DNA of 64,000 nt, taken from assembly GCA_019163175.1 (NCBI GenBank), contig JAFLKN010000037.1:1-64000 (forward strand), in the 5' to 3' direction. The position numbers and the translations under genes were made by a program. Of this stretch, positions 1-64,000 are shown one piece after another. Numbering within the stretch: position 1 is the stretch's first letter; every line of letters begins with the position of its first letter. Origin of the DNA: Prolixibacteraceae bacterium. Lineage in GTDB: Bacteria > Bacteroidota > Bacteroidia > Bacteroidales > Prolixibacteraceae. The notes beneath the pieces are model-generated. The model ran no database searches and was not told where the DNA came from. It was given only the letters and a program-made list of their open reading frames with translations.

Positions 1-53
<53 letters not shown>

Positions 54-181
54 ATATTTTGCAGTTCGGAATTTGCATTCTGAACAACGATGCCTTTTTC
101 AATACAATCCCGCAATCTGGTGGAAACTGCAGCATTTTTCTGGTTTGAACGTACTGTTTAGTGCTTTTTTAAACAGCGATG

Positions 182-212
182 CAAATATAGTCGTATTTTT
201 TCTTTCTCCAAA
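182..212 (-). promoter_or_regulatory. Bacteroidota promoter for the tRNA-Gly
   Basis: The minus strand carries TTTG at 212-209, a 19-nt spacer, and TATATTTG at 189-182. This is an exact match to the Bacteroidota -33/-7 promoter pattern (TTTG, 19-21 nt, TAnnTTTG). Transcription would start near 175 and run about 120 nt to the tRNA. It lies downstream of the mutS stop, so it separates the tRNA from mutS. Confidence 0.6.
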
Positions 213-244
213 AAAGGAATAAAACTTTAGCCATTTTCAGCACA

Positions 245-2878
245 TTATTTTTTGAAAGGCCTGTCTAAACCGGTAATCTTCTTGATGTCATTCAATTTAT
301 TCAAGGCTTCCAAAGGCGTCAGCTGGTTGATGTCCAGATTCTTGATCTCGTCACGAATTTGTTTCAACACCGGATCGTCGAGCTGGAAAATACTCATCTG
401 GAAACCTTCTCTTTTTTCGGCCATCCCTTCCAACGGCTTCGAAAGGCCCTCTTTTCGGTGGGTATCTTCCAACTGAAGCAAAATTTCGTCAGCCCGCCGA
501 ACCACTGAAGGTGGCATTCCGGCCATTCGCGCCACATGAATCCCAAAACTGTGGTTGCTTCCGCCTGGAACCAACTTCCGGAGAAATATTACTTTATTGC
601 CTACCTCTTTTACTGATACGTTGAAATTTTTCACCCTTCCAAACGACTTCTCCATCTCATTCAACTCGTGGTAATGTGTGGCAAACATGGTTTTAGCTTT
701 CGACTTCGGATGCTCGTGAATGTATTCCACAATTGACCAGGCAATTGAAATACCGTCGTAGGTTGATGTTCCTCGTCCTAGTTCGTCTAGCAGAATCAGG
801 CTGCGGTCCGAAATATTGTTCAGGATACTTGCTGCTTCGTTCATCTCGACCATAAAAGTTGATTCGCCAAGCGAAATATTGTCGGATGCCCCTACCCTCG
901 TAAATATCTTATCGACAAAGCCAATTTGAGCAGCCTCAGCCGGAACAAAACTGCCAATCTGCGCCATAAGTACAATTAAGGCTGTTTGCCGCAATAGAGC
1001 AGACTTACCAGCCATATTGGGTCCTGTAATAATAATAACCTGCTGATCGTCCTGATTCAGGATCACATCGTTCGAAATATAAGATTCTCCCAGCGGCAGC
1101 TGATGTTCGATCACCGGATGGCGACCACCTTTAATAATAATATCCTTCGAGTCATTTATCTGGGGTCTTGAATATTTAAATTCCATGGCCGTAGAAGCAA
1201 ACGACAACAGGCAATCGAGCTGACCAACAATGGCTGCGTTCAACTGTATTGCCTGGATATATTCGGCCAAAGCAATTACCAATTCATTAAACAAACGAAC
1301 CTCAATGGCCAGAATTTTCTCTTCAGCCCCCATGATTTTCGATTCGTATTCCTTCAATTCTTCGGTGATGTATCGTTCAGCACCCACCAAAGTCTGTTTA
1401 CGAATCCATTCCGGCGGAACCTTATCTTTGTGCGTGTTCCGAACTTCAATATAATAGCCAAACACATTGTTGAAGGAGATTTTCAGACTTGAAATGCCCG
1501 TTCTTTCAGCTTCACGTTCCTGTAGTTTAGCAAGGTAATCCTTTCCTGAAAAGGCAAGTTCCCGCAATTCGTCCAGTTCGGATGAAACTCCAGAAGCAAT
1601 CACATGACCTTTATTCACCAAAGTTGGTGGATCGGGATGAATTTCTTTCTCAATACGTGTACGAATCGATTCGCAAGGATTAAGCTGCTCAGCAAAACGT
1701 TGCAGATTTGGACTTTCAGTCTGACTGCAAATTTCTTTGATTGGTGCAATGGCCTGAAGTGCATGTTTTAGCTGTACCACTTCGCGGGGATTGATGCGAA
1801 CAACGGCTACCTTAGAAATGATGCGTTCCAAATCGCCTACCTGCCGAATGTGTTCTTCCAGATTTTCTTTCAGGTTTTCATCTTTCACCAAATATTCCAC
1901 CACATTTTGCCGGTTATTGATTGCTGCAATTTCTTTCAAAGGCAGAGCAATCCAACGCTTCAGCAAACGTGCGCCCATCGGCGAAATGGTTTTGTCGATT
2001 ACCTGAACCAGCGTTTTGGCACCTTCATTAATCGAATTAAAGAGTTCGAGGTTACGAATGGTAAAGCGATCGAGCCAAACGTATTTATCCTCTTCGATAC
2101 GCGACAAGTTGACGATATGCTTGGTCTGGTGATGTTGTGTAAGATCCAGATAATGTAGAATAGCTCCGGAAGCAATGATTCCGTAATTCAATTCATGTAC
2201 ACCAAATCCTTTCAATGATTTGGTTTCAAAATGCCGCATCAGCCTGTCGTTGGCAGCATCGTCGGTATAAACCCAGTCGTCCTGAGAAAAAGTATAATAT
2301 TTACCTCCAAACAAGGCCGCAAAATCAGCGCCTTTGCCTTTCTGGAATAAAACTTCTTTGGGTTGAAACGAACTCAGTAATTTATCTACATACTCAAACG
2401 AACCTTCTGCTGTTAAAAATTCGCCGGTTGAGATATCCATGAAAGCAATCCCAGCCATCTTTTTATCGAAATGCACCGATGCCAGAAAGTTATTTTCGCG
2501 ATGCTCCAGAATATTGTCGTTGTAGGAAACTCCGGGAGTTACCAATTCAGTAATTCCACGTTTGACGATGTTTTTGGTCAGTTTCGGATCTTCGAGCTGT
2601 TCGCAAATAGCAACACGAGCCCCTGAACGAACCAACTTTGGCAGATAAGTATCCAGCGCATGATAAGGAAAGCCTGCCAATTCAACATAGCTGGCCGATC
2701 CATTGGCCCTACGGGTGAGTGTGATACCCAAAATTCCGGAGGCACGAATGGCATCTTCGCCAAAAGTTTCGTAAAAATCGCCAACCCTGAACAATAAAAC
2801 AGCATCAGGATGTTTCGCTTTGACGGCATAATACTGCTTCATCAAAGGAGTTTCAACATATTTAGGAGTCGTAGTCAA
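245..2878 (-). CDS. mutS: DNA mismatch repair protein MutS
   Basis: MutS binds mismatches and small loops and, with ATP, recruits MutL; it acts in the cytoplasm on newly replicated DNA. At 877 aa it has the normal length of a MutS1. The N-terminal mismatch-binding domain shows the conserved FYETFGEDA segment with its stacking Phe (about residues 35-45). The C-terminal ATPase has Walker A GPNMAGKS, the STFMVEM signature, Walker [13 protein letters not shown] and the ATHYHEL switch. A helix-turn-helix dimer region follows. mutL lies 33 kb away in the same window rather than beside it. A -7 box sits 22 nt upstream of the ATG. Identification is secure. Confidence 0.98.
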
Positions 2879-2900
2879 TGATCTGAATTTTTAAGATGCA

Positions 2901-2931
2901 CAAAGATACATTTTAAAGAAATGGATAAAAA
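2901..2931 (-). promoter_or_regulatory. mutS promoter
   Basis: TATCTTTG at 2908-2901 on the minus strand matches the -7 consensus, with a T-rich TTTT around 2931-2928 at about the -33 position. The implied leader to the mutS ATG is about 15-20 nt. It lies just past the guaB terminator, so mutS is its own transcription unit. Confidence 0.5.
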
Positions 2932-2970
2932 TCCGGAAATAAAAGCTTTGCTGTTTTTTTAAGTTTTTGG

Positions 2971-3008
2971 GCAAAAGAAAGAGGCTATCTCTATTCCGAG
3001 ACAGCCTC
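2971..3008 (-). terminator. Rho-independent terminator after guaB
   Basis: Arms 2981-2991 and 2998-3008 form an 11-bp stem (GAGGCTGTCTC with GAGATAGCCTC in the minus-strand RNA, one G-U pair) and a 6-nt loop, followed by a T-rich tract TTTCTTTTG. It ends the guaB transcript before mutS. Confidence 0.8.
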
Positions 3009-3032
3009 TTGGTATCTATTTTAAAAGTATTT

Positions 3033-4529
3033 TTAAATATTCGTCTCTTTCAGAATTACATCGTGAGCACCACCTTCAATAATGCTGGTTGAAGAAACCA
3101 AGGTGATTTTTGCATTTTTCTCCAATTCAGGAATGCTTAATGCACCGCAGCTACACATGGTTGAAATGATTTTACCCAAAGTAATATCCAGATTGTCCTT
3201 TAGTTTTCCGGCGTAGGGGACATAACTGTCCACACCTTCTTCAAATTTTAATCCTTCGCTGCCACCCGAGTCGTAGCGTTGCCAGTTGCGGGCACGGTTC
3301 GAACCTTCACCCCAATACTCTTTCACGTAATTGCTACCCACTTTAAGCTTCTTGGTCGGACTTTCATCGAAACGGGCAAAGTACCTTCCCATCATGATAA
3401 AGTCGGCGCCCATTGCCAACGCAAGCACCATATGATAGTCCTGAACAATTCCACCGTCAGAACAAATCGGGACATAAACACCGGTTTCCTGAAAGTATTC
3501 GTCGCGAGCCTGTGCAACTTCAATCAAAGAAGTGGCTTGTCCACGGCCAATACCTTTTTGCTCGCGGGTGATGCAAATAGAACCGCCACCAATTCCGACT
3601 TTTACAAAATCAGCTCCGGCTTCAACCAAATACAAAAAACCATCCTTGTCGACCACATTACCGGCACCAACTTTCACTTTGCCATTGTATTTGGTTTTAA
3701 TGAAAGCAATTGTTTCGGCCTGCCATTCCGAGAAACCATCAGATGAATCGATACAAAGCACATCTGCACCAGCTTCAACCAATTGAGGAACCCGTTCGGT
3801 ATAATCGCGAGTATTTATTCCCGCTCCAACTAATAGTTTTTTATTGACATCCAGCAATTCATTCGGATTTTCTTTGTGCTCGTCGTAGTCTTTCCTGAAC
3901 ACAAAATATTGAAGGTTCTGGTCTTTATCTATGATTGGGAGTGTATTGAGTTTATTGTCCCAAATGATGTCGTTGGCTTCGGTAAGTGTAACGCCTAATT
4001 CTCCGGTAACCAATTTTGAAAAGGGAGTCATAAACTCGCTGATCTTAGTATCCAGACTATCTTTATTTTCACGATAATCACGGCTTGTAACAATGCCTAA
4101 AAGTTTGCCGTTGGATGTTCCGTCAGCAGTAATTCCAATGGTTGAATGACCAGTACGTGCTTTTAAAGCCAAAACATCCGTCAGGGTATTTTCAGGCTTA
4201 AGATTAGCATCACTTACTACAAATCCGGCTTTAAACTTTTTAACCTTCCGAACCATCTCAATTTGCGATTCAATTGATTGTGAACCGAATATAAATGAAA
4301 GGCCGCCATTTTTTGCCAAAGCAATCGCCATTTTATGATCGGAAACCGACTGCATAATAGCAGAAACAAAAGGAATGTTCAACTCCAATTCAGGCTCTGT
4401 ACCATTTGAATACTTTACCAACGGAGTTTTCAATGAGACATTCTGTGGAAAACAGGCCTTGGTTGTTAGTCCGGGTATCAGTAAATATTCATTAAAAGTT
4501 CTGGATACATCATTAAAATATCTAGCCAT
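3033..4529 (-). CDS. guaB: IMP dehydrogenase, Tritrichomonas foetus-type
   Basis: It oxidises IMP to XMP with NAD+, the committed step of GTP synthesis. The 498-aa TIM barrel carries a CBS pair at about residues 100-220. The catalytic loop reads [17 protein letters not shown] with Cys319, instead of the GPGSICTTR form of common bacterial GuaB. The mobile flap holds NWQRYD with Arg418-Tyr419. These numbers coincide with Cys319 and Arg418/Tyr419 of the crystallised T. foetus enzyme, and many other blocks match it as I recall it, such as [10 protein letters not shown] and MTPFSKLVT. It stands alone between its own terminator and a -7 box. A second, conventional GuaB elsewhere in the genome is possible. 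The family call is secure; the subtype rests on memory of the protist sequence. Confidence 0.95.
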
Positions 4530-4558
4530 AAGATTCGTCTTTAAAATGAAAATTTGCG

Positions 4559-4590
4559 CAAATTTAAATAAAAAATAGTCCTACATTTAA
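4559..4590 (-). promoter_or_regulatory. guaB promoter (-7 box)
   Basis: TAAATTTG at 4566-4559 on the minus strand matches TAnnTTTG and lies 29 nt before the guaB ATG. The -33 region is only T-rich, with no clear TTTG, so the call rests on the -7 box. Confidence 0.4.
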
Positions 4591-4614
4591 AATCAGAGCA
4601 TTTTACCAAGTAAG

Positions 4615-5016
4615 TTAATATTCAGCCTTCAGAAAAGCCGTGCCATTAAATTGTGCGATTTTAACACCATTTTCATCCGATATTTCAACCGAATAACACG
4701 ACAATGATTTACCTGAATTTATTTCACTGGCTACAGCAGTTAGCGTACCTGATGAAACTCCTTTAAAAAAGTTGATACTTGCATTAGAAGCTACAGCTAT
4801 TCGTCCATGAGAATTGGAGGCAGCAGCGAAAGCAAAATCTGCCAGGGTAAACAATGCCCCACCCTGAATGATGTCTACACCATTCAAATGCTTTTCCGAA
4901 ACGACCAATTCAGCTTTAGCTTCGCCTTTCCCAACCGAAATCAACCGAATGTCGTTATGGTTTGCAAAACGATCATTCTTCAACATCAGTTCCAGCTTTT
5001 TAATCCGGTGTTCCAT
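4615..5016 (-). CDS. PaaI-family hotdog thioesterase
   Basis: This 133-aa protein has the single hotdog fold of the PaaI/YdiI acyl-CoA thioesterases, which hydrolyse CoA thioesters in the cytoplasm as tetramers. The helix motif reads QGGALFTLADFAFAAASNS (about residues 51-69). The Asp in LAD corresponds to the usual catalytic acid, while the common HGG is QGG here. The following strand (ASINFFKGV) also fits. No phenylacetate genes are nearby, so the substrate is unknown. A terminator separates it from ppiD upstream, so it probably has its own weak promoter; none is clear. Confidence 0.8.
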   Translation of the reverse strand: MEHRIKKLELMLKNDRFANHNDIRLISVGKGEAKAELVVSEKHLNGVDIIQGGALFTLADFAFAAASNSHGRIAVASNASINFFKGVSSGTLTAVASEINSGKSLSCYSVEISDENGVKIAQFNGTAFLKAEY

Positions 5017-5044
5017 TGTTGCTTTATTGTTGGTTAAACCCTAT

Positions 5045-5068
5045 AAAAAAAGCGGGTTGATAGCCCGC
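5045..5068 (-). terminator. Terminator after ppiD
   Basis: In the minus-strand RNA a GCGGG/CCCGC stem (arms 5052-5057 and 5063-5068) with a short loop is followed by seven Ts (5051-5045). It lies between the ppiD stop and the thioesterase start. T residues on the plus side make it look bidirectional, but both flanking genes are on the minus strand. Confidence 0.75.
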
Positions 5069-5088
5069 CTTTTTCCTGTTATATTCTA

Positions 5089-7203
5089 CTAATAGAATTT
5101 TGCTCGTTTGTCTTCGATATCAACAACCTTTTTCAGGGATTCAAACACCTGAGATCCGGCTCTGTAGCCAAGGGCTTGCGCCAATCGCGTCTTTTCGCCC
5201 TTCAAGTCATTGTCAGCAGCGGTAACAAAAGAAGTAACCTTAGCCAGATAAACACCATTGGTTCCTTCAATCGGAGCTGAAACTTTACCTTCAGAAAGAC
5301 TACATACGGTTCCGATTACAGCAGGTTCAAATCCGACTGCCGGAATTGAGAATGTTGTAAAGTTTACGCCGGAAGCATCCTTAACATCGGTTGAAAGTTT
5401 TGAAGCAATACTTGCAAGGTCAGATTGACCTGAAGCTGCATTTTTCAATTTTTCAGCAAGCATTTGAGCTTTTTTCTCTTTGCGAACGACTATGTCAACA
5501 CGAACTTTTGCTTCTTCGAATGATGAAGCACCTTCTTCAGTAGCTTCCGTCATAGCTCCAATTATGAATTTATTACCAAATTCAAAGATCGAAGAACCTT
5601 CATTATTAACCATTATTTTTCCCTTTTCTGCACTAAAAGCTGCACGAACCAATGTACGTGACTGTTCCAAACCAGCAACCTCTCTGTCACTTTCTTTCAA
5701 AGTGGCAATCTTTTTATCTAATTTTTGATCAACAACAGCTTTATTAAAAGCTTCTAATGATTGATTCTCGCTTGCAAACTTGCTGGTTTCAGAATAAATC
5801 TTCTGGTAAGTTTCGGTGCTTGGTTCAACTTTTCTGGAAAGAACAGCAATACGAACCTGATTCGTATCTTTTCCCTTTTTTGTTGGTTTAATCAAATGAA
5901 ATCCAAAACGAGTTGCAACCACATAAAGTTTGTTAACCTCGCCTGAAAAAGCGGCTTCCTCAAATTCAGGAACCATTTGTCTGCGTTTAAACCAGCCCAA
6001 ATCGCCACCCTTTAATTTTGACCCATCTTCAGAATATTTCATGGCTACTTCAGCGAAATTTCCCCCTAATTCAATATTACGCTTTAAGCTATCAACCAAA
6101 GCCTTTGCCTTTTCTGCACTTCCAACTGTTTCTGGCTTTATAAGAATATGACTTGCCTGAACCGAATCGGGCAACATTTTAAACTGATCAATTTTTGCCA
6201 GTTTGTATTCATTATTTTCGAAGTACGGCCCGTAAAATTCACCTGGCTGAGCAGAAAAAGCCCATTCAGCTAAATTAGCAGGTAATTCTTCTTTCTTGTA
6301 AAAACTTGGATCAAACCGAGTGTCGGAATTAACATTCACATATTGCTCGTTATCGGTAACTGTTGCAAACTCCTGTTTGCTGTCACCAACCCATTTTTGA
6401 GTCGCTGAGTTGTCAGCAGACGAAGGAAGTACTTCGAAAGTAACATATTCAATCTTTCTGGTTTTATCCTGTTTGTATTCGTCTTTATGCTTGTTATAAT
6501 AGTCCTTCAAATCGCTATCTGAAACAGTCACAGTGGCATCAGCTATTGACGAATATGCCAACACAACATACTGAAAATTGGCACTTTTATTCTTTGCTTC
6601 GAGGCTTTTCTTTGCTTCTTCCGAAGTAACATATAACCCTTTTGACACCAGATTGTTATATTTTGAACGAATCTTATCTTGTTTGATTTGATTTTCTATA
6701 TACAACCAATATGATTTTTGTTCCGGAGTCGCATTCGTTTCTAAAGATTTCAGGAACTGAATAATTGTAGATTTATCAACTCCGCCAGTCTTGGGATCTC
6801 TGAAAAGTTGCTGAATAATCGGGTGTGGATTTGAACCCTGAACTAAATCAAAAAGTTCCTCAACACTAACAGTAACCCCAAGCTTTTCAGAAGCTTTCCC
6901 TACAATATTATCTTGAAGATAACCTTGCCATACTTGTTCACGAATCTGTTCCCAGGTATTCTCATCGATTTGTGCTTGCTGAGAATTCATCTTGTAAATT
7001 TCAGAAAGCTCTTCTACTTTCTTTTGAAATTCAGGATATTGTACGGATTCCCCATCAATTTCTGCAATTTCCATTTGACTGGGCTTCATCAAATTACTTC
7101 CTGAATTGAGCATATCGCCCAGAATAAAAGCGCCTAAGGCAAGACCGATCACGATCGCAATCATCAAACTCCCGCGATTCCGTATGTTCTGTAAAGTAGC
7201 CAT
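5089..7203 (-). CDS. ppiD: PpiD/SurA-like peptidyl-prolyl isomerase and foldase
   Basis: This is a membrane-anchored periplasmic chaperone for outer-membrane and secreted proteins. It is 704 aa: a short cytoplasmic N-terminus, one transmembrane helix at about residues 12-30 (SLMIAIVIGLALGAFILGD), and a SurA-like chaperone region with a conserved parental block (AEIDGESVQYPEFQ). A parvulin rotamase domain lies at about 348-445 (ASHILIKPE, GGDLGWFKR, FGFHLIKP), and a second helical region at the C-terminus. The architecture matches PpiD of Bacteroidota. It sits downstream of lptC and the CorC-like gene, among other envelope biogenesis genes. A TATCTTCG box 48 nt upstream may start its transcript. 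A terminator follows. Confidence 0.9.
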   Translation of the reverse strand: MATLQNIRNRGSLMIAIVIGLALGAFILGDMLNSGSNLMKPSQMEIAEIDGESVQYPEFQKKVEELSEIYKMNSQQAQIDENTWEQIREQVWQGYLQDNIVGKASEKLGVTVSVEELFDLVQGSNPHPIIQQLFRDPKTGGVDKSTIIQFLKSLETNATPEQKSYWLYIENQIKQDKIRSKYNNLVSKGLYVTSEEAKKSLEAKNKSANFQYVVLAYSSIADATVTVSDSDLKDYYNKHKDEYKQDKTRKIEYVTFEVLPSSADNSATQKWVGDSKQEFATVTDNEQYVNVNSDTRFDPSFYKKEELPANLAEWAFSAQPGEFYGPYFENNEYKLAKIDQFKMLPDSVQASHILIKPETVGSAEKAKALVDSLKRNIELGGNFAEVAMKYSEDGSKLKGGDLGWFKRRQMVPEFEEAAFSGEVNKLYVVATRFGFHLIKPTKKGKDTNQVRIAVLSRKVEPSTETYQKIYSETSKFASENQSLEAFNKAVVDQKLDKKIATLKESDREVAGLEQSRTLVRAAFSAEKGKIMVNNEGSSIFEFGNKFIIGAMTEATEEGASSFEEAKVRVDIVVRKEKKAQMLAEKLKNAASGQSDLASIASKLSTDVKDASGVNFTTFSIPAVGFEPAVIGTVCSLSEGKVSAPIEGTNGVYLAKVTSFVTAADNDLKGEKTRLAQALGYRAGSQVFESLKKVVDIEDKRAKFY

Positions 7204-7250
7204 TTACTGTTAGTTATTTTATTATAATTATTCGTTAAAATTTCGCGGTA

Positions 7251-7258
7251 CGAAGATA
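7251..7258 (-). promoter_or_regulatory. Possible -7 box of ppiD
   Basis: TATCTTCG at 7258-7251 on the minus strand differs from TAnnTTTG by one base and lies 47 nt before the ppiD ATG in the 94-nt gap after the CorC-like gene. No convincing -33 element is seen, so ppiD may also be read through from lptC. Confidence 0.3.
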
Positions 7259-7297
7259 ATAATTTTCAATATTAAACCTCCGAATTCAATTTTTATT

Positions 7298-8569
7298 TTA
7301 GTTATCGTCCAATATCTTAAGGTGTACCAACTCTATTTTTGTATTGGTAGCTTTTAATATTTTAAAACGATATTGATCAATGGTAATTATAGTATTTACT
7401 TTGGGGATACTTTCGTGGTTAAAAAGAATAAACCCAGCGAGAGTTTCGAAATTTTCATTCTCCGGAAAGTCAAGATTGAAATTTTCATTAAGCTCATCGA
7501 GTTCTAAACGACCCGAAAAAACAAACTCATCCGGCGAAACTTGCTTTTTAATCAAATCAACCGTATCGTGTTCGTCTTCTATTTCTCCAAATATTTCCTC
7601 CAATATATCTTCGCTGGTAACCATTCCAGAAGTTCCGCCAAACTCGTCGACTACAATAGCGATGCTAAGTCGTTGCTGAATAAAGCGGCTTAAAAGTTTG
7701 CTTGCCGACATGGTCTCGGGAACAATCAAAACTTTACGCAAATTGGATTTAATTGAATCAGGATTGGTGAAAATAACTGAATGATGAATGTATCCTACTA
7801 TATTATCAATGTTATCATCGTAAAAAAGAATTCGTGAGTACCCGGTTTCTATAAACTTCTGATGGAGTTCTTCAACGCTAGATTCGATATCCAATACTAC
7901 CATTTCAGTTCGCGGAACCATGATTTCACGAAGCCTGACTTTAGAGAAATCAAGGGCATTTCTGAACAGTTTGACTTCGCTTTCAATGGCTTGTTTCGAT
8001 TGTGAAGTATTGCTATTTTCAGGTTCATTTACAAAATGATCCAGATCAATCCGACTGAAAACAATCTTTTCATTTACATTTTTGATTGATTCATTTAGGA
8101 AGAGCTTCAAAGCGAATTTAGAAATCCACATCATGATTTTAGTTACCGGAAAGAACAAATAGTAAAAGAGAGCAATGGGAATCGTGAAAAATTTCAGCAA
8201 TCCGTTGGGATTAATCCGGAATAGCATTTTAGGTAAATACTCAGCAGTAGTCAAAATAACCAGAGTAGAAATTACGATCTGCGAAAACAAGATAAGTGAG
8301 TCAGTGTGGAGATAAAGTGCTAAAAAAGGCTTGATCAGGCTTGCAAAAGCAATACCATAAATAACCAGGGCAAGTTTGTTCCCAACCAACATTGTTGCAA
8401 TAAATTGACCTGGATTTTTGGTGTAAAGTGAAGTCAGACCAGAAAACACAACATTTTGCTTTTTGTCCAATTCGAGCCTCAACTTATTGGCCGAAATAAA
8501 AGCAATTTCCATTCCGGAAAAAAAAGCTGAGAAAATGATTGTTATAGATATGACCAAAAGCAAATTCAT
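7298..8569 (-). CDS. CNNM/CorC-family (hemolysin-like) membrane protein
   Basis: This 423-aa protein has an N-terminal CNNM (DUF21) membrane domain with about four hydrophobic segments in residues 1-150, beginning with a FFSGMEIAF motif typical of the family. A cytoplasmic CBS pair follows (about 205-330, including IMVPRTEMVVLD and DEFGGTSGMVTSEDILEEIFGEIEDE). The C-terminus is a CorC/HlyC-associated domain (about 340-420). Relatives transport or sense Mg2+ or other ions; in gliding Bacteroidota the GldE protein has the same layout, but no gldD is adjacent. It starts 11 nt after lptC and is probably cotranscribed with it. Substrate not known. Confidence 0.88.
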   Translation of the reverse strand: MNLLLVISITIIFSAFFSGMEIAFISANKLRLELDKKQNVVFSGLTSLYTKNPGQFIATMLVGNKLALVIYGIAFASLIKPFLALYLHTDSLILFSQIVISTLVILTTAEYLPKMLFRINPNGLLKFFTIPIALFYYLFFPVTKIMMWISKFALKLFLNESIKNVNEKIVFSRIDLDHFVNEPENSNTSQSKQAIESEVKLFRNALDFSKVRLREIMVPRTEMVVLDIESSVEELHQKFIETGYSRILFYDDNIDNIVGYIHHSVIFTNPDSIKSNLRKVLIVPETMSASKLLSRFIQQRLSIAIVVDEFGGTSGMVTSEDILEEIFGEIEDEHDTVDLIKKQVSPDEFVFSGRLELDELNENFNLDFPENENFETLAGFILFNHESIPKVNTIITIDQYRFKILKATNTKIELVHLKILDDN

Positions 8570-8580
8570 AGTTCTATGAT

Positions 8581-9183
8581 TTATTCATCGACATTTACGT
8601 ACATATTGCCTTTGAGATTTTTGATGTGGTATTCTGAAAAGTCCTGATTGGACTCAAAGCCAATACCCGTATAAACCTGATCTTTTTGAATAATCTTAAC
8701 GAACCTATCGGAGTAGATTTTTCCTTTATTTGTATCCCATACAAGATATTCAGTTTTCAGCGTATCCCCCTTGAAATTCACTGCAATAACATTATTTTTA
8801 GCCTCCCAACGATCGTCTGAATCAAAATTTTTTGCGTAAAGGCAAGTAATACTCGAAACAATATTCATGTTTGCGTCATACTTTTCAATTTTTACTCCTT
8901 TAGGAAATTCAGTATATGGCTCTTTTTCATTCTTGTGCCGAATGAATTCAGGTGTTTGCATTTTGAAACGAATTACTGACGAGTCTGAAGCAAGCATTTC
9001 AAAATCTTCTGCAGCTAGCGAAGGTAATTCTTCGGTGACTGAATTGATCTTTATTTTTGGAGCATCCTTTCTGCACGACATAAAAAAGAGCGTCAATAAA
9101 ACAGGCAATAACACCATTATTACTTTACGCAGCTTCAATCCGAAATTCCAACAAATGAATGATAAAATTGATTCTATTTTCAT
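8581..9183 (-). CDS. lptC: LPS export component LptC (lipoprotein-like)
   Basis: LptC forms part of the periplasmic bridge that moves lipopolysaccharide from the LptBFG transporter to LptA. Evidence: a hydrophobic N-terminus with a lipobox-like LFFMSC followed by RKD, then the LptC/OstA beta-strand repeats in which ARNF/AKNF, WEAKNNV and LKTEYLVWDTNKGKIYSDRFVKI are typical. I chose the ATG at 9183 (about 200 aa); the reading frame extends to a GTG at 9225, but that adds only a second hydrophobic stretch. An even later Met just before the lipobox is possible. It follows the terminator of the upstream operon. Other lpt genes are not in the window. Confidence 0.85.
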   Translation of the reverse strand: MKIESILSFICWNFGLKLRKVIMVLLPVLLTLFFMSCRKDAPKIKINSVTEELPSLAAEDFEMLASDSSVIRFKMQTPEFIRHKNEKEPYTEFPKGVKIEKYDANMNIVSSITCLYAKNFDSDDRWEAKNNVIAVNFKGDTLKTEYLVWDTNKGKIYSDRFVKIIQKDQVYTGIGFESNQDFSEYHIKNLKGNMYVNVDE

Positions 9184-9269
9184 TATAATGCTTTGAAGAA
9201 TTGTGAACAGGGAGATTTTAATCACAAATTAGTTTTAGTGCTTTAAATCTAGGAATAAAACGCGACTAA

Positions 9270-9306
9270 ATAAAAAGCATTGCATCTCGTTTTGAAATGC
9301 AATGCT
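9270..9306 (-). terminator. Terminator of the nadB-TPR operon
   Basis: Arms 9276-9285 and 9297-9306 form a perfect 10-bp stem (AGCATTGCAT with ATGCAATGCT) around an 11-nt loop. On the minus strand it is followed by TTTTATTTAG. It lies between the TPR gene and lptC. Confidence 0.8.
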
Positions 9307-9334
9307 CTCTTTGTATTTGACAAGATACTACTTG

Positions 9335-10963
9335 TTATCTTTTTTCGCGAATAGTGGTGCTTTCACCAATCCAACCACCCAGTGTAATAGATTGACCTAC
9401 AGTCAAACCATTGAAAAAGATCTCTTCCTTTGGAGGAAAATATTGTGAATATGTTCCAATTTTCTGATTAGCTTCAGCCTCAACTGTTGGATCAACTTTT
9501 TTCCCTTTTGCATAATAATCAACTGCAACCCAAAATACTTGTGATTTTTCGAAATCACTCTCTCCATAAGATTTACTGTTGTGCGCATAAAGGTCACCAA
9601 GCATAACATATGCTTTACCAGCACTTGGATTGTTTTCAATTGATTTCTTCAGGTAAGTTTTAGCCAACTGTGGTTTCTGGAAATTTAGCTGTCCAAGTTC
9701 CAAATAATACTTTGCAAGATTAAGTGGATCTTTTTCAGAATCAATGGCCTGTTTGTAATAGGTTTCTGCTTTATCAAGCTGATCGGCTTTAACAAATAAA
9801 CGTGCCATATTGTATGCAGCCTCAGCTGATGGTTCAAGTTGATATAATTTTTCAGATGCTTTGGCAAATAAAGAACTTCCATCACAATTCTGACGATCAA
9901 GCATACGAAGCATTTTCTTCAGATCTTCTAAATTGGCAGCAATCTGATCAAATTTAGGTTCATATATGCTAATAAGTGCTTCACAATCGGCAGCTCCACT
10001 GGATTGGAATATACGATCAATTTCGTTACGGGTACTGATAAATTTTTCGGAAGCTGGCTCTTTTGCAAGATAATTACTTACAATCTTTGAAACAATATCA
10101 TACGATTCAACTACCTTTTCTTTCCCAAATTCACCTAGCCCGTAAAGGCCACGAGTGGAATTCATTAAAAGAATTAATACTGGAGCTTCTGACTCAAGTC
10201 CCTGAATTTTGACTGATTCCTGAAGATATGCATAGCCCTTTTTCAGGATAGATTTACGTTGGTCATCATTTAACTGATCACCATCACGATCAAGTTTATA
10301 TTTTAGATAATCAGCACCCTGACGACCTAAATTCATACCTTTCTGATCAAAATATTTAATGCGGTGGTCATATACCTGCATCAAAGTATCAATATATAGG
10401 TCTTTCATTTTACGATCAGTAGTACCCTCAATAAATGTCTGATAAATATTCAATCCGTGGATATAAATATTTACACTTGATTTTGGATAAGTCTTGTAAA
10501 GAATCCTCCATGGACCCAGTGATGATTTATAATCCTTTTGATCATAGAACTGTTTTTCAAGAGTGTAAGTGCTCATGTAATCCTTATCCTTTACAGCAAT
10601 CAATTCTGCTGCAGTTTTAAGTATTGCACCAGTCTCTGTTTCTTCAACAGCAACAGGAATTGTACCATCAAAACTAAAGTCAATCACATTGTTAGTGTTG
10701 CCTTCAATATCAAGTTTACGAGCGTCATCAATAAATGTAAACTTAAGGTATTTACATTTTTCAGGAACAGTGATTTCATAAATACCATCGAAACTTGTCA
10801 TAAAAGTTCCGGTTGATTTTTGTCCCTCAACGGTTACACCTGCGGCAACTTTGCCTTCACGGTAAACTGTTCCTTTTATTACACGTTGAGCAACTGCAGC
10901 ATATGTTAGCATAAGCGCAACGGCCAGTGTAAGAAGAATTGGTTTTAACATTAACGTTTTCAT
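9335..10963 (-). CDS. Secreted carboxypeptidase-regulatory-like/TPR protein, function unknown
   Basis: This 542-aa protein has a signal peptide (about residues 1-25, ending AAVAQ). A short beta-rich domain at about 28-105 resembles the carboxypeptidase-regulatory or SusC-plug extension type (VIKGTVYREGKVAAGVTVEG, FDGIYEITVP). Helical tetratricopeptide repeats fill the C-terminal half, clearest at about 375-470 (EAAYNMARLFVKADQLDKAETYYKQAI is a textbook repeat unit). It is probably periplasmic or outer-membrane associated. It follows the outer-membrane protein gene by 29 nt and is the last gene of the nadB operon before the terminator. Partner proteins are unknown; an assembly or scaffold role for its neighbour is only inference. 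Confidence 0.75.
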   Translation of the reverse strand: MKTLMLKPILLTLAVALMLTYAAVAQRVIKGTVYREGKVAAGVTVEGQKSTGTFMTSFDGIYEITVPEKCKYLKFTFIDDARKLDIEGNTNNVIDFSFDGTIPVAVEETETGAILKTAAELIAVKDKDYMSTYTLEKQFYDQKDYKSSLGPWRILYKTYPKSSVNIYIHGLNIYQTFIEGTTDRKMKDLYIDTLMQVYDHRIKYFDQKGMNLGRQGADYLKYKLDRDGDQLNDDQRKSILKKGYAYLQESVKIQGLESEAPVLILLMNSTRGLYGLGEFGKEKVVESYDIVSKIVSNYLAKEPASEKFISTRNEIDRIFQSSGAADCEALISIYEPKFDQIAANLEDLKKMLRMLDRQNCDGSSLFAKASEKLYQLEPSAEAAYNMARLFVKADQLDKAETYYKQAIDSEKDPLNLAKYYLELGQLNFQKPQLAKTYLKKSIENNPSAGKAYVMLGDLYAHNSKSYGESDFEKSQVFWVAVDYYAKGKKVDPTVEAEANQKIGTYSQYFPPKEEIFFNGLTVGQSITLGGWIGESTTIREKR

Positions 10964-10992
10964 TTTATTTGTTTTTATTTGGTTTTGCCTTG

Positions 10993-12270
10993 TTAATCAA
11001 ATTTTCGTTTAACGAACCAATAATCGGAAAGGTTGAGGTACAAACTTAACTTGGTGTAATTATCTCGAACCAGATTATCTTTCGTTGTTCCCCTTTTCCC
11101 AAATTCGACTGCAAAGTTAGCAGTTGATTTGGATTTTGGGAACGGTACTCCAACTCCAAAACTTATGCCAAACTCCTTTATCTGATGATCGTTCAATTTC
11201 AAGTACGAATTTTCCTGATGAATCCCCGCACGATACTTGACTCTTTTAAGATAACTTCGGATAGAGAAAGCTTCAGGAATATACTCAAATCCTGCAGAAA
11301 AGCGACTCTGATTAGTAAGCAACGCATCGGTTTGTCCATAAAATGTTGCCTTACTCCATCCGGCATAGTAATAATCAGCATTTATTTCGAGCTTATTCAA
11401 TTTAGCATATGACAAGCCAATCCCAAATGTTGATGGAAGTTTAATAATTCCTTTGCTTTCCGGAATTAATTCGAGTGTGTCAGAAAGAGTGCTGGATCCA
11501 ACTGTGATGGCTTTGTATGTGAAAACTCGATGAAGTGCAGTCACATCCGACTGCCGTTCAAAAGTGACTCCCAATGTTAAAAATTGATTCTTTTTAAGTT
11601 CCAGGTCATATTGAAGGCCATAAGTCAAAGTAAAATCACGAAGACGGGTACCCTCCGTTTTTGAAATATAAAAGAGCTGTGCGTTGTCAAAACCAATTCC
11701 TGTATTTTGGTTCAAGCGACCAAAAAGGTAATTTAGGTTTGCGCCAACAGATAAACCCTTAAATGGAGTAATTGACGTTCCGAAAAATGCTTTGGATGTA
11801 GTTCCTTCTCCACTGTAGCTGTGATACACATTTCCAGATCCGGATAATTCTTCACTAAATGCCACTTCGTAACCCATGTCAGAAAACGGTTGAACCCCCA
11901 TTGCAGCTCCCAGCCATCTGGTAACCGGCCAACTCAGCGAGAAATACCTGAAATTAACATCGTTAGTATTTAGCTTACCCTGATCGCTCTTATAATTGGA
12001 CATTGTTCCGTCAACGCCAAAATCAAAAACAAATGAAAGACTGTCATTTGAAGTGTAAGAGGCAGGATTTGCAGAATTAATTTGGACACTGTGACGACTC
12101 CCTAATGATGCTCCACCCATAGCTGCTGTTCGGCCATAACCGTAATGGTGCAAGTCACCTATTCCATATCTTGAGAAAGGCGAGGTTGTGTTGTTATTTT
12201 GCGCAAAGCCAGAGAATCCGCAGATAATCAAAAACATCACGACTGTTAGAGCATTATTTCTTTTTAGCAT
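10993..12270 (-). CDS. Outer-membrane beta-barrel protein, function unknown
   Basis: It is 425 aa with a signal peptide (about 1-23, ending GFAQ). The rest is rich in alternating beta-strands with aromatic residues at strand ends, as in OmpP1/FadL-like and other barrels. The mature N-terminus (NTTSPFSRYGIGDLHHYGYGRTAAMGGAS) resembles a family widespread in Bacteroidota that begins SPYSRYGIGD. The C-terminus ends with the strand LSLYLNLSDYWFVKRKFD. Its start overlaps the coaX end by 17 nt, so the two are translationally linked. Cargo is unknown; I see no TonB box or plug domain. Confidence 0.75.
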   Translation of the reverse strand: MLKRNNALTVVMFLIICGFSGFAQNNNTTSPFSRYGIGDLHHYGYGRTAAMGGASLGSRHSVQINSANPASYTSNDSLSFVFDFGVDGTMSNYKSDQGKLNTNDVNFRYFSLSWPVTRWLGAAMGVQPFSDMGYEVAFSEELSGSGNVYHSYSGEGTTSKAFFGTSITPFKGLSVGANLNYLFGRLNQNTGIGFDNAQLFYISKTEGTRLRDFTLTYGLQYDLELKKNQFLTLGVTFERQSDVTALHRVFTYKAITVGSSTLSDTLELIPESKGIIKLPSTFGIGLSYAKLNKLEINADYYYAGWSKATFYGQTDALLTNQSRFSAGFEYIPEAFSIRSYLKRVKYRAGIHQENSYLKLNDHQIKEFGISFGVGVPFPKSKSTANFAVEFGKRGTTKDNLVRDNYTKLSLYLNLSDYWFVKRKFD

Positions 12271-12991
12271 TGTGTTCCAGTATCCTGTTTAAACCTATTA
12301 AGGTTAAGTTAAAGTGTACAAATATGGAATAATTTAATTTTTTATCAAAAAAATTAGAATCACCCCCAGTCATAATGATTTGTAAATTTTGATAATTTCT
12401 GTTAAATAAATCAATAGTTTCTGCTGCCTCGAATAGAATTCCATTTTGAACTCCTGCCCGAATTGCATCAGGTGTATTTCTTCCAATCAGCTGAAATTCA
12501 TCAGAATGACTAACTAATGGGAGTTTCCCGGTGAACTGATTCAGTGCTTTGAAACGCATTTCTAAACCAGGTGAAATATTTCCTCCAATAAACTGATTCT
12601 TTTCTGAAACCAAATCGTAGGTTATAGCAGTACCGGCATCAATAACCAACAAATTCTGATCAGGAAAAAGTTCGTTAGCTCCAACAGCAGCAGCTAACCT
12701 GTCTTTCCCGAGTGTTTCAGGTGTTTCGTATAAATTCCCAATCGGAAGTTCAGTCTGATGATCGAGCTCAATAAAAAGTTCAAACTGTTCAGACATGAAT
12801 TTGATTAACTCTTCGTCTTTAGGTTTTACACTTGACAAAATCGCTTTAGTCAATTGCGGATGCTCATCTTTCAGCATCTTAACGTGACTGACAGTCAAAT
12901 GGTCGATAGGAACATTAAACATGAGGTCATGCTGATTGAACAACGCGATCTTTGTGCGACTATTGCCAATATCTATGACGAGATTTATCAA
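12254..12991 (-). CDS. coaX: Type III pantothenate kinase
   Basis: CoaX phosphorylates pantothenate, the first step of coenzyme A synthesis, and unlike CoaA is not feedback-inhibited by CoA. The 245-aa protein shows the ASKHA phosphate motif DIGNSRTKIALF at the N-terminus, the ETLGKDRLAAAVGA block, and LLVIDAGTAITYDLV, with GGNISPGLEMRFKAL after it. All are hallmarks of the type III family. It lies 3 nt after nadC and overlaps the following gene by 17 nt, placing CoA and NAD cofactor synthesis in one operon. Confidence 0.96.
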   Translation of the reverse strand: MINLVIDIGNSRTKIALFNQHDLMFNVPIDHLTVSHVKMLKDEHPQLTKAILSSVKPKDEELIKFMSEQFELFIELDHQTELPIGNLYETPETLGKDRLAAAVGANELFPDQNLLVIDAGTAITYDLVSEKNQFIGGNISPGLEMRFKALNQFTGKLPLVSHSDEFQLIGRNTPDAIRAGVQNGILFEAAETIDLFNRNYQNLQIIMTGGDSNFFDKKLNYSIFVHFNLTLIGLNRILEHNAKKK

Positions 12992-12994
12992 TTG

Positions 12995-13837
12995 TTAATC
13001 CTCTATACGTTGACTAATATCCAAAGCACTAACCGAATGTGTAAGCGCTCCGATTGAAATATAATCGACCCCAGTTGCTGCAACTTCACGTAAACGTTCA
13101 AGTGTCATATTTCCTGAAGCTTCTACCTTAGCCCTGCCTGCAATTAGTTCGACACCTTTACGCATTGTTTCCAAATCCATATTGTCGAGCATAATGATAT
13201 CAACTTTTGCGTCAATAGCCTCCTGCACTTGTGCAAGAGTTGTGGTTTCTACTTCAATCTTAATGCTATGATCAAGGTTACTGCGTAAGGCTTTTACTGC
13301 AGCAGTTATTCCTCCAGCTACTTCAATGTGGTTATCTTTAATCATTGCCATGTCATGAAGTCCATGACGGTGATTACTTGCACCACCTTTTTTCACAGCA
13401 TATTTATCTAACTTATTGAATCCTGGCAAAGTCTTCCGTGTATCCAAAATCACTGTTTGGAAATCTTTAACAGCATCGGCATATTTGGCTGACATCGTTG
13501 CTATTCCGGATAAGCGTTGCAAAAAGTTGAGGGCCGTGCGTTCACCAGTCAACAAGGCACGGTAAGTACCTTCAAATTCAACCAACAAATCACCACTTTT
13601 TACATGCGCACCCTCTTCAACCTTTTCATTCCAAATAAGTTCCGAATCCAGTTTTCTAAAAACCATTTCTGCAATGGGCAGACCTGAAATAACACCATTG
13701 GCTTTGGCCACCATTTTGGCTTTGCGCCTTATTTCAGATGGAACAATATTATCAGTGGTGATATCGCCATCACCAACATCATCTTTTAATGCGATGTCAA
13801 TGAGTATATTAGCGGCATCAATTACCTTTTTGTTCAT
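12995..13837 (-). CDS. nadC: Quinolinate phosphoribosyltransferase
   Basis: NadC converts quinolinate and PRPP to nicotinate mononucleotide, the second dedicated step after NadB in de novo NAD synthesis. At 280 aa it has the family's usual length. The N-terminal domain carries GERTALNFLQRLSGIAT. The active-site segment runs TRKTLPGFNKLDKYAVKKGG, then NHRHGLHDMAMIKDNH, with EVETTTLAQ, IMLDNMD and EASGNMTLE later, ending in GVDYISIGALTHS. It is 4 nt downstream of nadB and upstream of coaX. nadA is not in the window. Confidence 0.97.
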   Translation of the reverse strand: MNKKVIDAANILIDIALKDDVGDGDITTDNIVPSEIRRKAKMVAKANGVISGLPIAEMVFRKLDSELIWNEKVEEGAHVKSGDLLVEFEGTYRALLTGERTALNFLQRLSGIATMSAKYADAVKDFQTVILDTRKTLPGFNKLDKYAVKKGGASNHRHGLHDMAMIKDNHIEVAGGITAAVKALRSNLDHSIKIEVETTTLAQVQEAIDAKVDIIMLDNMDLETMRKGVELIAGRAKVEASGNMTLERLREVAATGVDYISIGALTHSVSALDISQRIED

Positions 13838-13841
13838 GACT

Positions 13842-15431
13842 TTATTTGTTTATTTCCTGAAATCTAAAATGTTGATCCTTTTGCTGAATCAGGTGAACAC
13901 ATAATTTTGGATCCTCTGATCGGTAATCCTCACGAATGTGTCCGCCACGGCTTTCTTTCCGAATTAATGCCGATTCGCAAATGAGGGTGCAAATATCAGC
14001 AATGTGTTTGATTTTTAAAAGATTGTATTCATTAATTTTTTCGGGAAGTCGACTTTTTATAATACGAAGCTCTTCTAAAGCCTCGTTAAGTTTTTCTGCG
14101 GAACGCACTATGCCCGCATTCTTACTCATAAGCGCTGCAATATTGTTCTTTGCTTCAAGAAAATTGTTTTCGTTTTCAGAATTTACATGAATAATATTTA
14201 ATTCCGGCAGATCAATGTAAATCTGTTTCCTCTGTGTCGCTTTCTCAGCCGCCCGTTTACCAAAAACCAGACATTCGAGCAATGAATTACTGGCCAGTCT
14301 GTTAGCTCCCATCACACCCGTTGATGCCACTTCGCCACAAGCAAAAAGCCCGGGAATATTGGTCTCTCCGGATAAATCGGTATGAATTCCACCCACCATA
14401 TAATGAGCTGCTGGTGAAACAGGCAACAAATCACTGGTTAAGTCGATATTGTAATTTAATAAGGTCTGGTAAATATTCGAGAACCGTTTTTTGATTAGTT
14501 CAGGGTTGAGGTGCTTTAAGCTCAAGTAAAGAAAATCGGTCTGATGTACTTGCAGTTGGTTGTAAATAGCCAAAGCAACAACATCGCGCGGGGCAAGTTC
14601 GGCAAGCGGATGAATTTGCTGCATGAACCGCTCTCCATTGGGATTCAGTAACCAAGCGCCCTCTCCGCGAACTGCTTCGCTGATTAAAAATGCCTCTTCA
14701 CCCGGGATGCACAATGCTGTTGGATGAAACTGTATAAATTCAATATCAGAAAGTTTGGCTCCTGCATGATAAGCAAGAGCAATCCCATCGCCGGTAGCAG
14801 TATGCGGATTGGTTGACCGGTCGTAAATACGCGACAATCCACCGGTTGCAATGATAGTAGCCTTCGATTTGAAAACAATATTTTTTCCGGTGACAAAGTC
14901 GAATGCCTGAACACCAGCACATATTTGATCTACAACCAGCAGTTCAACTACAGTGGTGTACTCAAAAACTTCAATATTATTCTGCTCCTTAACTTTTTTC
15001 AGCATAAAACAAGTCAGTCCTTTGCCAGTGGCATCTCCTCCGGCATGAAGTATGCGCCGATGGGTATGACCACCTTCGAGTCCAAGAACAAATTCGCCTT
15101 TTTCCTTGTCGAATTCCATTCCAAGACTTATTAATTCCTGAACACATTTTTGTCCTTCTGAAACCAATATTTCTACCGCATCCAGATCACAAAGTTCGCG
15201 ACCTGCTACAAGAGTATCCTGAATATGAGACTCAAAAGAATCTTCAGGAGCTGTAACGGCAGCAATCCCACCCTGCGCGTAATAGGAGTTACTGATATCA
15301 AGTTGAGATTTGGTAATAATGGCAACACTACCATTCTTCGATGCGTGATAAGCAGCCGTGAGGCCAGCCAAACCACTTCCGATGATTATGGTGTCGAATT
15401 CTTTGATTTCAATGGAATTAGAATGTGCCAT
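13842..15431 (-). CDS. nadB: L-aspartate oxidase
   Basis: NadB is an FAD enzyme that oxidises L-aspartate to iminoaspartate for quinolinate synthesis. It has the N-terminal dinucleotide motif IIGSGLAGLTAAYHAS, NSYYAQGGIAAV, the GGHTHRRILHAGGDATG block, and HPTALCIPGEEAFLISEAVRGEG. The catalytic region reads PAAHYMVGGIHTDLSG, followed by FACGEVASTGVMGANRLASNSLLE. I use the ATG at 15431 (529 aa). The frame extends to 15461, but that start lies within a TACCTTTG -7 box and would be upstream of the transcript. First gene of the nadB-nadC-coaX operon. No Cys cluster typical of oxygen-sensitive NadA-linked forms was looked for beyond this. Confidence 0.96.
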   Translation of the reverse strand: MAHSNSIEIKEFDTIIIGSGLAGLTAAYHASKNGSVAIITKSQLDISNSYYAQGGIAAVTAPEDSFESHIQDTLVAGRELCDLDAVEILVSEGQKCVQELISLGMEFDKEKGEFVLGLEGGHTHRRILHAGGDATGKGLTCFMLKKVKEQNNIEVFEYTTVVELLVVDQICAGVQAFDFVTGKNIVFKSKATIIATGGLSRIYDRSTNPHTATGDGIALAYHAGAKLSDIEFIQFHPTALCIPGEEAFLISEAVRGEGAWLLNPNGERFMQQIHPLAELAPRDVVALAIYNQLQVHQTDFLYLSLKHLNPELIKKRFSNIYQTLLNYNIDLTSDLLPVSPAAHYMVGGIHTDLSGETNIPGLFACGEVASTGVMGANRLASNSLLECLVFGKRAAEKATQRKQIYIDLPELNIIHVNSENENNFLEAKNNIAALMSKNAGIVRSAEKLNEALEELRIIKSRLPEKINEYNLLKIKHIADICTLICESALIRKESRGGHIREDYRSEDPKLCVHLIQQKDQHFRFQEINK

Positions 15432-15458
15432 TTGCAGAAAAATTTTCCTGAGAGGGCG

Positions 15459-15466
15459 CAAAGGTA
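15459..15466 (-). promoter_or_regulatory. -7 box of the nadB operon
   Basis: TACCTTTG at 15466-15459 on the minus strand is an exact TAnnTTTG. It gives a leader of about 20-25 nt to the ATG at 15431 and rules out the longer nadB start at 15461. No clear -33 TTTG is seen in the G/A-rich 15481-15490. Confidence 0.55.
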
Positions 15467-15494
15467 TAAAATCTGATTAAGAGGAGGAGGTTTC

Positions 15495-16190
15495 TCAGTA
15501 GTTTTTTATTTCGAGCATAAATCCGCTTCCATGGATATTTCGAATTTCAACAGATGAATCTTCAATAAAAAGTTTCCGAAGCTTTGTAAGGTAAACATCC
15601 ATGCTTCTTGCTGTGAAATAACCATCGTCTCCCCATATCTTTTTGAGTGCAGTTTCGCGGGGCAACAATTCATTTTGGTTATCGCAAAGCATTTTAAGTA
15701 ACTCAGCTTCTTTCGGTGAGAGTTTTTGCTTCACATTATCGCGGTCAACTGTCCGAAGTTTATAATCGAACAGATAAGTTCCGATTTGATAAAAGTCTGA
15801 TTCTTTGGCCTGACTGCCTGATTGCCGCTTCAGAATGGATTTGAGCTTATAAATAAGAACTTCGGTGTCGAACGGCTTAGTAATGTAATCGTCGGCACCA
15901 ATCCGGTAGCCTTTTAAAACATCTTCTCTCATATTCTTGGCTGTGAGAAACAGAATTGGTATTTCCGAATTCAATTTCCGAATCTCAGCGGCAATAGTGA
16001 ATCCGTCAACATTCGGCAACATCACGTCGAGTATACAAATATTGAAATTCGTTTTTTTGAACTGACCTACAGCATGCTGACCATCATCGACCCAAACCAC
16101 ATCAAAATCGCTGATTTCGAGATACGATTTAAGTACAGCTCCAAAGCTGAGATCATCTTCGACCAAAAATATGCAGGGTTTTTGAGCCAT
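15495..16190 (-). CDS. OmpR/PhoB-family response regulator
   Basis: The 231-aa DNA-binding regulator has a receiver domain (about 1-120) with the acidic pocket VEDD, phospho-acceptor Asp in ICILDVMLPNVDGF, Thr in ILFLTAKN and Lys in DDYITKPFD. A winged-helix trans_reg_C domain follows (about 130-231: LSPKEAELLKMLCDN, ARSMDVYLTKLRKLF, IRNIHGSGFML). It is 25 nt downstream of its cognate kinase gene in the same operon. The pair resembles the RprX/RprY type of Bacteroides. The four TTAAC repeats upstream of the kinase are a likely binding site, by inference from how OmpR/PhoB proteins bind tandem repeats. Confidence 0.95.
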   Translation of the reverse strand: MAQKPCIFLVEDDLSFGAVLKSYLEISDFDVVWVDDGQHAVGQFKKTNFNICILDVMLPNVDGFTIAAEIRKLNSEIPILFLTAKNMREDVLKGYRIGADDYITKPFDTEVLIYKLKSILKRQSGSQAKESDFYQIGTYLFDYKLRTVDRDNVKQKLSPKEAELLKMLCDNQNELLPRETALKKIWGDDGYFTARSMDVYLTKLRKLFIEDSSVEIRNIHGSGFMLEIKNY

Positions 16191-16215
16191 GTTCTGAATT
16201 TAAGAGTAAATATAA

Positions 16216-17868
16216 CTATTCCCTGACAAAAGGGATGAAAACCTCGAATCGACTGCCTTTCCCGGGCTCGCTTTGCACTGCAATATTTCCCCGGTTGGCC
16301 TCCAAAACAGCTTTCACATAACTTAGACCCAGACCAAAACCTTTCACGTTGTGTATATTGCCACTGGTCTGCCGGTAAAATCGTTCGAATATCCGGCTCT
16401 GCACCGCTTTGTTCATTCCAATTCCCTTGTCTTCAACTACAATTAATACACCTTTAGTGTTATTACTTGTCGAGATTTTAATTTCAGGAGCACTAAACGA
16501 ATATTTATTGGCATTGTCGAGCAGATTATAAATAAGGTTGGCAAAATGGCTCAGGTCGCTTGTTGCAACCGGGTTTACTGCCCTTAATTCACTGGTAAGG
16601 GAACCACCTTTTTTCTCTACTTGAAGAACAATACTTTGTATGGCATCTTCAATCACTTCATGAAGATTAAAAGCTTCCCATTTAAATTCAAAATCTTTCT
16701 TGTCAAGCCGGGCAATCGTCAAAATATCTTCAACCTGTCGATTCATCCGAATATTTTCCTTCTTAATCATTTCCACGAAATACCTTATTCGTTCCGGGTT
16801 TTCAATGATCTTTTGATTGGTAATTGAATCAGCAGCAACAGATATTGTAGCGATTGGTGTTTTAAATTCGTGGGTCATGTTGTTAATGAAGTCAGACTTC
16901 ATTTCCGAAATTTTCTTTTGTTTCAGAATAAAATAAATACTCACTGCAAAAGTTACCAGTACAATGACTGAAAATATCAGTGAAATAAACAGTAACCAAT
17001 TCAGTGTTTTGTATATAAACGATTCTTTATCTGGAAAATAAACCGAAATGAAAGCATTTTTTTCGAATATATCATTCGGGTATAAATTGACTTTGTAATT
17101 ACTTTTCACAAGCAACAAGGTATCCGCATTGGCCGATTTATCTGAGAAAATTGAATCTTTAATAATGCCAAGTTCAAATAGGATGGGAATATTCCGATTT
17201 TCAAGTTCTTTCTTTAAAACCTCATTCACGCGGTCGAGCGGAACTTCTTCCTCCCAGGTCGAAATTTCCTGAACAACTTTATTGGCAACCCTTTTCAGCT
17301 TAAGCGTTTTAATTTCCATGCGCTGTTTAAGCTGACCCGCCGAATCGATATTTGTATCAAAATGCGTAACGATAGAATCAAATTTGTTGATTCCATCTGC
17401 ATATACTGAACCTATATTGCGGGCTATACTGTCGCTATTAATGAAAACAAAGTTCTCTTCTCCGGAAGTAAGGCTGTCCTTTTTGGTAGTGATTTGATAT
17501 TTATATCCATTCTTTTTACCCTCAGCTCTAACGATCATTTCTATCTGGCGTTTGGATGGCCTGTGCTGAGCTTTTAGATTTCCCATTCTTCCGGGACCAT
17601 GTATAAAAATATTAGGTGGTATAGGTGGTGCAGGTGGTATTCCCTGAAAATGCATAGTATCGCCAAATGAAAAATGATTGATAAGCCGAAAGTCCTGCAT
17701 CGTTTCAAGCCTGTTGGTGGTGCTTGTCAATGCTTCGTTTACGCTGCGATCGAACAATTCATTCTTCACGCGAATGGCATTGTTCATCCAAACCAGCTGA
17801 ATAATGATGATTCCGATAATCGAAATACCCATCAGCGCAATAAGACCGGTGATTATTTTTTTATTCAT
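16216..17868 (-). CDS. Sensor histidine kinase with periplasmic domain
   Basis: This 550-aa membrane kinase has a first transmembrane helix at about 5-27, a periplasmic sensor region of about 260 residues, and a second helix at about 290-312. The HisKA domain has H-box NMTHEFKTPIATI, and the HATPase domain has LLDNANKYS, VEDKGIGM and GFGLGLSYVKAV. The sensor region contains HFQGIPPAPPIPPNIF (residues 73-88), nearly the same as a segment in the secreted protein encoded divergently, followed by GPGRMG. No HAMP domain is obvious. It is cotranscribed with the downstream response regulator. A TATCTTTG box ends only 4 nt before the ATG, so the message may be leaderless. The signal is unknown; envelope or metal stress is a guess. 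Confidence 0.94.
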   Translation of the reverse strand: MNKKIITGLIALMGISIIGIIIIQLVWMNNAIRVKNELFDRSVNEALTSTTNRLETMQDFRLINHFSFGDTMHFQGIPPAPPIPPNIFIHGPGRMGNLKAQHRPSKRQIEMIVRAEGKKNGYKYQITTKKDSLTSGEENFVFINSDSIARNIGSVYADGINKFDSIVTHFDTNIDSAGQLKQRMEIKTLKLKRVANKVVQEISTWEEEVPLDRVNEVLKKELENRNIPILFELGIIKDSIFSDKSANADTLLLVKSNYKVNLYPNDIFEKNAFISVYFPDKESFIYKTLNWLLFISLIFSVIVLVTFAVSIYFILKQKKISEMKSDFINNMTHEFKTPIATISVAADSITNQKIIENPERIRYFVEMIKKENIRMNRQVEDILTIARLDKKDFEFKWEAFNLHEVIEDAIQSIVLQVEKKGGSLTSELRAVNPVATSDLSHFANLIYNLLDNANKYSFSAPEIKISTSNNTKGVLIVVEDKGIGMNKAVQSRIFERFYRQTSGNIHNVKGFGLGLSYVKAVLEANRGNIAVQSEPGKGSRFEVFIPFVRE

Positions 17869-17872
17869 AGAT

Positions 17873-17880
17873 CAAAGATA
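17873..17880 (-). promoter_or_regulatory. -7 box of the two-component operon (possible leaderless start)
   Basis: TATCTTTG at 17880-17873 on the minus strand is an exact -7 box. It is separated from the kinase ATG (17868) by only ATCT, so transcription would begin at or next to the start codon. No TTTG is present at the -33 position, which would fit an activator-dependent promoter using the TTAAC repeats at 17908-17944. Confidence 0.45.
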
Positions 17881-17907
17881 ATCATTAAATATCGCGCTGA
17901 TAGGACT

Positions 17908-17944
17908 TTAACTTTTTGTTAACAGACTTTAACCGGCTCTTAAC
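17908..17944. promoter_or_regulatory. Four TTAAC direct repeats, likely response-regulator operator
   Basis: TTAAC occurs at 17908-17912, 17919-17923, 17929-17933 and 17940-17944, at start-to-start distances of 11, 10 and 11 bp, so all face the same side of the helix. The array lies between the divergent -7 boxes of the kinase operon and the secreted protein gene. Its last repeat sits at the -33 position of the plus-strand promoter. OmpR/PhoB-family proteins bind such tandem half-sites; the Bacillus PhoP site TTAACA with about 11-bp spacing is a close parallel. Assignment to the adjacent regulator is inference. Confidence 0.65.
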
Positions 17945-17967
17945 TCATAGTAAAGATGCCATTGCCG

Positions 17968-17975
17968 TATCTTTG
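17968..17975 (+). promoter_or_regulatory. -7 box of the secreted Met/Pro-rich protein gene
   Basis: TATCTTTG at 17968-17975 on the plus strand is an exact -7 box, about 35 nt before the ATG at 18011. The -33 position holds the last TTAAC repeat instead of TTTG, which suggests activation by a protein bound there. Confidence 0.6.
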
Positions 17976-18010
17976 TTTCAGAAAATTTAATCACTCAAAT
18001 TTATACAACC

Positions 18011-18853
18011 ATGAAAAACACATTACTTTCATTTGGATTGGCTGGATTAACTACAGCCTTATTATCGTTTACTTTCGTACAAAAAAGCGACGAAGTTCAG
18101 GAGCCTAAAAAAAGCCGCCACATTAAGTTGATAAAAATGGAGAACGGAAAAAAAATGGAACTCGACACCGTTTTTACCAACGACGACGTTTTTGTATGGA
18201 ACGGTGACACTGTAAATCCGGCAAAACAGATGAAGAAATTTGGTCCTTCAGGAATTGACAAAATGCATCGGGTTAATGTACGGGTTGACAATAAAGATGG
18301 AAAAGAAAAAGTAATGATTTTCAAGCATAGCGACGGAAAATCAGGAGAACCCATGATCTGGAACATGGATTCGGGCGAAGACATGGAAATTGTTACTGAA
18401 GACATTGATTCGGTAGGTAAAAAGATTGTCATTCGGAAACGGATAAAAGACGATGCTGACCACGACAACATGATCTTTTTAAACGAAGGAAACATGAAAC
18501 ACTTTCCCCCGATGCCTCCTGCGCCACCAGTACCTCATATGAGAATGATGAAAATGCAGCATGCCGGACAAATCATCGATTTAAATGATCCGAATATTAT
18601 TTCCTACAAGAAAAAGAAAATGAGTGGTGATCGGGAAAAAATTGAAATCATCCGTAAAAAATCAGAGGAGCCTCAAGACGTGACTTTCGATTTTAAATTC
18701 AACGATGACTCTATAGCTCCGGAAGGACCTGAACACATCAGGGAATTTGAACATGACAACCAGAAAATGAAGATTACCGAAAAAGAAATCAAAGTAGATG
18801 GTAAAAATGGCAAAGAAATTAAAGTTGAAGTAGAAGCTGAAGAAAATAAATAG
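18011..18853 (+). CDS. Secreted Met/His/Pro-rich protein of unknown function
   Basis: This 280-aa protein has an N-terminal hydrophobic segment (about 5-23) with an unclear cleavage site, so it is probably periplasmic. It is strongly charged, with many Lys/Asp repeats of beta-strand type (VDNKDGKEKVMIFKHSDGK). Residues 162-184 hold MKHFPPMPPAPPVP followed by HMRMMKMQH, a Met- and His-rich stretch that could bind a soft metal such as copper. The C-terminus is Lys/Glu-rich. I recognise no enzyme family. It is divergent from a histidine kinase whose sensor domain carries a near-copy of the HF-PPAPP segment, and it has its own promoter and terminator. It is probably the main target of that system, perhaps a signal-binding or feedback protein; this is inference. 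Confidence 0.7.
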   Translation: MKNTLLSFGLAGLTTALLSFTFVQKSDEVQEPKKSRHIKLIKMENGKKMELDTVFTNDDVFVWNGDTVNPAKQMKKFGPSGIDKMHRVNVRVDNKDGKEKVMIFKHSDGKSGEPMIWNMDSGEDMEIVTEDIDSVGKKIVIRKRIKDDADHDNMIFLNEGNMKHFPPMPPAPPVPHMRMMKMQHAGQIIDLNDPNIISYKKKKMSGDREKIEIIRKKSEEPQDVTFDFKFNDDSIAPEGPEHIREFEHDNQKMKITEKEIKVDGKNGKEIKVEVEAEENK

Positions 18854-18932
18854 CGTAATAATACGTTAAAAAAATATTTAAGCTTCCCTCAGCTTAAATT
18901 CCATGAAAACAATTAAACAGCAGAACAGAATT

Positions 18933-18967
18933 AGCGGCCGGGTTTTATCCTGGCCGCTTTTATTTTA
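18933..18967 (+). terminator. Terminator after the secreted protein gene
   Basis: Arms 18933-18939 and 18952-18958 (AGCGGCC with GGCCGCT) form a GC-rich stem with a 12-nt loop that can pair further through G-T. TTTTATTTT follows on the plus strand. It lies 80 nt after the stop codon. Confidence 0.8.
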
Positions 18968-18987
18968 AGTCCTCCACTCACTTTAGC

Positions 18988-19141
18988 TAAAAACAAGAAG
19001 CCACCGAAGGGGGATTCGATGGCTTTGATACCTTAACAACAATATGTCAGGTGTAACACATACCGTTGGATGAATAAACCTGATGCTGTTTAATTCTTTA
19101 CATGAAAAAAATCGCGTTATGTGTTTCCGGAATCAAACTTA
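18988..19141 (-). ncRNA. Candidate minus-strand small RNA
   Basis: An 11-bp stem (arms 18998-19008 and 19015-19025, one T-G pair in the minus-strand RNA) is followed on the minus strand by CTTGTTTTTAG, a plausible terminator with no gene upstream of it on that strand. A TAAGTTTG -7 box at 19141-19134, with TTTT 19 nt further upstream, could start a transcript of about 130-140 nt. There is no reading frame of note. The stretch could instead be a decayed gene end. Low confidence without RNA data. Confidence 0.2.
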
Positions 19142-19395
19142 AAGAATAGAATCCCGCAATAAAATTAATTTCTGTGAACAACCATTTTTCATAGGTAAAC
19201 GGGTGCTTCTACACCCAAAAACAGTTTGTCGGGAAACTGTCTGATTTGTGGATAAAATTTCGTTGTACGTATTCAAATGCAAGTTGTATCTTTAAAAAAA
19301 GGCAACCTCCACCTAAACCAAACTCCTGATTTTAATTCGATTCATTTAAAATTCATTGTTTCAATTTATTTTTTAGTTCTTCGCCGAAGAAATTC
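19142..19395. other. AT-rich gap with no recognised feature
   Basis: This completes the 636-nt gap between the secreted protein gene and the arabinofuranosidase gene. Apart from the terminator, the candidate small RNA and the promoter listed separately, I see only AT-rich sequence and a short imperfect hairpin around 19225-19245 (CAGTTTGTCGGGAAACTG). No open frame longer than about 60 codons looks coding. Confidence 0.5.
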
Positions 19396-19426
19396 TTTTT
19401 AAGTGTATTTTGTACAGTTATATTTG
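19396..19426 (+). promoter_or_regulatory. Promoter of the arabinofuranosidase gene
   Basis: TATATTTG at 19419-19426 is an exact -7 box on the plus strand, with TTTT at 19396-19399 exactly 19 nt upstream in place of TTTG. The leader to the ATG at 19490 would be about 55 nt. No known sugar-responsive operator was recognised. Confidence 0.5.
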
Positions 19427-19489
19427 CATTCAGTATCAACCCGAATATCGAACCAAAACATCTGAAAACTAAACTGAAAATTTTTACCA

Positions 19490-21454
19490 ATGAAACTAAA
19501 ACTTAAGCTTTTCCTGATTTGCCTGTTGTTCACTGGACTTTCCAGTCTGGAGGCACAACCCAAAACGCTGGTATTAAAAGCTGGAACACCGGTTGCCCCA
19601 ATCCAATCAACCATGTGGGGTCTGTTTTTTGAAGACATTAATTTTGCTGCCGATGGCGGTATTTATGCCGAATTGGTTAAAAACCGTTCGTTCGAATTTT
19701 ACAAACCGATGATGGGATGGAAAAAATCGGGTGAAGAATATGTCGGCCAATTCCAACTCATCAATAGCCAAAATGAAAATAACCCACGGTTTCTTCGGCT
19801 TGAATCGCTGCAAGGAAAAGAATTAGGTTTGGTGAACGAAGGTTTTCGTGGAATGGGTGTAACTTCAGGCGAGAATTACAACTTTTCAGTGTTTGCACGC
19901 CAAAGCCAAGGTACTTCAGTCTTGAAAATTGAATTAATTGACTCTACCGGAGTAGTAATTGGCAAAACTGAAGTAAAAAACTTTTCAGGTGACTGGAAAA
20001 AATATGAATCCAAACTGACCAGCTCTGAAACCAACCCAAAAGCGAAACTGCGTGTTACACTTTCAGGTAAAGGAGTACTCGAAATAGATATGGTTTCACT
20101 TTTCCCTGAGCATACCTGGAAAAACAGGAAGAACGGACTTCGCGCTGATTTAGTGCAGAAACTTGCTGATATGAAACCAGGTTTTATCCGTTTCCCCGGA
20201 GGTTGTATTGTTGAAGGCCACGAACTGGAAACCCGCTACCAGTGGAAAAAAACTATTGGTAAAGTTGAAGACCGTCAACTAATCATTAACCGATGGAATA
20301 CTGAGTTCCCATACAAAAATGCTCCTGATTACTTTCAGTCATACGGACTTGGATTTTATGAATATTTCCTTCTTGCCGAAGACATTGGTGCACAGCCACT
20401 GCCTATCCTGAATTGTGGAATGGCTTGCCAGTTTAACTCCACCGAACTTGTTCCGCTTGATGCACTCGACCCCTATATTCAGGATGTACTTGATTTGATT
20501 GAATTTGCAAACGGCGCTACAACTACCAAATGGGGAAAACTTCGCACCGATATGGGACATCCGGCACCCTTTAACCTGAAAATGGTGGGAGTTGGTAACG
20601 AACAATGGGGAACTCAATACATCGATCGCCTGAAAATATTTATGAAGATATTGAATGAAAAGCATCCTGAAATCATTTTTGTGGGTGGATCAGGCCCGTC
20701 GCCCGATGGAAAAGATTTTGATTACCTCTGGAAGGAAATGCGTGAACTGAATGTAAAAATGGTTGACGAACATTACTACCGCAGCCCGGAGTGGTTTCTT
20801 CAAAATGCAGCCCGTTACGATTCGTACGACCGCAAAGGCCCAAAAGTATTTGCCGGCGAATATGCTGCCCACGATAAAGATGGAAAAGATTCGGAATCGC
20901 GCAATACATGGAAAAGCGCTTTGGCCGAAGCTGCTTTGATGACCGGATTGGAACGCAATGCTGATGTGGTACACATGGCTTCGTACGCTCCCCTGTTTGG
21001 CAACGTAAATGCCTGGCAATGGCGTCCAGATTTGATTTGGTTTGACAATCTGAATGTGGTTGCTACACCCAATTATTACGTGCAGAAATTGTTCTCGATC
21101 AATTCGGGTACCGATATTGTTTCAGCATTGGTCGATGGCAAACCTTTGGTTGGTCAGGATAGCCTTTTTGCTAGCTCTTGCCTCGATTCGAAAACTTCGG
21201 AATTGGTTGTGAAATTGGTTAATGTAGCTAAAAAGCCCGGAAGCATAAATCTTTCGTTGGAAGGTCGCAAAGCCTCATCTTCTGAAATTAACCTTCAGGT
21301 ATTGACCAACTCCAACCTTGCTGCATATAACCAGCTAGGAAAGCCAGAAGTGGTTACTCCGGCAGAGCGAAAGCTGAAACTTTCGGGCAAGAAAATTGTT
21401 TTAGATTTTGATGCCTATTCGTTGACGGTTGTTCGCATACCGCTAAAAAAATAA
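19490..21454 (+). CDS. Secreted GH51 alpha-L-arabinofuranosidase
   Basis: It releases arabinose from arabinan, arabinoxylan or arabinogalactan side chains. The 654-aa protein has a signal peptide (about 1-22, LSSLEAQ). The first catalytic strand (STMWGLFFEDINFAADGGIYAELVKNRSFE) is typical of the family. A CBM4/9-like sandwich domain is inserted at about 75-205. The barrel shows FIRFPGGCIVEG, the acid/base Glu371 in GVGNEQWG, and a probable nucleophile Glu457 in FAGEYAAHD. A C-terminal beta domain completes it. This is the long form common in Bacteroidota. It precedes a Gfo/Idh/MocA oxidoreductase by 177 nt. No SusC/SusD genes are near, so it is not part of an obvious polysaccharide utilisation locus. 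Confidence 0.92.
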   Translation: MKLKLKLFLICLLFTGLSSLEAQPKTLVLKAGTPVAPIQSTMWGLFFEDINFAADGGIYAELVKNRSFEFYKPMMGWKKSGEEYVGQFQLINSQNENNPRFLRLESLQGKELGLVNEGFRGMGVTSGENYNFSVFARQSQGTSVLKIELIDSTGVVIGKTEVKNFSGDWKKYESKLTSSETNPKAKLRVTLSGKGVLEIDMVSLFPEHTWKNRKNGLRADLVQKLADMKPGFIRFPGGCIVEGHELETRYQWKKTIGKVEDRQLIINRWNTEFPYKNAPDYFQSYGLGFYEYFLLAEDIGAQPLPILNCGMACQFNSTELVPLDALDPYIQDVLDLIEFANGATTTKWGKLRTDMGHPAPFNLKMVGVGNEQWGTQYIDRLKIFMKILNEKHPEIIFVGGSGPSPDGKDFDYLWKEMRELNVKMVDEHYYRSPEWFLQNAARYDSYDRKGPKVFAGEYAAHDKDGKDSESRNTWKSALAEAALMTGLERNADVVHMASYAPLFGNVNAWQWRPDLIWFDNLNVVATPNYYVQKLFSINSGTDIVSALVDGKPLVGQDSLFASSCLDSKTSELVVKLVNVAKKPGSINLSLEGRKASSSEINLQVLTNSNLAAYNQLGKPEVVTPAERKLKLSGKKIVLDFDAYSLTVVRIPLKK

Positions 21455-21631
21455 GAAATCAAGTATTTCGGGATTAAGGGCTTTGCTGGCAAAAGTGGTT
21501 CTGTCAGGAAGGTCCTTTTCTTTTTTTGCCAATTCCTCCAAGCTTTTTCGATTGCTTTCATCTGTTTTCTTTTTACTTTTACCATCATTAATTAAACCAA
21601 ATCATAAAAACCAACTTTATAACTTAAATCC

Positions 21632-23074
21632 ATGACTAAACACAACGAAGCTTCACGGCGCTTGTTTCTAAAACAAGCAGCTGCTTTATCATCATTGATG
21701 GTATTTCCAACTATTCTTACGAAGGCAATGTCGGGTATTGATACACCTATCTCAGGCTTAGCCGGAGCAAATGAACGGGTTAATCTGGCTTGCGTCGGTA
21801 TTGGCAACCAGGGCGGTTCTGATGTTTTTTCTTTATACAACACAGGGTTCTGCAACATTGTGGCACTTTGCGATACCGATATGGGAGCTCCACATACACA
21901 GAAAGTGCTCGAAAAATTCCCGGATGTTCCGCGTTTTCAGGATTTCAGGAAAATGTTTGACAAAATGGCTAATCAAATTGATGCCGTTTTAGTGGGCGTT
22001 CCAGATCATTCACATTTCCCGATCAGCATGTTGGCTATGTCGTTGGGCAAAGCTGTTTATGTTGAAAAACCTATGGGTCGTACTTTCAACGAAGTTGAAC
22101 TGATGATTAAAGCTGCCAGCAAATACAATGTGGTTACGCAAATGGGAAATCAAGGTCACTCGGAAGGAAATTATTTTCAGTTTAAAGCCTGGACCGAAGC
22201 CGGAATTATTAAAGACGTCACTGCAATTACTGCCCACATGAATTCAGCTCGCCGGTGGCATGGTTGGGATACTAAAATTACCAAATTCCCAGCTGCTGAA
22301 CCAATTCCATCAACACTAGATTGGGACACCTGGCATTCAGCAGTAAAAGAGCATGACTACAACAAAGATTTTATTAACGGACAGTGGCGCTGCTGGTACG
22401 ACTTCGGTATGGGTGCATTGGGCGACTGGGGTGCTCACATTATTGATACTGCACACCAGTTCCTGAATCTGGGTCTACCATACGAAGTTGATCCGGTAAA
22501 ACTTGAAGGGCATAATCCGTTCTTTTTCCCGATGTCGTCAACGCTGTCGTTTAAGTTTCCGAAAAGAGGAAACATGCCAGCCTGCGAAATCATGTGGTAC
22601 GATGGAGTCAATAATATTCCTCAAGTTCCTGAAGGTTTCGGAACTTCTGATCTTGATCCAAACATTCCGCCAACCAGCGTGGGCAAAATACAACCCGCCA
22701 AACTGAATCCGGGTAAGGAAATTTACGGCAAAGATCTGACATTTAAGGGCGGATCACATGGAAGCACGTTATCGATTATTCCGGCTGAAAAAGCAAAAGA
22801 GATGGAATCAAAATTACCTGAAGTACCTAAGAGTCCTTCGAACCACTATGCAAACTTTCTGAAGGCAGTTAAAGGTGAAGAAAAAACCCGCTCTCCATTC
22901 GACATTGCCGGTTCATTGAGCCAGGTTTTCAACCTGGGCGTATTGGCTCAGCAACTGAATACCAAACTGGTTTTCGACCGCGAAACCAAACAGATTACGA
23001 ACAACAAGCTGGCCAATCAGATGTTGGTTGGAGCACCACCACGCAAAGGTTGGGAGCAATTTTACAAACTGTAA
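21632..23074 (+). CDS. Tat-exported Gfo/Idh/MocA-family oxidoreductase
   Basis: This 480-aa protein begins with a Tat signal (ASRRLFLKQAAALSSLMVFP), so it is exported folded, with its cofactor bound. The Rossmann segment is RVNLACVGIGNQGGSDVFS, followed by VALCDTD and the family motif VYVEKPMGRTFNEVELM. The C-terminal domain includes QWRCWYDFGMGALGDWGAHIIDTAHQFL, common in the secreted sugar oxidoreductases of Bacteroidota. Substrate is unknown; some relatives act as NAD(H)-bound glycoside hydrolases or 3-keto-glycoside enzymes. It may cooperate with the preceding arabinofuranosidase, although it may have its own promoter. A strong terminator follows. Confidence 0.9.
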   Translation: MTKHNEASRRLFLKQAAALSSLMVFPTILTKAMSGIDTPISGLAGANERVNLACVGIGNQGGSDVFSLYNTGFCNIVALCDTDMGAPHTQKVLEKFPDVPRFQDFRKMFDKMANQIDAVLVGVPDHSHFPISMLAMSLGKAVYVEKPMGRTFNEVELMIKAASKYNVVTQMGNQGHSEGNYFQFKAWTEAGIIKDVTAITAHMNSARRWHGWDTKITKFPAAEPIPSTLDWDTWHSAVKEHDYNKDFINGQWRCWYDFGMGALGDWGAHIIDTAHQFLNLGLPYEVDPVKLEGHNPFFFPMSSTLSFKFPKRGNMPACEIMWYDGVNNIPQVPEGFGTSDLDPNIPPTSVGKIQPAKLNPGKEIYGKDLTFKGGSHGSTLSIIPAEKAKEMESKLPEVPKSPSNHYANFLKAVKGEEKTRSPFDIAGSLSQVFNLGVLAQQLNTKLVFDRETKQITNNKLANQMLVGAPPRKGWEQFYKL

Positions 23075-23098
23075 AAATCATTCCTGATTAAATATTCT

Positions 23099-23140
23099 GC
23101 AAAGAGGCTTTCTCTAACGAGTTTAGCCTCTTTGCTTTTA
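23099..23140 (+). terminator. Terminator between convergent genes
   Basis: Arms 23099-23109 and 23125-23135 form a perfect 11-bp stem (GCAAAGAGGCT with AGCCTCTTTGC) around a 15-nt loop, followed by TTTTAT on the plus strand. It ends the oxidoreductase transcript and probably also serves the minus-strand lipoprotein gene, whose side has only a weak T tract. Confidence 0.8.
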
Positions 23141-23182
23141 TACAGGCGATCTCATTGTAAATGGGAAATTGTCGAATGAAAA

Positions 23183-24412
23183 TTATTTTTTCAAGAGTAA
23201 TTCCCGAATGAAAGCAGAGTCCGGTTTTTCGAGGAACTGTCCCTGATTGATGTACATTTCAAATGAAAAATCAGGTCGATCAAGAAGGCTCCTGACCAAA
23301 TCATCGGGTGAGGTAATGTAATGACCAGCTCTCTTTTTCGATTGCCAGTCGATAAAGTCGTAAGAAAGACAAACCAAATCGGAACACACAATGCGGTCAG
23401 GCGATTGAGAATCAAAAACGAAATCATACTTTTTACCCAATTGATTTTTTAGTGAAGTCCTGATTTCCTGTTTTTGCATTTCGCTCAGATTTGTAGGTCG
23501 TACGATCAAGTAAATTTCACCGTCCGAGAATTCTTCAGTCGAACAAATTCGCACGCCACTTCGCGGAGTTTCAATCATTAGGTCGTTGCCTAAACACACA
23601 CCCACGTGTCCAAAATAGCCGGGGATAAACTTTTCAGTAAGATGGGTTAGCGACTTAAGCAAAACAATGTCAAACTCCTTAAGATGAGATCTCAGGAGCA
23701 TCGCATTGGTTTTTTTATCAATCTTCCCATGAAACTGACCTGCAAACTGACCAAATATTTTGCTTAAAAAATAGGCTGTTTTATACCTGTACTTATGCCA
23801 GTTATCCACACTTTTCGACAACACAAATCCGGCAATAGTCTGAGTTTCTCTCTTATTCTTTTCGCGCTCAACCAGATATCTCCTGTTATTTTTATCTGAC
23901 CACAAAAACTGCTGAGTTTGAGCCAAGGTATTTGTAGGAATTCCGTAGGCAATGTCTCCTCTATTGATGGTTCTACGGATAAATTTATTCTTCTGAAAGG
24001 CCTTTCTGTAATTTAAAGCAGATTCGAGAAGAGCTTGCTTGCTTTTGAATCGGATAGAATCATCAGGCGATTGCTGAAAGAGTTGGTGATAGACCGAATC
24101 AACATCGTATTGTTCGTGAAGATTTCCAAATAAGGAATTGAAAGTATGCATGGAAATAGGACTCGAATTCTTAAGCTTCTCCTGAATCTCCTGGGATAGC
24201 TGAAGTGTTTCGTCATTAAGTTGCTTTTTTCTCAGAGCCAGTGCCTGAACTCTTTTCTCAGCAGAATCTTTTCCCAATGCCGGATTAGATCCCAAATCGG
24301 AAAGTTTTCCCCAATATCCGTATTTGTAGGTCTGGCATGAACCTAACAAAAGCACTGCAGCCACTACCAATAGAGCTGCAATTGGGTTAATTGATCCGAA
24401 GCGGTTTTTCAT
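23183..24412 (-). CDS. YiiX-like (permuted NlpC/P60) lipoprotein
   Basis: This 409-aa protein has a lipoprotein signal with lipobox LLGSC followed by QT, so it is membrane-anchored. A helical region fills about 45-230. A permuted papain-fold domain covers about 230-395: FDIVLLKSL, the His motif YFGHVGVCLG, and the Cys motif RIVCSDLVCLSYDF. This is the YiiX/YebB group, predicted amidases or peptidases acting on peptidoglycan or lipid-linked substrates. It stands alone, with a -7 box ending 4 nt before the ATG and a strong terminator just upstream from the neighbouring gene. The reaction has not been shown for this group. Confidence 0.8.
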   Translation of the reverse strand: MKNRFGSINPIAALLVVAAVLLLGSCQTYKYGYWGKLSDLGSNPALGKDSAEKRVQALALRKKQLNDETLQLSQEIQEKLKNSSPISMHTFNSLFGNLHEQYDVDSVYHQLFQQSPDDSIRFKSKQALLESALNYRKAFQKNKFIRRTINRGDIAYGIPTNTLAQTQQFLWSDKNNRRYLVEREKNKRETQTIAGFVLSKSVDNWHKYRYKTAYFLSKIFGQFAGQFHGKIDKKTNAMLLRSHLKEFDIVLLKSLTHLTEKFIPGYFGHVGVCLGNDLMIETPRSGVRICSTEEFSDGEIYLIVRPTNLSEMQKQEIRTSLKNQLGKKYDFVFDSQSPDRIVCSDLVCLSYDFIDWQSKKRAGHYITSPDDLVRSLLDRPDFSFEMYINQGQFLEKPDSAFIRELLLKK

Positions 24413-24416
24413 TGGG

Positions 24417-24424
24417 CAAAAGTA
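24417..24424 (-). promoter_or_regulatory. -7 box of the YiiX-like gene (possible leaderless start)
   Basis: TACTTTTG at 24424-24417 on the minus strand fits TAnnTTTG and is followed by CCCA and then the ATG at 24412. A start 4-6 nt downstream would make the message leaderless. No TTTG is at the -33 position; that region is the T tract of the upstream terminator. Confidence 0.4.
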
Positions 24425-24433
24425 TCTTCTTTC

Positions 24434-24467
24434 ACAAAAAAAAATATCCGCATAAATACGGATATTT
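24434..24467 (-). terminator. Terminator after the AIM24 gene
   Basis: Arms 24442-24450 and 24459-24467 form a perfect 9-bp stem (AAATATCCG with CGGATATTT) with an 8-nt loop. On the minus strand it runs into nine consecutive Ts. It isolates the AIM24 gene from the YiiX-like gene. Confidence 0.85.
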
Positions 24468-24537
24468 TTCTGAGAAAGATGAACTGATAATGAAGTTTAC
24501 AAATTAATTCACCCTATTCGGATTTTATTACTGAATA

Positions 24538-25305
24538 CTATTCAAAAATATTATTGAGCAACCCACCGCTTGATTCCTTACGGCTATTTGGTCCAAATGA
24601 GCTGAGCTGTGCAACCAGTTTACGGATAGGCATGGATTGTAGCCATACAGTTCCGGTTCCGCGCAAAGTGGCCAGAAACAAACCTTCACCACCAAATACC
24701 ATTGAGCGAAGTCCTCCAGCCTGTTGAATATCAAAATCAATCGATTCTTCGAAAGCAACAACACAACCAGTATCAACCCTTAGTATTTCATTATTTAGCT
24801 GGCGCTTAATAACTGTACCTCCGGCGTGTATAAATGCTTTGCCGTCGCCTTGCAGTTGCTGAAGAATAAAACCTTCGCCACCGAAGAAACCTGCTCCGAT
24901 TTTACGGTTAAAGCGCATAGTTATTTTGGTTCCCAGCGCAGCGCAAAGGAAAGCATCCTTCTGTACAATGAGACTCCCTCTGTAATCGGGTAAACTAACA
25001 GGGATAATAGTTCCGGGGTAAGGAGCCGAAAAAGCCACATGTTTTTTGCCCCAGCCCTGATTGGTAAAATGGGTAATAAACAACGATTCACCTGTGATTA
25101 AACGTGACCCAGCTGAAAGGACTTTATCAAAGAAACCAGCGCGCGGATTGGAGCCATCGCCCATTTTTGATTCGAAACTAATGCCGTCTTCCATGTATAA
25201 CATGGCTCCAGCCTCTGCAATAACTGTTTCTCCCGGATCAAGCTCAACTTCTACCAATTGAACATCGTGACCCACAATTTTGTAATCGATTTCGTGTGAT
25301 TGCAT
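24538..25305 (-). CDS. AIM24/TIGR00266-family protein
   Basis: This 255-aa protein is a double-stranded beta-helix of the AIM24 (DUF124) family. It shows the usual opening [31 protein letters not shown], the middle [24 protein letters not shown], and the end [23 protein letters not shown], two internally similar GGEG repeats. The mitochondrial homologue affects membrane complex assembly; the bacterial role is unknown. There is no signal peptide. It is a single gene between its own terminator and a possible -7 box TAACTTTG at 25356-25349. The family call is secure; the function is not. Confidence 0.9.
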
Positions 25306-25414
25306 GAATAATTTTTTTTGAGAGATTATCTTTTTTTGAATGTTCAGGCAAAGTTATAGAATGTTGACAAACCGAGCCGAAGAATTCGACCAGCAAGTTT
25401 ATTTTACCGGTAAA

Positions 25415-25813
25415 CTATTTCCATGGCCATTTCACACAGTCTTTTATATCGGGGAAAAGCACAAAATCAGCCTTCCCTTTCATCGTTAAAGTTTTTATTT
25501 GCAAGCCCTGAAAGTGAAGCAATGCCTCGTTCAATGTTTTCCCTGAAACCGACACATCGTCAACCAAAAGAATTCTTTTACCCAGAAGGGAAGGCATTTC
25601 GGGCATATTAACTATTACCGGGTTTTCATATCTTGGAGTGTTATTTTCGTCGCGGTAATTCAAGGTAATAATCTGAAGTTCGCAAGCCAAATGAAATGCT
25701 ACCAGGCTGGCGGGCACTACTCCACCAGTGCCAATCCCAATAACCAAATCAGTTTCGGGAAGCGACATCGAACGCAAACGTTCTGATATTTCGGTAAATG
25801 ATACAGAAACCAT
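25415..25813 (-). CDS. Phosphoribosyltransferase-like protein
   Basis: This 132-aa protein has the type I phosphoribosyltransferase fold. The PRPP-binding loop reads RILLVDDVSVSGKTL (about 79-93), and the pyrophosphate loop is GIGTGGVVPASLVAFHL. It resembles the xanthine/hypoxanthine class, but the short hood leaves the base specificity unclear. It could salvage xanthine or guanine, or be a regulator. A TACTTTTG box at 25843-25836 precedes it by 22 nt, within the 3' edge of the upstream terminator region. Not obviously in an operon. Confidence 0.8.
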   Translation of the reverse strand: MVSVSFTEISERLRSMSLPETDLVIGIGTGGVVPASLVAFHLACELQIITLNYRDENNTPRYENPVIVNMPEMPSLLGKRILLVDDVSVSGKTLNEALLHFQGLQIKTLTMKGKADFVLFPDIKDCVKWPWK

Positions 25814-25851
25814 AAGGATAAATTAAAATGAGAAACAAAAGTATAAATACA

Positions 25852-25890
25852 ATAAACGCAGGCCATCTCAACGAAATGACCTGCGTTTAT
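25852..25890 (-). terminator. Hairpin between ECF-S-like and phosphoribosyltransferase genes
   Basis: Arms 25852-25862 and 25880-25890 form an 11-bp perfect stem (ATAAACGCAGG with CCTGCGTTTAT), extendable inward with one mismatch. Only a modest T-rich run (TTGTATTTATAC) follows on the minus strand, and the -7 box of the next gene lies in it. Confidence 0.6.
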
Positions 25891-25909
25891 GCTATAGAAT
25901 TACATTGAA

Positions 25910-26425
25910 CTATTTACGAAAACGAAGAATTACCAGATTTATCATTCCCATAAGAAGAATGCCGGGAATAGCGATAAACGTGCTGTTCATCCAGAAAGAA
26001 AGCGGATCCGCTAATTTACCCATCAGAGAAAGGCCTGTTGCTACAACAAATGAAATAATGAGGTACGACAAAGGAGCAGCAATGTATTGAATTCCCTTCA
26101 GGTTTTTAAGCCAACCTAAAACCAACACGAACAAAACAACTTCAAAACCCAGCGTGATTACCATTTCTGGTGCAGGCCGGCCAATGATTAGATAATTGAA
26201 CAAGGGCGCAAAAATACCAGCAAAAATGGCAACATGTTTCTTATAAATAAATGCAGCAAACATGGGAGCTAAGAAGATTGGAAGTAAAACAGCTCCCGAA
26301 ATATTCCCATTGATATTGGGTAACAAATGAACTAAAACGGGCAAAATCATGGTTGCCACAAGGATTACCAAAGTTTGAGTAACCTGATATTTAGATGAAA
26401 GCTGGAGAACTGCAGTGTTTTTCAT
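25910..26425 (-). CDS. Small integral membrane protein, ECF-transporter S-component-like
   Basis: The 171-aa protein has about five or six hydrophobic helices (roughly at 18-34, 43-60, 64-80, 88-105, 115-135, 148-168). Length, helix number and the PIFLAPMFAAFIY and FAPLFNYLIIGRPAPE segments resemble substrate-binding S components of energy-coupling factor vitamin transporters. No ECF ATPase or T component is adjacent, so it would have to share an energising module encoded elsewhere. Substrate unknown. It has its own promoter (CTTG, 19 nt, TATATTTG) and a hairpin after it. Confidence 0.6.
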   Translation of the reverse strand: MKNTAVLQLSSKYQVTQTLVILVATMILPVLVHLLPNINGNISGAVLLPIFLAPMFAAFIYKKHVAIFAGIFAPLFNYLIIGRPAPEMVITLGFEVVLFVLVLGWLKNLKGIQYIAAPLSYLIISFVVATGLSLMGKLADPLSFWMNSTFIAIPGILLMGMINLVILRFRK

Positions 26426-26450
26426 GTTTATTAATTTTAGTTGAGTTCAA

Positions 26451-26481
26451 CAAATATACTTTTTTAAAAACAGAAAGCAAG
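26451..26481 (-). promoter_or_regulatory. Promoter of the ECF-S-like gene
   Basis: On the minus strand CTTG at 26481-26478, a 19-nt spacer and TATATTTG at 26458-26451 fit the Bacteroidota pattern with one mismatch in the -33 box. The ATG lies 25 nt downstream. No riboswitch-like structure fits in so short a leader. Confidence 0.6.
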
Positions 26482-26556
26482 AGGCTTAAATGATCCAATT
26501 GTCAGGAAGAAATAACAAAACCTAAATGAAGTTTGTTTTGTACAAACTCCTTCAGG

Positions 26557-27354
26557 TCAGGCAACCTCAATTACATTTCCCGATTTTACAGGCAAAAACT
26601 TATAACTTTTTGAGATAGCTACCAGCGCCGGGAAAGCCGTGCAATGCGAAGGAATTACCTGTTCAACATGCATAGCTTTCATGCACTCAATCGTAAGCTG
26701 TGTAACAGAATCATCGTTTTGCAGATGAAAACCACCAATTACCATGTGCACGTCTGCAATGCCTGTCACCTTCATGGCATGGGCAGTCATGTTACAAATT
26801 CCGGAATGCGCGCAGCCTGAAACCACAACCAGGCCTTTGTTTGTAATGATGGCCAATCCCGAATCATCCAATACAAAATCATCCGAACCATCCGCTTTTT
26901 TAAATGCTGTCTTTTGATTTTCGAAATCTGTCAAACGCGGAATCTCGCCCAGAAAAAATACTTGTTCAGAAAATTTAACTGGTTCACGACTGGTTTGCAG
27001 ATCGAATCTACTCTCAATTTCGTCTTGTGTCCATTTGATTCCAAGACTGGTATTGTTTGATTTGCGGTATCTTTTCAGAAAAGAATCAGGATGACAAATC
27101 AATTTTTGCCCTTTAAAAAGCTGCAATCCCCCCGAGTGGTCGTCGTGACCATGACTTAACACAATAGTTTCAATTTTCTGAAGATCGATATTCAGGATTT
27201 GAGCATTGTATTCAATCAGGTCTGAAGAACTGGTATCGAACAAAACGGTACGATCAGCTTCAATCAGAAAAGATAAGCCGTGTTCGGCACGACACCATCG
27301 TCCGGCTGTATTGTCATTCAAAACACTGATTTTTAGCTTGCCTTTAGGGTTCAC
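26557..27354 (-). CDS. Metallo-beta-lactamase-fold protein (MBL, dihydropterin synthase-like class)
   Basis: The 265-aa protein has the metal motif SHGHDDHSGG (about 66-75), later metal ligands in VSGCAHSGICN and GGFHL, and a C-terminal PSHCT. This is the MJ0936/RFA-P synthase-related subgroup of the MBL hydrolases, whose bacterial substrates are mostly unknown. The start is GTG at 27354, overlapping the TGA stop of the aldo/keto reductase gene (GTGA), which indicates translational coupling. No ATG candidate exists near the N-terminus. Last gene of the rlmH-kinase-AKR-MBL run. Confidence 0.85.
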   Translation of the reverse strand: MNPKGKLKISVLNDNTAGRWCRAEHGLSFLIEADRTVLFDTSSSDLIEYNAQILNIDLQKIETIVLSHGHDDHSGGLQLFKGQKLICHPDSFLKRYRKSNNTSLGIKWTQDEIESRFDLQTSREPVKFSEQVFFLGEIPRLTDFENQKTAFKKADGSDDFVLDDSGLAIITNKGLVVVSGCAHSGICNMTAHAMKVTGIADVHMVIGGFHLQNDDSVTQLTIECMKAMHVEQVIPSHCTAFPALVAISKSYKFLPVKSGNVIEVA

Positions 27355-28346
27355 AATTCTAGCTTTAGTTTGGCAAGTTCAGCGTTGATGAAACTTACTT
27401 CTTCAGTACTCAGTTTCAGCTGAGCAGCCTTTGCATTTTCAACAGATTGTGCAGCATTGCGGGCACCAACTAAGGCAATTGTAATACCGGGCTGATCAAT
27501 TGTCCACCTGATCACCAACTGACTCAATGTAGCATTCTTTTCATCAGCCAAAGGTTTTATCTTATCCAGAAAGGCATTTGTCAACTGAATATTTTTGCCG
27601 GAATAATACGATTGATCGGCCCGGGTGTCACCTTCGGCAAACGAATGTCCGGGCTTTATCTTCCCTGAAAGTAAACCTCTTTGCAAAGGGCTATATGCAA
27701 GCACCGATTTGTTGTTCTCAATCAGGTATGGAACAAGTTCGTGTTCAATATCGCGTTTGATCATGCTGTACGAAACCTGATCGGAAACCAAATCGATGTA
27801 TTTGGCAGATTCTTTCATCAGTTCCACATCGTAATTGCAAACTCCAGCATAACGAACTTTACCTTCTTTTATTAACCGAGCAACGGCTTCCATCGTTTCC
27901 TGCACTGGAGTTGTCGGATCGGCCCAATGAATCTGGTAAAGATCGATATAATCGGTACCCAGCAATCGTAAACTGGTTTCACATTCTTTTATGATGCCAT
28001 CCTTGCCTGAATACCGATAAATATCGAGAGGCTTTCCCTGGTTGTCGCGACTGTTAAAAAAGAACTGCCCTTTAGTTCCCGACCAGCTCAGTCCGAATTT
28101 GGTAAGAATCTGAACCCGATCGCGGGGAATTCCTTTAATGGCCTCGCCCACAATTTCTTCGCTTAATCCTTGCCCGTATGCCGGAGCCGTATCAATTGAT
28201 GTTACTCCGCAATCGAAGCCTGCCCGAATAGCATTTACGGCTTCAGAACGCTCAGTTCCTCCCCACATCCAGCCTCCGGCGGCCCACGCGCCAAAAGTTA
28301 CTACTGAAAGACTTAAATCTGAATGACCTAATTTCCGGTATTCCAT
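27351..28346 (-). CDS. Aldo/keto reductase
   Basis: This is a 331-aa NADPH-dependent oxidoreductase of the AKR TIM-barrel superfamily. The catalytic tetrad is visible as Asp and Tyr in SIDTAPAYGQG, Lys in ILTKFG and His in LYQIHWADP. The cofactor region includes YSPLQRGLLSGK and ALVGARNAAQSVEN. It is closest to the AKR11/12-like bacterial group, often called general stress protein or sugar reductase; the substrate is unknown. It starts 11 nt after the large histidine kinase gene, and its stop overlaps the start of the MBL gene. Confidence 0.93.
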   Translation of the reverse strand: MEYRKLGHSDLSLSVVTFGAWAAGGWMWGGTERSEAVNAIRAGFDCGVTSIDTAPAYGQGLSEEIVGEAIKGIPRDRVQILTKFGLSWSGTKGQFFFNSRDNQGKPLDIYRYSGKDGIIKECETSLRLLGTDYIDLYQIHWADPTTPVQETMEAVARLIKEGKVRYAGVCNYDVELMKESAKYIDLVSDQVSYSMIKRDIEHELVPYLIENNKSVLAYSPLQRGLLSGKIKPGHSFAEGDTRADQSYYSGKNIQLTNAFLDKIKPLADEKNATLSQLVIRWTIDQPGITIALVGARNAAQSVENAKAAQLKLSTEEVSFINAELAKLKLEL

Positions 28347-28357
28347 AATTGAATTAT

Positions 28358-31300
28358 TTAAAATTTCCCATTTTTAAAAACAGGCATTTCGATATAAAAT
28401 GTTGTACCCTCAGTTGGTTCGGTGGTGTACCAGATTTTTCCACCAAAATTATCTACAATATTCTTCACAATCGATAATCCAAGTCCCATCCCACTTGTTT
28501 TGGTAGTGAAATTGGGCTGGAACAGATTTTCCTGAGCTTCCTGACTAATGCCCGTTCCATTGTCGCTAATGGTAATCAACACCACCGATTCTTTGGATTG
28601 AACAGCAATGCGCATTTCACCTTTTTGATCAGCCGGTATTGCCTGAATTCCGTTTTTCACCAGATTAAGTAATGCGCGAGAAAATTGCTCCTTATCAGCA
28701 AAAACCTTAAGTTCAGACAGGTTATTTGTTTCCAGCGTAAAATGCAAATTCTGGTTGGGTTCGAATAAAGCACATACATTTTGAAGAACTTCAATCAGGT
28801 TAAACACTTCGTTTTTAGCCTTGGGTATTTGTGCAAAATTCGAGAACTCCGTTGCAATACCCGAAAGTGTATCAATTTGCTCAATAAGGTTTTTAGTTAC
28901 CCGCTCAAAAAAGTCGTCATAATGTTCGTTTCCTTCCTCTTTGGCTCGTTGCAAATACTGAATATTAAGCTTCATCGGGGTGAGCGGATTTTTAATCTCA
29001 TGAGCAATTTGTTTGGCCATTTCTCGCCAGGCCGATTCGCGCTCCGAACGAGCAAGCATTTCAGCACTTTCTGCCAATTCTTCAACTTTATGATTGTATT
29101 CGCTGACCAAAGCTCCAATCTCGTCTTCTCCCTGGTAATTAATCTGTTCATTCTTTTTTCCCAACTGGATTCCCCTTAATTTCTCACGAATCAGGCTCAA
29201 AGGCTGAGTTATTTTATCGGACAACACCACTGCAACAATTACGCTTGCCAGAAAAAGAATGAGGTAAAGATTGATAAAAGCAACAATGAACGTAGAAATA
29301 CTTTGCTTCAGATCATCTTCACGGGTAAAATATGGGAGATTAAGGTAGCCTAAATAATCACCACTATTATTTATAATTGGCTCATAAGCCGAAAGATATG
29401 ACAGAGCACCTATTTTTTCAGGCTGGAAGTAATTGAGTTGATAACGTTCCGACAGTTCGTAGAAAGCTACAGCATTCATTTGCTCAGAAATTACGCCTTT
29501 AGCAAAAATCTCGGGACGGGAAGTTGCCAGTAATTCTCCATTTATGCCATAAATATTGATATCGGTTCTGAAAATATTAGACAATTTGTACAACTCTCTG
29601 AAAAGCCACTGCTGCAGTTCCGGTGTAATTGAATTTACGGTAAGGAGCCGATTCTTAATTTCCTCTGAAATAGATTTCATTTTCTCCTGAAGATCGTACT
29701 GATGGCGCGACCGGTATTCCTGAATGTTATAATATATTGTACCGGCAGCTACAAACAAAAGCGAACCGAGTACAACAGAAATAATTGAAACCTGAATCCG
29801 GAAGCGAAGATCCTGCGGAATGATTATTTTCCGGAAATTGGCATTACCCACCATTGAAAGTGCAACTACAAAAACAAAATAGAAAACAAAAATGTACGGA
29901 AACGAGATCAGATAATCAGAAAATATGAGTGGACGATTGCTTACCACAATGTGGGTTTTATCGTCAAATTTGTATATCAGATGATTATACCCATCCAGTT
30001 TCAAAAGCTGAAATTCTGAATTTGAACTTTTCAAATTAAAAGCCTGCAGGTAGTTATTGTAAGAATATTCCCCTGAACGATTTACTAGTTCTTCTTCGAA
30101 ATATTTGGCATACGAAAGATATTTGTAGCGAAATGGCTTTACAAGCGACTGATCCATTAATAATTCGGGGAAACCAATGCCCTCAGAAATTTCCCTTGAA
30201 TTAAGCTCTATAAATAATGAGATTCCGCCCGGATCATCGACTTGCCTGTAATGAAGTTTACCGAAATATGATACCCGGCCATTCATGTAATTCATGTAGT
30301 AGAAGTTGCTTCCAGGCACTTTTATTCCAGAATGACGGATCATGTGCTCGAAATAGGGAAAACAAGGTTCCCACACATTCTCTGGCTTAATTATCAGGCT
30401 GTCGCTTTCGCTACAAAATGTATACTGAATATCATATTTTCTGAAATACCCACTGAAATAGGTTCGTGTCAGATAGTTCTCAAGATCACCGTAAGGTGAT
30501 ACAAGTAACTTTGGAATAATGGAATCGGTGCTAATCTGGCCTTGCATCCTCGATAGAAAAACTTCGGCAACCGGATCCTGCTCAGAGCTTAGTGTGATAG
30601 CCCAAAGTCTTTGAACCTCTATCTCCCTCTTTTTTATCGTATGATAAACCACCAGTAAACTAATGATTGAAAAAAGTGATATAAAAAGGATTGAATAAGA
30701 AAGTGAATAGAGTGAAATGTGCATTGTGCTGATCTGGCACTGAAGAACATTGACTGCAAAAAAAAGTGTGAGCAGAAATAGAATTCCTGAAGGGAAAAAG
30801 ATGCACAAAACAACCAGAACAAAAAGCAAAATCATGTTTATCTTCAGGAAGATATTCTTTCTGATAAGATGTTCGGTACGCTCAATAATCTTGAGATGAA
30901 TCAGAAAAACCGAGAAGAGCAGCATGGCAATAGCCAAATAGCTACTTACACTAAATTGATCAATATCGGTAATCCGATTTAGTTTATAGGTTATATTACT
31001 ATTCCTGATCAGATTTTCAATCATAAAACCAACTACCTGATATAGAACGCCCGTAAAAACAAATAATGGGATAATCACATTTCGGTGTAACTGATCGGCG
31101 GGTGAAAATTCTCTGACAAATACCAGACTCCAGAAAAAGAACAGAACAGAGATTAAAAAGAAATCGCCCAATGAAGGCAACCAAGTTAAAACCGCATAAT
31201 ACTGAGCACTGAATATACTTAAATAGCCCAGTATAACAGGTATTCTTAAGATGATATGAATCCAGTAAATCGAAAACAGAATTATCAGAACAACCAGCAT

Positions 31301-32023
31301 TTTTACTGCAAAATGTTCATCTCTATATGTACTTATCCGATGATAAAGCGCAAACAGCAAGAAAAGAAAACCGAGCAGATACAAAAAGGCCGGGAAATAG
31401 AGCTGCGATTCTTTTGCAAATTTAGTTCCGGAAGGTACAATCGAAAATAGGAATTGGTTGGTTATATCGCGTATTTCCTGTGCATTTTTATCCCGGGAAG
31501 AGATAATCTTAAAATCGGCCGGAAGTCGAAATGGAGGAACATACGAGTTTTCGAGGAATTGATTTTCGTAAGAATAGCTGTACTTAATGTGAACCAAGCC
31601 AATCAATTCATGATCGCCAACAATTCTCTTTTGAGCTATAAAAATACCATTGGGCAAGGTAAGCAACCTGTTTTCAGTCGAAAATCTGTTTCTCAAATTG
31701 GGGAAGGTAAACTGATTGCTCGACCAATAAACCATTTTCGAGCCTTTGAAAATGACGAAGCCCAAACCCTCATCTTCAAATAAATGGTTCAAGTCGGAAA
31801 AAGTAGAAACGTAGTTATCAGCAGACAAGCTATCTGTTAATTTCTTTTCCGCTATATTAAGGTAATCCGAGAGTCTTGATTCCTGATCCAACAAGGTATT
31901 TCTGAAAGTCTGAATCAGCTTTATTTCTGGATGTTTATTCAGGGTTTGCTGTTCCTGAACAACCGCCAAAATAAAAAACAGGGCGGAAAGAATAGATAAT
32001 ATATATTTTCTGAACTCCTTCAT
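28358..32023 (-). CDS. Large NtrY-like membrane histidine kinase
   Basis: This 1221-aa kinase has an N-terminal hydrophobic segment, an extracytoplasmic sensor-like region (about 25-205), a cluster of about six to eight membrane helices (about 210-480), a second extracytoplasmic region, and another helix. It then has two further helices framing a sensor loop (about 760-925) and a HAMP-like linker. The HisKA H-box is KQIAHEIKNPLTPMKLN (His near 1009), and the HATPase domain ends it (LLNLVKNGIQA, DNGTGI, GMGLGLSIVKNIVDNFGG). The H-box and layout resemble NtrY. No response regulator is adjacent, so its partner is elsewhere. It lies 56 nt after rlmH and before the AKR and MBL genes. Confidence 0.9.
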   Translation of the reverse strand: MKEFRKYILSILSALFFILAVVQEQQTLNKHPEIKLIQTFRNTLLDQESRLSDYLNIAEKKLTDSLSADNYVSTFSDLNHLFEDEGLGFVIFKGSKMVYWSSNQFTFPNLRNRFSTENRLLTLPNGIFIAQKRIVGDHELIGLVHIKYSYSYENQFLENSYVPPFRLPADFKIISSRDKNAQEIRDITNQFLFSIVPSGTKFAKESQLYFPAFLYLLGFLFLLFALYHRISTYRDEHFAVKMLVVLIILFSIYWIHIILRIPVILGYLSIFSAQYYAVLTWLPSLGDFFLISVLFFFWSLVFVREFSPADQLHRNVIIPLFVFTGVLYQVVGFMIENLIRNSNITYKLNRITDIDQFSVSSYLAIAMLLFSVFLIHLKIIERTEHLIRKNIFLKINMILLFVLVVLCIFFPSGILFLLTLFFAVNVLQCQISTMHISLYSLSYSILFISLFSIISLLVVYHTIKKREIEVQRLWAITLSSEQDPVAEVFLSRMQGQISTDSIIPKLLVSPYGDLENYLTRTYFSGYFRKYDIQYTFCSESDSLIIKPENVWEPCFPYFEHMIRHSGIKVPGSNFYYMNYMNGRVSYFGKLHYRQVDDPGGISLFIELNSREISEGIGFPELLMDQSLVKPFRYKYLSYAKYFEEELVNRSGEYSYNNYLQAFNLKSSNSEFQLLKLDGYNHLIYKFDDKTHIVVSNRPLIFSDYLISFPYIFVFYFVFVVALSMVGNANFRKIIIPQDLRFRIQVSIISVVLGSLLFVAAGTIYYNIQEYRSRHQYDLQEKMKSISEEIKNRLLTVNSITPELQQWLFRELYKLSNIFRTDINIYGINGELLATSRPEIFAKGVISEQMNAVAFYELSERYQLNYFQPEKIGALSYLSAYEPIINNSGDYLGYLNLPYFTREDDLKQSISTFIVAFINLYLILFLASVIVAVVLSDKITQPLSLIREKLRGIQLGKKNEQINYQGEDEIGALVSEYNHKVEELAESAEMLARSERESAWREMAKQIAHEIKNPLTPMKLNIQYLQRAKEEGNEHYDDFFERVTKNLIEQIDTLSGIATEFSNFAQIPKAKNEVFNLIEVLQNVCALFEPNQNLHFTLETNNLSELKVFADKEQFSRALLNLVKNGIQAIPADQKGEMRIAVQSKESVVLITISDNGTGISQEAQENLFQPNFTTKTSGMGLGLSIVKNIVDNFGGKIWYTTEPTEGTTFYIEMPVFKNGKF

Positions 32024-32079
32024 GCCACAAAATAATCATTTTACGGTTTAATATGGAATAAACTGGCGAGAATAATTAC

Positions 32080-32553
32080 TTAATCATGATGATAGGGTTC
32101 ACCCTTCAGAATAGTCATTGCCCTATAGAGTTGCTCGACAAATATAAGCCGAACCATCTGATGCGAAAATGTCATTCGGGAAAGACTTAATTTTCCATTT
32201 GCGCGTGCATAAACGTTTCCTGAAAAACCATAAGGACCGCCAATTACTATTACCATCCGTTTTACTCCAGCAATCATCTTTCTTTCCAAAAATCGTGCAA
32301 ATTCAACCGATGAGGATTCAATTCCCTGTTCGTCCAGCAAAAACAATTCATCAGAAGTAGTAACTTGCTGAAGAATAAGCTCCCCCTCCTTTTCCTTTTG
32401 CTGTGGTTCGCTCAGGTTCTTCGAATTTTTCAAATCAGGAATTACCTTCATATCAAATGAAATATAATGTGGTATGCGCTTTAGGAAAATCTCAATTCCC
32501 TTTTGCAAATAGGCTTCATCTGTTTTCCCAATGACCAGTAGACAAATTTTCAT
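32080..32553 (-). CDS. rlmH: 23S rRNA pseudouridine-1915 N3-methyltransferase RlmH
   Basis: RlmH methylates pseudouridine 1915 in helix 69 of 23S rRNA on the assembled 70S ribosome using SAM. The 157-aa SPOUT protein has the trefoil-knot sequence VIVIGGPYGFSGNVYARANGKLSLSRMTFSHQMVRLIFVEQLYRA and the C-terminal YHHD that is diagnostic for the family. A TACCTTTG box at 32590-32583 lies 29 nt upstream. It opens the rlmH-kinase-AKR-MBL unit and is divergent from the DUF4783 gene. Confidence 0.97.
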   Translation of the reverse strand: MKICLLVIGKTDEAYLQKGIEIFLKRIPHYISFDMKVIPDLKNSKNLSEPQQKEKEGELILQQVTTSDELFLLDEQGIESSSVEFARFLERKMIAGVKRMVIVIGGPYGFSGNVYARANGKLSLSRMTFSHQMVRLIFVEQLYRAMTILKGEPYHHD

Positions 32554-32582
32554 TTTCAGATATACGAATTTTATTACCTTTA

Positions 32583-32590
32583 CAAAGGTA
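32583..32590 (-). promoter_or_regulatory. -7 box of rlmH
   Basis: TACCTTTG at 32590-32583 on the minus strand is an exact TAnnTTTG, giving a leader of about 22-25 nt. It lies in the 102-nt gap to the divergent DUF4783 gene; the opposite strand shows no clear promoter. Confidence 0.5.
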
Positions 32591-32655
32591 TTCGTTTAAA
32601 TAAAAATTTGCACGGTTTTTGGTAATGAATCCTTCTGAATGAAATTAGTACAAAT

Positions 32656-33060
32656 TTGCAGACAATGAAAAATTTGAAATTGAAACTTATATCCTTATTT
32701 CTTAGCCTTTTTGTAGTGGCAAGTGTTTCGTTTGCCCAGATACCCGACGAAATTGTGGTCAGCATACAAAGTGGAAACGATACCGGACTGGCCAATTTTT
32801 TCAATGAAAATGTGGAGTTGTTTGTGCAGACACATGACGATATTTACAGTAAATCGCAGGCCCAACAGATTGTTGCTGAATTTTTTAAGTCCAACAAGCC
32901 AAAGCAATTCAGCATCCTACATCAGGGTGGACCAGAAGCAGCACGATATGCCGTTGGAAGCCTGACGACCAATACCGGAACTTTCAGAGTCTATATTCTG
33001 CTCAAGAAAAAAAATAACAATTCCTACATTCACCAGCTAAGAATAGAAAAACAAGGCTAA
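32656..33060 (+). CDS. Secreted DUF4783 protein
   Basis: This 134-aa protein has a signal peptide (about 1-24, SVSFAQ) and a small NTF2-like alpha/beta domain. It matches the DUF4783 family, which is restricted to Bacteroidota: IPDEIVVSIQSGNDTGLANFFNENVEL, then SKSQAQQIVAEFFKSNKP and a C-terminal LLKKKNNNSYIHQLRIEK. No function is known. Its stop codon overlaps the ATG of the YihY-like gene (TAATG), so the two are translationally coupled. Confidence 0.85.
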   Translation: MQTMKNLKLKLISLFLSLFVVASVSFAQIPDEIVVSIQSGNDTGLANFFNENVELFVQTHDDIYSKSQAQQIVAEFFKSNKPKQFSILHQGGPEAARYAVGSLTTNTGTFRVYILLKKKNNNSYIHQLRIEKQG

Positions 33061-34004
33061 TGCCTGGAAAAATATCGAAAAAACTGATTCGCTTTTGGGG
33101 AAGAATACTGATTAAAGCAAAAAAAGTCACGTTCCCGGGGCTAGATGGAATGGCCCTTTACGATGTAATGGTTTTTTTCTGGCGCAGCATTGTCGATGGG
33201 TCTTTATCTACTCGAGCTTCGGCCATCGCTTTCAGTTTCTTCCTTGCCATATTCCCAGCCATCATTTTTATTTTTACGCTTATTCCTTATATCCCGATTG
33301 ATAATTTTCAGGACCAATTATTTTTACTAATCAAGGATATGGTTCCTGCCGAAGCTTTCACTGCTATTGAGGAGACGGTGGAAAATATACTCAAAGTTAA
33401 GCGTAGTGGACTACTTTCCTTGGGTTTCTTTATGGCCCTAATTTTTTCGACGAATGGATTTGCATCTATGATGAGCGCATTTGATGCCTCATTGCATAGT
33501 TTTGAGCGCCGCACCTGGCTTGGACAACGCCTGATAGCCCTATTGCTGCTGGCCATACTTTCGGTTCTTCTCACAATAGCCATCGCATTAATTACCTATG
33601 GTCAGTCGTTTATAAACTACCTTGTTAATAACGGTTATCTGAAAGATCATTTCATTTTTTATGCTCTTACTCTAGGAAAGTGGATCGTTATTTTGTTTCT
33701 CTTTTTCATTGCCAACTCGTTCTTATTTTATCTGGCTCCAGCCAAAAAGACCAAATGGAGATTTATTTCGGCCGGAGGTACACTTTCAACCATTTTGTGC
33801 ATATTCACATTTGTTGGGTTTTCGTATTACATCAACAATTTTGGGCAATACAACAAGCTGTACGGATCAATCGGTACACTATTGGTCATTATGCTTTTGA
33901 TGTATCTAATTTCAATGATTTTGCTGATTGGATTCGAGTTGAATGCCAGTATTAACGAAGCTATAAAACAATCAAAGGGATTATTTCCGCGCAAAAAAAC
34001 ATGA
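33060..34004 (+). CDS. YihY/BrkB-family inner-membrane protein
   Basis: The 314-aa protein has about six membrane helices and the YihY/UPF0761 signature near the N-terminus (RASAIAFSFFLAIFPAIIFIFTLIPYIP). The loop SLHSFERRTWLGQRLIALL and the final VIMLLMYLISMILLIGFELNASINEAI are also typical. The family was once thought to be RNase BN, which was later withdrawn; it may be an envelope or lipid transporter. It is coupled to DUF4783 upstream and converges on the rhomboid genes, sharing a hairpin at its 3' end. Confidence 0.9.
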   Translation: MPGKISKKLIRFWGRILIKAKKVTFPGLDGMALYDVMVFFWRSIVDGSLSTRASAIAFSFFLAIFPAIIFIFTLIPYIPIDNFQDQLFLLIKDMVPAEAFTAIEETVENILKVKRSGLLSLGFFMALIFSTNGFASMMSAFDASLHSFERRTWLGQRLIALLLLAILSVLLTIAIALITYGQSFINYLVNNGYLKDHFIFYALTLGKWIVILFLFFIANSFLFYLAPAKKTKWRFISAGGTLSTILCIFTFVGFSYYINNFGQYNKLYGSIGTLLVIMLLMYLISMILLIGFELNASINEAIKQSKGLFPRKKT

Positions 34005-34031
34005 TGGAGTTAATCCTGATAGTATCATGTT
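33992..34031 (-). terminator. Terminator after the rhomboid pair
   Basis: On the minus strand AACATGAT (34031-34024) pairs with ATCATGTT (34005-33998) across an 18-nt loop and runs into six or seven Ts. It overlaps the end of the convergent YihY gene. The loop is long, so confidence is moderate. Confidence 0.5.
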
Positions 34032-34902
34032 ATTCCTTACCCATCCGGAATAAAATTTCCTTTTCTTCCTTCGAGAGCGAGTCGTAGCCCGATTTACTGA
34101 TTTTATCCAAAATGCCGTTCATCCGGGTTTTATCCTGATTTTTCATCCGGTTGTATTCAATATCGTCAACAGGTTTGCGATACGAAATTTTAACTTTGGG
34201 TTTTGGCGCCATACTTTTTTTAATACCAGTAAAAAGCTTCGTAATCCATTTACCCAAATCTACACCTCGACGAAGCTGAAGCACGTATATCATGCCCCAG
34301 AATGCGCCCCCGAGGTGTGCAAGGTTACCACCGGCATTGGTCGATGAAATACCGATAACATACATAAATACTGAAAAGAGAGCAATGTATTTCATTTTCA
34401 CCGGACCAATGAACATCAGTTGCAGCGTGTGATTCGGCGCGTACACAGCCAAAGCTGTAACTATTGCAATTACTGATGCCGAAGCTCCTAAAAGTCTTGA
34501 ATCGACAACAATTTCAGAAAAAACCGGAAACGAATTGTACCCGGCCACATAAAATAAACCACCGGCAATTCCGCCAAGCAAATAAATGGCAACTAATTTA
34601 CCCTGATCAAAATAACCAAGAAAAATCTGCCCCATCCAATACAGCCAAAGCAGGTTAAACAAGATATGAAGAAAGTCGAAATGCAGAAACATGTAGGTCA
34701 AAAGTGTCCATGGACGACTGGCAAGCAATCCAAAATCGGCAGGGAGGGCCAACCAATCCAGAAACGGAAACTGTGTACCCGAAAGAAAATAAAAAACATT
34801 CACAATCCTGACCAGAAGGAAAATGCCCAGATTAATGTAGATTAGTCTGGTTAAAGCCGATCCTTCTCTAAATGATTCTTTGATTTCGTCAAGCAGATTC
34901 AT
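34030..34902 (-). CDS. Rhomboid intramembrane serine protease, C-terminally extended
   Basis: The 290-aa protein has six predicted helices in the first ~205 residues, with HFDFLHILFNLLWLYWMG (conserved His/Asn region), the catalytic Ser in LGASASVIAI and the catalytic His in NLAHLGGAFWG. A Lys-rich cytoplasmic tail of about 80 residues follows. Rhomboids cleave membrane proteins within the lipid bilayer. It lies 2 nt after a second rhomboid gene, so the pair is cotranscribed. Substrates are unknown. The Ser/His dyad suggests it is active. Confidence 0.92.
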   Translation of the reverse strand: MNLLDEIKESFREGSALTRLIYINLGIFLLVRIVNVFYFLSGTQFPFLDWLALPADFGLLASRPWTLLTYMFLHFDFLHILFNLLWLYWMGQIFLGYFDQGKLVAIYLLGGIAGGLFYVAGYNSFPVFSEIVVDSRLLGASASVIAIVTALAVYAPNHTLQLMFIGPVKMKYIALFSVFMYVIGISSTNAGGNLAHLGGAFWGMIYVLQLRRGVDLGKWITKLFTGIKKSMAPKPKVKISYRKPVDDIEYNRMKNQDKTRMNGILDKISKSGYDSLSKEEKEILFRMGKE

Positions 34903-34904
34903 GC

Positions 34905-35645
34905 CTAGTAAAAATGGGTAGTGTGTTTATTCCAATATCTGATCATAAAAAACCCGAAAAGCATTCCACCTAAATGTGCGAAATGGGCAATGTTACTTCC
35001 GGTATTGGCAATTCCGCTAAAAAGCTCAATGGCACCGTAACCCATCACAAAATATTTGGCTTTAATCGGAATTGGTGGAAATAACAACATCAACTCTGTG
35101 TTGGGAAATAACATTCCAAATCCGAGCAAGATACCAAAAACAGCGCCGGAAGCGCCGACTGTTGGCATGTTTAAAATATTATTGAGTTTGAATGCCTGTG
35201 GATCGGTAAAGTTCTTTCCCTGATTGAATATTTCGGTTCCCTGGCTCACTACCATCTGAACGGTTTCGGGTAACATTTTGCTGGCCAGATAATGAAATTC
35301 AATGAAATTCACCAAAGTGTGCAAGGCCGCCGCGCCTAATCCGGTAACAAAATAGTAGATAAAAAACCGTTTTGGTCCCCAAACGCTTTCCAATACCCGG
35401 CCAAACATCCATAGCGCAAACATATTAAAGACAAGATGCCATATGTCGCCATGCATAAACAGATGCGTAACAAGCTGGAATGGCCTGAAATCGGGCGATT
35501 CAAAATAATGCAATCCAAGAATTTTGTACAAATCAACTCCCCTCATGCCCAGAACATAAGTAATAAATAACATGATGGCATTGATGATAATCAGGTTTTT
35601 AACAACCGGAGGAATGGTATTGATGCTGGGTCTGAAATTATTCAT
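34905..35645 (-). CDS. Rhomboid intramembrane serine protease
   Basis: This 246-aa rhomboid has the loop segment HLFMHGDIWHLVFNMFALWMFG, the catalytic Ser in VGASGAVFGILLGF and the catalytic His in IAHFAHLGGMLFG. An insertion of about 45 residues (roughly 115-160, extracytoplasmic) lies between the second and third conserved blocks. It is the first gene of a two-rhomboid operon. An AATCTTTG sequence at 35687-35680 is a possible but imperfect -7 box. Substrates unknown. Confidence 0.94.
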   Translation of the reverse strand: MNNFRPSINTIPPVVKNLIIINAIMLFITYVLGMRGVDLYKILGLHYFESPDFRPFQLVTHLFMHGDIWHLVFNMFALWMFGRVLESVWGPKRFFIYYFVTGLGAAALHTLVNFIEFHYLASKMLPETVQMVVSQGTEIFNQGKNFTDPQAFKLNNILNMPTVGASGAVFGILLGFGMLFPNTELMLLFPPIPIKAKYFVMGYGAIELFSGIANTGSNIAHFAHLGGMLFGFFMIRYWNKHTTHFY

Positions 35646-35797
35646 TCGTAATTATTTTTGTTTCTACTTATTCATGTTTCAAAGATTGGATTTTGCTTTC
35701 AAGAATCACACCAAGATGTAACTTTAAACACTTAAGCCTAAACTTCGTTTACCAAAGTAGCAATTTTCTGAATTGCTCGGCTTTTTCAGCCAAATTG

Positions 35798-37648
35798 TCA
35801 CTTCAGTAATTTTTCAAAATCCTCTAAAGGCATAATCGAAAGTATCTTTTTCCCTTTAGGCGAAAAGTTGGGTGTCTGGCAGGCAAAAAGATTATCGATC
35901 AGCTCGTTTATTTCTCCGGGTTTTAGGGTGTGCCCATAAGGTATCGCAGATGCCTGAGCCAGTGAAATAGCCACTGTTTCGCGAGCTTTTTCCTGAAGGT
36001 TGACTGGCGAATTTTTATATTCCTCCAACAAACTTTCGATAATTTCGATAGGCGAAGTGGTATTCAGTACTCCCGGAGTTCCGTTGATGATAAAACTATT
36101 CTTGCCAAAATCGCGGATATCGAAACCCAAAGCACGAAGATCGGGAAGTATGCTTGTCAGCAAAGTTGCATCCGATGCATTCAATTCAAACGTTTCGGGG
36201 AAAAGCTGTTGCTGGCTAGCCACTTCGTGATTTTCGAGCACCTGCATCAGGCGTTCATACAAAATTCGTTCGTGTGCGCGCTTTTGATCTATCACCATTA
36301 ATCCCGATTTTACAGGTGTCAGGATGTATTTATTTTTAAATTGAACGGAACTTTTTATGGTTTGCTGCTCTTCGATGCGAAATTGCACAGGCTCATCAAC
36401 GGGTGTCTCTTGCCGTACCGAAAGATCAGGTCCAAGTCCTTTGTAAAGCGATTGCCAATTGCCTGTATTTGATCGTTCAAGAGGTTTTGAAGAAAAGCTA
36501 CCCGGTGAACCAGAGTTCCCTTTCGAGAATGCTGGTTGGTCAAATGGATTATAGTTTGGATTTACCTTGATTTCAGGCATACTCACATCACTAAAATCAT
36601 GAAGTGGCATTGGAATGTCAACACTTCCGGCCTGGTCAAAATCAATTGACGGCACAATATTGAATTTGCCGAGAGCTTCACGTACGGAGGCCTGAAGAAT
36701 TTGCCAGATTGCTGATTCATTCTCGAATTTAATCTCCGTCTTGGTAGGATGAATGTTCACATCAATATCTGCCGGATTCAGATCAAAATAAATAAAGTAA
36801 GATGGAATGGCATCAGGCGGCAATATTTTTTCGTAAGCCTGCATAATAGCCTTATGAAAAAAAGGATGCTTCATAAACCGTTTGTTGACAAAGAAAAATT
36901 GTTCGCCAAAGGTCTTCCGGGCATGTTTGGGTTGCCCAATGAAACCGGTTAATTTAGCCAACGAGGTTTCAGTATCGATTGGAATCAGGTTTTGATTGAT
37001 ATTTTTCCCGAAAAGAGAAACGATTCGAACACGCTTATTGCTTCCTGAAAGCTCATAAATAGCCGAACCGTTGTGATGCAGCGAAATGGCTATTTCCGGA
37101 TTGGCCAGAGCAATGCGCTGAATCTCGTTTATAATGTGTTTCAATTCTGCCGGATTCGATTTCAGAAATTTACGCCGGGCTGGAACGTTAAAAAATAAGT
37201 TTTTAATCTGAAAATTGGTGCCATTGTCGCAACGAACTGGCTCCTGAGTAATGATGCTTGAACCAGAAATATGAATAAAAGTGCCCAAGTCCTGATCGTG
37301 TTCTTTCGTGCGAAGTTCAACCTCGGCTATGGCAGCTATTGATGCAAGCGCTTCTCCACGAAATCCCATAGTGCGTATGGCAAAAATATCGTCTGCCGAT
37401 CTGATTTTAGAAGTAGCATGGCGTTCGAAAGCCATTCGGGCATCAGTATCAGACATGCCGCAACCATTGTCGATAATCTGGATCAATGTCCGACCGGCAT
37501 CTTTGATATTGATTTTGATTTGGCTTGCACCTGCATCAATGGCATTTTCGACCAGTTCTTTTACAACCGAGGCTGGTCGTTGAATAACCTCGCCTGCTGC
37601 AATCTGGTTGGCCACCGAATCAGGAAGTAATTGAATAATGTCTGCCAC
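35798..37648 (-). CDS. mutL: DNA mismatch repair protein MutL
   Basis: MutL couples mismatch recognition by MutS to strand removal. The 616-aa protein has the GHKL ATPase motifs ELVENAIDAGA, IDNGCGM and TMGFRGEALASI, then the transducer domain (INIHPTKTEIKF), a linker at about 335-425 and a C-terminal dimerisation domain. The endonuclease motifs normally present when MutH is absent are altered: DQHA is DQKR (Asp454), ACKxAI is AQASAI (about 564-569), and CPHGRP is SPKGKK (about 596-601). Nicking activity is therefore doubtful. It follows a small membrane-protein gene by 10 nt. Confidence 0.97.
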   Translation of the reverse strand: MADIIQLLPDSVANQIAAGEVIQRPASVVKELVENAIDAGASQIKINIKDAGRTLIQIIDNGCGMSDTDARMAFERHATSKIRSADDIFAIRTMGFRGEALASIAAIAEVELRTKEHDQDLGTFIHISGSSIITQEPVRCDNGTNFQIKNLFFNVPARRKFLKSNPAELKHIINEIQRIALANPEIAISLHHNGSAIYELSGSNKRVRIVSLFGKNINQNLIPIDTETSLAKLTGFIGQPKHARKTFGEQFFFVNKRFMKHPFFHKAIMQAYEKILPPDAIPSYFIYFDLNPADIDVNIHPTKTEIKFENESAIWQILQASVREALGKFNIVPSIDFDQAGSVDIPMPLHDFSDVSMPEIKVNPNYNPFDQPAFSKGNSGSPGSFSSKPLERSNTGNWQSLYKGLGPDLSVRQETPVDEPVQFRIEEQQTIKSSVQFKNKYILTPVKSGLMVIDQKRAHERILYERLMQVLENHEVASQQQLFPETFELNASDATLLTSILPDLRALGFDIRDFGKNSFIINGTPGVLNTTSPIEIIESLLEEYKNSPVNLQEKARETVAISLAQASAIPYGHTLKPGEINELIDNLFACQTPNFSPKGKKILSIMPLEDFEKLLK

Positions 37649-37658
37649 AGTTGGGTTG

Positions 37659-37952
37659 CTATTTCAGGAAGAAGTAAAGTAAAGCTACAAGAACAACGAT
37701 AATATAAAGTAGGCGTTTATTTGATTTTTTGCGCACTTCATCAAGCGTTTTGCTGTTAATTTTGCTGGCATGCCTGAAAGAACCTTTAATACCGGCACCA
37801 TAATGAAATTCGGAATTACCATCGGTATTTCCTTCGAGCTCTCTCCTTATCCTTTCTTCACGTTCTTTCATGGCCTCCTTCTGCGGGTCATAAAAGCGGG
37901 TAGTAATGTTAAAACCCCTTGATTTCGGCAGATTTACAAATTTCATTCCCAT
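37659..37952 (-). CDS. Small C-tail-anchored membrane protein, conserved hypothetical
   Basis: The 97-aa protein has a charged N-terminal region, a helix rich in Glu/Arg (about 28-42), and a single hydrophobic C-terminal segment (LLYIIVVLVALLYFFL, about 80-96), so it looks tail-anchored. A second ATG at 37946 is equally possible. Homologues are, as far as I recall, common beside mutL in Bacteroidota and of unknown function. It has its own promoter and is cotranscribed with mutL, 10 nt downstream. Confidence 0.7.
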   Translation of the reverse strand: MGMKFVNLPKSRGFNITTRFYDPQKEAMKEREERIRRELEGNTDGNSEFHYGAGIKGSFRHASKINSKTLDEVRKKSNKRLLYIIVVLVALLYFFLK

Positions 37953-37972
37953 GGCTAATCGTTTTATAACGG

Positions 37973-38006
37973 CAAAATTAACAATTCTATGAGACTTTAG
38001 AGCAAA
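37973..38006 (-). promoter_or_regulatory. Promoter of the small protein-mutL unit
   Basis: On the minus strand TTTG at 38006-38003, a 22-nt spacer and TAATTTTG at 37980-37973 fit the Bacteroidota pattern, with the spacer one base longer than usual. The ATG at 37952 is 20 nt downstream. Confidence 0.5.
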
Positions 38007-38050
38007 TCTCAGACAGTGAATGTGCCGACGGAGTTTCGAATGATATTGTA

Positions 38051-39208
38051 TTACGCTTTCAAGTCTTTCCCAAAAATCCGAAAGCGTTTGTAAACAACCC
38101 CACCCATTTTTTCCATTTCAGCCCGGACTTTGGTATTGTACTCCAGTTCCAGATGCGAATCGATGGTTGTTTTCCCAAGGGCCATTGCCGATTGGAGCAT
38201 TTTGACACCCATAAGTACATCGAGTCCTTTACCGCGATAAACCGGATCGATGCCCCCAAGCAGCAAATTCAACTGTTTCGACTTCCGGGCTGCGGCAAAA
38301 ATCTGAAAAATACCAAAAGGTAAAAGGTATCCTTTAGCCTTCTGAATTCCTTCTCCAATATGCGACATACCGATAACAAATGCCACAACCTCATTCTGAC
38401 CATTGACTACGATCTTTATGAATCGTGGATTGATGAGGAAAAGATAACGATTGGCAAAATCATCCATTTCAGCTTCCGTGAACGGAATAAAGCCAAAAAT
38501 TTCGGTAAAAGTTGTATTGAGCAGTTTTAGTACCGGATGTATATATGGTTTTACCTCCCTCCTTGATGTAAACTCAAGTACTTGCAACCCGTGATTCATA
38601 CCAATTGCCCGCTCATAAATTTTCAGGTAAAATTCAGGAATCGTTTCAGGAATTTTTATCTGATAAACAACCAGATCAACTTCCTTTCCATAACCCTGTT
38701 TTTCGAGTAAGTCCACCTGGTAAGGAAAATTGCAATTCGAGGCAATAACTGCAGGTTCATCAAACCCTTCTATTAAGAATCCTTGAGGATCTTTATCTGA
38801 AAAGGCAAGCGGACCAATTAACCTTTTCATTCCCATATCAATAGCCCATTTTTCAACAGCCTGAATCAATGCTTCAGCAACATCTGTATCATTCCAAGTT
38901 TCGAAGAAAGCGAAACGTGCATTATTTTCCTGATGTTTTTCGTTGTATTTACGGTGAATGAGACCCATAATCCGACCTACAACTTTGCTTTCACGATAAG
39001 CCAGTAATAAAGTGTAGTCGCACGACTGAAATGACTTATTTTTTTTAGGATCGAAAAACTCCCAATCATCCATATATATGGGAGGTACCCAATTGGAATG
39101 ATTTTGATGTATAGCCGCAGGCAAATGAATAAACTTCTTTAACTCTTTTTTTGATCTTACCTCTTGAATAACAATGGGTTTTATTCCCACTTTAATCGCT
39201 GTATCCAT
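38051..39208 (-). CDS. GNAT-like acyltransferase-fold protein
   Basis: The 385-aa protein looks like two linked GNAT-fold halves. The first (about 10-180) contains LLAYRESKVVGRIMGLIHRKYNE; the second (about 200-385) contains EVVAFVIGMSHIGEGIQ and GGIDPVYRGKGLDVLMGVKM, a recognisable acetyl-CoA loop. It belongs to the YghO-like group seen in many Bacteroidota, with no proven substrate. No signal peptide is seen. It is a single gene with a TATATTTG -7 box at 39250-39243. Confidence 0.7.
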   Translation of the reverse strand: MDTAIKVGIKPIVIQEVRSKKELKKFIHLPAAIHQNHSNWVPPIYMDDWEFFDPKKNKSFQSCDYTLLLAYRESKVVGRIMGLIHRKYNEKHQENNARFAFFETWNDTDVAEALIQAVEKWAIDMGMKRLIGPLAFSDKDPQGFLIEGFDEPAVIASNCNFPYQVDLLEKQGYGKEVDLVVYQIKIPETIPEFYLKIYERAIGMNHGLQVLEFTSRREVKPYIHPVLKLLNTTFTEIFGFIPFTEAEMDDFANRYLFLINPRFIKIVVNGQNEVVAFVIGMSHIGEGIQKAKGYLLPFGIFQIFAAARKSKQLNLLLGGIDPVYRGKGLDVLMGVKMLQSAMALGKTTIDSHLELEYNTKVRAEMEKMGGVVYKRFRIFGKDLKA

Positions 39209-39242
39209 TGGCCTTGCTTAAGGTTACTATTCAAAACTAAAC

Positions 39243-39250
39243 CAAATATA
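39243..39250 (-). promoter_or_regulatory. -7 box of the GNAT-like gene
   Basis: TATATTTG at 39250-39243 on the minus strand is an exact -7 box, 34 nt before the ATG. The -33 position shows no TTTG. The rest of the 280-nt gap to yqeY holds only the yqeY terminator. Confidence 0.45.
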
Positions 39251-39399
39251 AACAAAATCTGATTGGGTGCCCATGCCATGTTGCTTGTTGATGAACTGAT
39301 TAAAGTACGAATGGTTGAAAGTGGATAAATCTTCAAGTGAATACCATCAATTCAGCTAAAAGTTGTTGGAATTCTATGTTCGAAAAGGAATCTGGTATT

Positions 39400-39433
39400 A
39401 CTAAAAATAGAAAGCGGGCCTCTGCCCGCTTTC
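39400..39433 (-). terminator. Terminator of the dcw-yqeY transcript
   Basis: Arms 39410-39419 and 39424-39433 form a perfect 10-bp stem (GAAAGCGGGC with GCCCGCTTTC) with a 4-nt loop, followed on the minus strand by TATTTTTAG. It probably ends the whole mraZ-to-yqeY transcript. Confidence 0.8.
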
Positions 39434-39488
39434 CTTTTTCCACCCCAAATGCACAAAACTTGAGATTTCAAGTCCCGACATTCTATCT

Positions 39489-39938
39489 TTAGCTTAATAG
39501 CGCTTTCACTTTATCCGAGATATCCTTTCCATCAGCCAGACCAGCCAGCTTTTTGGAAGCTAATCCCATTACTTTTCCCATTTCTTTGATGCTTGTTGCA
39601 CCAACTTCAGCAATAATCGACTGAATTGCTTCAGTCAATTCTGGATCCGATAATTTTTGCGGAAGGTACGATTCAAAAACCTTTACCTGAAAAATTTCCT
39701 GCTGATATAAATCAATTCGACCCTGTTCTTTGTAAATAGTTGCCGAATCAGTTCCTTGCTTTGCTAATTTCTGAATGATTTTCAAACTTTCCTGATCGCT
39801 TAATTCGCCGGTTGAACCAGCAGCCGATTTAGCTTCAATCATTACTTTCTTAATTCCGCGTAAAGCTTCAAGTTTTTCTTTTTCTCTGGCTTTCATCGCT
39901 TCCAAAATGTCGGCACTAATCTGATCAAATAAACTCAT
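39489..39938 (-). CDS. GatB/YqeY domain protein
   Basis: This 149-aa protein is the stand-alone form of the YqeY domain that also ends GatB of the amidotransferase complex, where it binds tRNA. The family block EKLEALRGIKKVMIEAK and the end IKEMGKVMGLASKKLAGLADGKDISDKVKALL are clear. Function alone is not established. It lies 10 nt after the second ftsZ, the position usual for Bacteroidota, and closes the dcw operon. Confidence 0.93.
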   Translation of the reverse strand: MSLFDQISADILEAMKAREKEKLEALRGIKKVMIEAKSAAGSTGELSDQESLKIIQKLAKQGTDSATIYKEQGRIDLYQQEIFQVKVFESYLPQKLSDPELTEAIQSIIAEVGATSIKEMGKVMGLASKKLAGLADGKDISDKVKALLS

Positions 39939-39948
39939 TATTTAGAAA

Positions 39949-41367
39949 TTAATCAACGTTATCGTGCAAATACGAATTATTATCGCGTAAAATTACATTA
40001 TTATTTTCATCCGGTGAAATGGAAAAACGAGAAAATTTCTCATCTACTTTTTTTTTAAAGCCAAAGAAATTCGAATTCTTCCTGCGGTAGGCAGGAATAT
40101 TCTCCAATTCATTCACAGTTTCTTCCGAAGTTTGAGCAAAATCAACAGGTTCAGTTTCTTCAGCACCTTTATTTTTTTTGGAGTGATTACTTCCATAAAG
40201 CTCTTCAAATTCATCGTATCCGGCTGGATTCACCTCGAATTCGAAAGTTTTCTGTTTGGCAGTCTTCGAACCATACAATTCTGTTTCAATTGATGTTTTT
40301 TCAGTTTTTGTAAACGGTGTGCCATGAGGAGCATCATCCTGAAGAGTATGGTACGTTTTTTCCTGATTTTGATTGATCACCATTTCAGGTATACTGCTTG
40401 TGCTAAATCCGGTAGCAATTATGGTAACAGAAATTTTATCGCCTAAAGTCTCGTCAACACCATTTCCCCAAATTAGGTCAGCAGAATTTCCTGCCTTTTC
40501 CTGAACGTAATCGGTAATTTCACCAATTTCATCCATCGTAATTTCTTCAATTCCTGAGGTGATATTCAAAAGAATATTGCGGGCGCCCATAATATCGTTG
40601 TTGTTGAGCAAAGGAGAATTTAAGGCCTGTTCAACTGCAACTACTGCACGATTTACTCCCGAAGCAATACCTGTTCCCATTAGAGCAACGCCGCTGTTGC
40701 GCATCACTGTTTCCACATCGGCAAAATCAACATTAATATAACCTGGAACCGTAATAATCTCAGCAATTCCTTTGGCTGCTGTAGTTAAAATATTATCAGC
40801 TTTGGCAAATGCATCCGAAATCTTTGAATCACCATACATTTCGCGGATACGCTCGTTATTGATAACCAGCAGCGAATCGACGTGTGATTCCATTGCGGCA
40901 ATACCTTCAACAGCCTGTTTGATGCGGCGGCGACCTTCATTCCGGAAGGGAATAGTAACGATTCCAACCGTTAAAATTCCAAGTTCACGCGCAGCAGCAG
41001 CAATTACCGGAGCACCACCAGTACCTGTACCACCGCCCATTCCTGCAGTTATAAATACCATCTTTGTATTGTTGCGCAGTACTTTTTTGACATCTTCAAT
41101 ATTTTCGATGGCTGAATCCCTACCTGTTTCCGGTTTATTACCAGCTCCACGACCCTCGGTTAACGAAGAACCCAATTGAACCTTAAAAGGTACCGGGCTA
41201 TTTATTAAAGCCTGAGCATCGGTGTTGCAAACCATAAAATCCACATCACGAATTCCCTGATAGTACATATGATTCACTGCATTTCCACCACCACCACCTA
41301 CACCAATTACTTTGATGATTGAACCCGAATTAACGGTTAAATCAAAATTCATAATTTCGTTTGACAT
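39949..41367 (-). CDS. ftsZ: Cell division protein FtsZ, canonical copy
   Basis: FtsZ is the tubulin-like GTPase that forms the Z ring. The 472-aa protein has the GTP-binding GGGTGTG (111-117) and the catalytic T7 loop INVDFADV (Asn212, Asp214, Asp217). A variable linker begins at about 325. It has a C-terminal peptide of the FtsA-binding type, ENIPAYRRKN (about 422-431), followed by a 41-residue basic extension ending DNNSYLHDNVD, as in other Bacteroidales FtsZ. It is directly downstream of a second ftsZ (21-nt gap) and upstream of yqeY, so I take this as the ancestral copy. Confidence 0.97.
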   Translation of the reverse strand: MSNEIMNFDLTVNSGSIIKVIGVGGGGGNAVNHMYYQGIRDVDFMVCNTDAQALINSPVPFKVQLGSSLTEGRGAGNKPETGRDSAIENIEDVKKVLRNNTKMVFITAGMGGGTGTGGAPVIAAAARELGILTVGIVTIPFRNEGRRRIKQAVEGIAAMESHVDSLLVINNERIREMYGDSKISDAFAKADNILTTAAKGIAEIITVPGYINVDFADVETVMRNSGVALMGTGIASGVNRAVVAVEQALNSPLLNNNDIMGARNILLNITSGIEEITMDEIGEITDYVQEKAGNSADLIWGNGVDETLGDKISVTIIATGFSTSSIPEMVINQNQEKTYHTLQDDAPHGTPFTKTEKTSIETELYGSKTAKQKTFEFEVNPAGYDEFEELYGSNHSKKNKGAEETEPVDFAQTSEETVNELENIPAYRRKNSNFFGFKKKVDEKFSRFSISPDENNNVILRDNNSYLHDNVD

Positions 41368-41388
41368 GAGTATATGTTTTTCGTGTTA

Positions 41389-42699
41389 TTAATCAATTTT
41401 GTTGTTTTCATCAATTTGTTCAGACAGGCTTGAATCTTTCTCTTCAAACAATTTGGTAAACTGCCTTACGAACCAGCTATCAACATTTGCATTTTCAGGA
41501 TTTGCTTTTGCTGCCTGTTTTTTTGCCACCTTCTTTTGTGCTTTTGATTGAGAACCGATTGTATGAGATTCTATGACAGGCTTTTTAAACGATTCATGTT
41601 TCGTTTTCAACGGTTCTGTCACATTCAGTGGCTCATCATCATCAAGATTAATATCAAAGTCTAATCCTATATTATCCTGATAATCAAGTTGCACAACTTC
41701 TGAAGGAGCCTGGAACAAACGGTTCGGATTTACGTCAAACCCAGTTGCAATAATGGTCACGCTAATCTGATTTCCGAGTTTAGGGTCGCAGCCATTTCCC
41801 CATATAATTGTAGCATCCTGCCCAGCTTCATCCTGCAAAAAGTCAATAATTTCGCCAATCTCGCCCATGGTTATTTCTTCAGTTCCTGAAATAATATTGA
41901 GCAAAATGTCTTTCGTCCCATGAATGCTGCTGCTATCGAGCAGTGGAGATTCCAATGCCTGGGTAACAGCTTTCATGGCACGGTCGGGGCCATCAGCATA
42001 TCCGGTACCCATAATAAAAACTTTGCTACCAGACATAACCGTACTAACGTCAGCAAAGTCGATGTTGATATTACCATGAAGTGTGATAATTTCGGCAACT
42101 CCCTTTACAGCGGTAGTAATAATATTGTCAGCCTTTTTAAAGGCCTTGGAGGCCGGCAGATTTCCGTATATTTTATGCAATTTTTCGTTGCTGATCACAA
42201 GCATACTGTCCACGTGCTCTTTCAGTTTTTCAACTCCTTCGAGCGCCTGATCGAATCTTCGCTTTCCTTCAGATTGTGATGGAATAGTTACTACCGCAAT
42301 GGTAAGTATCTCCAGTTCGCGAGCCAAACGGGCAATAACAGGAGCAGCGCCAGTTCCGGTTCCACCTCCCATTCCGGCCGTGATAAATACCATTTTGGTT
42401 GTTCCTTCGAGTACATTGCGGATGTCATCCAGATTTTCAATGGCGGCTTGTTCGCCTTGTTCCGGCATGTTTCCGGCACCCCTGCCCTCAGTAAGAGTTA
42501 CACCCAACTGAATCCGGGTAGGCACCGGGTTGTTTTGCATCGCCTGTGCATCGGTATTACAAACCATAAAATTTACACCTTCAATGCCTTCTTCAAACAT
42601 GTTTTTGACAGCATTGCACCCACCTCCGCCAACACCAATAACCTTGATAATGGAAGAGTCTGCGTGTTCTAATCCGAAGTTAAGTATTTCATCGATCAT
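41389..42699 (-). CDS. ftsZ: Second FtsZ paralogue
   Basis: This 436-aa FtsZ aligns without gaps to the downstream copy through residue 321, with 203 identical positions by hand count. It keeps GGGTGTG (111-117) and the T7 residues Asn212, Asp214 and Asp217, so it should bind and hydrolyse GTP. Differences: GGGGCNAV rather than GGGGGNAV in the first loop, an acidic then Lys/Ala-rich linker, and no IPAY-type C-terminal peptide. Instead it ends with a candidate amphipathic helix, DSWFVRQFTKLFEEK (about 407-421), and an acidic tail. It lies 76 nt after ftsA. No frameshift or decay is visible. Possible roles are a co-polymer or a regulator of the main FtsZ. Confidence 0.95.
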   Translation of the reverse strand: MIDEILNFGLEHADSSIIKVIGVGGGGCNAVKNMFEEGIEGVNFMVCNTDAQAMQNNPVPTRIQLGVTLTEGRGAGNMPEQGEQAAIENLDDIRNVLEGTTKMVFITAGMGGGTGTGAAPVIARLARELEILTIAVVTIPSQSEGKRRFDQALEGVEKLKEHVDSMLVISNEKLHKIYGNLPASKAFKKADNIITTAVKGVAEIITLHGNINIDFADVSTVMSGSKVFIMGTGYADGPDRAMKAVTQALESPLLDSSSIHGTKDILLNIISGTEEITMGEIGEIIDFLQDEAGQDATIIWGNGCDPKLGNQISVTIIATGFDVNPNRLFQAPSEVVQLDYQDNIGLDFDINLDDDEPLNVTEPLKTKHESFKKPVIESHTIGSQSKAQKKVAKKQAAKANPENANVDSWFVRQFTKLFEEKDSSLSEQIDENNKID

Positions 42700-42775
42700 A
42701 AGGCAGCAACGATTATATTTTGAATTAAGATCTTCAATTTACCCAAGAACTGAATGATTTAAACCAGGAAGATTA

Positions 42776-44077
42776 CTAAAATTTACCAGATTCACTCATT
42801 TCAGTATCGGCTGTATTTTCATCAAAAAAACTTATAACTGTTTGTACAATTTTCGTTTGAACTATCGATATAATGCCAGGTCCGGTTGGTTCTGGTCTAG
42901 TTTTTTTCTTCCGCTGTTTACCGTTAATCAGATTTCCTTCTAATGCAGCCATATTCAGAAGGCCCAACACCGTAGAAAACCTGGGATCGTAAACTTCCTT
43001 TCGCGGAACGAAGTTGTTCAGATTGGGTTTTCCAATCCTTACATCATAGCCTGTGTGGAACTTAATGAGCTGCGAAAGATTTGGCAACAGCGATGTACCT
43101 CCGGTAATTACAATTCCGGCGCCCAATTTATCGGCATAACCCGATTTGCGTATCTGGTAAAAAAAGTGAACCACAATCTCTTCCATTCGGGCCTGAATGA
43201 TATGAGCCAAACTCTTAAACGACATTTGTTTGGGCTCCCAACCGTTACGCTGAATGGTTACAACCTTATTTTCAGGAGCAAAATCAGCAATAGCCTGACC
43301 GAACTGAAGTTTCATGGATTCAGCATCTTTGGCTGTAATGGAACATCCTTCTTTGATGTCTTTGGTAATTACATTTCCTCCGAACGGAACCATCGAAGTG
43401 AAGCATAAAACACCATCATAGAAAATAGAAATCTTAGTTGTTCCACCGCCAATATCGACCAATGCCACACCGGCTTCTTTCTCATCCTGAAGCAAGACGA
43501 CTTCAGAAGAAGCTATTGGATCAAGAATAGCTTTGCGCACCTGAATAGCCCCGCCTTCGAAACACTTCGAGATGTTGCGTTGATATGAATCAGGTGCCAC
43601 GTGTATTTTATAAGTGCCTTCCATTTTCTTGCCGACTGAACCAACCACCCCATTGGGAACAGGTTCTCCATCGATGGTATAGGACTCGTGGTTGATGTGA
43701 TAAATGAACATTCCTTCGTCGAGCCTAACATTTTTTGCCTGCTCCATCATCTGGGCTACCTCATATTCAGTTACAGGATCGTTACCGAGATTCTTTTGCT
43801 GCTTCGAAGTCAGGGTTATCAGGTGTTGTCCGGAAATATTCACGAACACATCGGAAATCTCGGTGCCACAATCCCGTTCAGCCTGCCCCACAGCATCACT
43901 GATGGCTGCAAACGTCTCTTCCACATTCACCACCACTCCCCGATTTACTCCTCGCGACGCACTATGTCCAAGTCCAACAATCTGGATTTTACCCTCTTCA
44001 TTCTTTTTTCCGGCAAGGGCTACGATCTTTGTAGACCCAATGTCAACTGCTGCAAAAATTTTCTCGTTCTTGTCCAT
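42776..44077 (-). CDS. ftsA: Cell division protein FtsA
   Basis: FtsA is the actin-like membrane tether of the Z ring. The 433-aa protein has the phosphate-1 motif AAVDIGSTKIVAL, phosphate-2 VALVDIGGGTTKISIF, and the adenosine motif GAGIVITGGTSLLPNL. The 1C subdomain is at about 85-165. A C-terminal amphipathic membrane-targeting helix (SIVQTKIVQTVISFF) is followed by an unusual acidic end, DENTADTEMSESGKF. It follows ftsQ by 3 nt and precedes both ftsZ genes. With two FtsZ tails available, only the downstream copy has the usual FtsA-binding peptide. Confidence 0.97.
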   Translation of the reverse strand: MDKNEKIFAAVDIGSTKIVALAGKKNEEGKIQIVGLGHSASRGVNRGVVVNVEETFAAISDAVGQAERDCGTEISDVFVNISGQHLITLTSKQQKNLGNDPVTEYEVAQMMEQAKNVRLDEGMFIYHINHESYTIDGEPVPNGVVGSVGKKMEGTYKIHVAPDSYQRNISKCFEGGAIQVRKAILDPIASSEVVLLQDEKEAGVALVDIGGGTTKISIFYDGVLCFTSMVPFGGNVITKDIKEGCSITAKDAESMKLQFGQAIADFAPENKVVTIQRNGWEPKQMSFKSLAHIIQARMEEIVVHFFYQIRKSGYADKLGAGIVITGGTSLLPNLSQLIKFHTGYDVRIGKPNLNNFVPRKEVYDPRFSTVLGLLNMAALEGNLINGKQRKKKTRPEPTGPGIISIVQTKIVQTVISFFDENTADTEMSESGKF

Positions 44078-44080
44078 AAT

Positions 44081-44836
44081 CTACTTTTTTGTACAAACAA
44101 CCTGGTTCCGATATTTCACACTAATGGTCTTATACCTGTTCCATCCCATATTTTTAAATCCCTGCTGGTATACGGCTCTCAAATTCCTAAACTTTAATTC
44201 ATATTCATCCGGGGCTCCAAATTCTATAAGGCAATCGCCAACTTGCGGCACCATCATCAATTCCCCATTTGCCAAAATAAAAATCTGTTCAATCTGCGCT
44301 CGCCAAAATTCATCCTTATTAATAAAATCGGCCATTTTCAAAACGCCCTTCTTAATTATCTCATCCGGAATCGTTCCAGTAGCCATCAAAATGCGTTCAA
44401 TGTATTTGGGCGATGTCGGAATAATTATTCCATCCTTATCCAAATAATAATCTTCAGTCGAGTTTTTAATCCTGACTACTGGAGTGCGCTGATCGACACT
44501 AATAATCAGCTTTCCAGTAAACGACATTCCTTTCGATTCAACTTTCCTGAATATTTCAACATTATTCAATGTAGTAAACGAACTTAATTTTGCTTCTAGC
44601 TTATTGATATTAATTGCCGAAAGTTTGTGCCCGATAATAGGTTCTCCCGACTTTTCGATCATACCGGCAATTTCAGCTTCGTCCATGAAACGCGGTGAGT
44701 TGGGATTTATATTCACCTCAACTGACTGGCACCTCACGGCAATCCACTGGCTGTACGCAAAATAAACGGTGAATCCGATTGCCCCAACCAGACAAATCCA
44801 TGCTAATATGACCAATATCTTTTTAACGATCTTCAT
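44081..44836 (-). CDS. ftsQ: Cell division protein FtsQ
   Basis: The 251-aa bitopic membrane protein has a short cytoplasmic N-terminus, one transmembrane helix (about 7-29) and a periplasmic region. The POTRA-like part is VEVNINPNSPRFMDEAEIAGMIEK, and the FtsQ beta domain has VDQRTPVVRIKNSTEDYYLDKDGIIIP, the best-conserved FtsQ segment. FtsQ recruits FtsL/FtsB and FtsW/FtsI to the division site. Its start overlaps the murC end by 14 nt, and its stop is 3 nt before ftsA. Confidence 0.9.
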   Translation of the reverse strand: MKIVKKILVILAWICLVGAIGFTVYFAYSQWIAVRCQSVEVNINPNSPRFMDEAEIAGMIEKSGEPIIGHKLSAININKLEAKLSSFTTLNNVEIFRKVESKGMSFTGKLIISVDQRTPVVRIKNSTEDYYLDKDGIIIPTSPKYIERILMATGTIPDEIIKKGVLKMADFINKDEFWRAQIEQIFILANGELMMVPQVGDCLIEFGAPDEYELKFRNLRAVYQQGFKNMGWNRYKTISVKYRNQVVCTKK

Positions 44837-46211
44837 ACTTCAATAATTGCTCTTTTACCGGCTCAACCAGGTTATCGATATCGCCAGCTCCCATCATGAT
44901 CACTATGCCAGGTTTAAATGCACGAGCCAGTGCAGGCAATTCAGCTCTTGTACAAATTATCTTGTTTTTATTTTTTATCTGATTAAAAATTAATTCGGAG
45001 CTAACACCTTCAATCGGCAGCTCGCGTGCCGGATAAATATTGAGCAGTACGATTTGATCGAGCAAATCGAGACTGGCTGCAAAGTCGGTGGCAAAATCTT
45101 TGGTTCGGCTGTAAAGATGCGGCTGAAATACACCAGTCAATGTCCGGTGTCTGTAAATATCGCGAACCGACTGAATCGTTGCACGCAGTTCTGCCGGATG
45201 ATGTGCATAATCATCAATCAACACAAATGATTCGTTATTCAGGTGAATGTCGAACCTCCGTTTTACTCCTGAATACGTAGCAAGCGCTTCTCGTATTGCC
45301 TCAGTTGAAGCCCCTGCTAAAATGGCCAGCGCCACTGCAGCAACAGAGTTCTCCACATTCAACAGACCGGGATAATTCAGCACCAATTTCTCTATTCTAA
45401 ATTCGGGTGTTTTCAGATCAAACTGATAATAGCCATCTTTCAACTCGATATTTTCGGCACAAAAATCAGCTGTTTCAGTAATCGAATACGAATACAGCTT
45501 GTACTTTGATGAAAGATCATGCCCAATTGGAAGTCCTTTTTTTAAAACCAGCGAACCACCTTCTTTAATATTCCCGGCAAACAGGCGGAAGCTTTCAATC
45601 ACCTTTTCGTGCGATCCGTAAATGTCCAAATGATCAGCATCCATGGAGGTGATAACGGCCAATTCAGGGAGAAGATGAAGGAACGAACGGTCGAACTCGT
45701 CGGCTTCAGCAACAATCCACTCGCTGCTTGTGGAATCGAGTAATAAATTGGTTTGGTAATTTTTCGATATGCCTCCCAAAAAAGCGGAGCAACCTAATGT
45801 TGAAGTTTTCAAAATGTGTGCAGTCATGGTCGAAACAGATGTTTTCCCATGTGTTCCGGCTACAGCAATTGTACGACGACTGTTGCAAATAATTCCCAGA
45901 ACCTCGGCCCGTTTATGAATGCTGAATCCGCGATCGATGAGGGCATTTAATTCGGCATGTGTTACCGGGACAGCAGGAGTGTACACAATAAGCGAATTAG
46001 ATACGTCAAGATTGGCAGGCAATAGCGATGGATTATCATCGTAGTGCACCACAATACCTTCGGTTTCAAGCTGTGCTGTTAACTCAGTAGCGGTTCGGTC
46101 GTAACCCGAAACAGTGATGCCCTGACTCGCAAAATAACGTGCCAAAGCGCTCATTCCAATTCCCCCAATACCAAGGAAATACACTTGCTTTATGTCGGTA
46201 AATTTCAGCAT
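44823..46211 (-). CDS. murC: UDP-N-acetylmuramate--L-alanine ligase
   Basis: MurC adds L-Ala to UDP-MurNAc using ATP, the first step of the peptidoglycan stem peptide. The 462-aa protein has the N-terminal dinucleotide motif FLGIGGIGMSALA, the ATP loop AVAGTHGKTSVSTM, the DEFDRSFLHL and TSMDADHLDIYG blocks, and DDYAHHPAELRATI in the C-terminal domain. It lies one base after murG and overlaps ftsQ. Confidence 0.98.
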   Translation of the reverse strand: MLKFTDIKQVYFLGIGGIGMSALARYFASQGITVSGYDRTATELTAQLETEGIVVHYDDNPSLLPANLDVSNSLIVYTPAVPVTHAELNALIDRGFSIHKRAEVLGIICNSRRTIAVAGTHGKTSVSTMTAHILKTSTLGCSAFLGGISKNYQTNLLLDSTSSEWIVAEADEFDRSFLHLLPELAVITSMDADHLDIYGSHEKVIESFRLFAGNIKEGGSLVLKKGLPIGHDLSSKYKLYSYSITETADFCAENIELKDGYYQFDLKTPEFRIEKLVLNYPGLLNVENSVAAVALAILAGASTEAIREALATYSGVKRRFDIHLNNESFVLIDDYAHHPAELRATIQSVRDIYRHRTLTGVFQPHLYSRTKDFATDFAASLDLLDQIVLLNIYPARELPIEGVSSELIFNQIKNKNKIICTRAELPALARAFKPGIVIMMGAGDIDNLVEPVKEQLLKYEDR

Positions 46212-46212
46212 T

Positions 46213-47316
46213 CTATTTTTTTAATACATCCAAAATCACATCTACAATATCTTTAGCCGCATTGGGTCTAGCCAGTTTTAGAATGTTTTCTGACAGGCTT
46301 TTTAACCGCGGTTTATCATCGAGCAATTTAAAGGTCTCTTTTAACAATTCATCTTTCGAATCGGCATCTTTTATTAACAAAGCGGCCTGATTTTCAACCA
46401 AAGCCATTGCGTTTTTGGTTTGATGGTCTTCGGCCACATTGGGTGACGGAACCAAAACCGATGGTTTACCCAACAAGCAAAGTTCAGAAATAGTGCCTGC
46501 ACCTGCCCGCGAAATAACAACATCGGCCAAAGCATAAGCCAGATCCATGCGCGAAACAAATTCCATTGGATACAAATTACCAGGTGTATTTTCCCCTAGT
46601 CGTTCCAACATTTCTTTATAATAGTAACTTCCTGTCTGCCAAATTATTTGTGCATCAGAATTTTGTATCAATTTAAGATTAGCCATAACACTTTCGTTCA
46701 GTGTTCGTGCGCCCAAACTTCCACCCACAATTAAAACCACAGGTTTGTTTGCTTTCAGCTTGAAATAGTCAAAGGCTTCAGCCTTATCCAGAATTGCTTC
46801 AATCAGGTTTTTACGAATCGGATTACCCGTAAGCACAATTTTATCAGCCGGGAAATACCGTTCCATATTGGGATAGGCCACACAGATTTTTTTCACTTTT
46901 GCAGCCAGTAACTTATTGGTTACACCAGCATACGAATTCTGCTCCTGAAGTACAGCCGGGACACCTTTACGAACCGCAGCCTTCAGCACCGGACCGCTGG
47001 CAAATCCACCTACACCAATAGCCACATCAGGCTTGAAATCGTCAATAACTTTATTCGCCAAACGCATGCTTTGAAATAGTTTCCAGAAAAAAGTGAGCAT
47101 TTTAAACGAAGGTTTGCGTGGGAAACCCATTACCGGAAGACCAACAATACGGTAACCGGCAGCAGGAACGCGTTCCATTTCCATTTTTCCCAAAGCACCA
47201 ACAAACAGAATATCGGATTCAGGGAAACGCGACCTTAGCTCATTTGCAATCGAAACAGCCGGAAAGATATGTCCTCCGGTTCCTCCTCCACTCACTATGA
47301 CTTTTAACTTTTCCAT
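46213..47316 (-). CDS. murG: UDP-GlcNAc:lipid I N-acetylglucosaminyltransferase
   Basis: MurG converts lipid I to lipid II on the inner face of the membrane. The GT28 protein shows the first glycine loop VSGGGTGGHIFPA, the middle IGVGGFASGPVLKAA, the loop GGSLGARTLNESV, and the donor-binding VISRAGAGTISELCLLGKPSVLVP. The frame is open to 47397, but I use the ATG at 47316 (367 aa), which puts the glycine loop near the N-terminus and leaves 1 nt after the ftsW stop. Confidence 0.97.
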   Translation of the reverse strand: MEKLKVIVSGGGTGGHIFPAVSIANELRSRFPESDILFVGALGKMEMERVPAAGYRIVGLPVMGFPRKPSFKMLTFFWKLFQSMRLANKVIDDFKPDVAIGVGGFASGPVLKAAVRKGVPAVLQEQNSYAGVTNKLLAAKVKKICVAYPNMERYFPADKIVLTGNPIRKNLIEAILDKAEAFDYFKLKANKPVVLIVGGSLGARTLNESVMANLKLIQNSDAQIIWQTGSYYYKEMLERLGENTPGNLYPMEFVSRMDLAYALADVVISRAGAGTISELCLLGKPSVLVPSPNVAEDHQTKNAMALVENQAALLIKDADSKDELLKETFKLLDDKPRLKSLSENILKLARPNAAKDIVDVILDVLKK

Positions 47317-47317
47317 A

Positions 47318-48535
47318 TTACATGGCCTGATCTTCGTTAGGCACATCAGCCAAAACCAATGGTTCGGCAGGTACCTTATTTTTCTGATTATTTGCACTCA
47401 CCGCCAAAATAATTCCAAATGATGCGGCAGTAAATAACATCGACGAACCACCCATACTTATCCACGGCAAAGGCTGACCGGTTACAGGAACTGCCCCAAC
47501 CGAAACCGCCATATTTATAAATGCCTGAAAGGTCATTAAGAGTACCAACCCTGTTACCATAAATGCAGGGAAAGTCCGATCGCAGCGCCGAACAATAATT
47601 ACACCCCTGAACAGTAAAATCAAATAAAGCAAGGCCAGAACTACGCCACCAACAAATCCGTATTCTTCAATAAAAATGGCGTAAATAAAGTCGTTGTAAC
47701 CAGCCTCCATATAGTTACTCACCTCACTATTTCCGGGACCTTTCCCCATAATCCCACCTTCAAAAATAGCGAGTAAGGCATATTCTTCCTGCTTGGTTCC
47801 GGTTACCTCCTCTTTCTTGTCACTAATAAAAAAGTCATCGATTCGGCTCTTTACAGTCTGAATACGACCGATACTTCCAATGGAATCCGGGAACATACTT
47901 GCAGAAGCATAGATTAACATGACAACAATGATTCCCATTCCCATCAGAGAAAGGATATATTTATAGGAAACACGGGCAATCAACATGAGAATGATAATCG
48001 TAAAAAACACCAACGCGGCTGTCGAGAAATTACTCAGGAAAATGAGAAAGCAAACTCCAGCAGAAACACCGGTAATCCAAAAAAAAGCGTTTTTCAATTC
48101 ATCTTCGGTTCGCTGAGCTTTCGACAGCAACCGCGAAGCATACATAACAAGCGCTATTTTAGCCAACTCCGCCGGTTGAAAGCTAAAGAAAGGAAGCGTT
48201 AAGGAGCGGGAAGTTTCTTTATCTGTACTTCCTGTGTATTTATATTGAATGATTGCTAAAATCAGGGTTAAAAAAGTCAGGATGATTAACAGTGGCGAAA
48301 TTCTAAAGTAAAAAACAACCGGAACAACATTTATAAGGAAGAGCATAATACCGAAGCCAGCAAGGATAAAAGCCACTTGCTTTGCCAGAAAATACAATGT
48401 ATTACCATTGGCCTCGCGATAGGCTAGTTTACCTGTTGCGCTGTACACAATGACCAATGAAATCAGTGACAAAAAGATAAGCACAACCCAAAGTGTACGG
48501 TCCCCCTTAAATATTTTAGCCAGTCTTGCTGCCAT
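47318..48535 (-). CDS. ftsW: Septal peptidoglycan polymerase FtsW
   Basis: FtsW is the SEDS glycosyltransferase that polymerises lipid II during division together with FtsI. The 405-aa protein has about ten transmembrane helices, the SRSLTLPFFSFQPAELAKIALVMYASRLL block, the catalytic-loop region with GGIMGKGPGNSEVSNYMEAGYNDFIYAIFIEEYG, and the C-terminal TGQPLPWISMGGSSML. It lies 1 nt before murG and 1 nt after murD. A SEDS protein for elongation (RodA) is expected elsewhere. Confidence 0.97.
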   Translation of the reverse strand: MAARLAKIFKGDRTLWVVLIFLSLISLVIVYSATGKLAYREANGNTLYFLAKQVAFILAGFGIMLFLINVVPVVFYFRISPLLIILTFLTLILAIIQYKYTGSTDKETSRSLTLPFFSFQPAELAKIALVMYASRLLSKAQRTEDELKNAFFWITGVSAGVCFLIFLSNFSTAALVFFTIIILMLIARVSYKYILSLMGMGIIVVMLIYASASMFPDSIGSIGRIQTVKSRIDDFFISDKKEEVTGTKQEEYALLAIFEGGIMGKGPGNSEVSNYMEAGYNDFIYAIFIEEYGFVGGVVLALLYLILLFRGVIIVRRCDRTFPAFMVTGLVLLMTFQAFINMAVSVGAVPVTGQPLPWISMGGSSMLFTAASFGIILAVSANNQKNKVPAEPLVLADVPNEDQAM

Positions 48536-48536
48536 G

Positions 48537-49874
48537 TTATAACTCCCTTACTGCATGTTTAAACTGACGACCACGATCTTCGTAATTTTCGAACAAATCG
48601 AAACTTGCACAAGCCGGCGATAGCAAAACGGTGTCGCCGGTTTTTGCCAGATAATAAGCTGAACGGACGGCATCTTCCATCGATTGTGTTTCAACCATAT
48701 CAATTCCAAGATTCCGGAAAGCATCAAGTATTTTTGAATTATCCAGGCCAAGGCAAACGATAGCTTTTACTTTCGATTTGACCAACTCGTACAACTCCGA
48801 GTAATCGTTTCCCTTATCAATTCCACCCACAATCCATACTGTTTTCTGATTCATGCTTTCGAGGGCATACCAGGTTGAATTGATGTTGGTGGCTTTTGAA
48901 TCGTTGATGAATTCAATACCATGAACTTTCAAAAAACGCTCGAGCCGGTGCTCAACACCTTTAAAGTCGGCCATGCTCTCACGAATTTTTTCGTTCCTGA
49001 TATTAACTGCCATTCCTGAAATACCTGCGGCCATCGAGTTGTAGGTATTGTGACTTCCCTGTAATGCAATATCTAAAATTGACATAGTAAAAATATTTTG
49101 TTCCCAGTTAATAATCATTTTGTTTTCAATAATTCCGGCACCTTCAACGGGTGGCACGCCCAGTCCGAAGGGCACACATTTGGCGGCTAGCTTTCGTGTC
49201 ATCATTTCATGGTTCACCACCGGATCGTCGGTACAATAAATAAATACATCATCGGCAGTCTGGTTTTGTGTGATCCTGAACTTGGAATCGACATAGTTCT
49301 GCATTTTGTATTCGTAGCGGTCGAGATGATCGGGAGTAATATTCAGTAAAATGGCTATGTCGGCTTTAAACTCATACATTCCATCCAATTGAAAGCTACT
49401 CAGTTCGATCACATAATAGTCAAAATTGTTTTCGGCCACCTGCCAAGCCATGCTTTGTCCAACATTACCAGCCAGACCCACATTTAATCCTGCTTTCTGA
49501 AACATGTGGTAAATAAGCAGTGTAGTTGTAGTTTTACCGTTACTTCCGGTTATGCAAACTTTTTTTGCTGAAGTGTACCTACCGGCAAACTCAATTTCCG
49601 ATATCACCTTAGTGCCTTTTTCCTTCAGCTTTTTAATCAATGGCGCTTTATCAGGAATGCCCGGACTTTTCACCACCAAATCGGCATTCAAAATCTTTTC
49701 TTCCGTGTGTTGTCCTTCCTCAAATTCGAATTGACGTTCGGTCAGCTCATTTCTGTACTTCTCCTTGATCGCTCCCAAATCCGACACAAACACATCGAAT
49801 CCCTGTTTGCGTGCCAGGATGGCTGCACCAATTCCGCTCTCTGCGGCTCCTAATATGACTACGCGTTTGCTCAT
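48537..49874 (-). CDS. murD: UDP-N-acetylmuramoylalanine--D-glutamate ligase
   Basis: MurD adds D-Glu to UDP-MurNAc-L-Ala. The 445-aa protein has VILGAAESGIGAAILARKQG at the N-terminus, ATP loop CITGSNGKTTTTLLIYHM, ELSSFQLDGM, LNITPDHLDRYE, and the C-terminal HRLERF, NDSKATNINSTWYALES and VWIVGGIDKGNDY. It lies 4 nt after mraY and 1 nt before ftsW. Confidence 0.98.
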   Translation of the reverse strand: MSKRVVILGAAESGIGAAILARKQGFDVFVSDLGAIKEKYRNELTERQFEFEEGQHTEEKILNADLVVKSPGIPDKAPLIKKLKEKGTKVISEIEFAGRYTSAKKVCITGSNGKTTTTLLIYHMFQKAGLNVGLAGNVGQSMAWQVAENNFDYYVIELSSFQLDGMYEFKADIAILLNITPDHLDRYEYKMQNYVDSKFRITQNQTADDVFIYCTDDPVVNHEMMTRKLAAKCVPFGLGVPPVEGAGIIENKMIINWEQNIFTMSILDIALQGSHNTYNSMAAGISGMAVNIRNEKIRESMADFKGVEHRLERFLKVHGIEFINDSKATNINSTWYALESMNQKTVWIVGGIDKGNDYSELYELVKSKVKAIVCLGLDNSKILDAFRNLGIDMVETQSMEDAVRSAYYLAKTGDTVLLSPACASFDLFENYEDRGRQFKHAVREL

Positions 49875-49878
49875 TCTG

Positions 49879-51129
49879 TTAACGCATTTTCAAGGTTACA
49901 ATAGTTAATACGGCCAATACAATTCCCACAATCCAGAACCGGGTAACAATTTTTGCTTCCGGAATTCCCTGTTTCTGAAAATGATGATGGATTGGACTCA
50001 TCAGAAAAACCCGACGTCCTTCGCCGTATTTCCTTTTGGTATATTTAAAATAACTGACCTGAATAACTACAGAAAGGTTTTCGATAACGAAGATTCCACA
50101 CAGAATCGGGATAAGAATTTCTTTCCGGATGATGATGGCAAAAACAGCCAAAATACCTCCCAAAGCCAGACTACCGGTATCGCCCATAAAAACCTGTGCC
50201 GGATATGAATTGTACCACAGAAATCCGACGGTAGCACCAATAAATGCAGAAATAAAAACCGTAAGCTCACCCAAATTAGGTATATACATGATGTTCAAGT
50301 ATTCGGCATAAATGACGTTACCACTAACATACGCCAGAATTCCAAGCGTGGCGCCGCTTATTGCCGAAGTTCCTGTTGCCAGACCATCAATTCCGTCAGT
50401 CAGGTTTGCTGCATTTGAAACGGCAGTGATAATTAAAATAATGGCCAGTGCATAAACTACCCAACTCCACGCTTTTGCACTATCACCCATAAAAGACACC
50501 AACTTGGCATAACTGAATTCATGATTCTTTATGAATGGAATGGTTGTTCTGGTAGATTTTACCGGTATGGTCACATGCTGTAATCTCGTCTGACCGGTAA
50601 CACTATCAGTAACCATTTCCTTTACAAACATTCCGTTTGAATCAACTACCCGCTGACGAACAACCACGTCATCTGAAAAGTATAAAGTCGCTGCAACGAT
50701 GATGCCCAATGAAACCTGACCTAAAATCTTGAATTTGCCAGCCAGTCCCTTTTTGTCTTTCAGGAATACCTTGATGTAATCGTCAGCAAAGCCAATCAAA
50801 CCGAGCCAAACGGTAGTGATGAGCATGAGGATAATATAAATGTTGTCGAGGCGTGCAAACAATAATGTTGGAATGATGATGGAAGCCAGAATAATGATAC
50901 CACCCATTGTAGGCGTTCCCTTTTTTTGTAGCTGACCTTCGAGACCTAAATCACGAACCTCTTCGCCAATTTGTTTGCGCTGTAAAAATTTGATCAGCCT
51001 TTTCCCAAATCCGATTGTAATGAGCAACGAAATAATGATTGCAGCACCCGACCGAAATGAGATGTATTGAAACATACCCAATCCGGGGATATCCCAATCT
51101 TTTAGCAGCTGATACAAATGATAAAGCAT
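49879..51129 (-). CDS. mraY: Phospho-N-acetylmuramoyl-pentapeptide transferase
   Basis: MraY makes lipid I from UDP-MurNAc-pentapeptide and undecaprenyl phosphate. It has ten membrane helices with the [11 protein letters not shown] and FADDYIKVF (catalytic Asp pair) motifs, [17 protein letters not shown], and the final [11 protein letters not shown]. At 416 aa it is about 55 residues longer than the E. coli enzyme because of an insertion at about 160-225 ([20 protein letters not shown] onwards), which I believe is normal for Bacteroidota. It is 11 nt after murE. Confidence 0.97.
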
Positions 51130-51140
51130 AGTTTCTTATT

Positions 51141-52598
51141 TTAATTGTTCCCAAATATCTCGTTGATCACTTCCTTGTCGTCGAAATGATACTTCACTCC
51201 TTTAATCTCCTGATAATCTTCGTGACCTTTTCCTGCCACCAAAATAATGTCGCCCGGTTTGGCCAGCATACAGGCCGTCTTAATGGCTTCGCGACGATTT
51301 ACAATTGACAAAACTTTTTGCTTTTGATGCACTTCAATACCAGCTTCCATATCGGCCAATATCTGCTCAGGTTCCTCCGAACGTGGATTATCTGATGTCA
51401 GAATCACTTTATCGCTCAGCTTGACGGCCTCTCTGGCCATTTCAGAGCGTTTGGTTTTGTCGCGGTCGCCACCGGCCCCAACAACGGTTATTACTTGTTC
51501 ATTTCCAGTACGTATTTCAGTTATTCCTGAGAGAACATTCTGAATGGCATCGGGTGTATGTGCATAATCGACCACAGCATATTTTCCTTCCGGAGAGCGG
51601 ATGATTTCGAAACGACCAGAAACCGGGCGCAACTCACTCAATATTCTGAGCATATCATCGCGCTCAACGCCCAGAAGAATGGTTGCTCCCAGCACTGCCA
51701 TTAGGTTGCTGGCATTAAACATACCTGTAAAGTGAGTCCAGACTTCCTGTCCATCAACACTTAGCAACATTCCGTCGAAATGCTTTTCGAGTACCTTACA
51801 GTGGAAATTTGCCAGAGCGCGCAGTGAATAAGTTTGTTTTGTAGCCCGCGTATTCTGAAGCATCACCATTCCATTTTTATCATCGGTGTTGGTCAGTGCA
51901 AAAGCCGTGGCGGGCAATTGATCGAAAAATTTCTTCTTTGCTTTCAGGTATTCTGCAAAAGTTTTGTGGTAATCCAGATGGTCATGAGTAAGGTTCGTGA
52001 AAATTCCACCATCAAACTCAATTCCGCTGATCCGGTCCTGATCAATAGCATGCGAACTAACTTCCATAAAACAATATTCGCATCCGGATTCAACCATCCG
52101 CGCCATTAGTTCCTGAATCTGCAAAGCATCCGGAGTAGTATGTGTGGCGTGAAATTCTTCAATACCCACATAATATTTAATGGTTGAGATTAATCCAACT
52201 TTATATCCGAGCAGAGTAAATGTTTTGTAGAGGAGACTTGCAATTGTAGTTTTGCCATTTGTGCCGGTTACACCAACAACTTTTAAATTGGCTGATGGAT
52301 TTCCGTAAAACGTAGCAGCTATCTTTCCAAATGCAGCCTGAGTACCGTCAATGCGTACAACAACCAATCCTGAAGGAATAGTCTCCGGAATATCTTCACA
52401 AACAACCGCGGTTGCACCCAACTCAATTGCTTTGGCTATAAACTGATGTCCATCAACATGCGATCCTTTAACAGCAACAAAAAGGTCACCTGCCTGAACT
52501 CTGCGCGAATCAAACTGAATTTCTCTGATCGAAACGGCTAAATCGCCATGTGTTTCGAGTATTTCGATACCAGCTAAAAGCTCTCTTAACGATTTCAT
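51141..52598 (-). CDS. murE: UDP-MurNAc-L-Ala-D-Glu--meso-DAP ligase
   Basis: MurE adds the third residue of the stem peptide. The 485-aa protein has ATP loop GVTGTNGKTTIASLLY, FMEVSSHAIDQDRISG, FTNLTHDHLDYHKT and, in the C-terminal domain, TSDNPRSEEPEQIL. The DNPR motif marks meso-diaminopimelate specificity. It overlaps the ftsI stop by 4 nt. murF, usually next in other phyla, is absent here, as in Bacteroidota generally. Confidence 0.98.
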   Translation of the reverse strand: MKSLRELLAGIEILETHGDLAVSIREIQFDSRRVQAGDLFVAVKGSHVDGHQFIAKAIELGATAVVCEDIPETIPSGLVVVRIDGTQAAFGKIAATFYGNPSANLKVVGVTGTNGKTTIASLLYKTFTLLGYKVGLISTIKYYVGIEEFHATHTTPDALQIQELMARMVESGCEYCFMEVSSHAIDQDRISGIEFDGGIFTNLTHDHLDYHKTFAEYLKAKKKFFDQLPATAFALTNTDDKNGMVMLQNTRATKQTYSLRALANFHCKVLEKHFDGMLLSVDGQEVWTHFTGMFNASNLMAVLGATILLGVERDDMLRILSELRPVSGRFEIIRSPEGKYAVVDYAHTPDAIQNVLSGITEIRTGNEQVITVVGAGGDRDKTKRSEMAREAVKLSDKVILTSDNPRSEEPEQILADMEAGIEVHQKQKVLSIVNRREAIKTACMLAKPGDIILVAGKGHEDYQEIKGVKYHFDDKEVINEIFGNN

Positions 52599-55024
52599 TG
52601 CTGTGGCTTTTTAGGTTTCACATTATTTTTCTTTGCTGCCTTTTGCTTTTTCTCCAATGCTTTTTTTGCAGCAACCTTAGCCTTCCACTTATTTATTGCC
52701 TCCTGAGTAGGTTTTGGTTTTACCACTGAACTTTTAACTGCCTTTGAAGGTGCTTTCTTCGCTGGAGTAACTTTCGGAGCTACCACCGGAGGTGCTACTT
52801 TCTTTTCTTCTATAGGCTTAACTTCCATTGGAACGGAAGACAAAACCGGACCCTGAATTGAATCAGCCTTTGCGATGCTATCTTTTTTCATCATCTCCAA
52901 TTCATCAAAGCCAAGTTCGAGGGTAATTAAATCTCCCTTTATACAAGGCGTTCCGGCTGAAGGCACCTGGCGAAACACACGCCCAAAACCATTTATTTTT
53001 GTTTTGTATCCAGCCCTTTCCAACAAATAAACCGCATCACTGGCTCCCATTCCAATCACTTCTGGAAGCAGCCCCGGAATATCATTTACCCCAGTTACAT
53101 AAACGGTCATGGTATCGTAGGCAATGGCAACATGTTCGGCAGTCATATTCTGCGACTGGGTTTTAAATCCCAGATCCTTGGCAAAAAGCATCACATCTTC
53201 TTTTAAACCAGGTTTTACGGCAGGTACTTCGTTATATGGAGGTATTGAATCAGGTGCAGGTTCGAGATAAGAGGCATACACTTTATCAGCAATTCCACGA
53301 AAAACAGGACCCGCAACAGAACCTCCGTAGAATTTCCCTTTTGGGCCAACTATCACTACAATAATGCTGAACTCTGGTTTATCGGCAGGAAAATAACCAC
53401 AAAAAGAAGCCTGATATTTCTTGGCACCTCCAATGGTATAGCCTTGATTATCGTTGGCAATTACTGCTGTACCGGTTTTTCCTGCTAGTTTATAATACGG
53501 ATTCCGCAATGCACGGCCAGTTCCTTTTTCGCAAACAGCCTTTAGCAAGTCCTGAGCTTTTCCAAGCGTTTCCTTGGAACAAATCATTGGATTAATCACT
53601 TCAGTTTTAAACTTACGGACAGGAATACCATCCTCTCTGATTTCTTCAATAAATTTTGGTTTTACCATCGACCCATTATTGGCGACAGCATTGTAAAAAG
53701 TAAGCGTTTGAATAGGCGCTAGTTTTATTTCATAACCATGTGCAATCCAGGCTAACGAAGGCCCCCACCAACTTTGATCGGTCGGATATTTAATGTAGGG
53801 TTCAGCCTCGCCTTTAAAACCCAAGCCTAGAGGTTTATTTAGCCCCCAACTGTATATGCGGTCAATAAACTGACTTTCTCTACCTTCGAAATGTTTGGTA
53901 ATAAATCTTGCAACCCCGATATTGGACGATAACTCAAATATTTTTTTCACACTAATCAGACCATGACCGCCATGATCGTAATCACTATCTTTCATTTTTT
54001 GCCCCCGATACTCCCACAATCCACGTCCGGTATCATATAACTCTGCTGTATCGGTGTAACCCTCTTCCATAGCAGCCATCAGTGACATCAACTTAAAAGT
54101 AGACCCGGGTTCGCTACAGCCTGCATGACCAAATGCAAAGTTGTAGGTCTCGCCATATGTACCATCTTTTTTACGCCCGATATTCGCAATTGCTTTTATA
54201 TCGCCGGTTTTTACCTCCATAACGATGGCAGTTCCCCATTCAGCCTGACTAATTTCCATTTGCTTACCTAAGGCAGTCTGTGCATAATCCTGAAGATTTA
54301 CATTGATGGTTGTAATCACATCTTTCCCTTCCTGGGGATCGACCAATGGAGTATTGATCCAACTTCCGGAGAAATTGCGTTTGAGGGCCAAGCCATTTAC
54401 CCCGGCAAGATAGTTTTCGCACAGACCTTCAACGCCGGTGTAGCCAACGTTTCCGTGCACACCACCATAAACGCCCTTATTGAGCACACCGATTGTTCGA
54501 CTTGCCAAATCGCCGTGAGGCAATATCCTTTTATTCTCGGTTACAACCACTAATCCAGAACCAAAATGACTTCGGGAAGTGTATTTTAATGATTTAAATT
54601 CCTGAAATTTGTTGTGATCGATTTGTTGTGGATTGATTAAAAACCAACTCTTCTGTTTGGCGTAAGCATCCTTCAACTTGGCGTTAAAATCAGACTCTGA
54701 GAATCCGAAAAAACCGGCCATTTCTTTGGCAAACAAATCGGCTTCTTTTGCAAACACTTTTTTAATTCCGGCAGCCCGTAAATCCAATCTCAACTCATAG
54801 TAAGGAACCGATGTTGACAAAATGCTTCCATCATCGGCACAAATATTTCCGCGCTTAGCCCAAATCTCTTCGGTATTACTTTTCAGGTCCTTAGCGGTTT
54901 GAGTCCATTTTTCCGTATCAGTATTTTGTATAATGAGAATCCGGCTGATTATAACAAATCCGAATAAGGCAATCGCAAAATAAACGATGCCAAATCGTAA
55001 GGTTATAGCTTTCCTGATTTCCAT
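52595..55024 (-). CDS. ftsI: Septal transpeptidase FtsI (PBP3) with PASTA domain and basic tail
   Basis: FtsI cross-links septal peptidoglycan. The 809-aa class B PBP has one N-terminal membrane helix (about 10-30), a pedestal domain, and a transpeptidase domain with SxxK in EPGSTFKLMSL, SxN in SSNIGV and KTG in AGKTGTAV. A PASTA domain (about 640-710) follows. The last ~70 residues form a Lys/Ala/Pro-rich low-complexity tail, which many homologues lack as far as I recall. Start overlaps ftsL by 1 nt; the stop overlaps murE by 4 nt. Confidence 0.96.
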   Translation of the reverse strand: MEIRKAITLRFGIVYFAIALFGFVIISRILIIQNTDTEKWTQTAKDLKSNTEEIWAKRGNICADDGSILSTSVPYYELRLDLRAAGIKKVFAKEADLFAKEMAGFFGFSESDFNAKLKDAYAKQKSWFLINPQQIDHNKFQEFKSLKYTSRSHFGSGLVVVTENKRILPHGDLASRTIGVLNKGVYGGVHGNVGYTGVEGLCENYLAGVNGLALKRNFSGSWINTPLVDPQEGKDVITTINVNLQDYAQTALGKQMEISQAEWGTAIVMEVKTGDIKAIANIGRKKDGTYGETYNFAFGHAGCSEPGSTFKLMSLMAAMEEGYTDTAELYDTGRGLWEYRGQKMKDSDYDHGGHGLISVKKIFELSSNIGVARFITKHFEGRESQFIDRIYSWGLNKPLGLGFKGEAEPYIKYPTDQSWWGPSLAWIAHGYEIKLAPIQTLTFYNAVANNGSMVKPKFIEEIREDGIPVRKFKTEVINPMICSKETLGKAQDLLKAVCEKGTGRALRNPYYKLAGKTGTAVIANDNQGYTIGGAKKYQASFCGYFPADKPEFSIIVVIVGPKGKFYGGSVAGPVFRGIADKVYASYLEPAPDSIPPYNEVPAVKPGLKEDVMLFAKDLGFKTQSQNMTAEHVAIAYDTMTVYVTGVNDIPGLLPEVIGMGASDAVYLLERAGYKTKINGFGRVFRQVPSAGTPCIKGDLITLELGFDELEMMKKDSIAKADSIQGPVLSSVPMEVKPIEEKKVAPPVVAPKVTPAKKAPSKAVKSSVVKPKPTQEAINKWKAKVAAKKALEKKQKAAKKNNVKPKKPQQ

Positions 55025-55389
55025 TATTTAGTCTCCATTTTTTTTACCTTGATTCTTTTTGCCGGCTCTATCGGTTCTATCAGATCAATTTTGCGTTCAA
55101 CTACCCGTCTCGCTACTTCCGATGGACGATTGATATACATGAGTTCTGTTTCATGAATAACCGATTCTGCTTTGTATTCTTTGAGCGAATCTCTTACCAT
55201 TTCCATTCTGCGGATGGTTTTTTCAGTCCAATACCGGTTGGTAATTAACCCAATGCCTAACAAAGCCAAAAAAACTACAAATGGTAACTGTTTGGTCACC
55301 TGCTCGCTGGCTAGAATAGTACCCCCAAGAATACTTTTGAAATTCTTAGCCGAGATTTGTTTCTTGATATTTTCTTTAATCTCTGTCAT
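55024..55389 (-). CDS. ftsL: FtsL-like division protein
   Basis: The 121-aa bitopic protein has a cytoplasmic N-terminus of about 33 residues, one membrane helix (LPFVVFLALLGIGLITNRYW, about 35-54), then a helix likely to coil (RRMEMVRDSLKEYKAESVIHETELM), and a basic end. Sequence similarity to other FtsL proteins is weak, as is normal, so the call rests on size, topology and its place between rsmH and ftsI, overlapping both. Confidence 0.8.
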   Translation of the reverse strand: MTEIKENIKKQISAKNFKSILGGTILASEQVTKQLPFVVFLALLGIGLITNRYWTEKTIRRMEMVRDSLKEYKAESVIHETELMYINRPSEVARRVVERKIDLIEPIEPAKRIKVKKMETK

Positions 55390-56291
55390 GCGTTCTTTTC
55401 TGCAATTCTTAATTTGGCACTGCGCGCTCTTGGATTCTGTTCTATTTCGTCTTCTGATGGAACAATCACTTTGCGGTTTATAGCCATCAAAGGCGATTCA
55501 ACATTTCCGAAAAAGTCCTTTTCCTGTTTTCCGGAAAGATCACCAGATCTGATAAAATTTTTCACCATCCGGTCTTCGAGTGAATGGTAGGTAATCACCA
55601 CCATGCGCCCCCCTGGTTTAAGCAATTCTATACTTTGTTCCAGAAAATCATGCAAAACATCCATTTCGTGATTGGTCTCAATACGTAAAGCCTGAAAAAC
55701 CTTAGCCAGGTATTTTGATTCCTGAAGCCTCGGCACGCAAGGTGCGATTGCGCTACGAAATTGTTCTATGGTTTTTATTTGTTTAGCATTACGTGCCGAA
55801 ACAAGTTGTTTAGCCAACCGTCCGGCATTGTCAATTTCACCAAATTCACGAAACACGGTCCGAAGCTGATCTTCGGTAAACGAATTCACGATATCAGCAG
55901 CTGTTTGTGACGAATCGCGGTTCATACGCATATCCAGATCCCCGTCAAAGCGAAACGAAAAACCACGCTCTGCCACATCAAAATCGTGCGAAGAAACCCC
56001 GAGATCGGCCAGAATACCGTCGACCTTCTCCACGTCGTAATACCTTAAAAAATTTCGGATGTATTTAAAATTGTGGCGGATAAAGAAAAACCGGTCATCG
56101 TGAATAATATTGACAGCTGCATCTTCGTCCTGATCGAAAGCAAAGAGACGCCCCGACTTTAACCGGCTGAAAATTTCGCGCGAATGACCACCGCCACCAA
56201 AAGTAACGTCAACATAATCGCCATTTGCTTTAATCTCCAGTCCGTCGACACTTTCGGTCAGCAAAACAGGTACATGATATTCTCTTTCCAC
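55386..56291 (-). CDS. rsmH: 16S rRNA m4C1402 methyltransferase RsmH
   Basis: RsmH (MraW) methylates N4 of C1402 of 16S rRNA in the ribosomal P site. The 301-aa protein starts EYHVPVLLTESVDGL, with the SAM motif YVDVTFGGGGHSREIF, then FAFDQDEDAAV, GILADLGVSSHDFD, RGFSFRFDGDLDMRMN, FQALRIETNHEMDVLHDFL and TYHSLEDRMVKNF, all diagnostic. It is 2 nt after mraZ and overlaps ftsL by 4 nt. Confidence 0.98.
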   Translation of the reverse strand: MEREYHVPVLLTESVDGLEIKANGDYVDVTFGGGGHSREIFSRLKSGRLFAFDQDEDAAVNIIHDDRFFFIRHNFKYIRNFLRYYDVEKVDGILADLGVSSHDFDVAERGFSFRFDGDLDMRMNRDSSQTAADIVNSFTEDQLRTVFREFGEIDNAGRLAKQLVSARNAKQIKTIEQFRSAIAPCVPRLQESKYLAKVFQALRIETNHEMDVLHDFLEQSIELLKPGGRMVVITYHSLEDRMVKNFIRSGDLSGKQEKDFFGNVESPLMAINRKVIVPSEDEIEQNPRARSAKLRIAEKNA

Positions 56292-56293
56292 CT

Positions 56294-56752
56294 TTAATTT
56301 TCTTCATTACCACCTACAAGTCGATCAAATAAGCTCGCGTAATCGTCCCACGATTGAGTGTATCTGCTGTATTCTCCGGCATCCCACAATCTGATCCGGT
56401 TGCCCTGCCCGGTAAACATCGCTTCCTTTTTTATTCCAACGAGTTCAAGAAAATTATTCGGGATATTCATCCTGCAACTTTCAGGCACCTGAATAATTTT
56501 GAAATTGTTGTAAAAAATATCGAGAATCCGGCTGTGCTGCCTGTTATCCCGATTAAGCTTGGATGTTACTTGCACAATACGTTTCTCCCACTCATCCATC
56601 GTGTAGATATTCAAACACTTCTCATGAGGATCCTTCTCGACAGCCAATTGGCCACCGGGAATACTACCGCCCATATCATTCTTGTAATCGGCTGGTAGCA
56701 CTACCCTACCTTTTTCATCAAAGGTTGCTTCTTTTTTAGAGGAGAAGTTCAT
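56294..56752 (-). CDS. mraZ: MraZ transcriptional regulator
   Basis: MraZ is an AbrB-fold DNA-binding protein that represses its own dcw operon in other bacteria by binding TGG-rich repeats near its promoter. The 152-aa protein has two SpoVT/AbrB-like halves: FDEKGRVVLPADYKND in the first and PESCRMNIPNNFLELVGIKKEAMFTGQGNRIRLWD in the second. It opens the operon. A three-repeat TGG operator lies between its -7 box and its ATG. Confidence 0.96.
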   Translation of the reverse strand: MNFSSKKEATFDEKGRVVLPADYKNDMGGSIPGGQLAVEKDPHEKCLNIYTMDEWEKRIVQVTSKLNRDNRQHSRILDIFYNNFKIIQVPESCRMNIPNNFLELVGIKKEAMFTGQGNRIRLWDAGEYSRYTQSWDDYASLFDRLVGGNEEN

Positions 56753-56800
56753 TTTTTCAAGTGCCTAAAATCCAATTGTAAAAGTAATAAAAATCAATTA

Positions 56801-56831
56801 AAGTCAGCCATATCATTCCACATTCAGCCAC
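56801..56831 (-). promoter_or_regulatory. Putative MraZ operator: three TGG repeats with 10-bp period
   Basis: On the minus strand the sequence reads GTGGCTGAAT, then GTGGAATGAT, then ATGGCTGACT. TGG falls at 56830-56828, 56820-56818 and 56810-56808, exactly 10 bp apart. E. coli MraZ binds TGGG-type repeats spaced 10 bp apart upstream of mraZ. Here the array begins about 12 nt after the -7 box, around +5 to +30, a position suited to repression. The assignment is by pattern and gene context. Confidence 0.7.
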
Positions 56832-56842
56832 TTTAAGTCACG

Positions 56843-56850
56843 CAAAGATA
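56843..56850 (-). promoter_or_regulatory. -7 box of the dcw operon
   Basis: TATCTTTG at 56850-56843 on the minus strand is an exact -7 box. The leader to the mraZ ATG is about 85 nt and contains the TGG repeats. The -33 position has no clear TTTG. It is the only good promoter I see for the roughly 17-kb operon. Confidence 0.6.
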
Positions 56851-57287
56851 TAACAAAAATTGTTAATAACCTGTTTGTTATCTGTGAATAATTATCAGTC
56901 AAAACAGTTAACAATTTGACTATCTTTTAATTGAACTTAATATACAAAATATGGAAAATCGTTGATAAAACCTTTCACAATGCAAATGTAATCATCCTGA
57001 AACACTACAATAGCCCGATTATTCAATTGTTGATAAATTTCCAGAAAGGCATAGAATTAATGATGGCACAATGCCAATTAATAATGCGTTCAATTTATGC
57101 AACTACATTTTTCAGCATAAATAGAATCAATCTCAAAATCAACAAACAACTATGGATAAGATATTTAACCTGCTTATCAAACAACAGATCTGCTAATTCA
57201 AAACCAAGCACAAACCACAAAAAAGCCCAAACAAAACGTACACTACTGATTTATTTTATATTTTCGGCATCAATTAAAAATTGAGTA
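56851..57287. other. AT-rich divergent gap, no supported gene
   Basis: Between the mraZ promoter and the plus-strand lipid operon lies about 435 nt of very AT-rich DNA. It holds two short palindromes at 56852-56880 (TAACA-N5-TGTTA and TAAC-N6-GTTA, possible operator half-sites), a single TTATTCACA 9-mer at 56883-56891, and a weak TATTTTCG -7-like box at 57259-57266 before glsA. An open frame of 117 codons (56931-57284) has no coding character. Confidence 0.4.
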
Positions 57288-58139
57288 ATGGAGACGATAA
57301 AGCAAGAGCCGCATAAACCAATTAATATCAAAGAAGTATTCCTTAAAAAGAATCCTAAGCTGGCAAAAAGAATTCCGGGTTTTGTTTACAGGTATATCAC
57401 CCGAATCATGCACATTGAGGAGATCAACGAGATTCTAGTCAAACATGGCAATGAAAGAGGAGTTGAATTTGCAAACAGCATGGTTAAGCATTTTAACGTA
57501 CACCAAACCTTAATTGGGGAAGAAAATATTCCAAAAACCGGGAGTTTTATATTTGCATCAAATCATCCGCTCGGAGGGTTCGATTCATTGTTAATCATGA
57601 GTAATCTCGATCGGATTCTTGGCAATGTCGTCACTCTGGTAAACGACATTCTAATGAATATTCCACAGCTTCACCCAATTTTTGTTCCACTGAATAAACA
57701 TGGCAGTCTCAGTAAGGAAGTTATAAAGAATATCCATGAAGCTTATTCGTCTAACAAACAAATTTTGATATTCCCATCCGGATTTGCGTCAAGGCGAATT
57801 AACGGTAAAATTCAGGATTACGAATGGAAGAAACATTTTATTGCCAAATCAATAGAATACAAGCGCGATATTATTCCAATTCATGTTAGTGGCCGGAATT
57901 CAAATTTCTTCTACAACCTTTGCAATTTCAGAACTTTTTTCAGGATGAAATGGAACCTTGAAATGTTCTATCTGGCAGATGAAACTTTTGGACATAAAAA
58001 CCAAAAATTCACCATCACCTTCGGAAAACCAATATCATACACGCATTTTGATAAAAGTAAAACACTTGACCAATGGGCTTCGGAAGTAAGAACCTTAGTG
58101 TATAAATTACCAATACAGCCCGACGCCGAGATTAATTAA
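57288..58139 (+). CDS. glsA: Glycine-lipid O-acyltransferase (GlsA-like)
   Basis: This 283-aa member of the PlsC/LPLAT acyltransferase family has the acceptor motif ASNHPLGGFDSLL (His93, Asp99), an HX5D variant common in Bacteroidota, and a FPSGFASRR block in place of FPEG. In Bacteroides the paired GlsB and GlsA make N-acyl and then O-acylated glycine lipids; a glsB-like gene lies 64 nt downstream here, which supports this role over glycerolipid synthesis. It is inner-membrane associated and first in a three-gene operon with a weak promoter. Confidence 0.75.
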   Translation: METIKQEPHKPINIKEVFLKKNPKLAKRIPGFVYRYITRIMHIEEINEILVKHGNERGVEFANSMVKHFNVHQTLIGEENIPKTGSFIFASNHPLGGFDSLLIMSNLDRILGNVVTLVNDILMNIPQLHPIFVPLNKHGSLSKEVIKNIHEAYSSNKQILIFPSGFASRRINGKIQDYEWKKHFIAKSIEYKRDIIPIHVSGRNSNFFYNLCNFRTFFRMKWNLEMFYLADETFGHKNQKFTITFGKPISYTHFDKSKTLDQWASEVRTLVYKLPIQPDAEIN

Positions 58140-58203
58140 TTGAAAAAACCATTTCTGATAGATTTTTTTTAGTTTTGTACCTCTACAAAATCGATTTATA
58201 AGT

Positions 58204-59163
58204 ATGAAGGATATTATTGCACCTGTGTCTAAAGAGGCCTTACTCGCCGAATTGACACCGGACAAATTGATGCGGAAGACGAACAAAGGAGACAATGAAA
58301 TCTATATAATTACCCATCAAGACTCTCCAAACGTTATGCTTGAAATTGGACGGGTTAGGGAAATTACTTTTCGTGATGCAGGTGGAGGAATGGGTGAAGA
58401 AGTTGATATTGACGAATATGACACCTGCGAGCAACCATATAAACAACTTATTGTCTGGGATCCACAAGCACTTGAAATTATTGGCGGATACCGCTATATT
58501 TTATGCGATAACCTTCCGGTTGATGAAAATGGAGTAGTTCAGCTTGCCACAACACATCTGTTCAATTTTTCTGAAAAATTTGTCAAAGAATACCTTCCTT
58601 ATACACTTGAATTAGGACGTTCATTTGTTCAGCCTCATTACCAGTCGAGCAAAGCGGGAGCAAAAGCTTTGTTTGCACTCGATAATTTATGGGATGGATT
58701 GGGTGCTCTGATTGTTGATCATCCGGAAATAAAATATTTCTTCGGCAAAGTGACGATGTACACTCATTTTCACACGCATGCCCGCAATCTCATACAGTAC
58801 TTTTTCCTGAAATACTTTAACGACCATGAAAACCTTGTAACTCCTATCAAACCAATGGATCTGGGAATTGACATGGATGCCATGGCCGAAGTATTTAACG
58901 GAGGATCGTACAAAGAAGATTACAAAATCCTATCGCAAAAAGTACGTGAATTTGGAGAGAACATTCCTCCATTAATTAATTCATATATGAATCTTAGTCC
59001 ATCGATGAAAACCTTTGGAACAGTTATCAACGACCACTTTGGCAATGTAGAGGAAACCGGAATTATTCTGACTATCTCAGACATCTACGAGGCTAAAAAA
59101 GATCGTCATATTGAGACATATTTGCGTACCAAAGAAACTACAGACTGGCCCCTGCCAGAATAA
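58204..59163 (+). CDS. glsB: Glycine N-acyltransferase (GlsB-like)
   Basis: This 319-aa GNAT-type acyltransferase of the Acetyltransf_5 (hemolysin/OlsB-like) family contains LEIGRVREITFRDAGGGMGEEVDIDEYD near the N-terminus, the central IIGGYRYILCD, and the family block LELGRSFVQPHYQ. In Bacteroides GlsB attaches a 3-hydroxy fatty acid to glycine, the first step of glycine-lipid synthesis. It sits between the GlsA-like gene and a Nudix-type regulator (8-nt gap). In Bacteroides, as I recall, glsB precedes glsA; here the order is reversed. Confidence 0.8.
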   Translation: MKDIIAPVSKEALLAELTPDKLMRKTNKGDNEIYIITHQDSPNVMLEIGRVREITFRDAGGGMGEEVDIDEYDTCEQPYKQLIVWDPQALEIIGGYRYILCDNLPVDENGVVQLATTHLFNFSEKFVKEYLPYTLELGRSFVQPHYQSSKAGAKALFALDNLWDGLGALIVDHPEIKYFFGKVTMYTHFHTHARNLIQYFFLKYFNDHENLVTPIKPMDLGIDMDAMAEVFNGGSYKEDYKILSQKVREFGENIPPLINSYMNLSPSMKTFGTVINDHFGNVEETGIILTISDIYEAKKDRHIETYLRTKETTDWPLPE

Positions 59164-59171
59164 ATACTACC

Positions 59172-59864
59172 ATGTCATACTACCAAGAGCACGAAAAATT
59201 CCATGTAGCTGTCGATTCTATTATCTTTGGATATGATGAAGGAGGTCGTGAGTTAAAAGTACTACTGCTAAAGCGAAATTTTCAGCCAGCGAAAGGGAAT
59301 TGGTCGTTAATGGGCGGATTTCTGAAAAATGGAGAAGCACTTGACGATGCTGCCAAACGAATTTTGAATCAGCTTACCGGACTGACAGAAGTGTATATGG
59401 AGCAGCTTTATACCTTTGGTGAAATTGACCGTGATCCCGGTGCACGCATTATTTCTGTAGCTTATTTCGCTCTCATCAAAATTAATGCATCGGATCTAGA
59501 ATTGGTGAAAAACCACGGTGCTACCTGGATTCCAATCTCATCCTTGCCACAACTTATTTTTGACCATACCGCCATGGTCGAACGCGCCTTAAAAAAGTTG
59601 CAAATCAGGGCGCGGACTCAACCCATTGGTTTTGAATTATTACCCGATAAATTTACAATTCCTCAACTTCAGGGTTTGTACGAAGCCATTTACAACAAAA
59701 TACTTGACAAACGAAACTTCAGACGAAAATTACTTTCGATGGATTTACTTGAAAAGCTGGAAGAAAAAGAAAAAGAATCGTCGCGAAAAGGAGCATGGTA
59801 TTACCGCTTCGATCCGAAAAAATATGAAGACCTCCTGAAGCGAGGTTTCAACTTTGAACTTTAA
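59172..59864 (+). CDS. Nudix-winged-helix transcriptional regulator (NrtR-like)
   Basis: The 230-aa protein has an N-terminal Nudix domain (about 8-135) and a C-terminal winged helix (about 150-225). The Nudix box keeps its glycines and E55, but the catalytic REUxEE is RILNQL (63-68), so hydrolysis is not expected and the domain probably binds a nucleotide-sugar or sugar-phosphate effector. NrtR relatives control NAD or, in Bacteroidota, arabinose and xylose genes. It lies 8 nt after glsB, suggesting a link to lipid genes, or it may act on distant targets. Confidence 0.85.
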   Translation: MSYYQEHEKFHVAVDSIIFGYDEGGRELKVLLLKRNFQPAKGNWSLMGGFLKNGEALDDAAKRILNQLTGLTEVYMEQLYTFGEIDRDPGARIISVAYFALIKINASDLELVKNHGATWIPISSLPQLIFDHTAMVERALKKLQIRARTQPIGFELLPDKFTIPQLQGLYEAIYNKILDKRNFRRKLLSMDLLEKLEEKEKESSRKGAWYYRFDPKKYEDLLKRGFNFEL

Positions 59865-59906
59865 ACAAAGAAGGCAAACTAATTATTAGTTTGCCTTCTT
59901 TGTTTA
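59862..59906. terminator. Bidirectional terminator, 19-bp perfect stem
   Basis: Arms 59862-59880 and 59888-59906 are a perfect 19-bp inverted repeat (loop AATTATT) that starts in the regulator's stop codon and ends 21 nt before the amt stop on the other strand. It has A-rich and T-rich outer arms, so it can terminate both convergent transcripts. Confidence 0.8.
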
Positions 59907-59926
59907 AAGTGTCATCAGAATCATAC

Positions 59927-61165
59927 TTAGGCTATATCACGCGCCACTTCACCATGATAGCTAATATCTAATCCATCCTTCTCTTCTTTGAATGATGCCT
60001 TTACAGGAACAAGCCAATTAATAACTTTCAGTAAAAAAAGTGTAAAAAAGAAACCATAAACAACTGCGAAGAGAATAGCCACTACCTGCTTAAACAGAAA
60101 TAAGAAACTACCTCCGTACAAGAGTCCATCCACACCATTTGGATTTATTGTTGTTGTAGCAAAAAAAGCCAGACAAATCGTGCCAATAACTCCACCCATT
60201 CCGTGAACTCCCCAAACATCAAGAGCATCATCCCAATCGCGGCTTTCTTTAAATTTTACGGCCAGGTAACAACCAACTCCTGCAATAATCCCAATCAATA
60301 CAGCCGATTGAATAGTAACATATCCGGCAGCAGGCGTAATTGTAGCCAGACCTGCTACGGCACCAGTCATTAGTCCGATAAAAGTAGGTTTCTTTTTACC
60401 GGTATTCCACTCAATAATCAACCAGGTAATGGCAGCAAAAGAAGCCGCAATGTCTGTATTCAAAAATGCAGCCACGGTAACATCATTAACAGCCATTTCA
60501 CTTCCAGCATTAAATCCATACCAGCCGAACCATAAAAGCGCAGTACCAACAGCAACAAGTGGAATATTATTCGGCACGTGTTTTCGCTCCTTGCGTGCAC
60601 CTACAAAAAATACAGAAGCCAAAGCAGCAAAACCAGCTGTTGCATGCACTACAATTCCACCGGCAAAATCGAGTACTCCCCATTGAGCCAGTATTCCACC
60701 ACCCCAAACCATATGTACAAAAGGGTAATAGACGAAAATCTGCCAGAAAATCAAAAACCAGATATAGGCTTTGAATGAAATACGATTGATAAACGCACCG
60801 GTAATAAGAGCAGGCGTGATAATCGCAAACATCATCTGGTACGCAATAAAAATATATTCCGGAAAATTCTTTTCAGGTGAGAAAACACTCTTGGGGGTTA
60901 TTCCATGAAACATGGCTTTGTCCAGATTGCCAATGATGCCAAACCAATCAGTTCCAGCACTGAGGTTACCACTAAAGCATAGCGAATAACCAAAGAAGAA
61001 CCATAAAACTGTGGTTAACCCAAGTGAAACAAAACTTTGCATCATGATACTGAGGATATGCTTTTTACTTCCTAATCCTCCATAGAAAAATGCCAGCCCG
61101 GGAGTCATTAACATGACTAAACTTGTGGCAAGAATCATAAACGTAGTTAATCCAACATCAAACAT
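59927..61165 (-). CDS. amt: Ammonium transporter Amt
   Basis: Amt conducts NH3/NH4+ across the inner membrane as a trimer. The 412-aa protein has eleven predicted helices and the family blocks MTPGLAFFYGGL, FAGGIVVHATAGFAALASVFFVGAR, GFNAGSE, GAVAGLATITPAAGYV, and DDALDVWGVHGMGGVIGTI, which includes one pore His. No glnK/PII gene is adjacent on either side, which is unusual for an amt. It is a single gene with a TATTTTCG promoter. Confidence 0.96.
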   Translation of the reverse strand: MFDVGLTTFMILATSLVMLMTPGLAFFYGGLGSKKHILSIMMQSFVSLGLTTVLWFFFGYSLCFSGNLSAGTDWFGIIGNLDKAMFHGITPKSVFSPEKNFPEYIFIAYQMMFAIITPALITGAFINRISFKAYIWFLIFWQIFVYYPFVHMVWGGGILAQWGVLDFAGGIVVHATAGFAALASVFFVGARKERKHVPNNIPLVAVGTALLWFGWYGFNAGSEMAVNDVTVAAFLNTDIAASFAAITWLIIEWNTGKKKPTFIGLMTGAVAGLATITPAAGYVTIQSAVLIGIIAGVGCYLAVKFKESRDWDDALDVWGVHGMGGVIGTICLAFFATTTINPNGVDGLLYGGSFLFLFKQVVAILFAVVYGFFFTLFLLKVINWLVPVKASFKEEKDGLDISYHGEVARDIA

Positions 61166-61192
61166 AAATGGGGGTTTTTATAATTTGCGGCA

Positions 61193-61222
61193 CGAAAATA
61201 TAAATATAAATATATACCCCAA
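61193..61222 (-). promoter_or_regulatory. amt promoter
   Basis: On the minus strand TTGG at 61222-61219, an 18-nt spacer and TATTTTCG at 61200-61193 approximate the Bacteroidota -33/-7 pair, each with a mismatch. The ATG is 28 nt downstream. The rest of the gap to infB is AT-rich with nothing recognised. Confidence 0.4.
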
Positions 61223-61374
61223 TAAAAAGCAGGGTATATATTCACATTTATATCAAAATATTAACAACACCCCCACCAAACAAACACATAAATAAATTGT
61301 TTTATCTATTTAAATCACTGATATACTCAAATAATATTTAAGGACCGAGAAACTTTCCTTTTTCAATACCCCGC

Positions 61375-61410
61375 AAACAAAAAAACCTGCTTTTGTTAAA
61401 GCAGGTTTTT
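61375..61410 (-). terminator. infB terminator
   Basis: Arms 61381-61393 and 61398-61410 form a perfect 13-bp stem (AAAAACCTGCTTT with AAAGCAGGTTTTT) with a 4-nt loop. On the minus strand a T-rich tract continues past it. It ends the infB transcript. Confidence 0.85.
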
Positions 61411-61438
61411 GAATTATGAGAAAATTTTGGTTGTTGAA

Positions 61439-64000
61439 CTAAAGCGTCTTGGCAACTTCTGTTAAAGTAAAGGCTTCAATAAAGTCACCCTCTTTAACGT
61501 TATTGTAGTTGTCGATATTCAAGCCGCATTCATAACCCTTGAGAACTTCTTTCACATCGTCCTTGAATCTCTTTAGTGACCCAAGTGTTCCGGTATAGAT
61601 TACAATTCCATCGCGGATAACCCGAACCTTATCTTTACGGATAATCTTTCCATCGCGCACGATACAACCTGCAATGGTTCCAACCTTTGTAATTTCAAAG
61701 GCTTCCATAACTTCAGCGGTTCCGGTAATTTCTTCCTTAATTTCAGGAGAAAGCATACCTTCCATTGCCGCCTTTATTTCATTAATGGCATCGTAGATAA
61801 TTGAGTACAAGCGAATATCGATCTGTTCCTTTTCGGCAATCTTTCGGGCATTAACCGATGGACGTACCTGGAATCCAACGATAATTGCATTGGATGCAGT
61901 TGCAAGCATGATATCTGATTCGGAAATTGCACCCACTGCTTTGTGGATTACATTAACCTGAATTTCCTGAGTTGACAGTTTAATCAATGAATCAGAAAGT
62001 GCTTCGATTGATCCGTCAACGTCACCCTTCACAATCAGGTTCAATTCCTGGAAGTTACCAATTGCAATACGACGGCCAATTTCATCCAAAGTAATATGTT
62101 TCTGTGTGCGGAGACCCTGTTCGCGGGCTAACTGCTCACGCTTATTGGCAATGGTTCGTGCATCACGTTCATTCTCCATCACGTTAAACTTATCACCAGC
62201 CTGTGGTGCCCCATCTAAACCGAGAATGATAACAGGTTCGGCAGGAAGTGCTACAGTAACCTTTTGGTTTCGTTCGTTGAACATCGCTTTCACGTGTCCA
62301 AAGTACTGACCGGCCAACAACACATCACCAACTCTTAATGAACCGTTTTGCACCAATACTGTAGCTACATAACCACGACCTTTATCGAGTGTAGATTCTA
62401 TTACAGTTCCGGTAGCTCGTTTATTTGGATTACCCTTTAATTCAAGCATTTCTGCTTCGAGCAATACTTTCTCGAGTAATAAGTCAACATTTAATCCGCT
62501 TTTGGCTGATATATCCTGACTCTGGTATTTTCCACCCCAATCTTCAACGAGGAAGTTCATGGCAGCTAATTTTTCTTTTATCTTTTCTGGATTGGCACCA
62601 GCCTTATCAATTTTGTTAATGGCAAAGATGATAGGAACTCCTGCTGCCTGAGCATGGTTGATTGCTTCTACGGTCTGGGGCATGATGTTGTCATCAGCCG
62701 CGACAATAATAATCGCGATATCGGTAACCTGAGCTCCACGTGCACGCATAGCTGTAAATGCCTCGTGACCCGGAGTGTCCAAAAAGGTTATTTCTTTTCC
62801 ATTATTTAGTTTCACATGGTAAGCTCCAATATGCTGCGTAATACCTCCTGCTTCTCCGGCAATTACATTGGTACTACGGATATGGTCAAGCAATGAAGTT
62901 TTACCGTGGTCAACGTGCCCCATGACAGTCACAATTGGTGCTCTTGGCAGTAATTGTTCAGGGGTATCGGGCTCTTCTTCAATAGCAACCTGAATTTCGG
63001 CACTCACAAATTCAACTTTATATCCAAACTCATCGGCCACAATAGCCATGGTTTCAGCATCAAGACGCTGATTGATGGAAACAAATAAACCCAAGCTCAT
63101 ACAGGTTGAAATTACACTGGTAACCGATGTATCCATCATGGTTGCCAATTCGTTTACCGATACGAATTCAGTTACTTTAAGTACATTCTGGCTTTCACTG
63201 TCGCGCTCGGCTTGGGCAGCCATTCTATCACTGGCAATTTGCCTTTTGTCCTTACGGTATTTTGAGCCTTTCGATTTGGTTCCTTTGGTGGTTAACCGAG
63301 CCAAAGTATCTTTAATTTGCTTCTGAACATCCTCTTCGCTAACTTCTTTTTTAAGAAGCGGACGTTTTTTCAAATTAGATCTTTCACCAGCCCCAGCAGG
63401 TCTTGCAGCATTTCCGGGGTTTTTAGTTACCACCAGTTTTTTTCTTTCGCCAGCCGGAACAGCAGGCTTTTCAGCTACATTAACACGTTGCTGATTCCCA
63501 GGAACATCTTTTGAAATACGTTTTCTCTTTTTCTTTCTATTTTGCTGCTGAGCAGATTCGCCCGGAGTTGCAGCAGGCTTTTTATCGCCAGGAAGTTCAA
63601 TTTTTCCTACAACAGTTGGCCCATTTAGTTTTTCAACACGGGCTTTAATTACTGTTGGGCCAGTCCTTTCGGTTGTTGCAGGTGCAGCTTCGGCAGAACC
63701 TTCACTCTCATTGGGTTTAAATGAATCGCGACGAACTTTTTCACGATCCTTCCGCTCTTCTTCCTTCTGCTTTTTGCTTTTCTTCGCTGGTCTGGTCTTT
63801 TGATTCAACAGATCAAGATCTATGCGACCAACAACTTTAACTTCTTCAACCTTTGGAACATTGGTAGTTAAAACATCAGAATCAAAACGATCTTCATCCG
63901 AGACTTCACGTGAAGAATCTTCTTGAATTTCCGGAGCAACTTGTGCTGCAGGTTTTTCGTGTTTATGTTCTTTTACTGGTTTAACTTCGGCTTCAACTTT
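61439..64000 (-). CDS. infB: Translation initiation factor IF-2, 5' end outside window
   Basis: IF-2 brings fMet-tRNA to the 30S subunit and hydrolyses GTP on joining. The frame is open to the window edge, so the start lies beyond 64000; a TTG at 63808 is only an internal codon. The visible N-terminal part is a long Lys/Glu/Pro/Ala-rich linker including [19 protein letters not shown]. The IF2-N domain follows, then the G domain with [23 protein letters not shown] and NKIDK, then domains II-IV. In Bacteroidota infB usually follows nusA. Confidence 0.98.

Follow-up and report, generated by a model that had tools for sequence, protein, structure and literature searches.

The dcw cluster of a Prolixibacteraceae bacterium encodes two intact FtsZ proteins in tandem, here called ZA (upstream) and ZB (downstream), and the two end differently. 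ZB has the canonical docking peptide and ZA does not; ZA finishes, instead, in an amphipathic segment that resembles the end of FtsA. Judging from the sequences, we think it reasonably probable that ZA is a natural, self-tethering FtsZ that works beside an FtsA-tethered ZB, and that the two would assemble together into a ring with two types of anchor. The whole stretch of DNA that was analysed, 64,000 nucleotides of contig JAFLKN010000037.1, is referred to as ‘the window’, and the host order is one that we take to be the Bacteroidales of GTDB. Among the open reading frames of the window, the dcw-cluster genes run on the minus strand in the order ftsQ-position gene, ftsA, ZA, ZB, yqeY, and the features that concern us are these:

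44081..44836, minus strand: ftsQ-position gene, 251 aa, placed by gene order
42776..44077, minus strand: ftsA, 433 aa (NCBIfam ftsA equivalog, 304.6 bits)
42815..42874, minus strand: amphipathic C-terminal segment of FtsA, IISIVQTKIVQTVISFFDEN, residues 402-421, putatively membrane-targeting, by analogy
41389..42699, minus strand: ZA, upstream FtsZ paralogue, 436 aa (NCBIfam ftsZ equivalog, 363.6 bits)
42349..42369, minus strand: GTP-binding T4 loop of ZA, GGGTGTG, residues 111-117
41437..41481, minus strand: amphipathic, FtsA-like C-terminal segment of ZA, DSWFVRQFTKLFEEK, residues 407-421
39949..41367, minus strand: ZB, downstream FtsZ with the canonical C-terminus, 472 aa (NCBIfam ftsZ equivalog, 360.7 bits)
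40078..40107, minus strand: docking peptide of ZB, LENIPAYRRK, residues 421-430, recognized by conservation
39952..39969, minus strand: terminal LHDNVD of ZB, residues 467-472
39489..39938, minus strand: yqeY-like gene, 3' of ZB (Pfam YqeY, 139.8 bits)
39409..39434, minus strand: terminator-like hairpin and T-run after yqeY, a consensus match only

Both copies have the marks of working FtsZ proteins. The initial annotation had reported an intact tandem ftsZ pair in the dcw operon, with 203 identical residues of 321 counted by hand in an ungapped alignment, and BLASTP returns exactly this figure (203/321 identities, or 63%, and 254/321 positives, with no gaps, over residues 1-321). ZA and ZB each exceed the cut-off of the NCBIfam ftsZ equivalog (363.6 and 360.7 versus 295.2 bits), each contains the Pfam Tubulin and FtsZ_C domains, and a genome-wide search with PF00091 (E <= 0.001) returned no third match besides these two. 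The annotation's further statement, that both copies retain the GTP loop and the T7 residues, agrees with our motif check. Among their relatives, too, the T4 motif (GGGTGTG) and the T7 motif (NxDFxD) each occur in 57/57 ZA proteins; in ZB the T7 motif occurs in 51/51 and the T4 motif in 47/51, all four of the misses belonging to a single family (f23).

The two genes lie on the same strand, 21 bp apart, and the sole minus-strand terminator-like site between 39300 and 44900 is the one that follows yqeY. Co-transcription of ftsA, ZA and ZB is plausible. A promoter-like site with a 9/12 consensus match occurs just 5' of ZB (41396-41369), and another at the start of ZA (42724-42695). Promoter-like and terminator-like sites are no commoner in this region than in shuffled versions of it (for the terminator-like sites, four were found versus 4.1 expected). 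The names ftsQ and murC at this locus are presumed, from gene order; Pfam gave no match for the product of the ftsQ-position gene.

The tandem arrangement is characteristic of the window's own family, Prolixibacteraceae (f1), of which 39 genomes from 15 genera were sampled. The pair is present in 37 of these: in a first set (G000-G036) two strong tandem matches were found in 35/37 genomes, and two further genomes are paired also. The two that lack it comprise one with no match at all (G008) and one with a single match, at a contig end (G014). Adjacency was read in the fetched loci for all 37 paired genomes, in one of which (G026) the second copy is cut by the end of the contig. Named records give the same picture. 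Eighty loci were taken, 40 of them close (E below 1e-100; L146-L184 and L190), with titles that specify Prolixibacteraceae, its genera, or a higher group only. Two FtsZ proteins are encoded in 39 of these 40, and the remaining locus (L155) ends after the first copy. The next-ranked locus (L185, Marinilabiliaceae, E 2e-96) encodes a single FtsZ. The paired records include Draconibacterium orientale FH5T, where the pair is on a complete chromosome (NZ_CP007451.1), Prolixibacter bellariivorans, Sunxiuqinia and Maribellus; the pair, that is, occurs in isolates with strain names as well.

The sample from across the order comprised 392 genomes, each at least 90% complete, which represent 109 families; strong tandem pairs or triplets were found in 24 of these genomes, belonging to seven families. 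Pairs occur in f1 (7/7 genomes), f23 (6/6), f100 (5/5), f81 (1/1) and f16 (1/1), and three tandem copies occur in f32 (3/3) and f67 (1/1). In one genome of another family (G207, f87) there is a second copy nearby whose T4 loop is not recognizable. In the other multi-match genomes of this sample the second match is weak, unlinked or fragmented, and five genomes had no match. In the rest of the phylum, outside the order and with the window's own genome excluded, PF00091 matched more than once in 30/296 genomes, and none of the 30 has its matches side by side.

It is at the C-terminus that the copies part company. In ZB, residues P425, A426 and R429 of the peptide are invariant among the 27 family members aligned; the LENIPAYRR-type peptide acts in docking in the FtsZ of model bacteria. 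A regular expression for the xPAYxRR-type peptide matched 50/51 ZB proteins and 34/37 single-copy FtsZ proteins, and 5/57 ZA proteins (f16 excluded), the five ZA matches lying in unrelated contexts 52-86 residues from the end. The canonical tail had been assigned earlier to the downstream copy alone, and rightly so: LHDNVD, an ending common among the single-copy FtsZ proteins of the order, terminates ZB and is absent from ZA. What ZA carries is a short segment with the consensus D-x-W-F-x-R-Q-F-x-K-[FL]-F-E-D, in which W409 and F418 are invariant (27/27 aligned family members) and F414 nearly so (25/27), preceded by a linker of variable sequence. That linker is basic, with a median net charge of +3 versus -1 in ZB and -3 in single FtsZ proteins. 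The hydrophobic moment, taken for the best 12-mer, has a median of 0.61 in ZA, close to that of FtsA (0.64), versus 0.45 for ZB and 0.38 for single FtsZ; it exceeds that of the protein's own shuffles (p<0.05) in only 23/57 ZA tails, and in 39/75 FtsA tails. Inspected by eye, the peptide is absent upstream and present downstream in all seven tandem families (f1, f23, f100, f32, f67, f81 and f16), the exception being one downstream copy in f1 (L092) that is without it.

Likeness to FtsA was scored, at a threshold of 5 bits, with a profile of 35 FtsA C-termini, each taken from a locus where dcw contains just one ftsZ. Scores at or above this were obtained for 49/57 ZA tails, versus 2/51 for ZB, 0/37 for single FtsZ and 9/285 for shuffled ZA tails; counted per genus, the figures are 23/28 for ZA, 0/23 for ZB and 0/31 for single FtsZ. 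Among the loci of named records, 31/40 first-copy tails reach the threshold. So do 41/55 FtsA proteins outside the building set, or 61/75 once 20 members of that set are counted in, and 40/54 FtsA proteins of tandem loci; since most of the latter keep their FtsA-like tails, ZA seems not to replace FtsA. The window's own FtsA end scores just 2.3 bits, and the profile thus fits the group rather than every member of it. FtsA-like ends of at least 5 bits occur in f1, f23, f100, f32, f67 and f16, and not in f81. Five of the 28 genus-level ZA rows fall below the threshold. Two of these, the upstream copy of f81 (1.9 bits) and copy 2 of f67 (-0.3 bits), are without the docking peptide, yet do not score as FtsA-like. 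A second profile, from the 54 FtsA ends of tandem loci, gave at least 5 bits for 38/57 ZA, 1/51 ZB and 2/37 single FtsZ proteins. The reverse search is weaker: with a ZA-tail profile, 13/35 FtsA ends from one-ftsZ loci reach 3 bits, versus 13/175 shuffles.

Two further observations concern these tails. Recent capture of the ZA tail from the neighbouring ftsA is not supported, the mean local alignment score being 24.8 for the 17 pairs from the same locus versus 22.8 for 272 others. And in one genome of family f58 (G318), a second FtsZ that is unlinked to the first scores 10.2 bits with the FtsA-tail profile.

The ZA tail might, alternatively, be a protein-docking peptide, directed to FtsA or to some other divisome factor, in which case ZA would regulate the ZB filament without touching lipid. 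Docking of proteins is what FtsZ C-termini usually do; the segment in ZA is a short one in which W and F are fixed, and some ZA tails are not strongly amphipathic. We consider this explanation unlikely, however, for the profile that ZA tails match was built from the ends of FtsA, and in model bacteria these ends are inserted in the membrane; the linker ahead of the ZA tail, moreover, is basic, as it is in FtsA. Direct membrane binding by ZA is the reading that we prefer.

The age of the pair was addressed with a tree of the globular domain (102 rows: 97 from among the 151 proteins extracted, and 5 from the 30 of the outgroup). In it, the ZA proteins of Prolixibacteraceae form one clade (support 100/94, 16 rows) and the ZB proteins another (97/89, 15 rows); these clades span 13 of the 15 genera, in a tree whose bootstrap is not fully settled and whose outgroup does not fall to one side of any branch. 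The AU test rejects neither a single origin, with all ZA proteins in one clade (p 0.291), nor a duplication confined to Prolixibacteraceae, with its ZA and ZB proteins grouped together (p 0.268), and a test of shared derived residues was uninformative (3 columns, versus 0-4 under other labellings). Trees of FtsA+MurC+FtsQ, with f16 left out, place the tandem families in four lineages and require a minimum of four changes, on backbones that are weak.

Selection was estimated within the window's genus, in 21 genomes, where of 210 pairs 199 were usable for ZA, 199 for ZB, 166 for FtsA and 196 for YqeY. Core dN/dS is 0.047 for ZA, 0.029 for ZB, 0.092 for FtsA and 0.074 for YqeY, values that are rough because dS is near saturation. 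To judge by these ratios, both copies are under purifying selection, and neither looks to be decaying. The ZA core evolves faster than that of ZB (dN 0.080 versus 0.047), and the ZA linker and end are looser too, with a dN/dS of 0.214 (83/210 usable pairs) versus 0.072 in ZB. One ZA protein (G034) is a shortened, long-branch copy.

Looseness of this kind would be expected if ZA were simply a gene-dosage duplicate, interchangeable with ZB and with a tail that differs through neutral drift, and the two proteins are, after all, 63% identical with the same motifs. Drift, however, accounts poorly for W409 and F418, fixed as they are in an otherwise variable tail; for a pattern of docking peptide, missing upstream and present downstream, that recurs in seven families; and for FtsA-like ends in six of those seven (f81 excepted). 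We judge the dosage explanation improbable. As for a recent, strain-specific duplication with one copy decaying, the outcome that the initial annotation had set against its own proposal, or for an assembly artefact, we found nothing in support of either and dismiss both almost entirely, given a pair that spans 15 genera and occurs on a complete chromosome, separate ZA and ZB clades, and low dN/dS.

That there is no recent, decaying duplicate here, as the clades and ratios indicate, also makes a two-component Z ring reasonable. Such a ring had been suggested earlier, with one copy as filament-former and the other as modulator; that particular split is not what we see, for both copies keep their GTP and T7 motifs and it is the C-terminus that consistently differs. 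The division of labour that we propose is therefore of another sort, in which two FtsZ GTPases would share out the task of membrane attachment. ZB would be an ordinary FtsZ whose LENIPAYRR peptide should bind FtsA and be held at the membrane by it. ZA, with no docking peptide, would no longer bind FtsA, and its basic linker and FtsA-type amphipathic end may bind the membrane directly. The two proteins are probably made together, along with FtsA, and at the division site they would copolymerise into a ring of self-anchored and FtsA-anchored components. The architecture of the sequences fits such a split in attachment, with a putative membrane segment in one copy and an adaptor-docking peptide in the other.

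Comparable arrangements have been described elsewhere. In land-plant plastids, according to the account in PMC11285052, FtsZ1 and FtsZ2 co-polymerise; FtsZ2 keeps the peptide that binds ARC6, a membrane protein, whereas FtsZ1 has lost ARC6 binding and attaches to the membrane by a motif at its C-terminus (RR/KLFF in angiosperms). Like ZA and ZB, this pair combines one direct membrane-binder (a role predicted for ZA) with one docking-peptide copy, and ZA ends such as RQFTKLFEE resemble the RR/KLFF motif by eye. Unlike ZA and ZB, the plastid proteins belong to an organelle and are anchored by ARC6 rather than FtsA, and the motif of AtFtsZ1 is described as an amphiphilic beta-strand. In Odinarchaeota, as far as the cited sections of PMC12583498 relate, OdinFtsZ1 binds liposomes through an amphipathic helix of its own and OdinFtsZ2 relies on the adaptor SepF, by its C-terminal tail. 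Self-anchored and adaptor-anchored paralogues are thus combined there much as we propose for ZA and ZB; the OdinFtsZ1 helix is N-terminal, however, and the archaeal genes adjoin ribosomal protein and tRNA synthetase genes and are not part of a dcw cluster (PMC12583498, same sections). The closest engineered likeness is FtsZ-YFP-mts, in which, by the description in PMC5979038, the C-terminal hub was swapped for an amphipathic helix, resulting in membrane attachment and dynamic rings without FtsA. That chimera is man-made, whereas ZA would be its natural counterpart, with a full-length partner encoded next door.

Bacteria are described, in the plastid account, as having a single FtsZ (PMC11285052). 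A few have two ftsZ genes, and in these, so far as the cited part of PMC9871819 reports, the extra copy is outside the dcw cluster; the ZA/ZB pair, in contrast, is inside it. Among the open-licence matches listed, we found in titles and abstracts no description of tandem ftsZ genes inside the dcw cluster of any member of Bacteroidota, which is not proof of absence, and a word search of the available text of PMC7203096 gave no match. Dual FtsZ with split anchoring is already known, then, and it is the bacterial, in-cluster form with an FtsA-like tail that is new.

How widely the proposal extends is more finely balanced. We see about an even chance that, throughout Prolixibacteraceae and in three or more other lineages of the order, the Z ring is built from two or three types of FtsZ whose genes stand head-to-tail in dcw, one or two of these types having an FtsA-like anchor and being able to polymerise at the membrane with no need of FtsA; the self-anchored type would have arisen once and been lost several times, or else have evolved repeatedly with the same exchange of tails. 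A conserved pair within dcw, oppositely anchored, would be a bacterial counterpart of the two-FtsZ rings of plastids and archaea, and would allow one to ask why division systems repeatedly part self-anchored from adaptor-anchored filaments.

Three tandem full-length FtsZ proteins follow ftsA at loci L101, L102 and L103 of family f32, and at L109 of f67. At these triplet loci the docking peptide is absent from copies 1 and 2 and present in copy 3; 6 of the 8 copies in the first two positions reach at least 5 bits with the FtsA-tail profile, built from the FtsA C-termini of single-ftsZ dcw loci. The ZA (upstream copy) of genome G034, from the window's own family, f1, is shortened to 378 aa (L091, 5950-7086) and forms a long branch in the FtsZ tree (1.45). 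It still keeps a terminal segment that reaches 8.3 bits with the same profile.

The GTP loop varies as well. In the downstream, canonical-tailed copies of f23 it reads GMGKGTGT instead of GMGGGTGT in 4/5 rows (L094, L096, L098 and L099). The nearby second FtsZ copy of L111 (G207, f87) has no recognisable T4 loop and may be degenerate.

Besides the ftsZ pair, the window holds a further tandem pair of one family:

34030-35645, minus strand: two adjoining genes with one Pfam Rhomboid domain each (77.5 and 85.1 bits)

Second PF00091 proteins also occur away from the first. Among genomes of f129, a family outside the window's class, many of those with more than one match have a divergent, unlinked second FtsZ-like protein that scores roughly 76-113 bits and is about 400-425 aa long; another pattern, two strong unlinked matches, is seen in four f129 genomes. 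In the f78 genomes G113, G201, G274 and G377 the strong match is accompanied by a short second PF00091 protein, encoded on a different contig; it scores 104-115 bits and its open frame spans 228-270 aa. At L115 (G318:C1, f58) the unlinked second FtsZ, of 507 aa, has an end segment that scores 10.2 bits with the FtsA-tail profile, and because of this score tail exchange, the replacement of the docking peptide by an FtsA-like end, may not be confined to tandem FtsZ copies.
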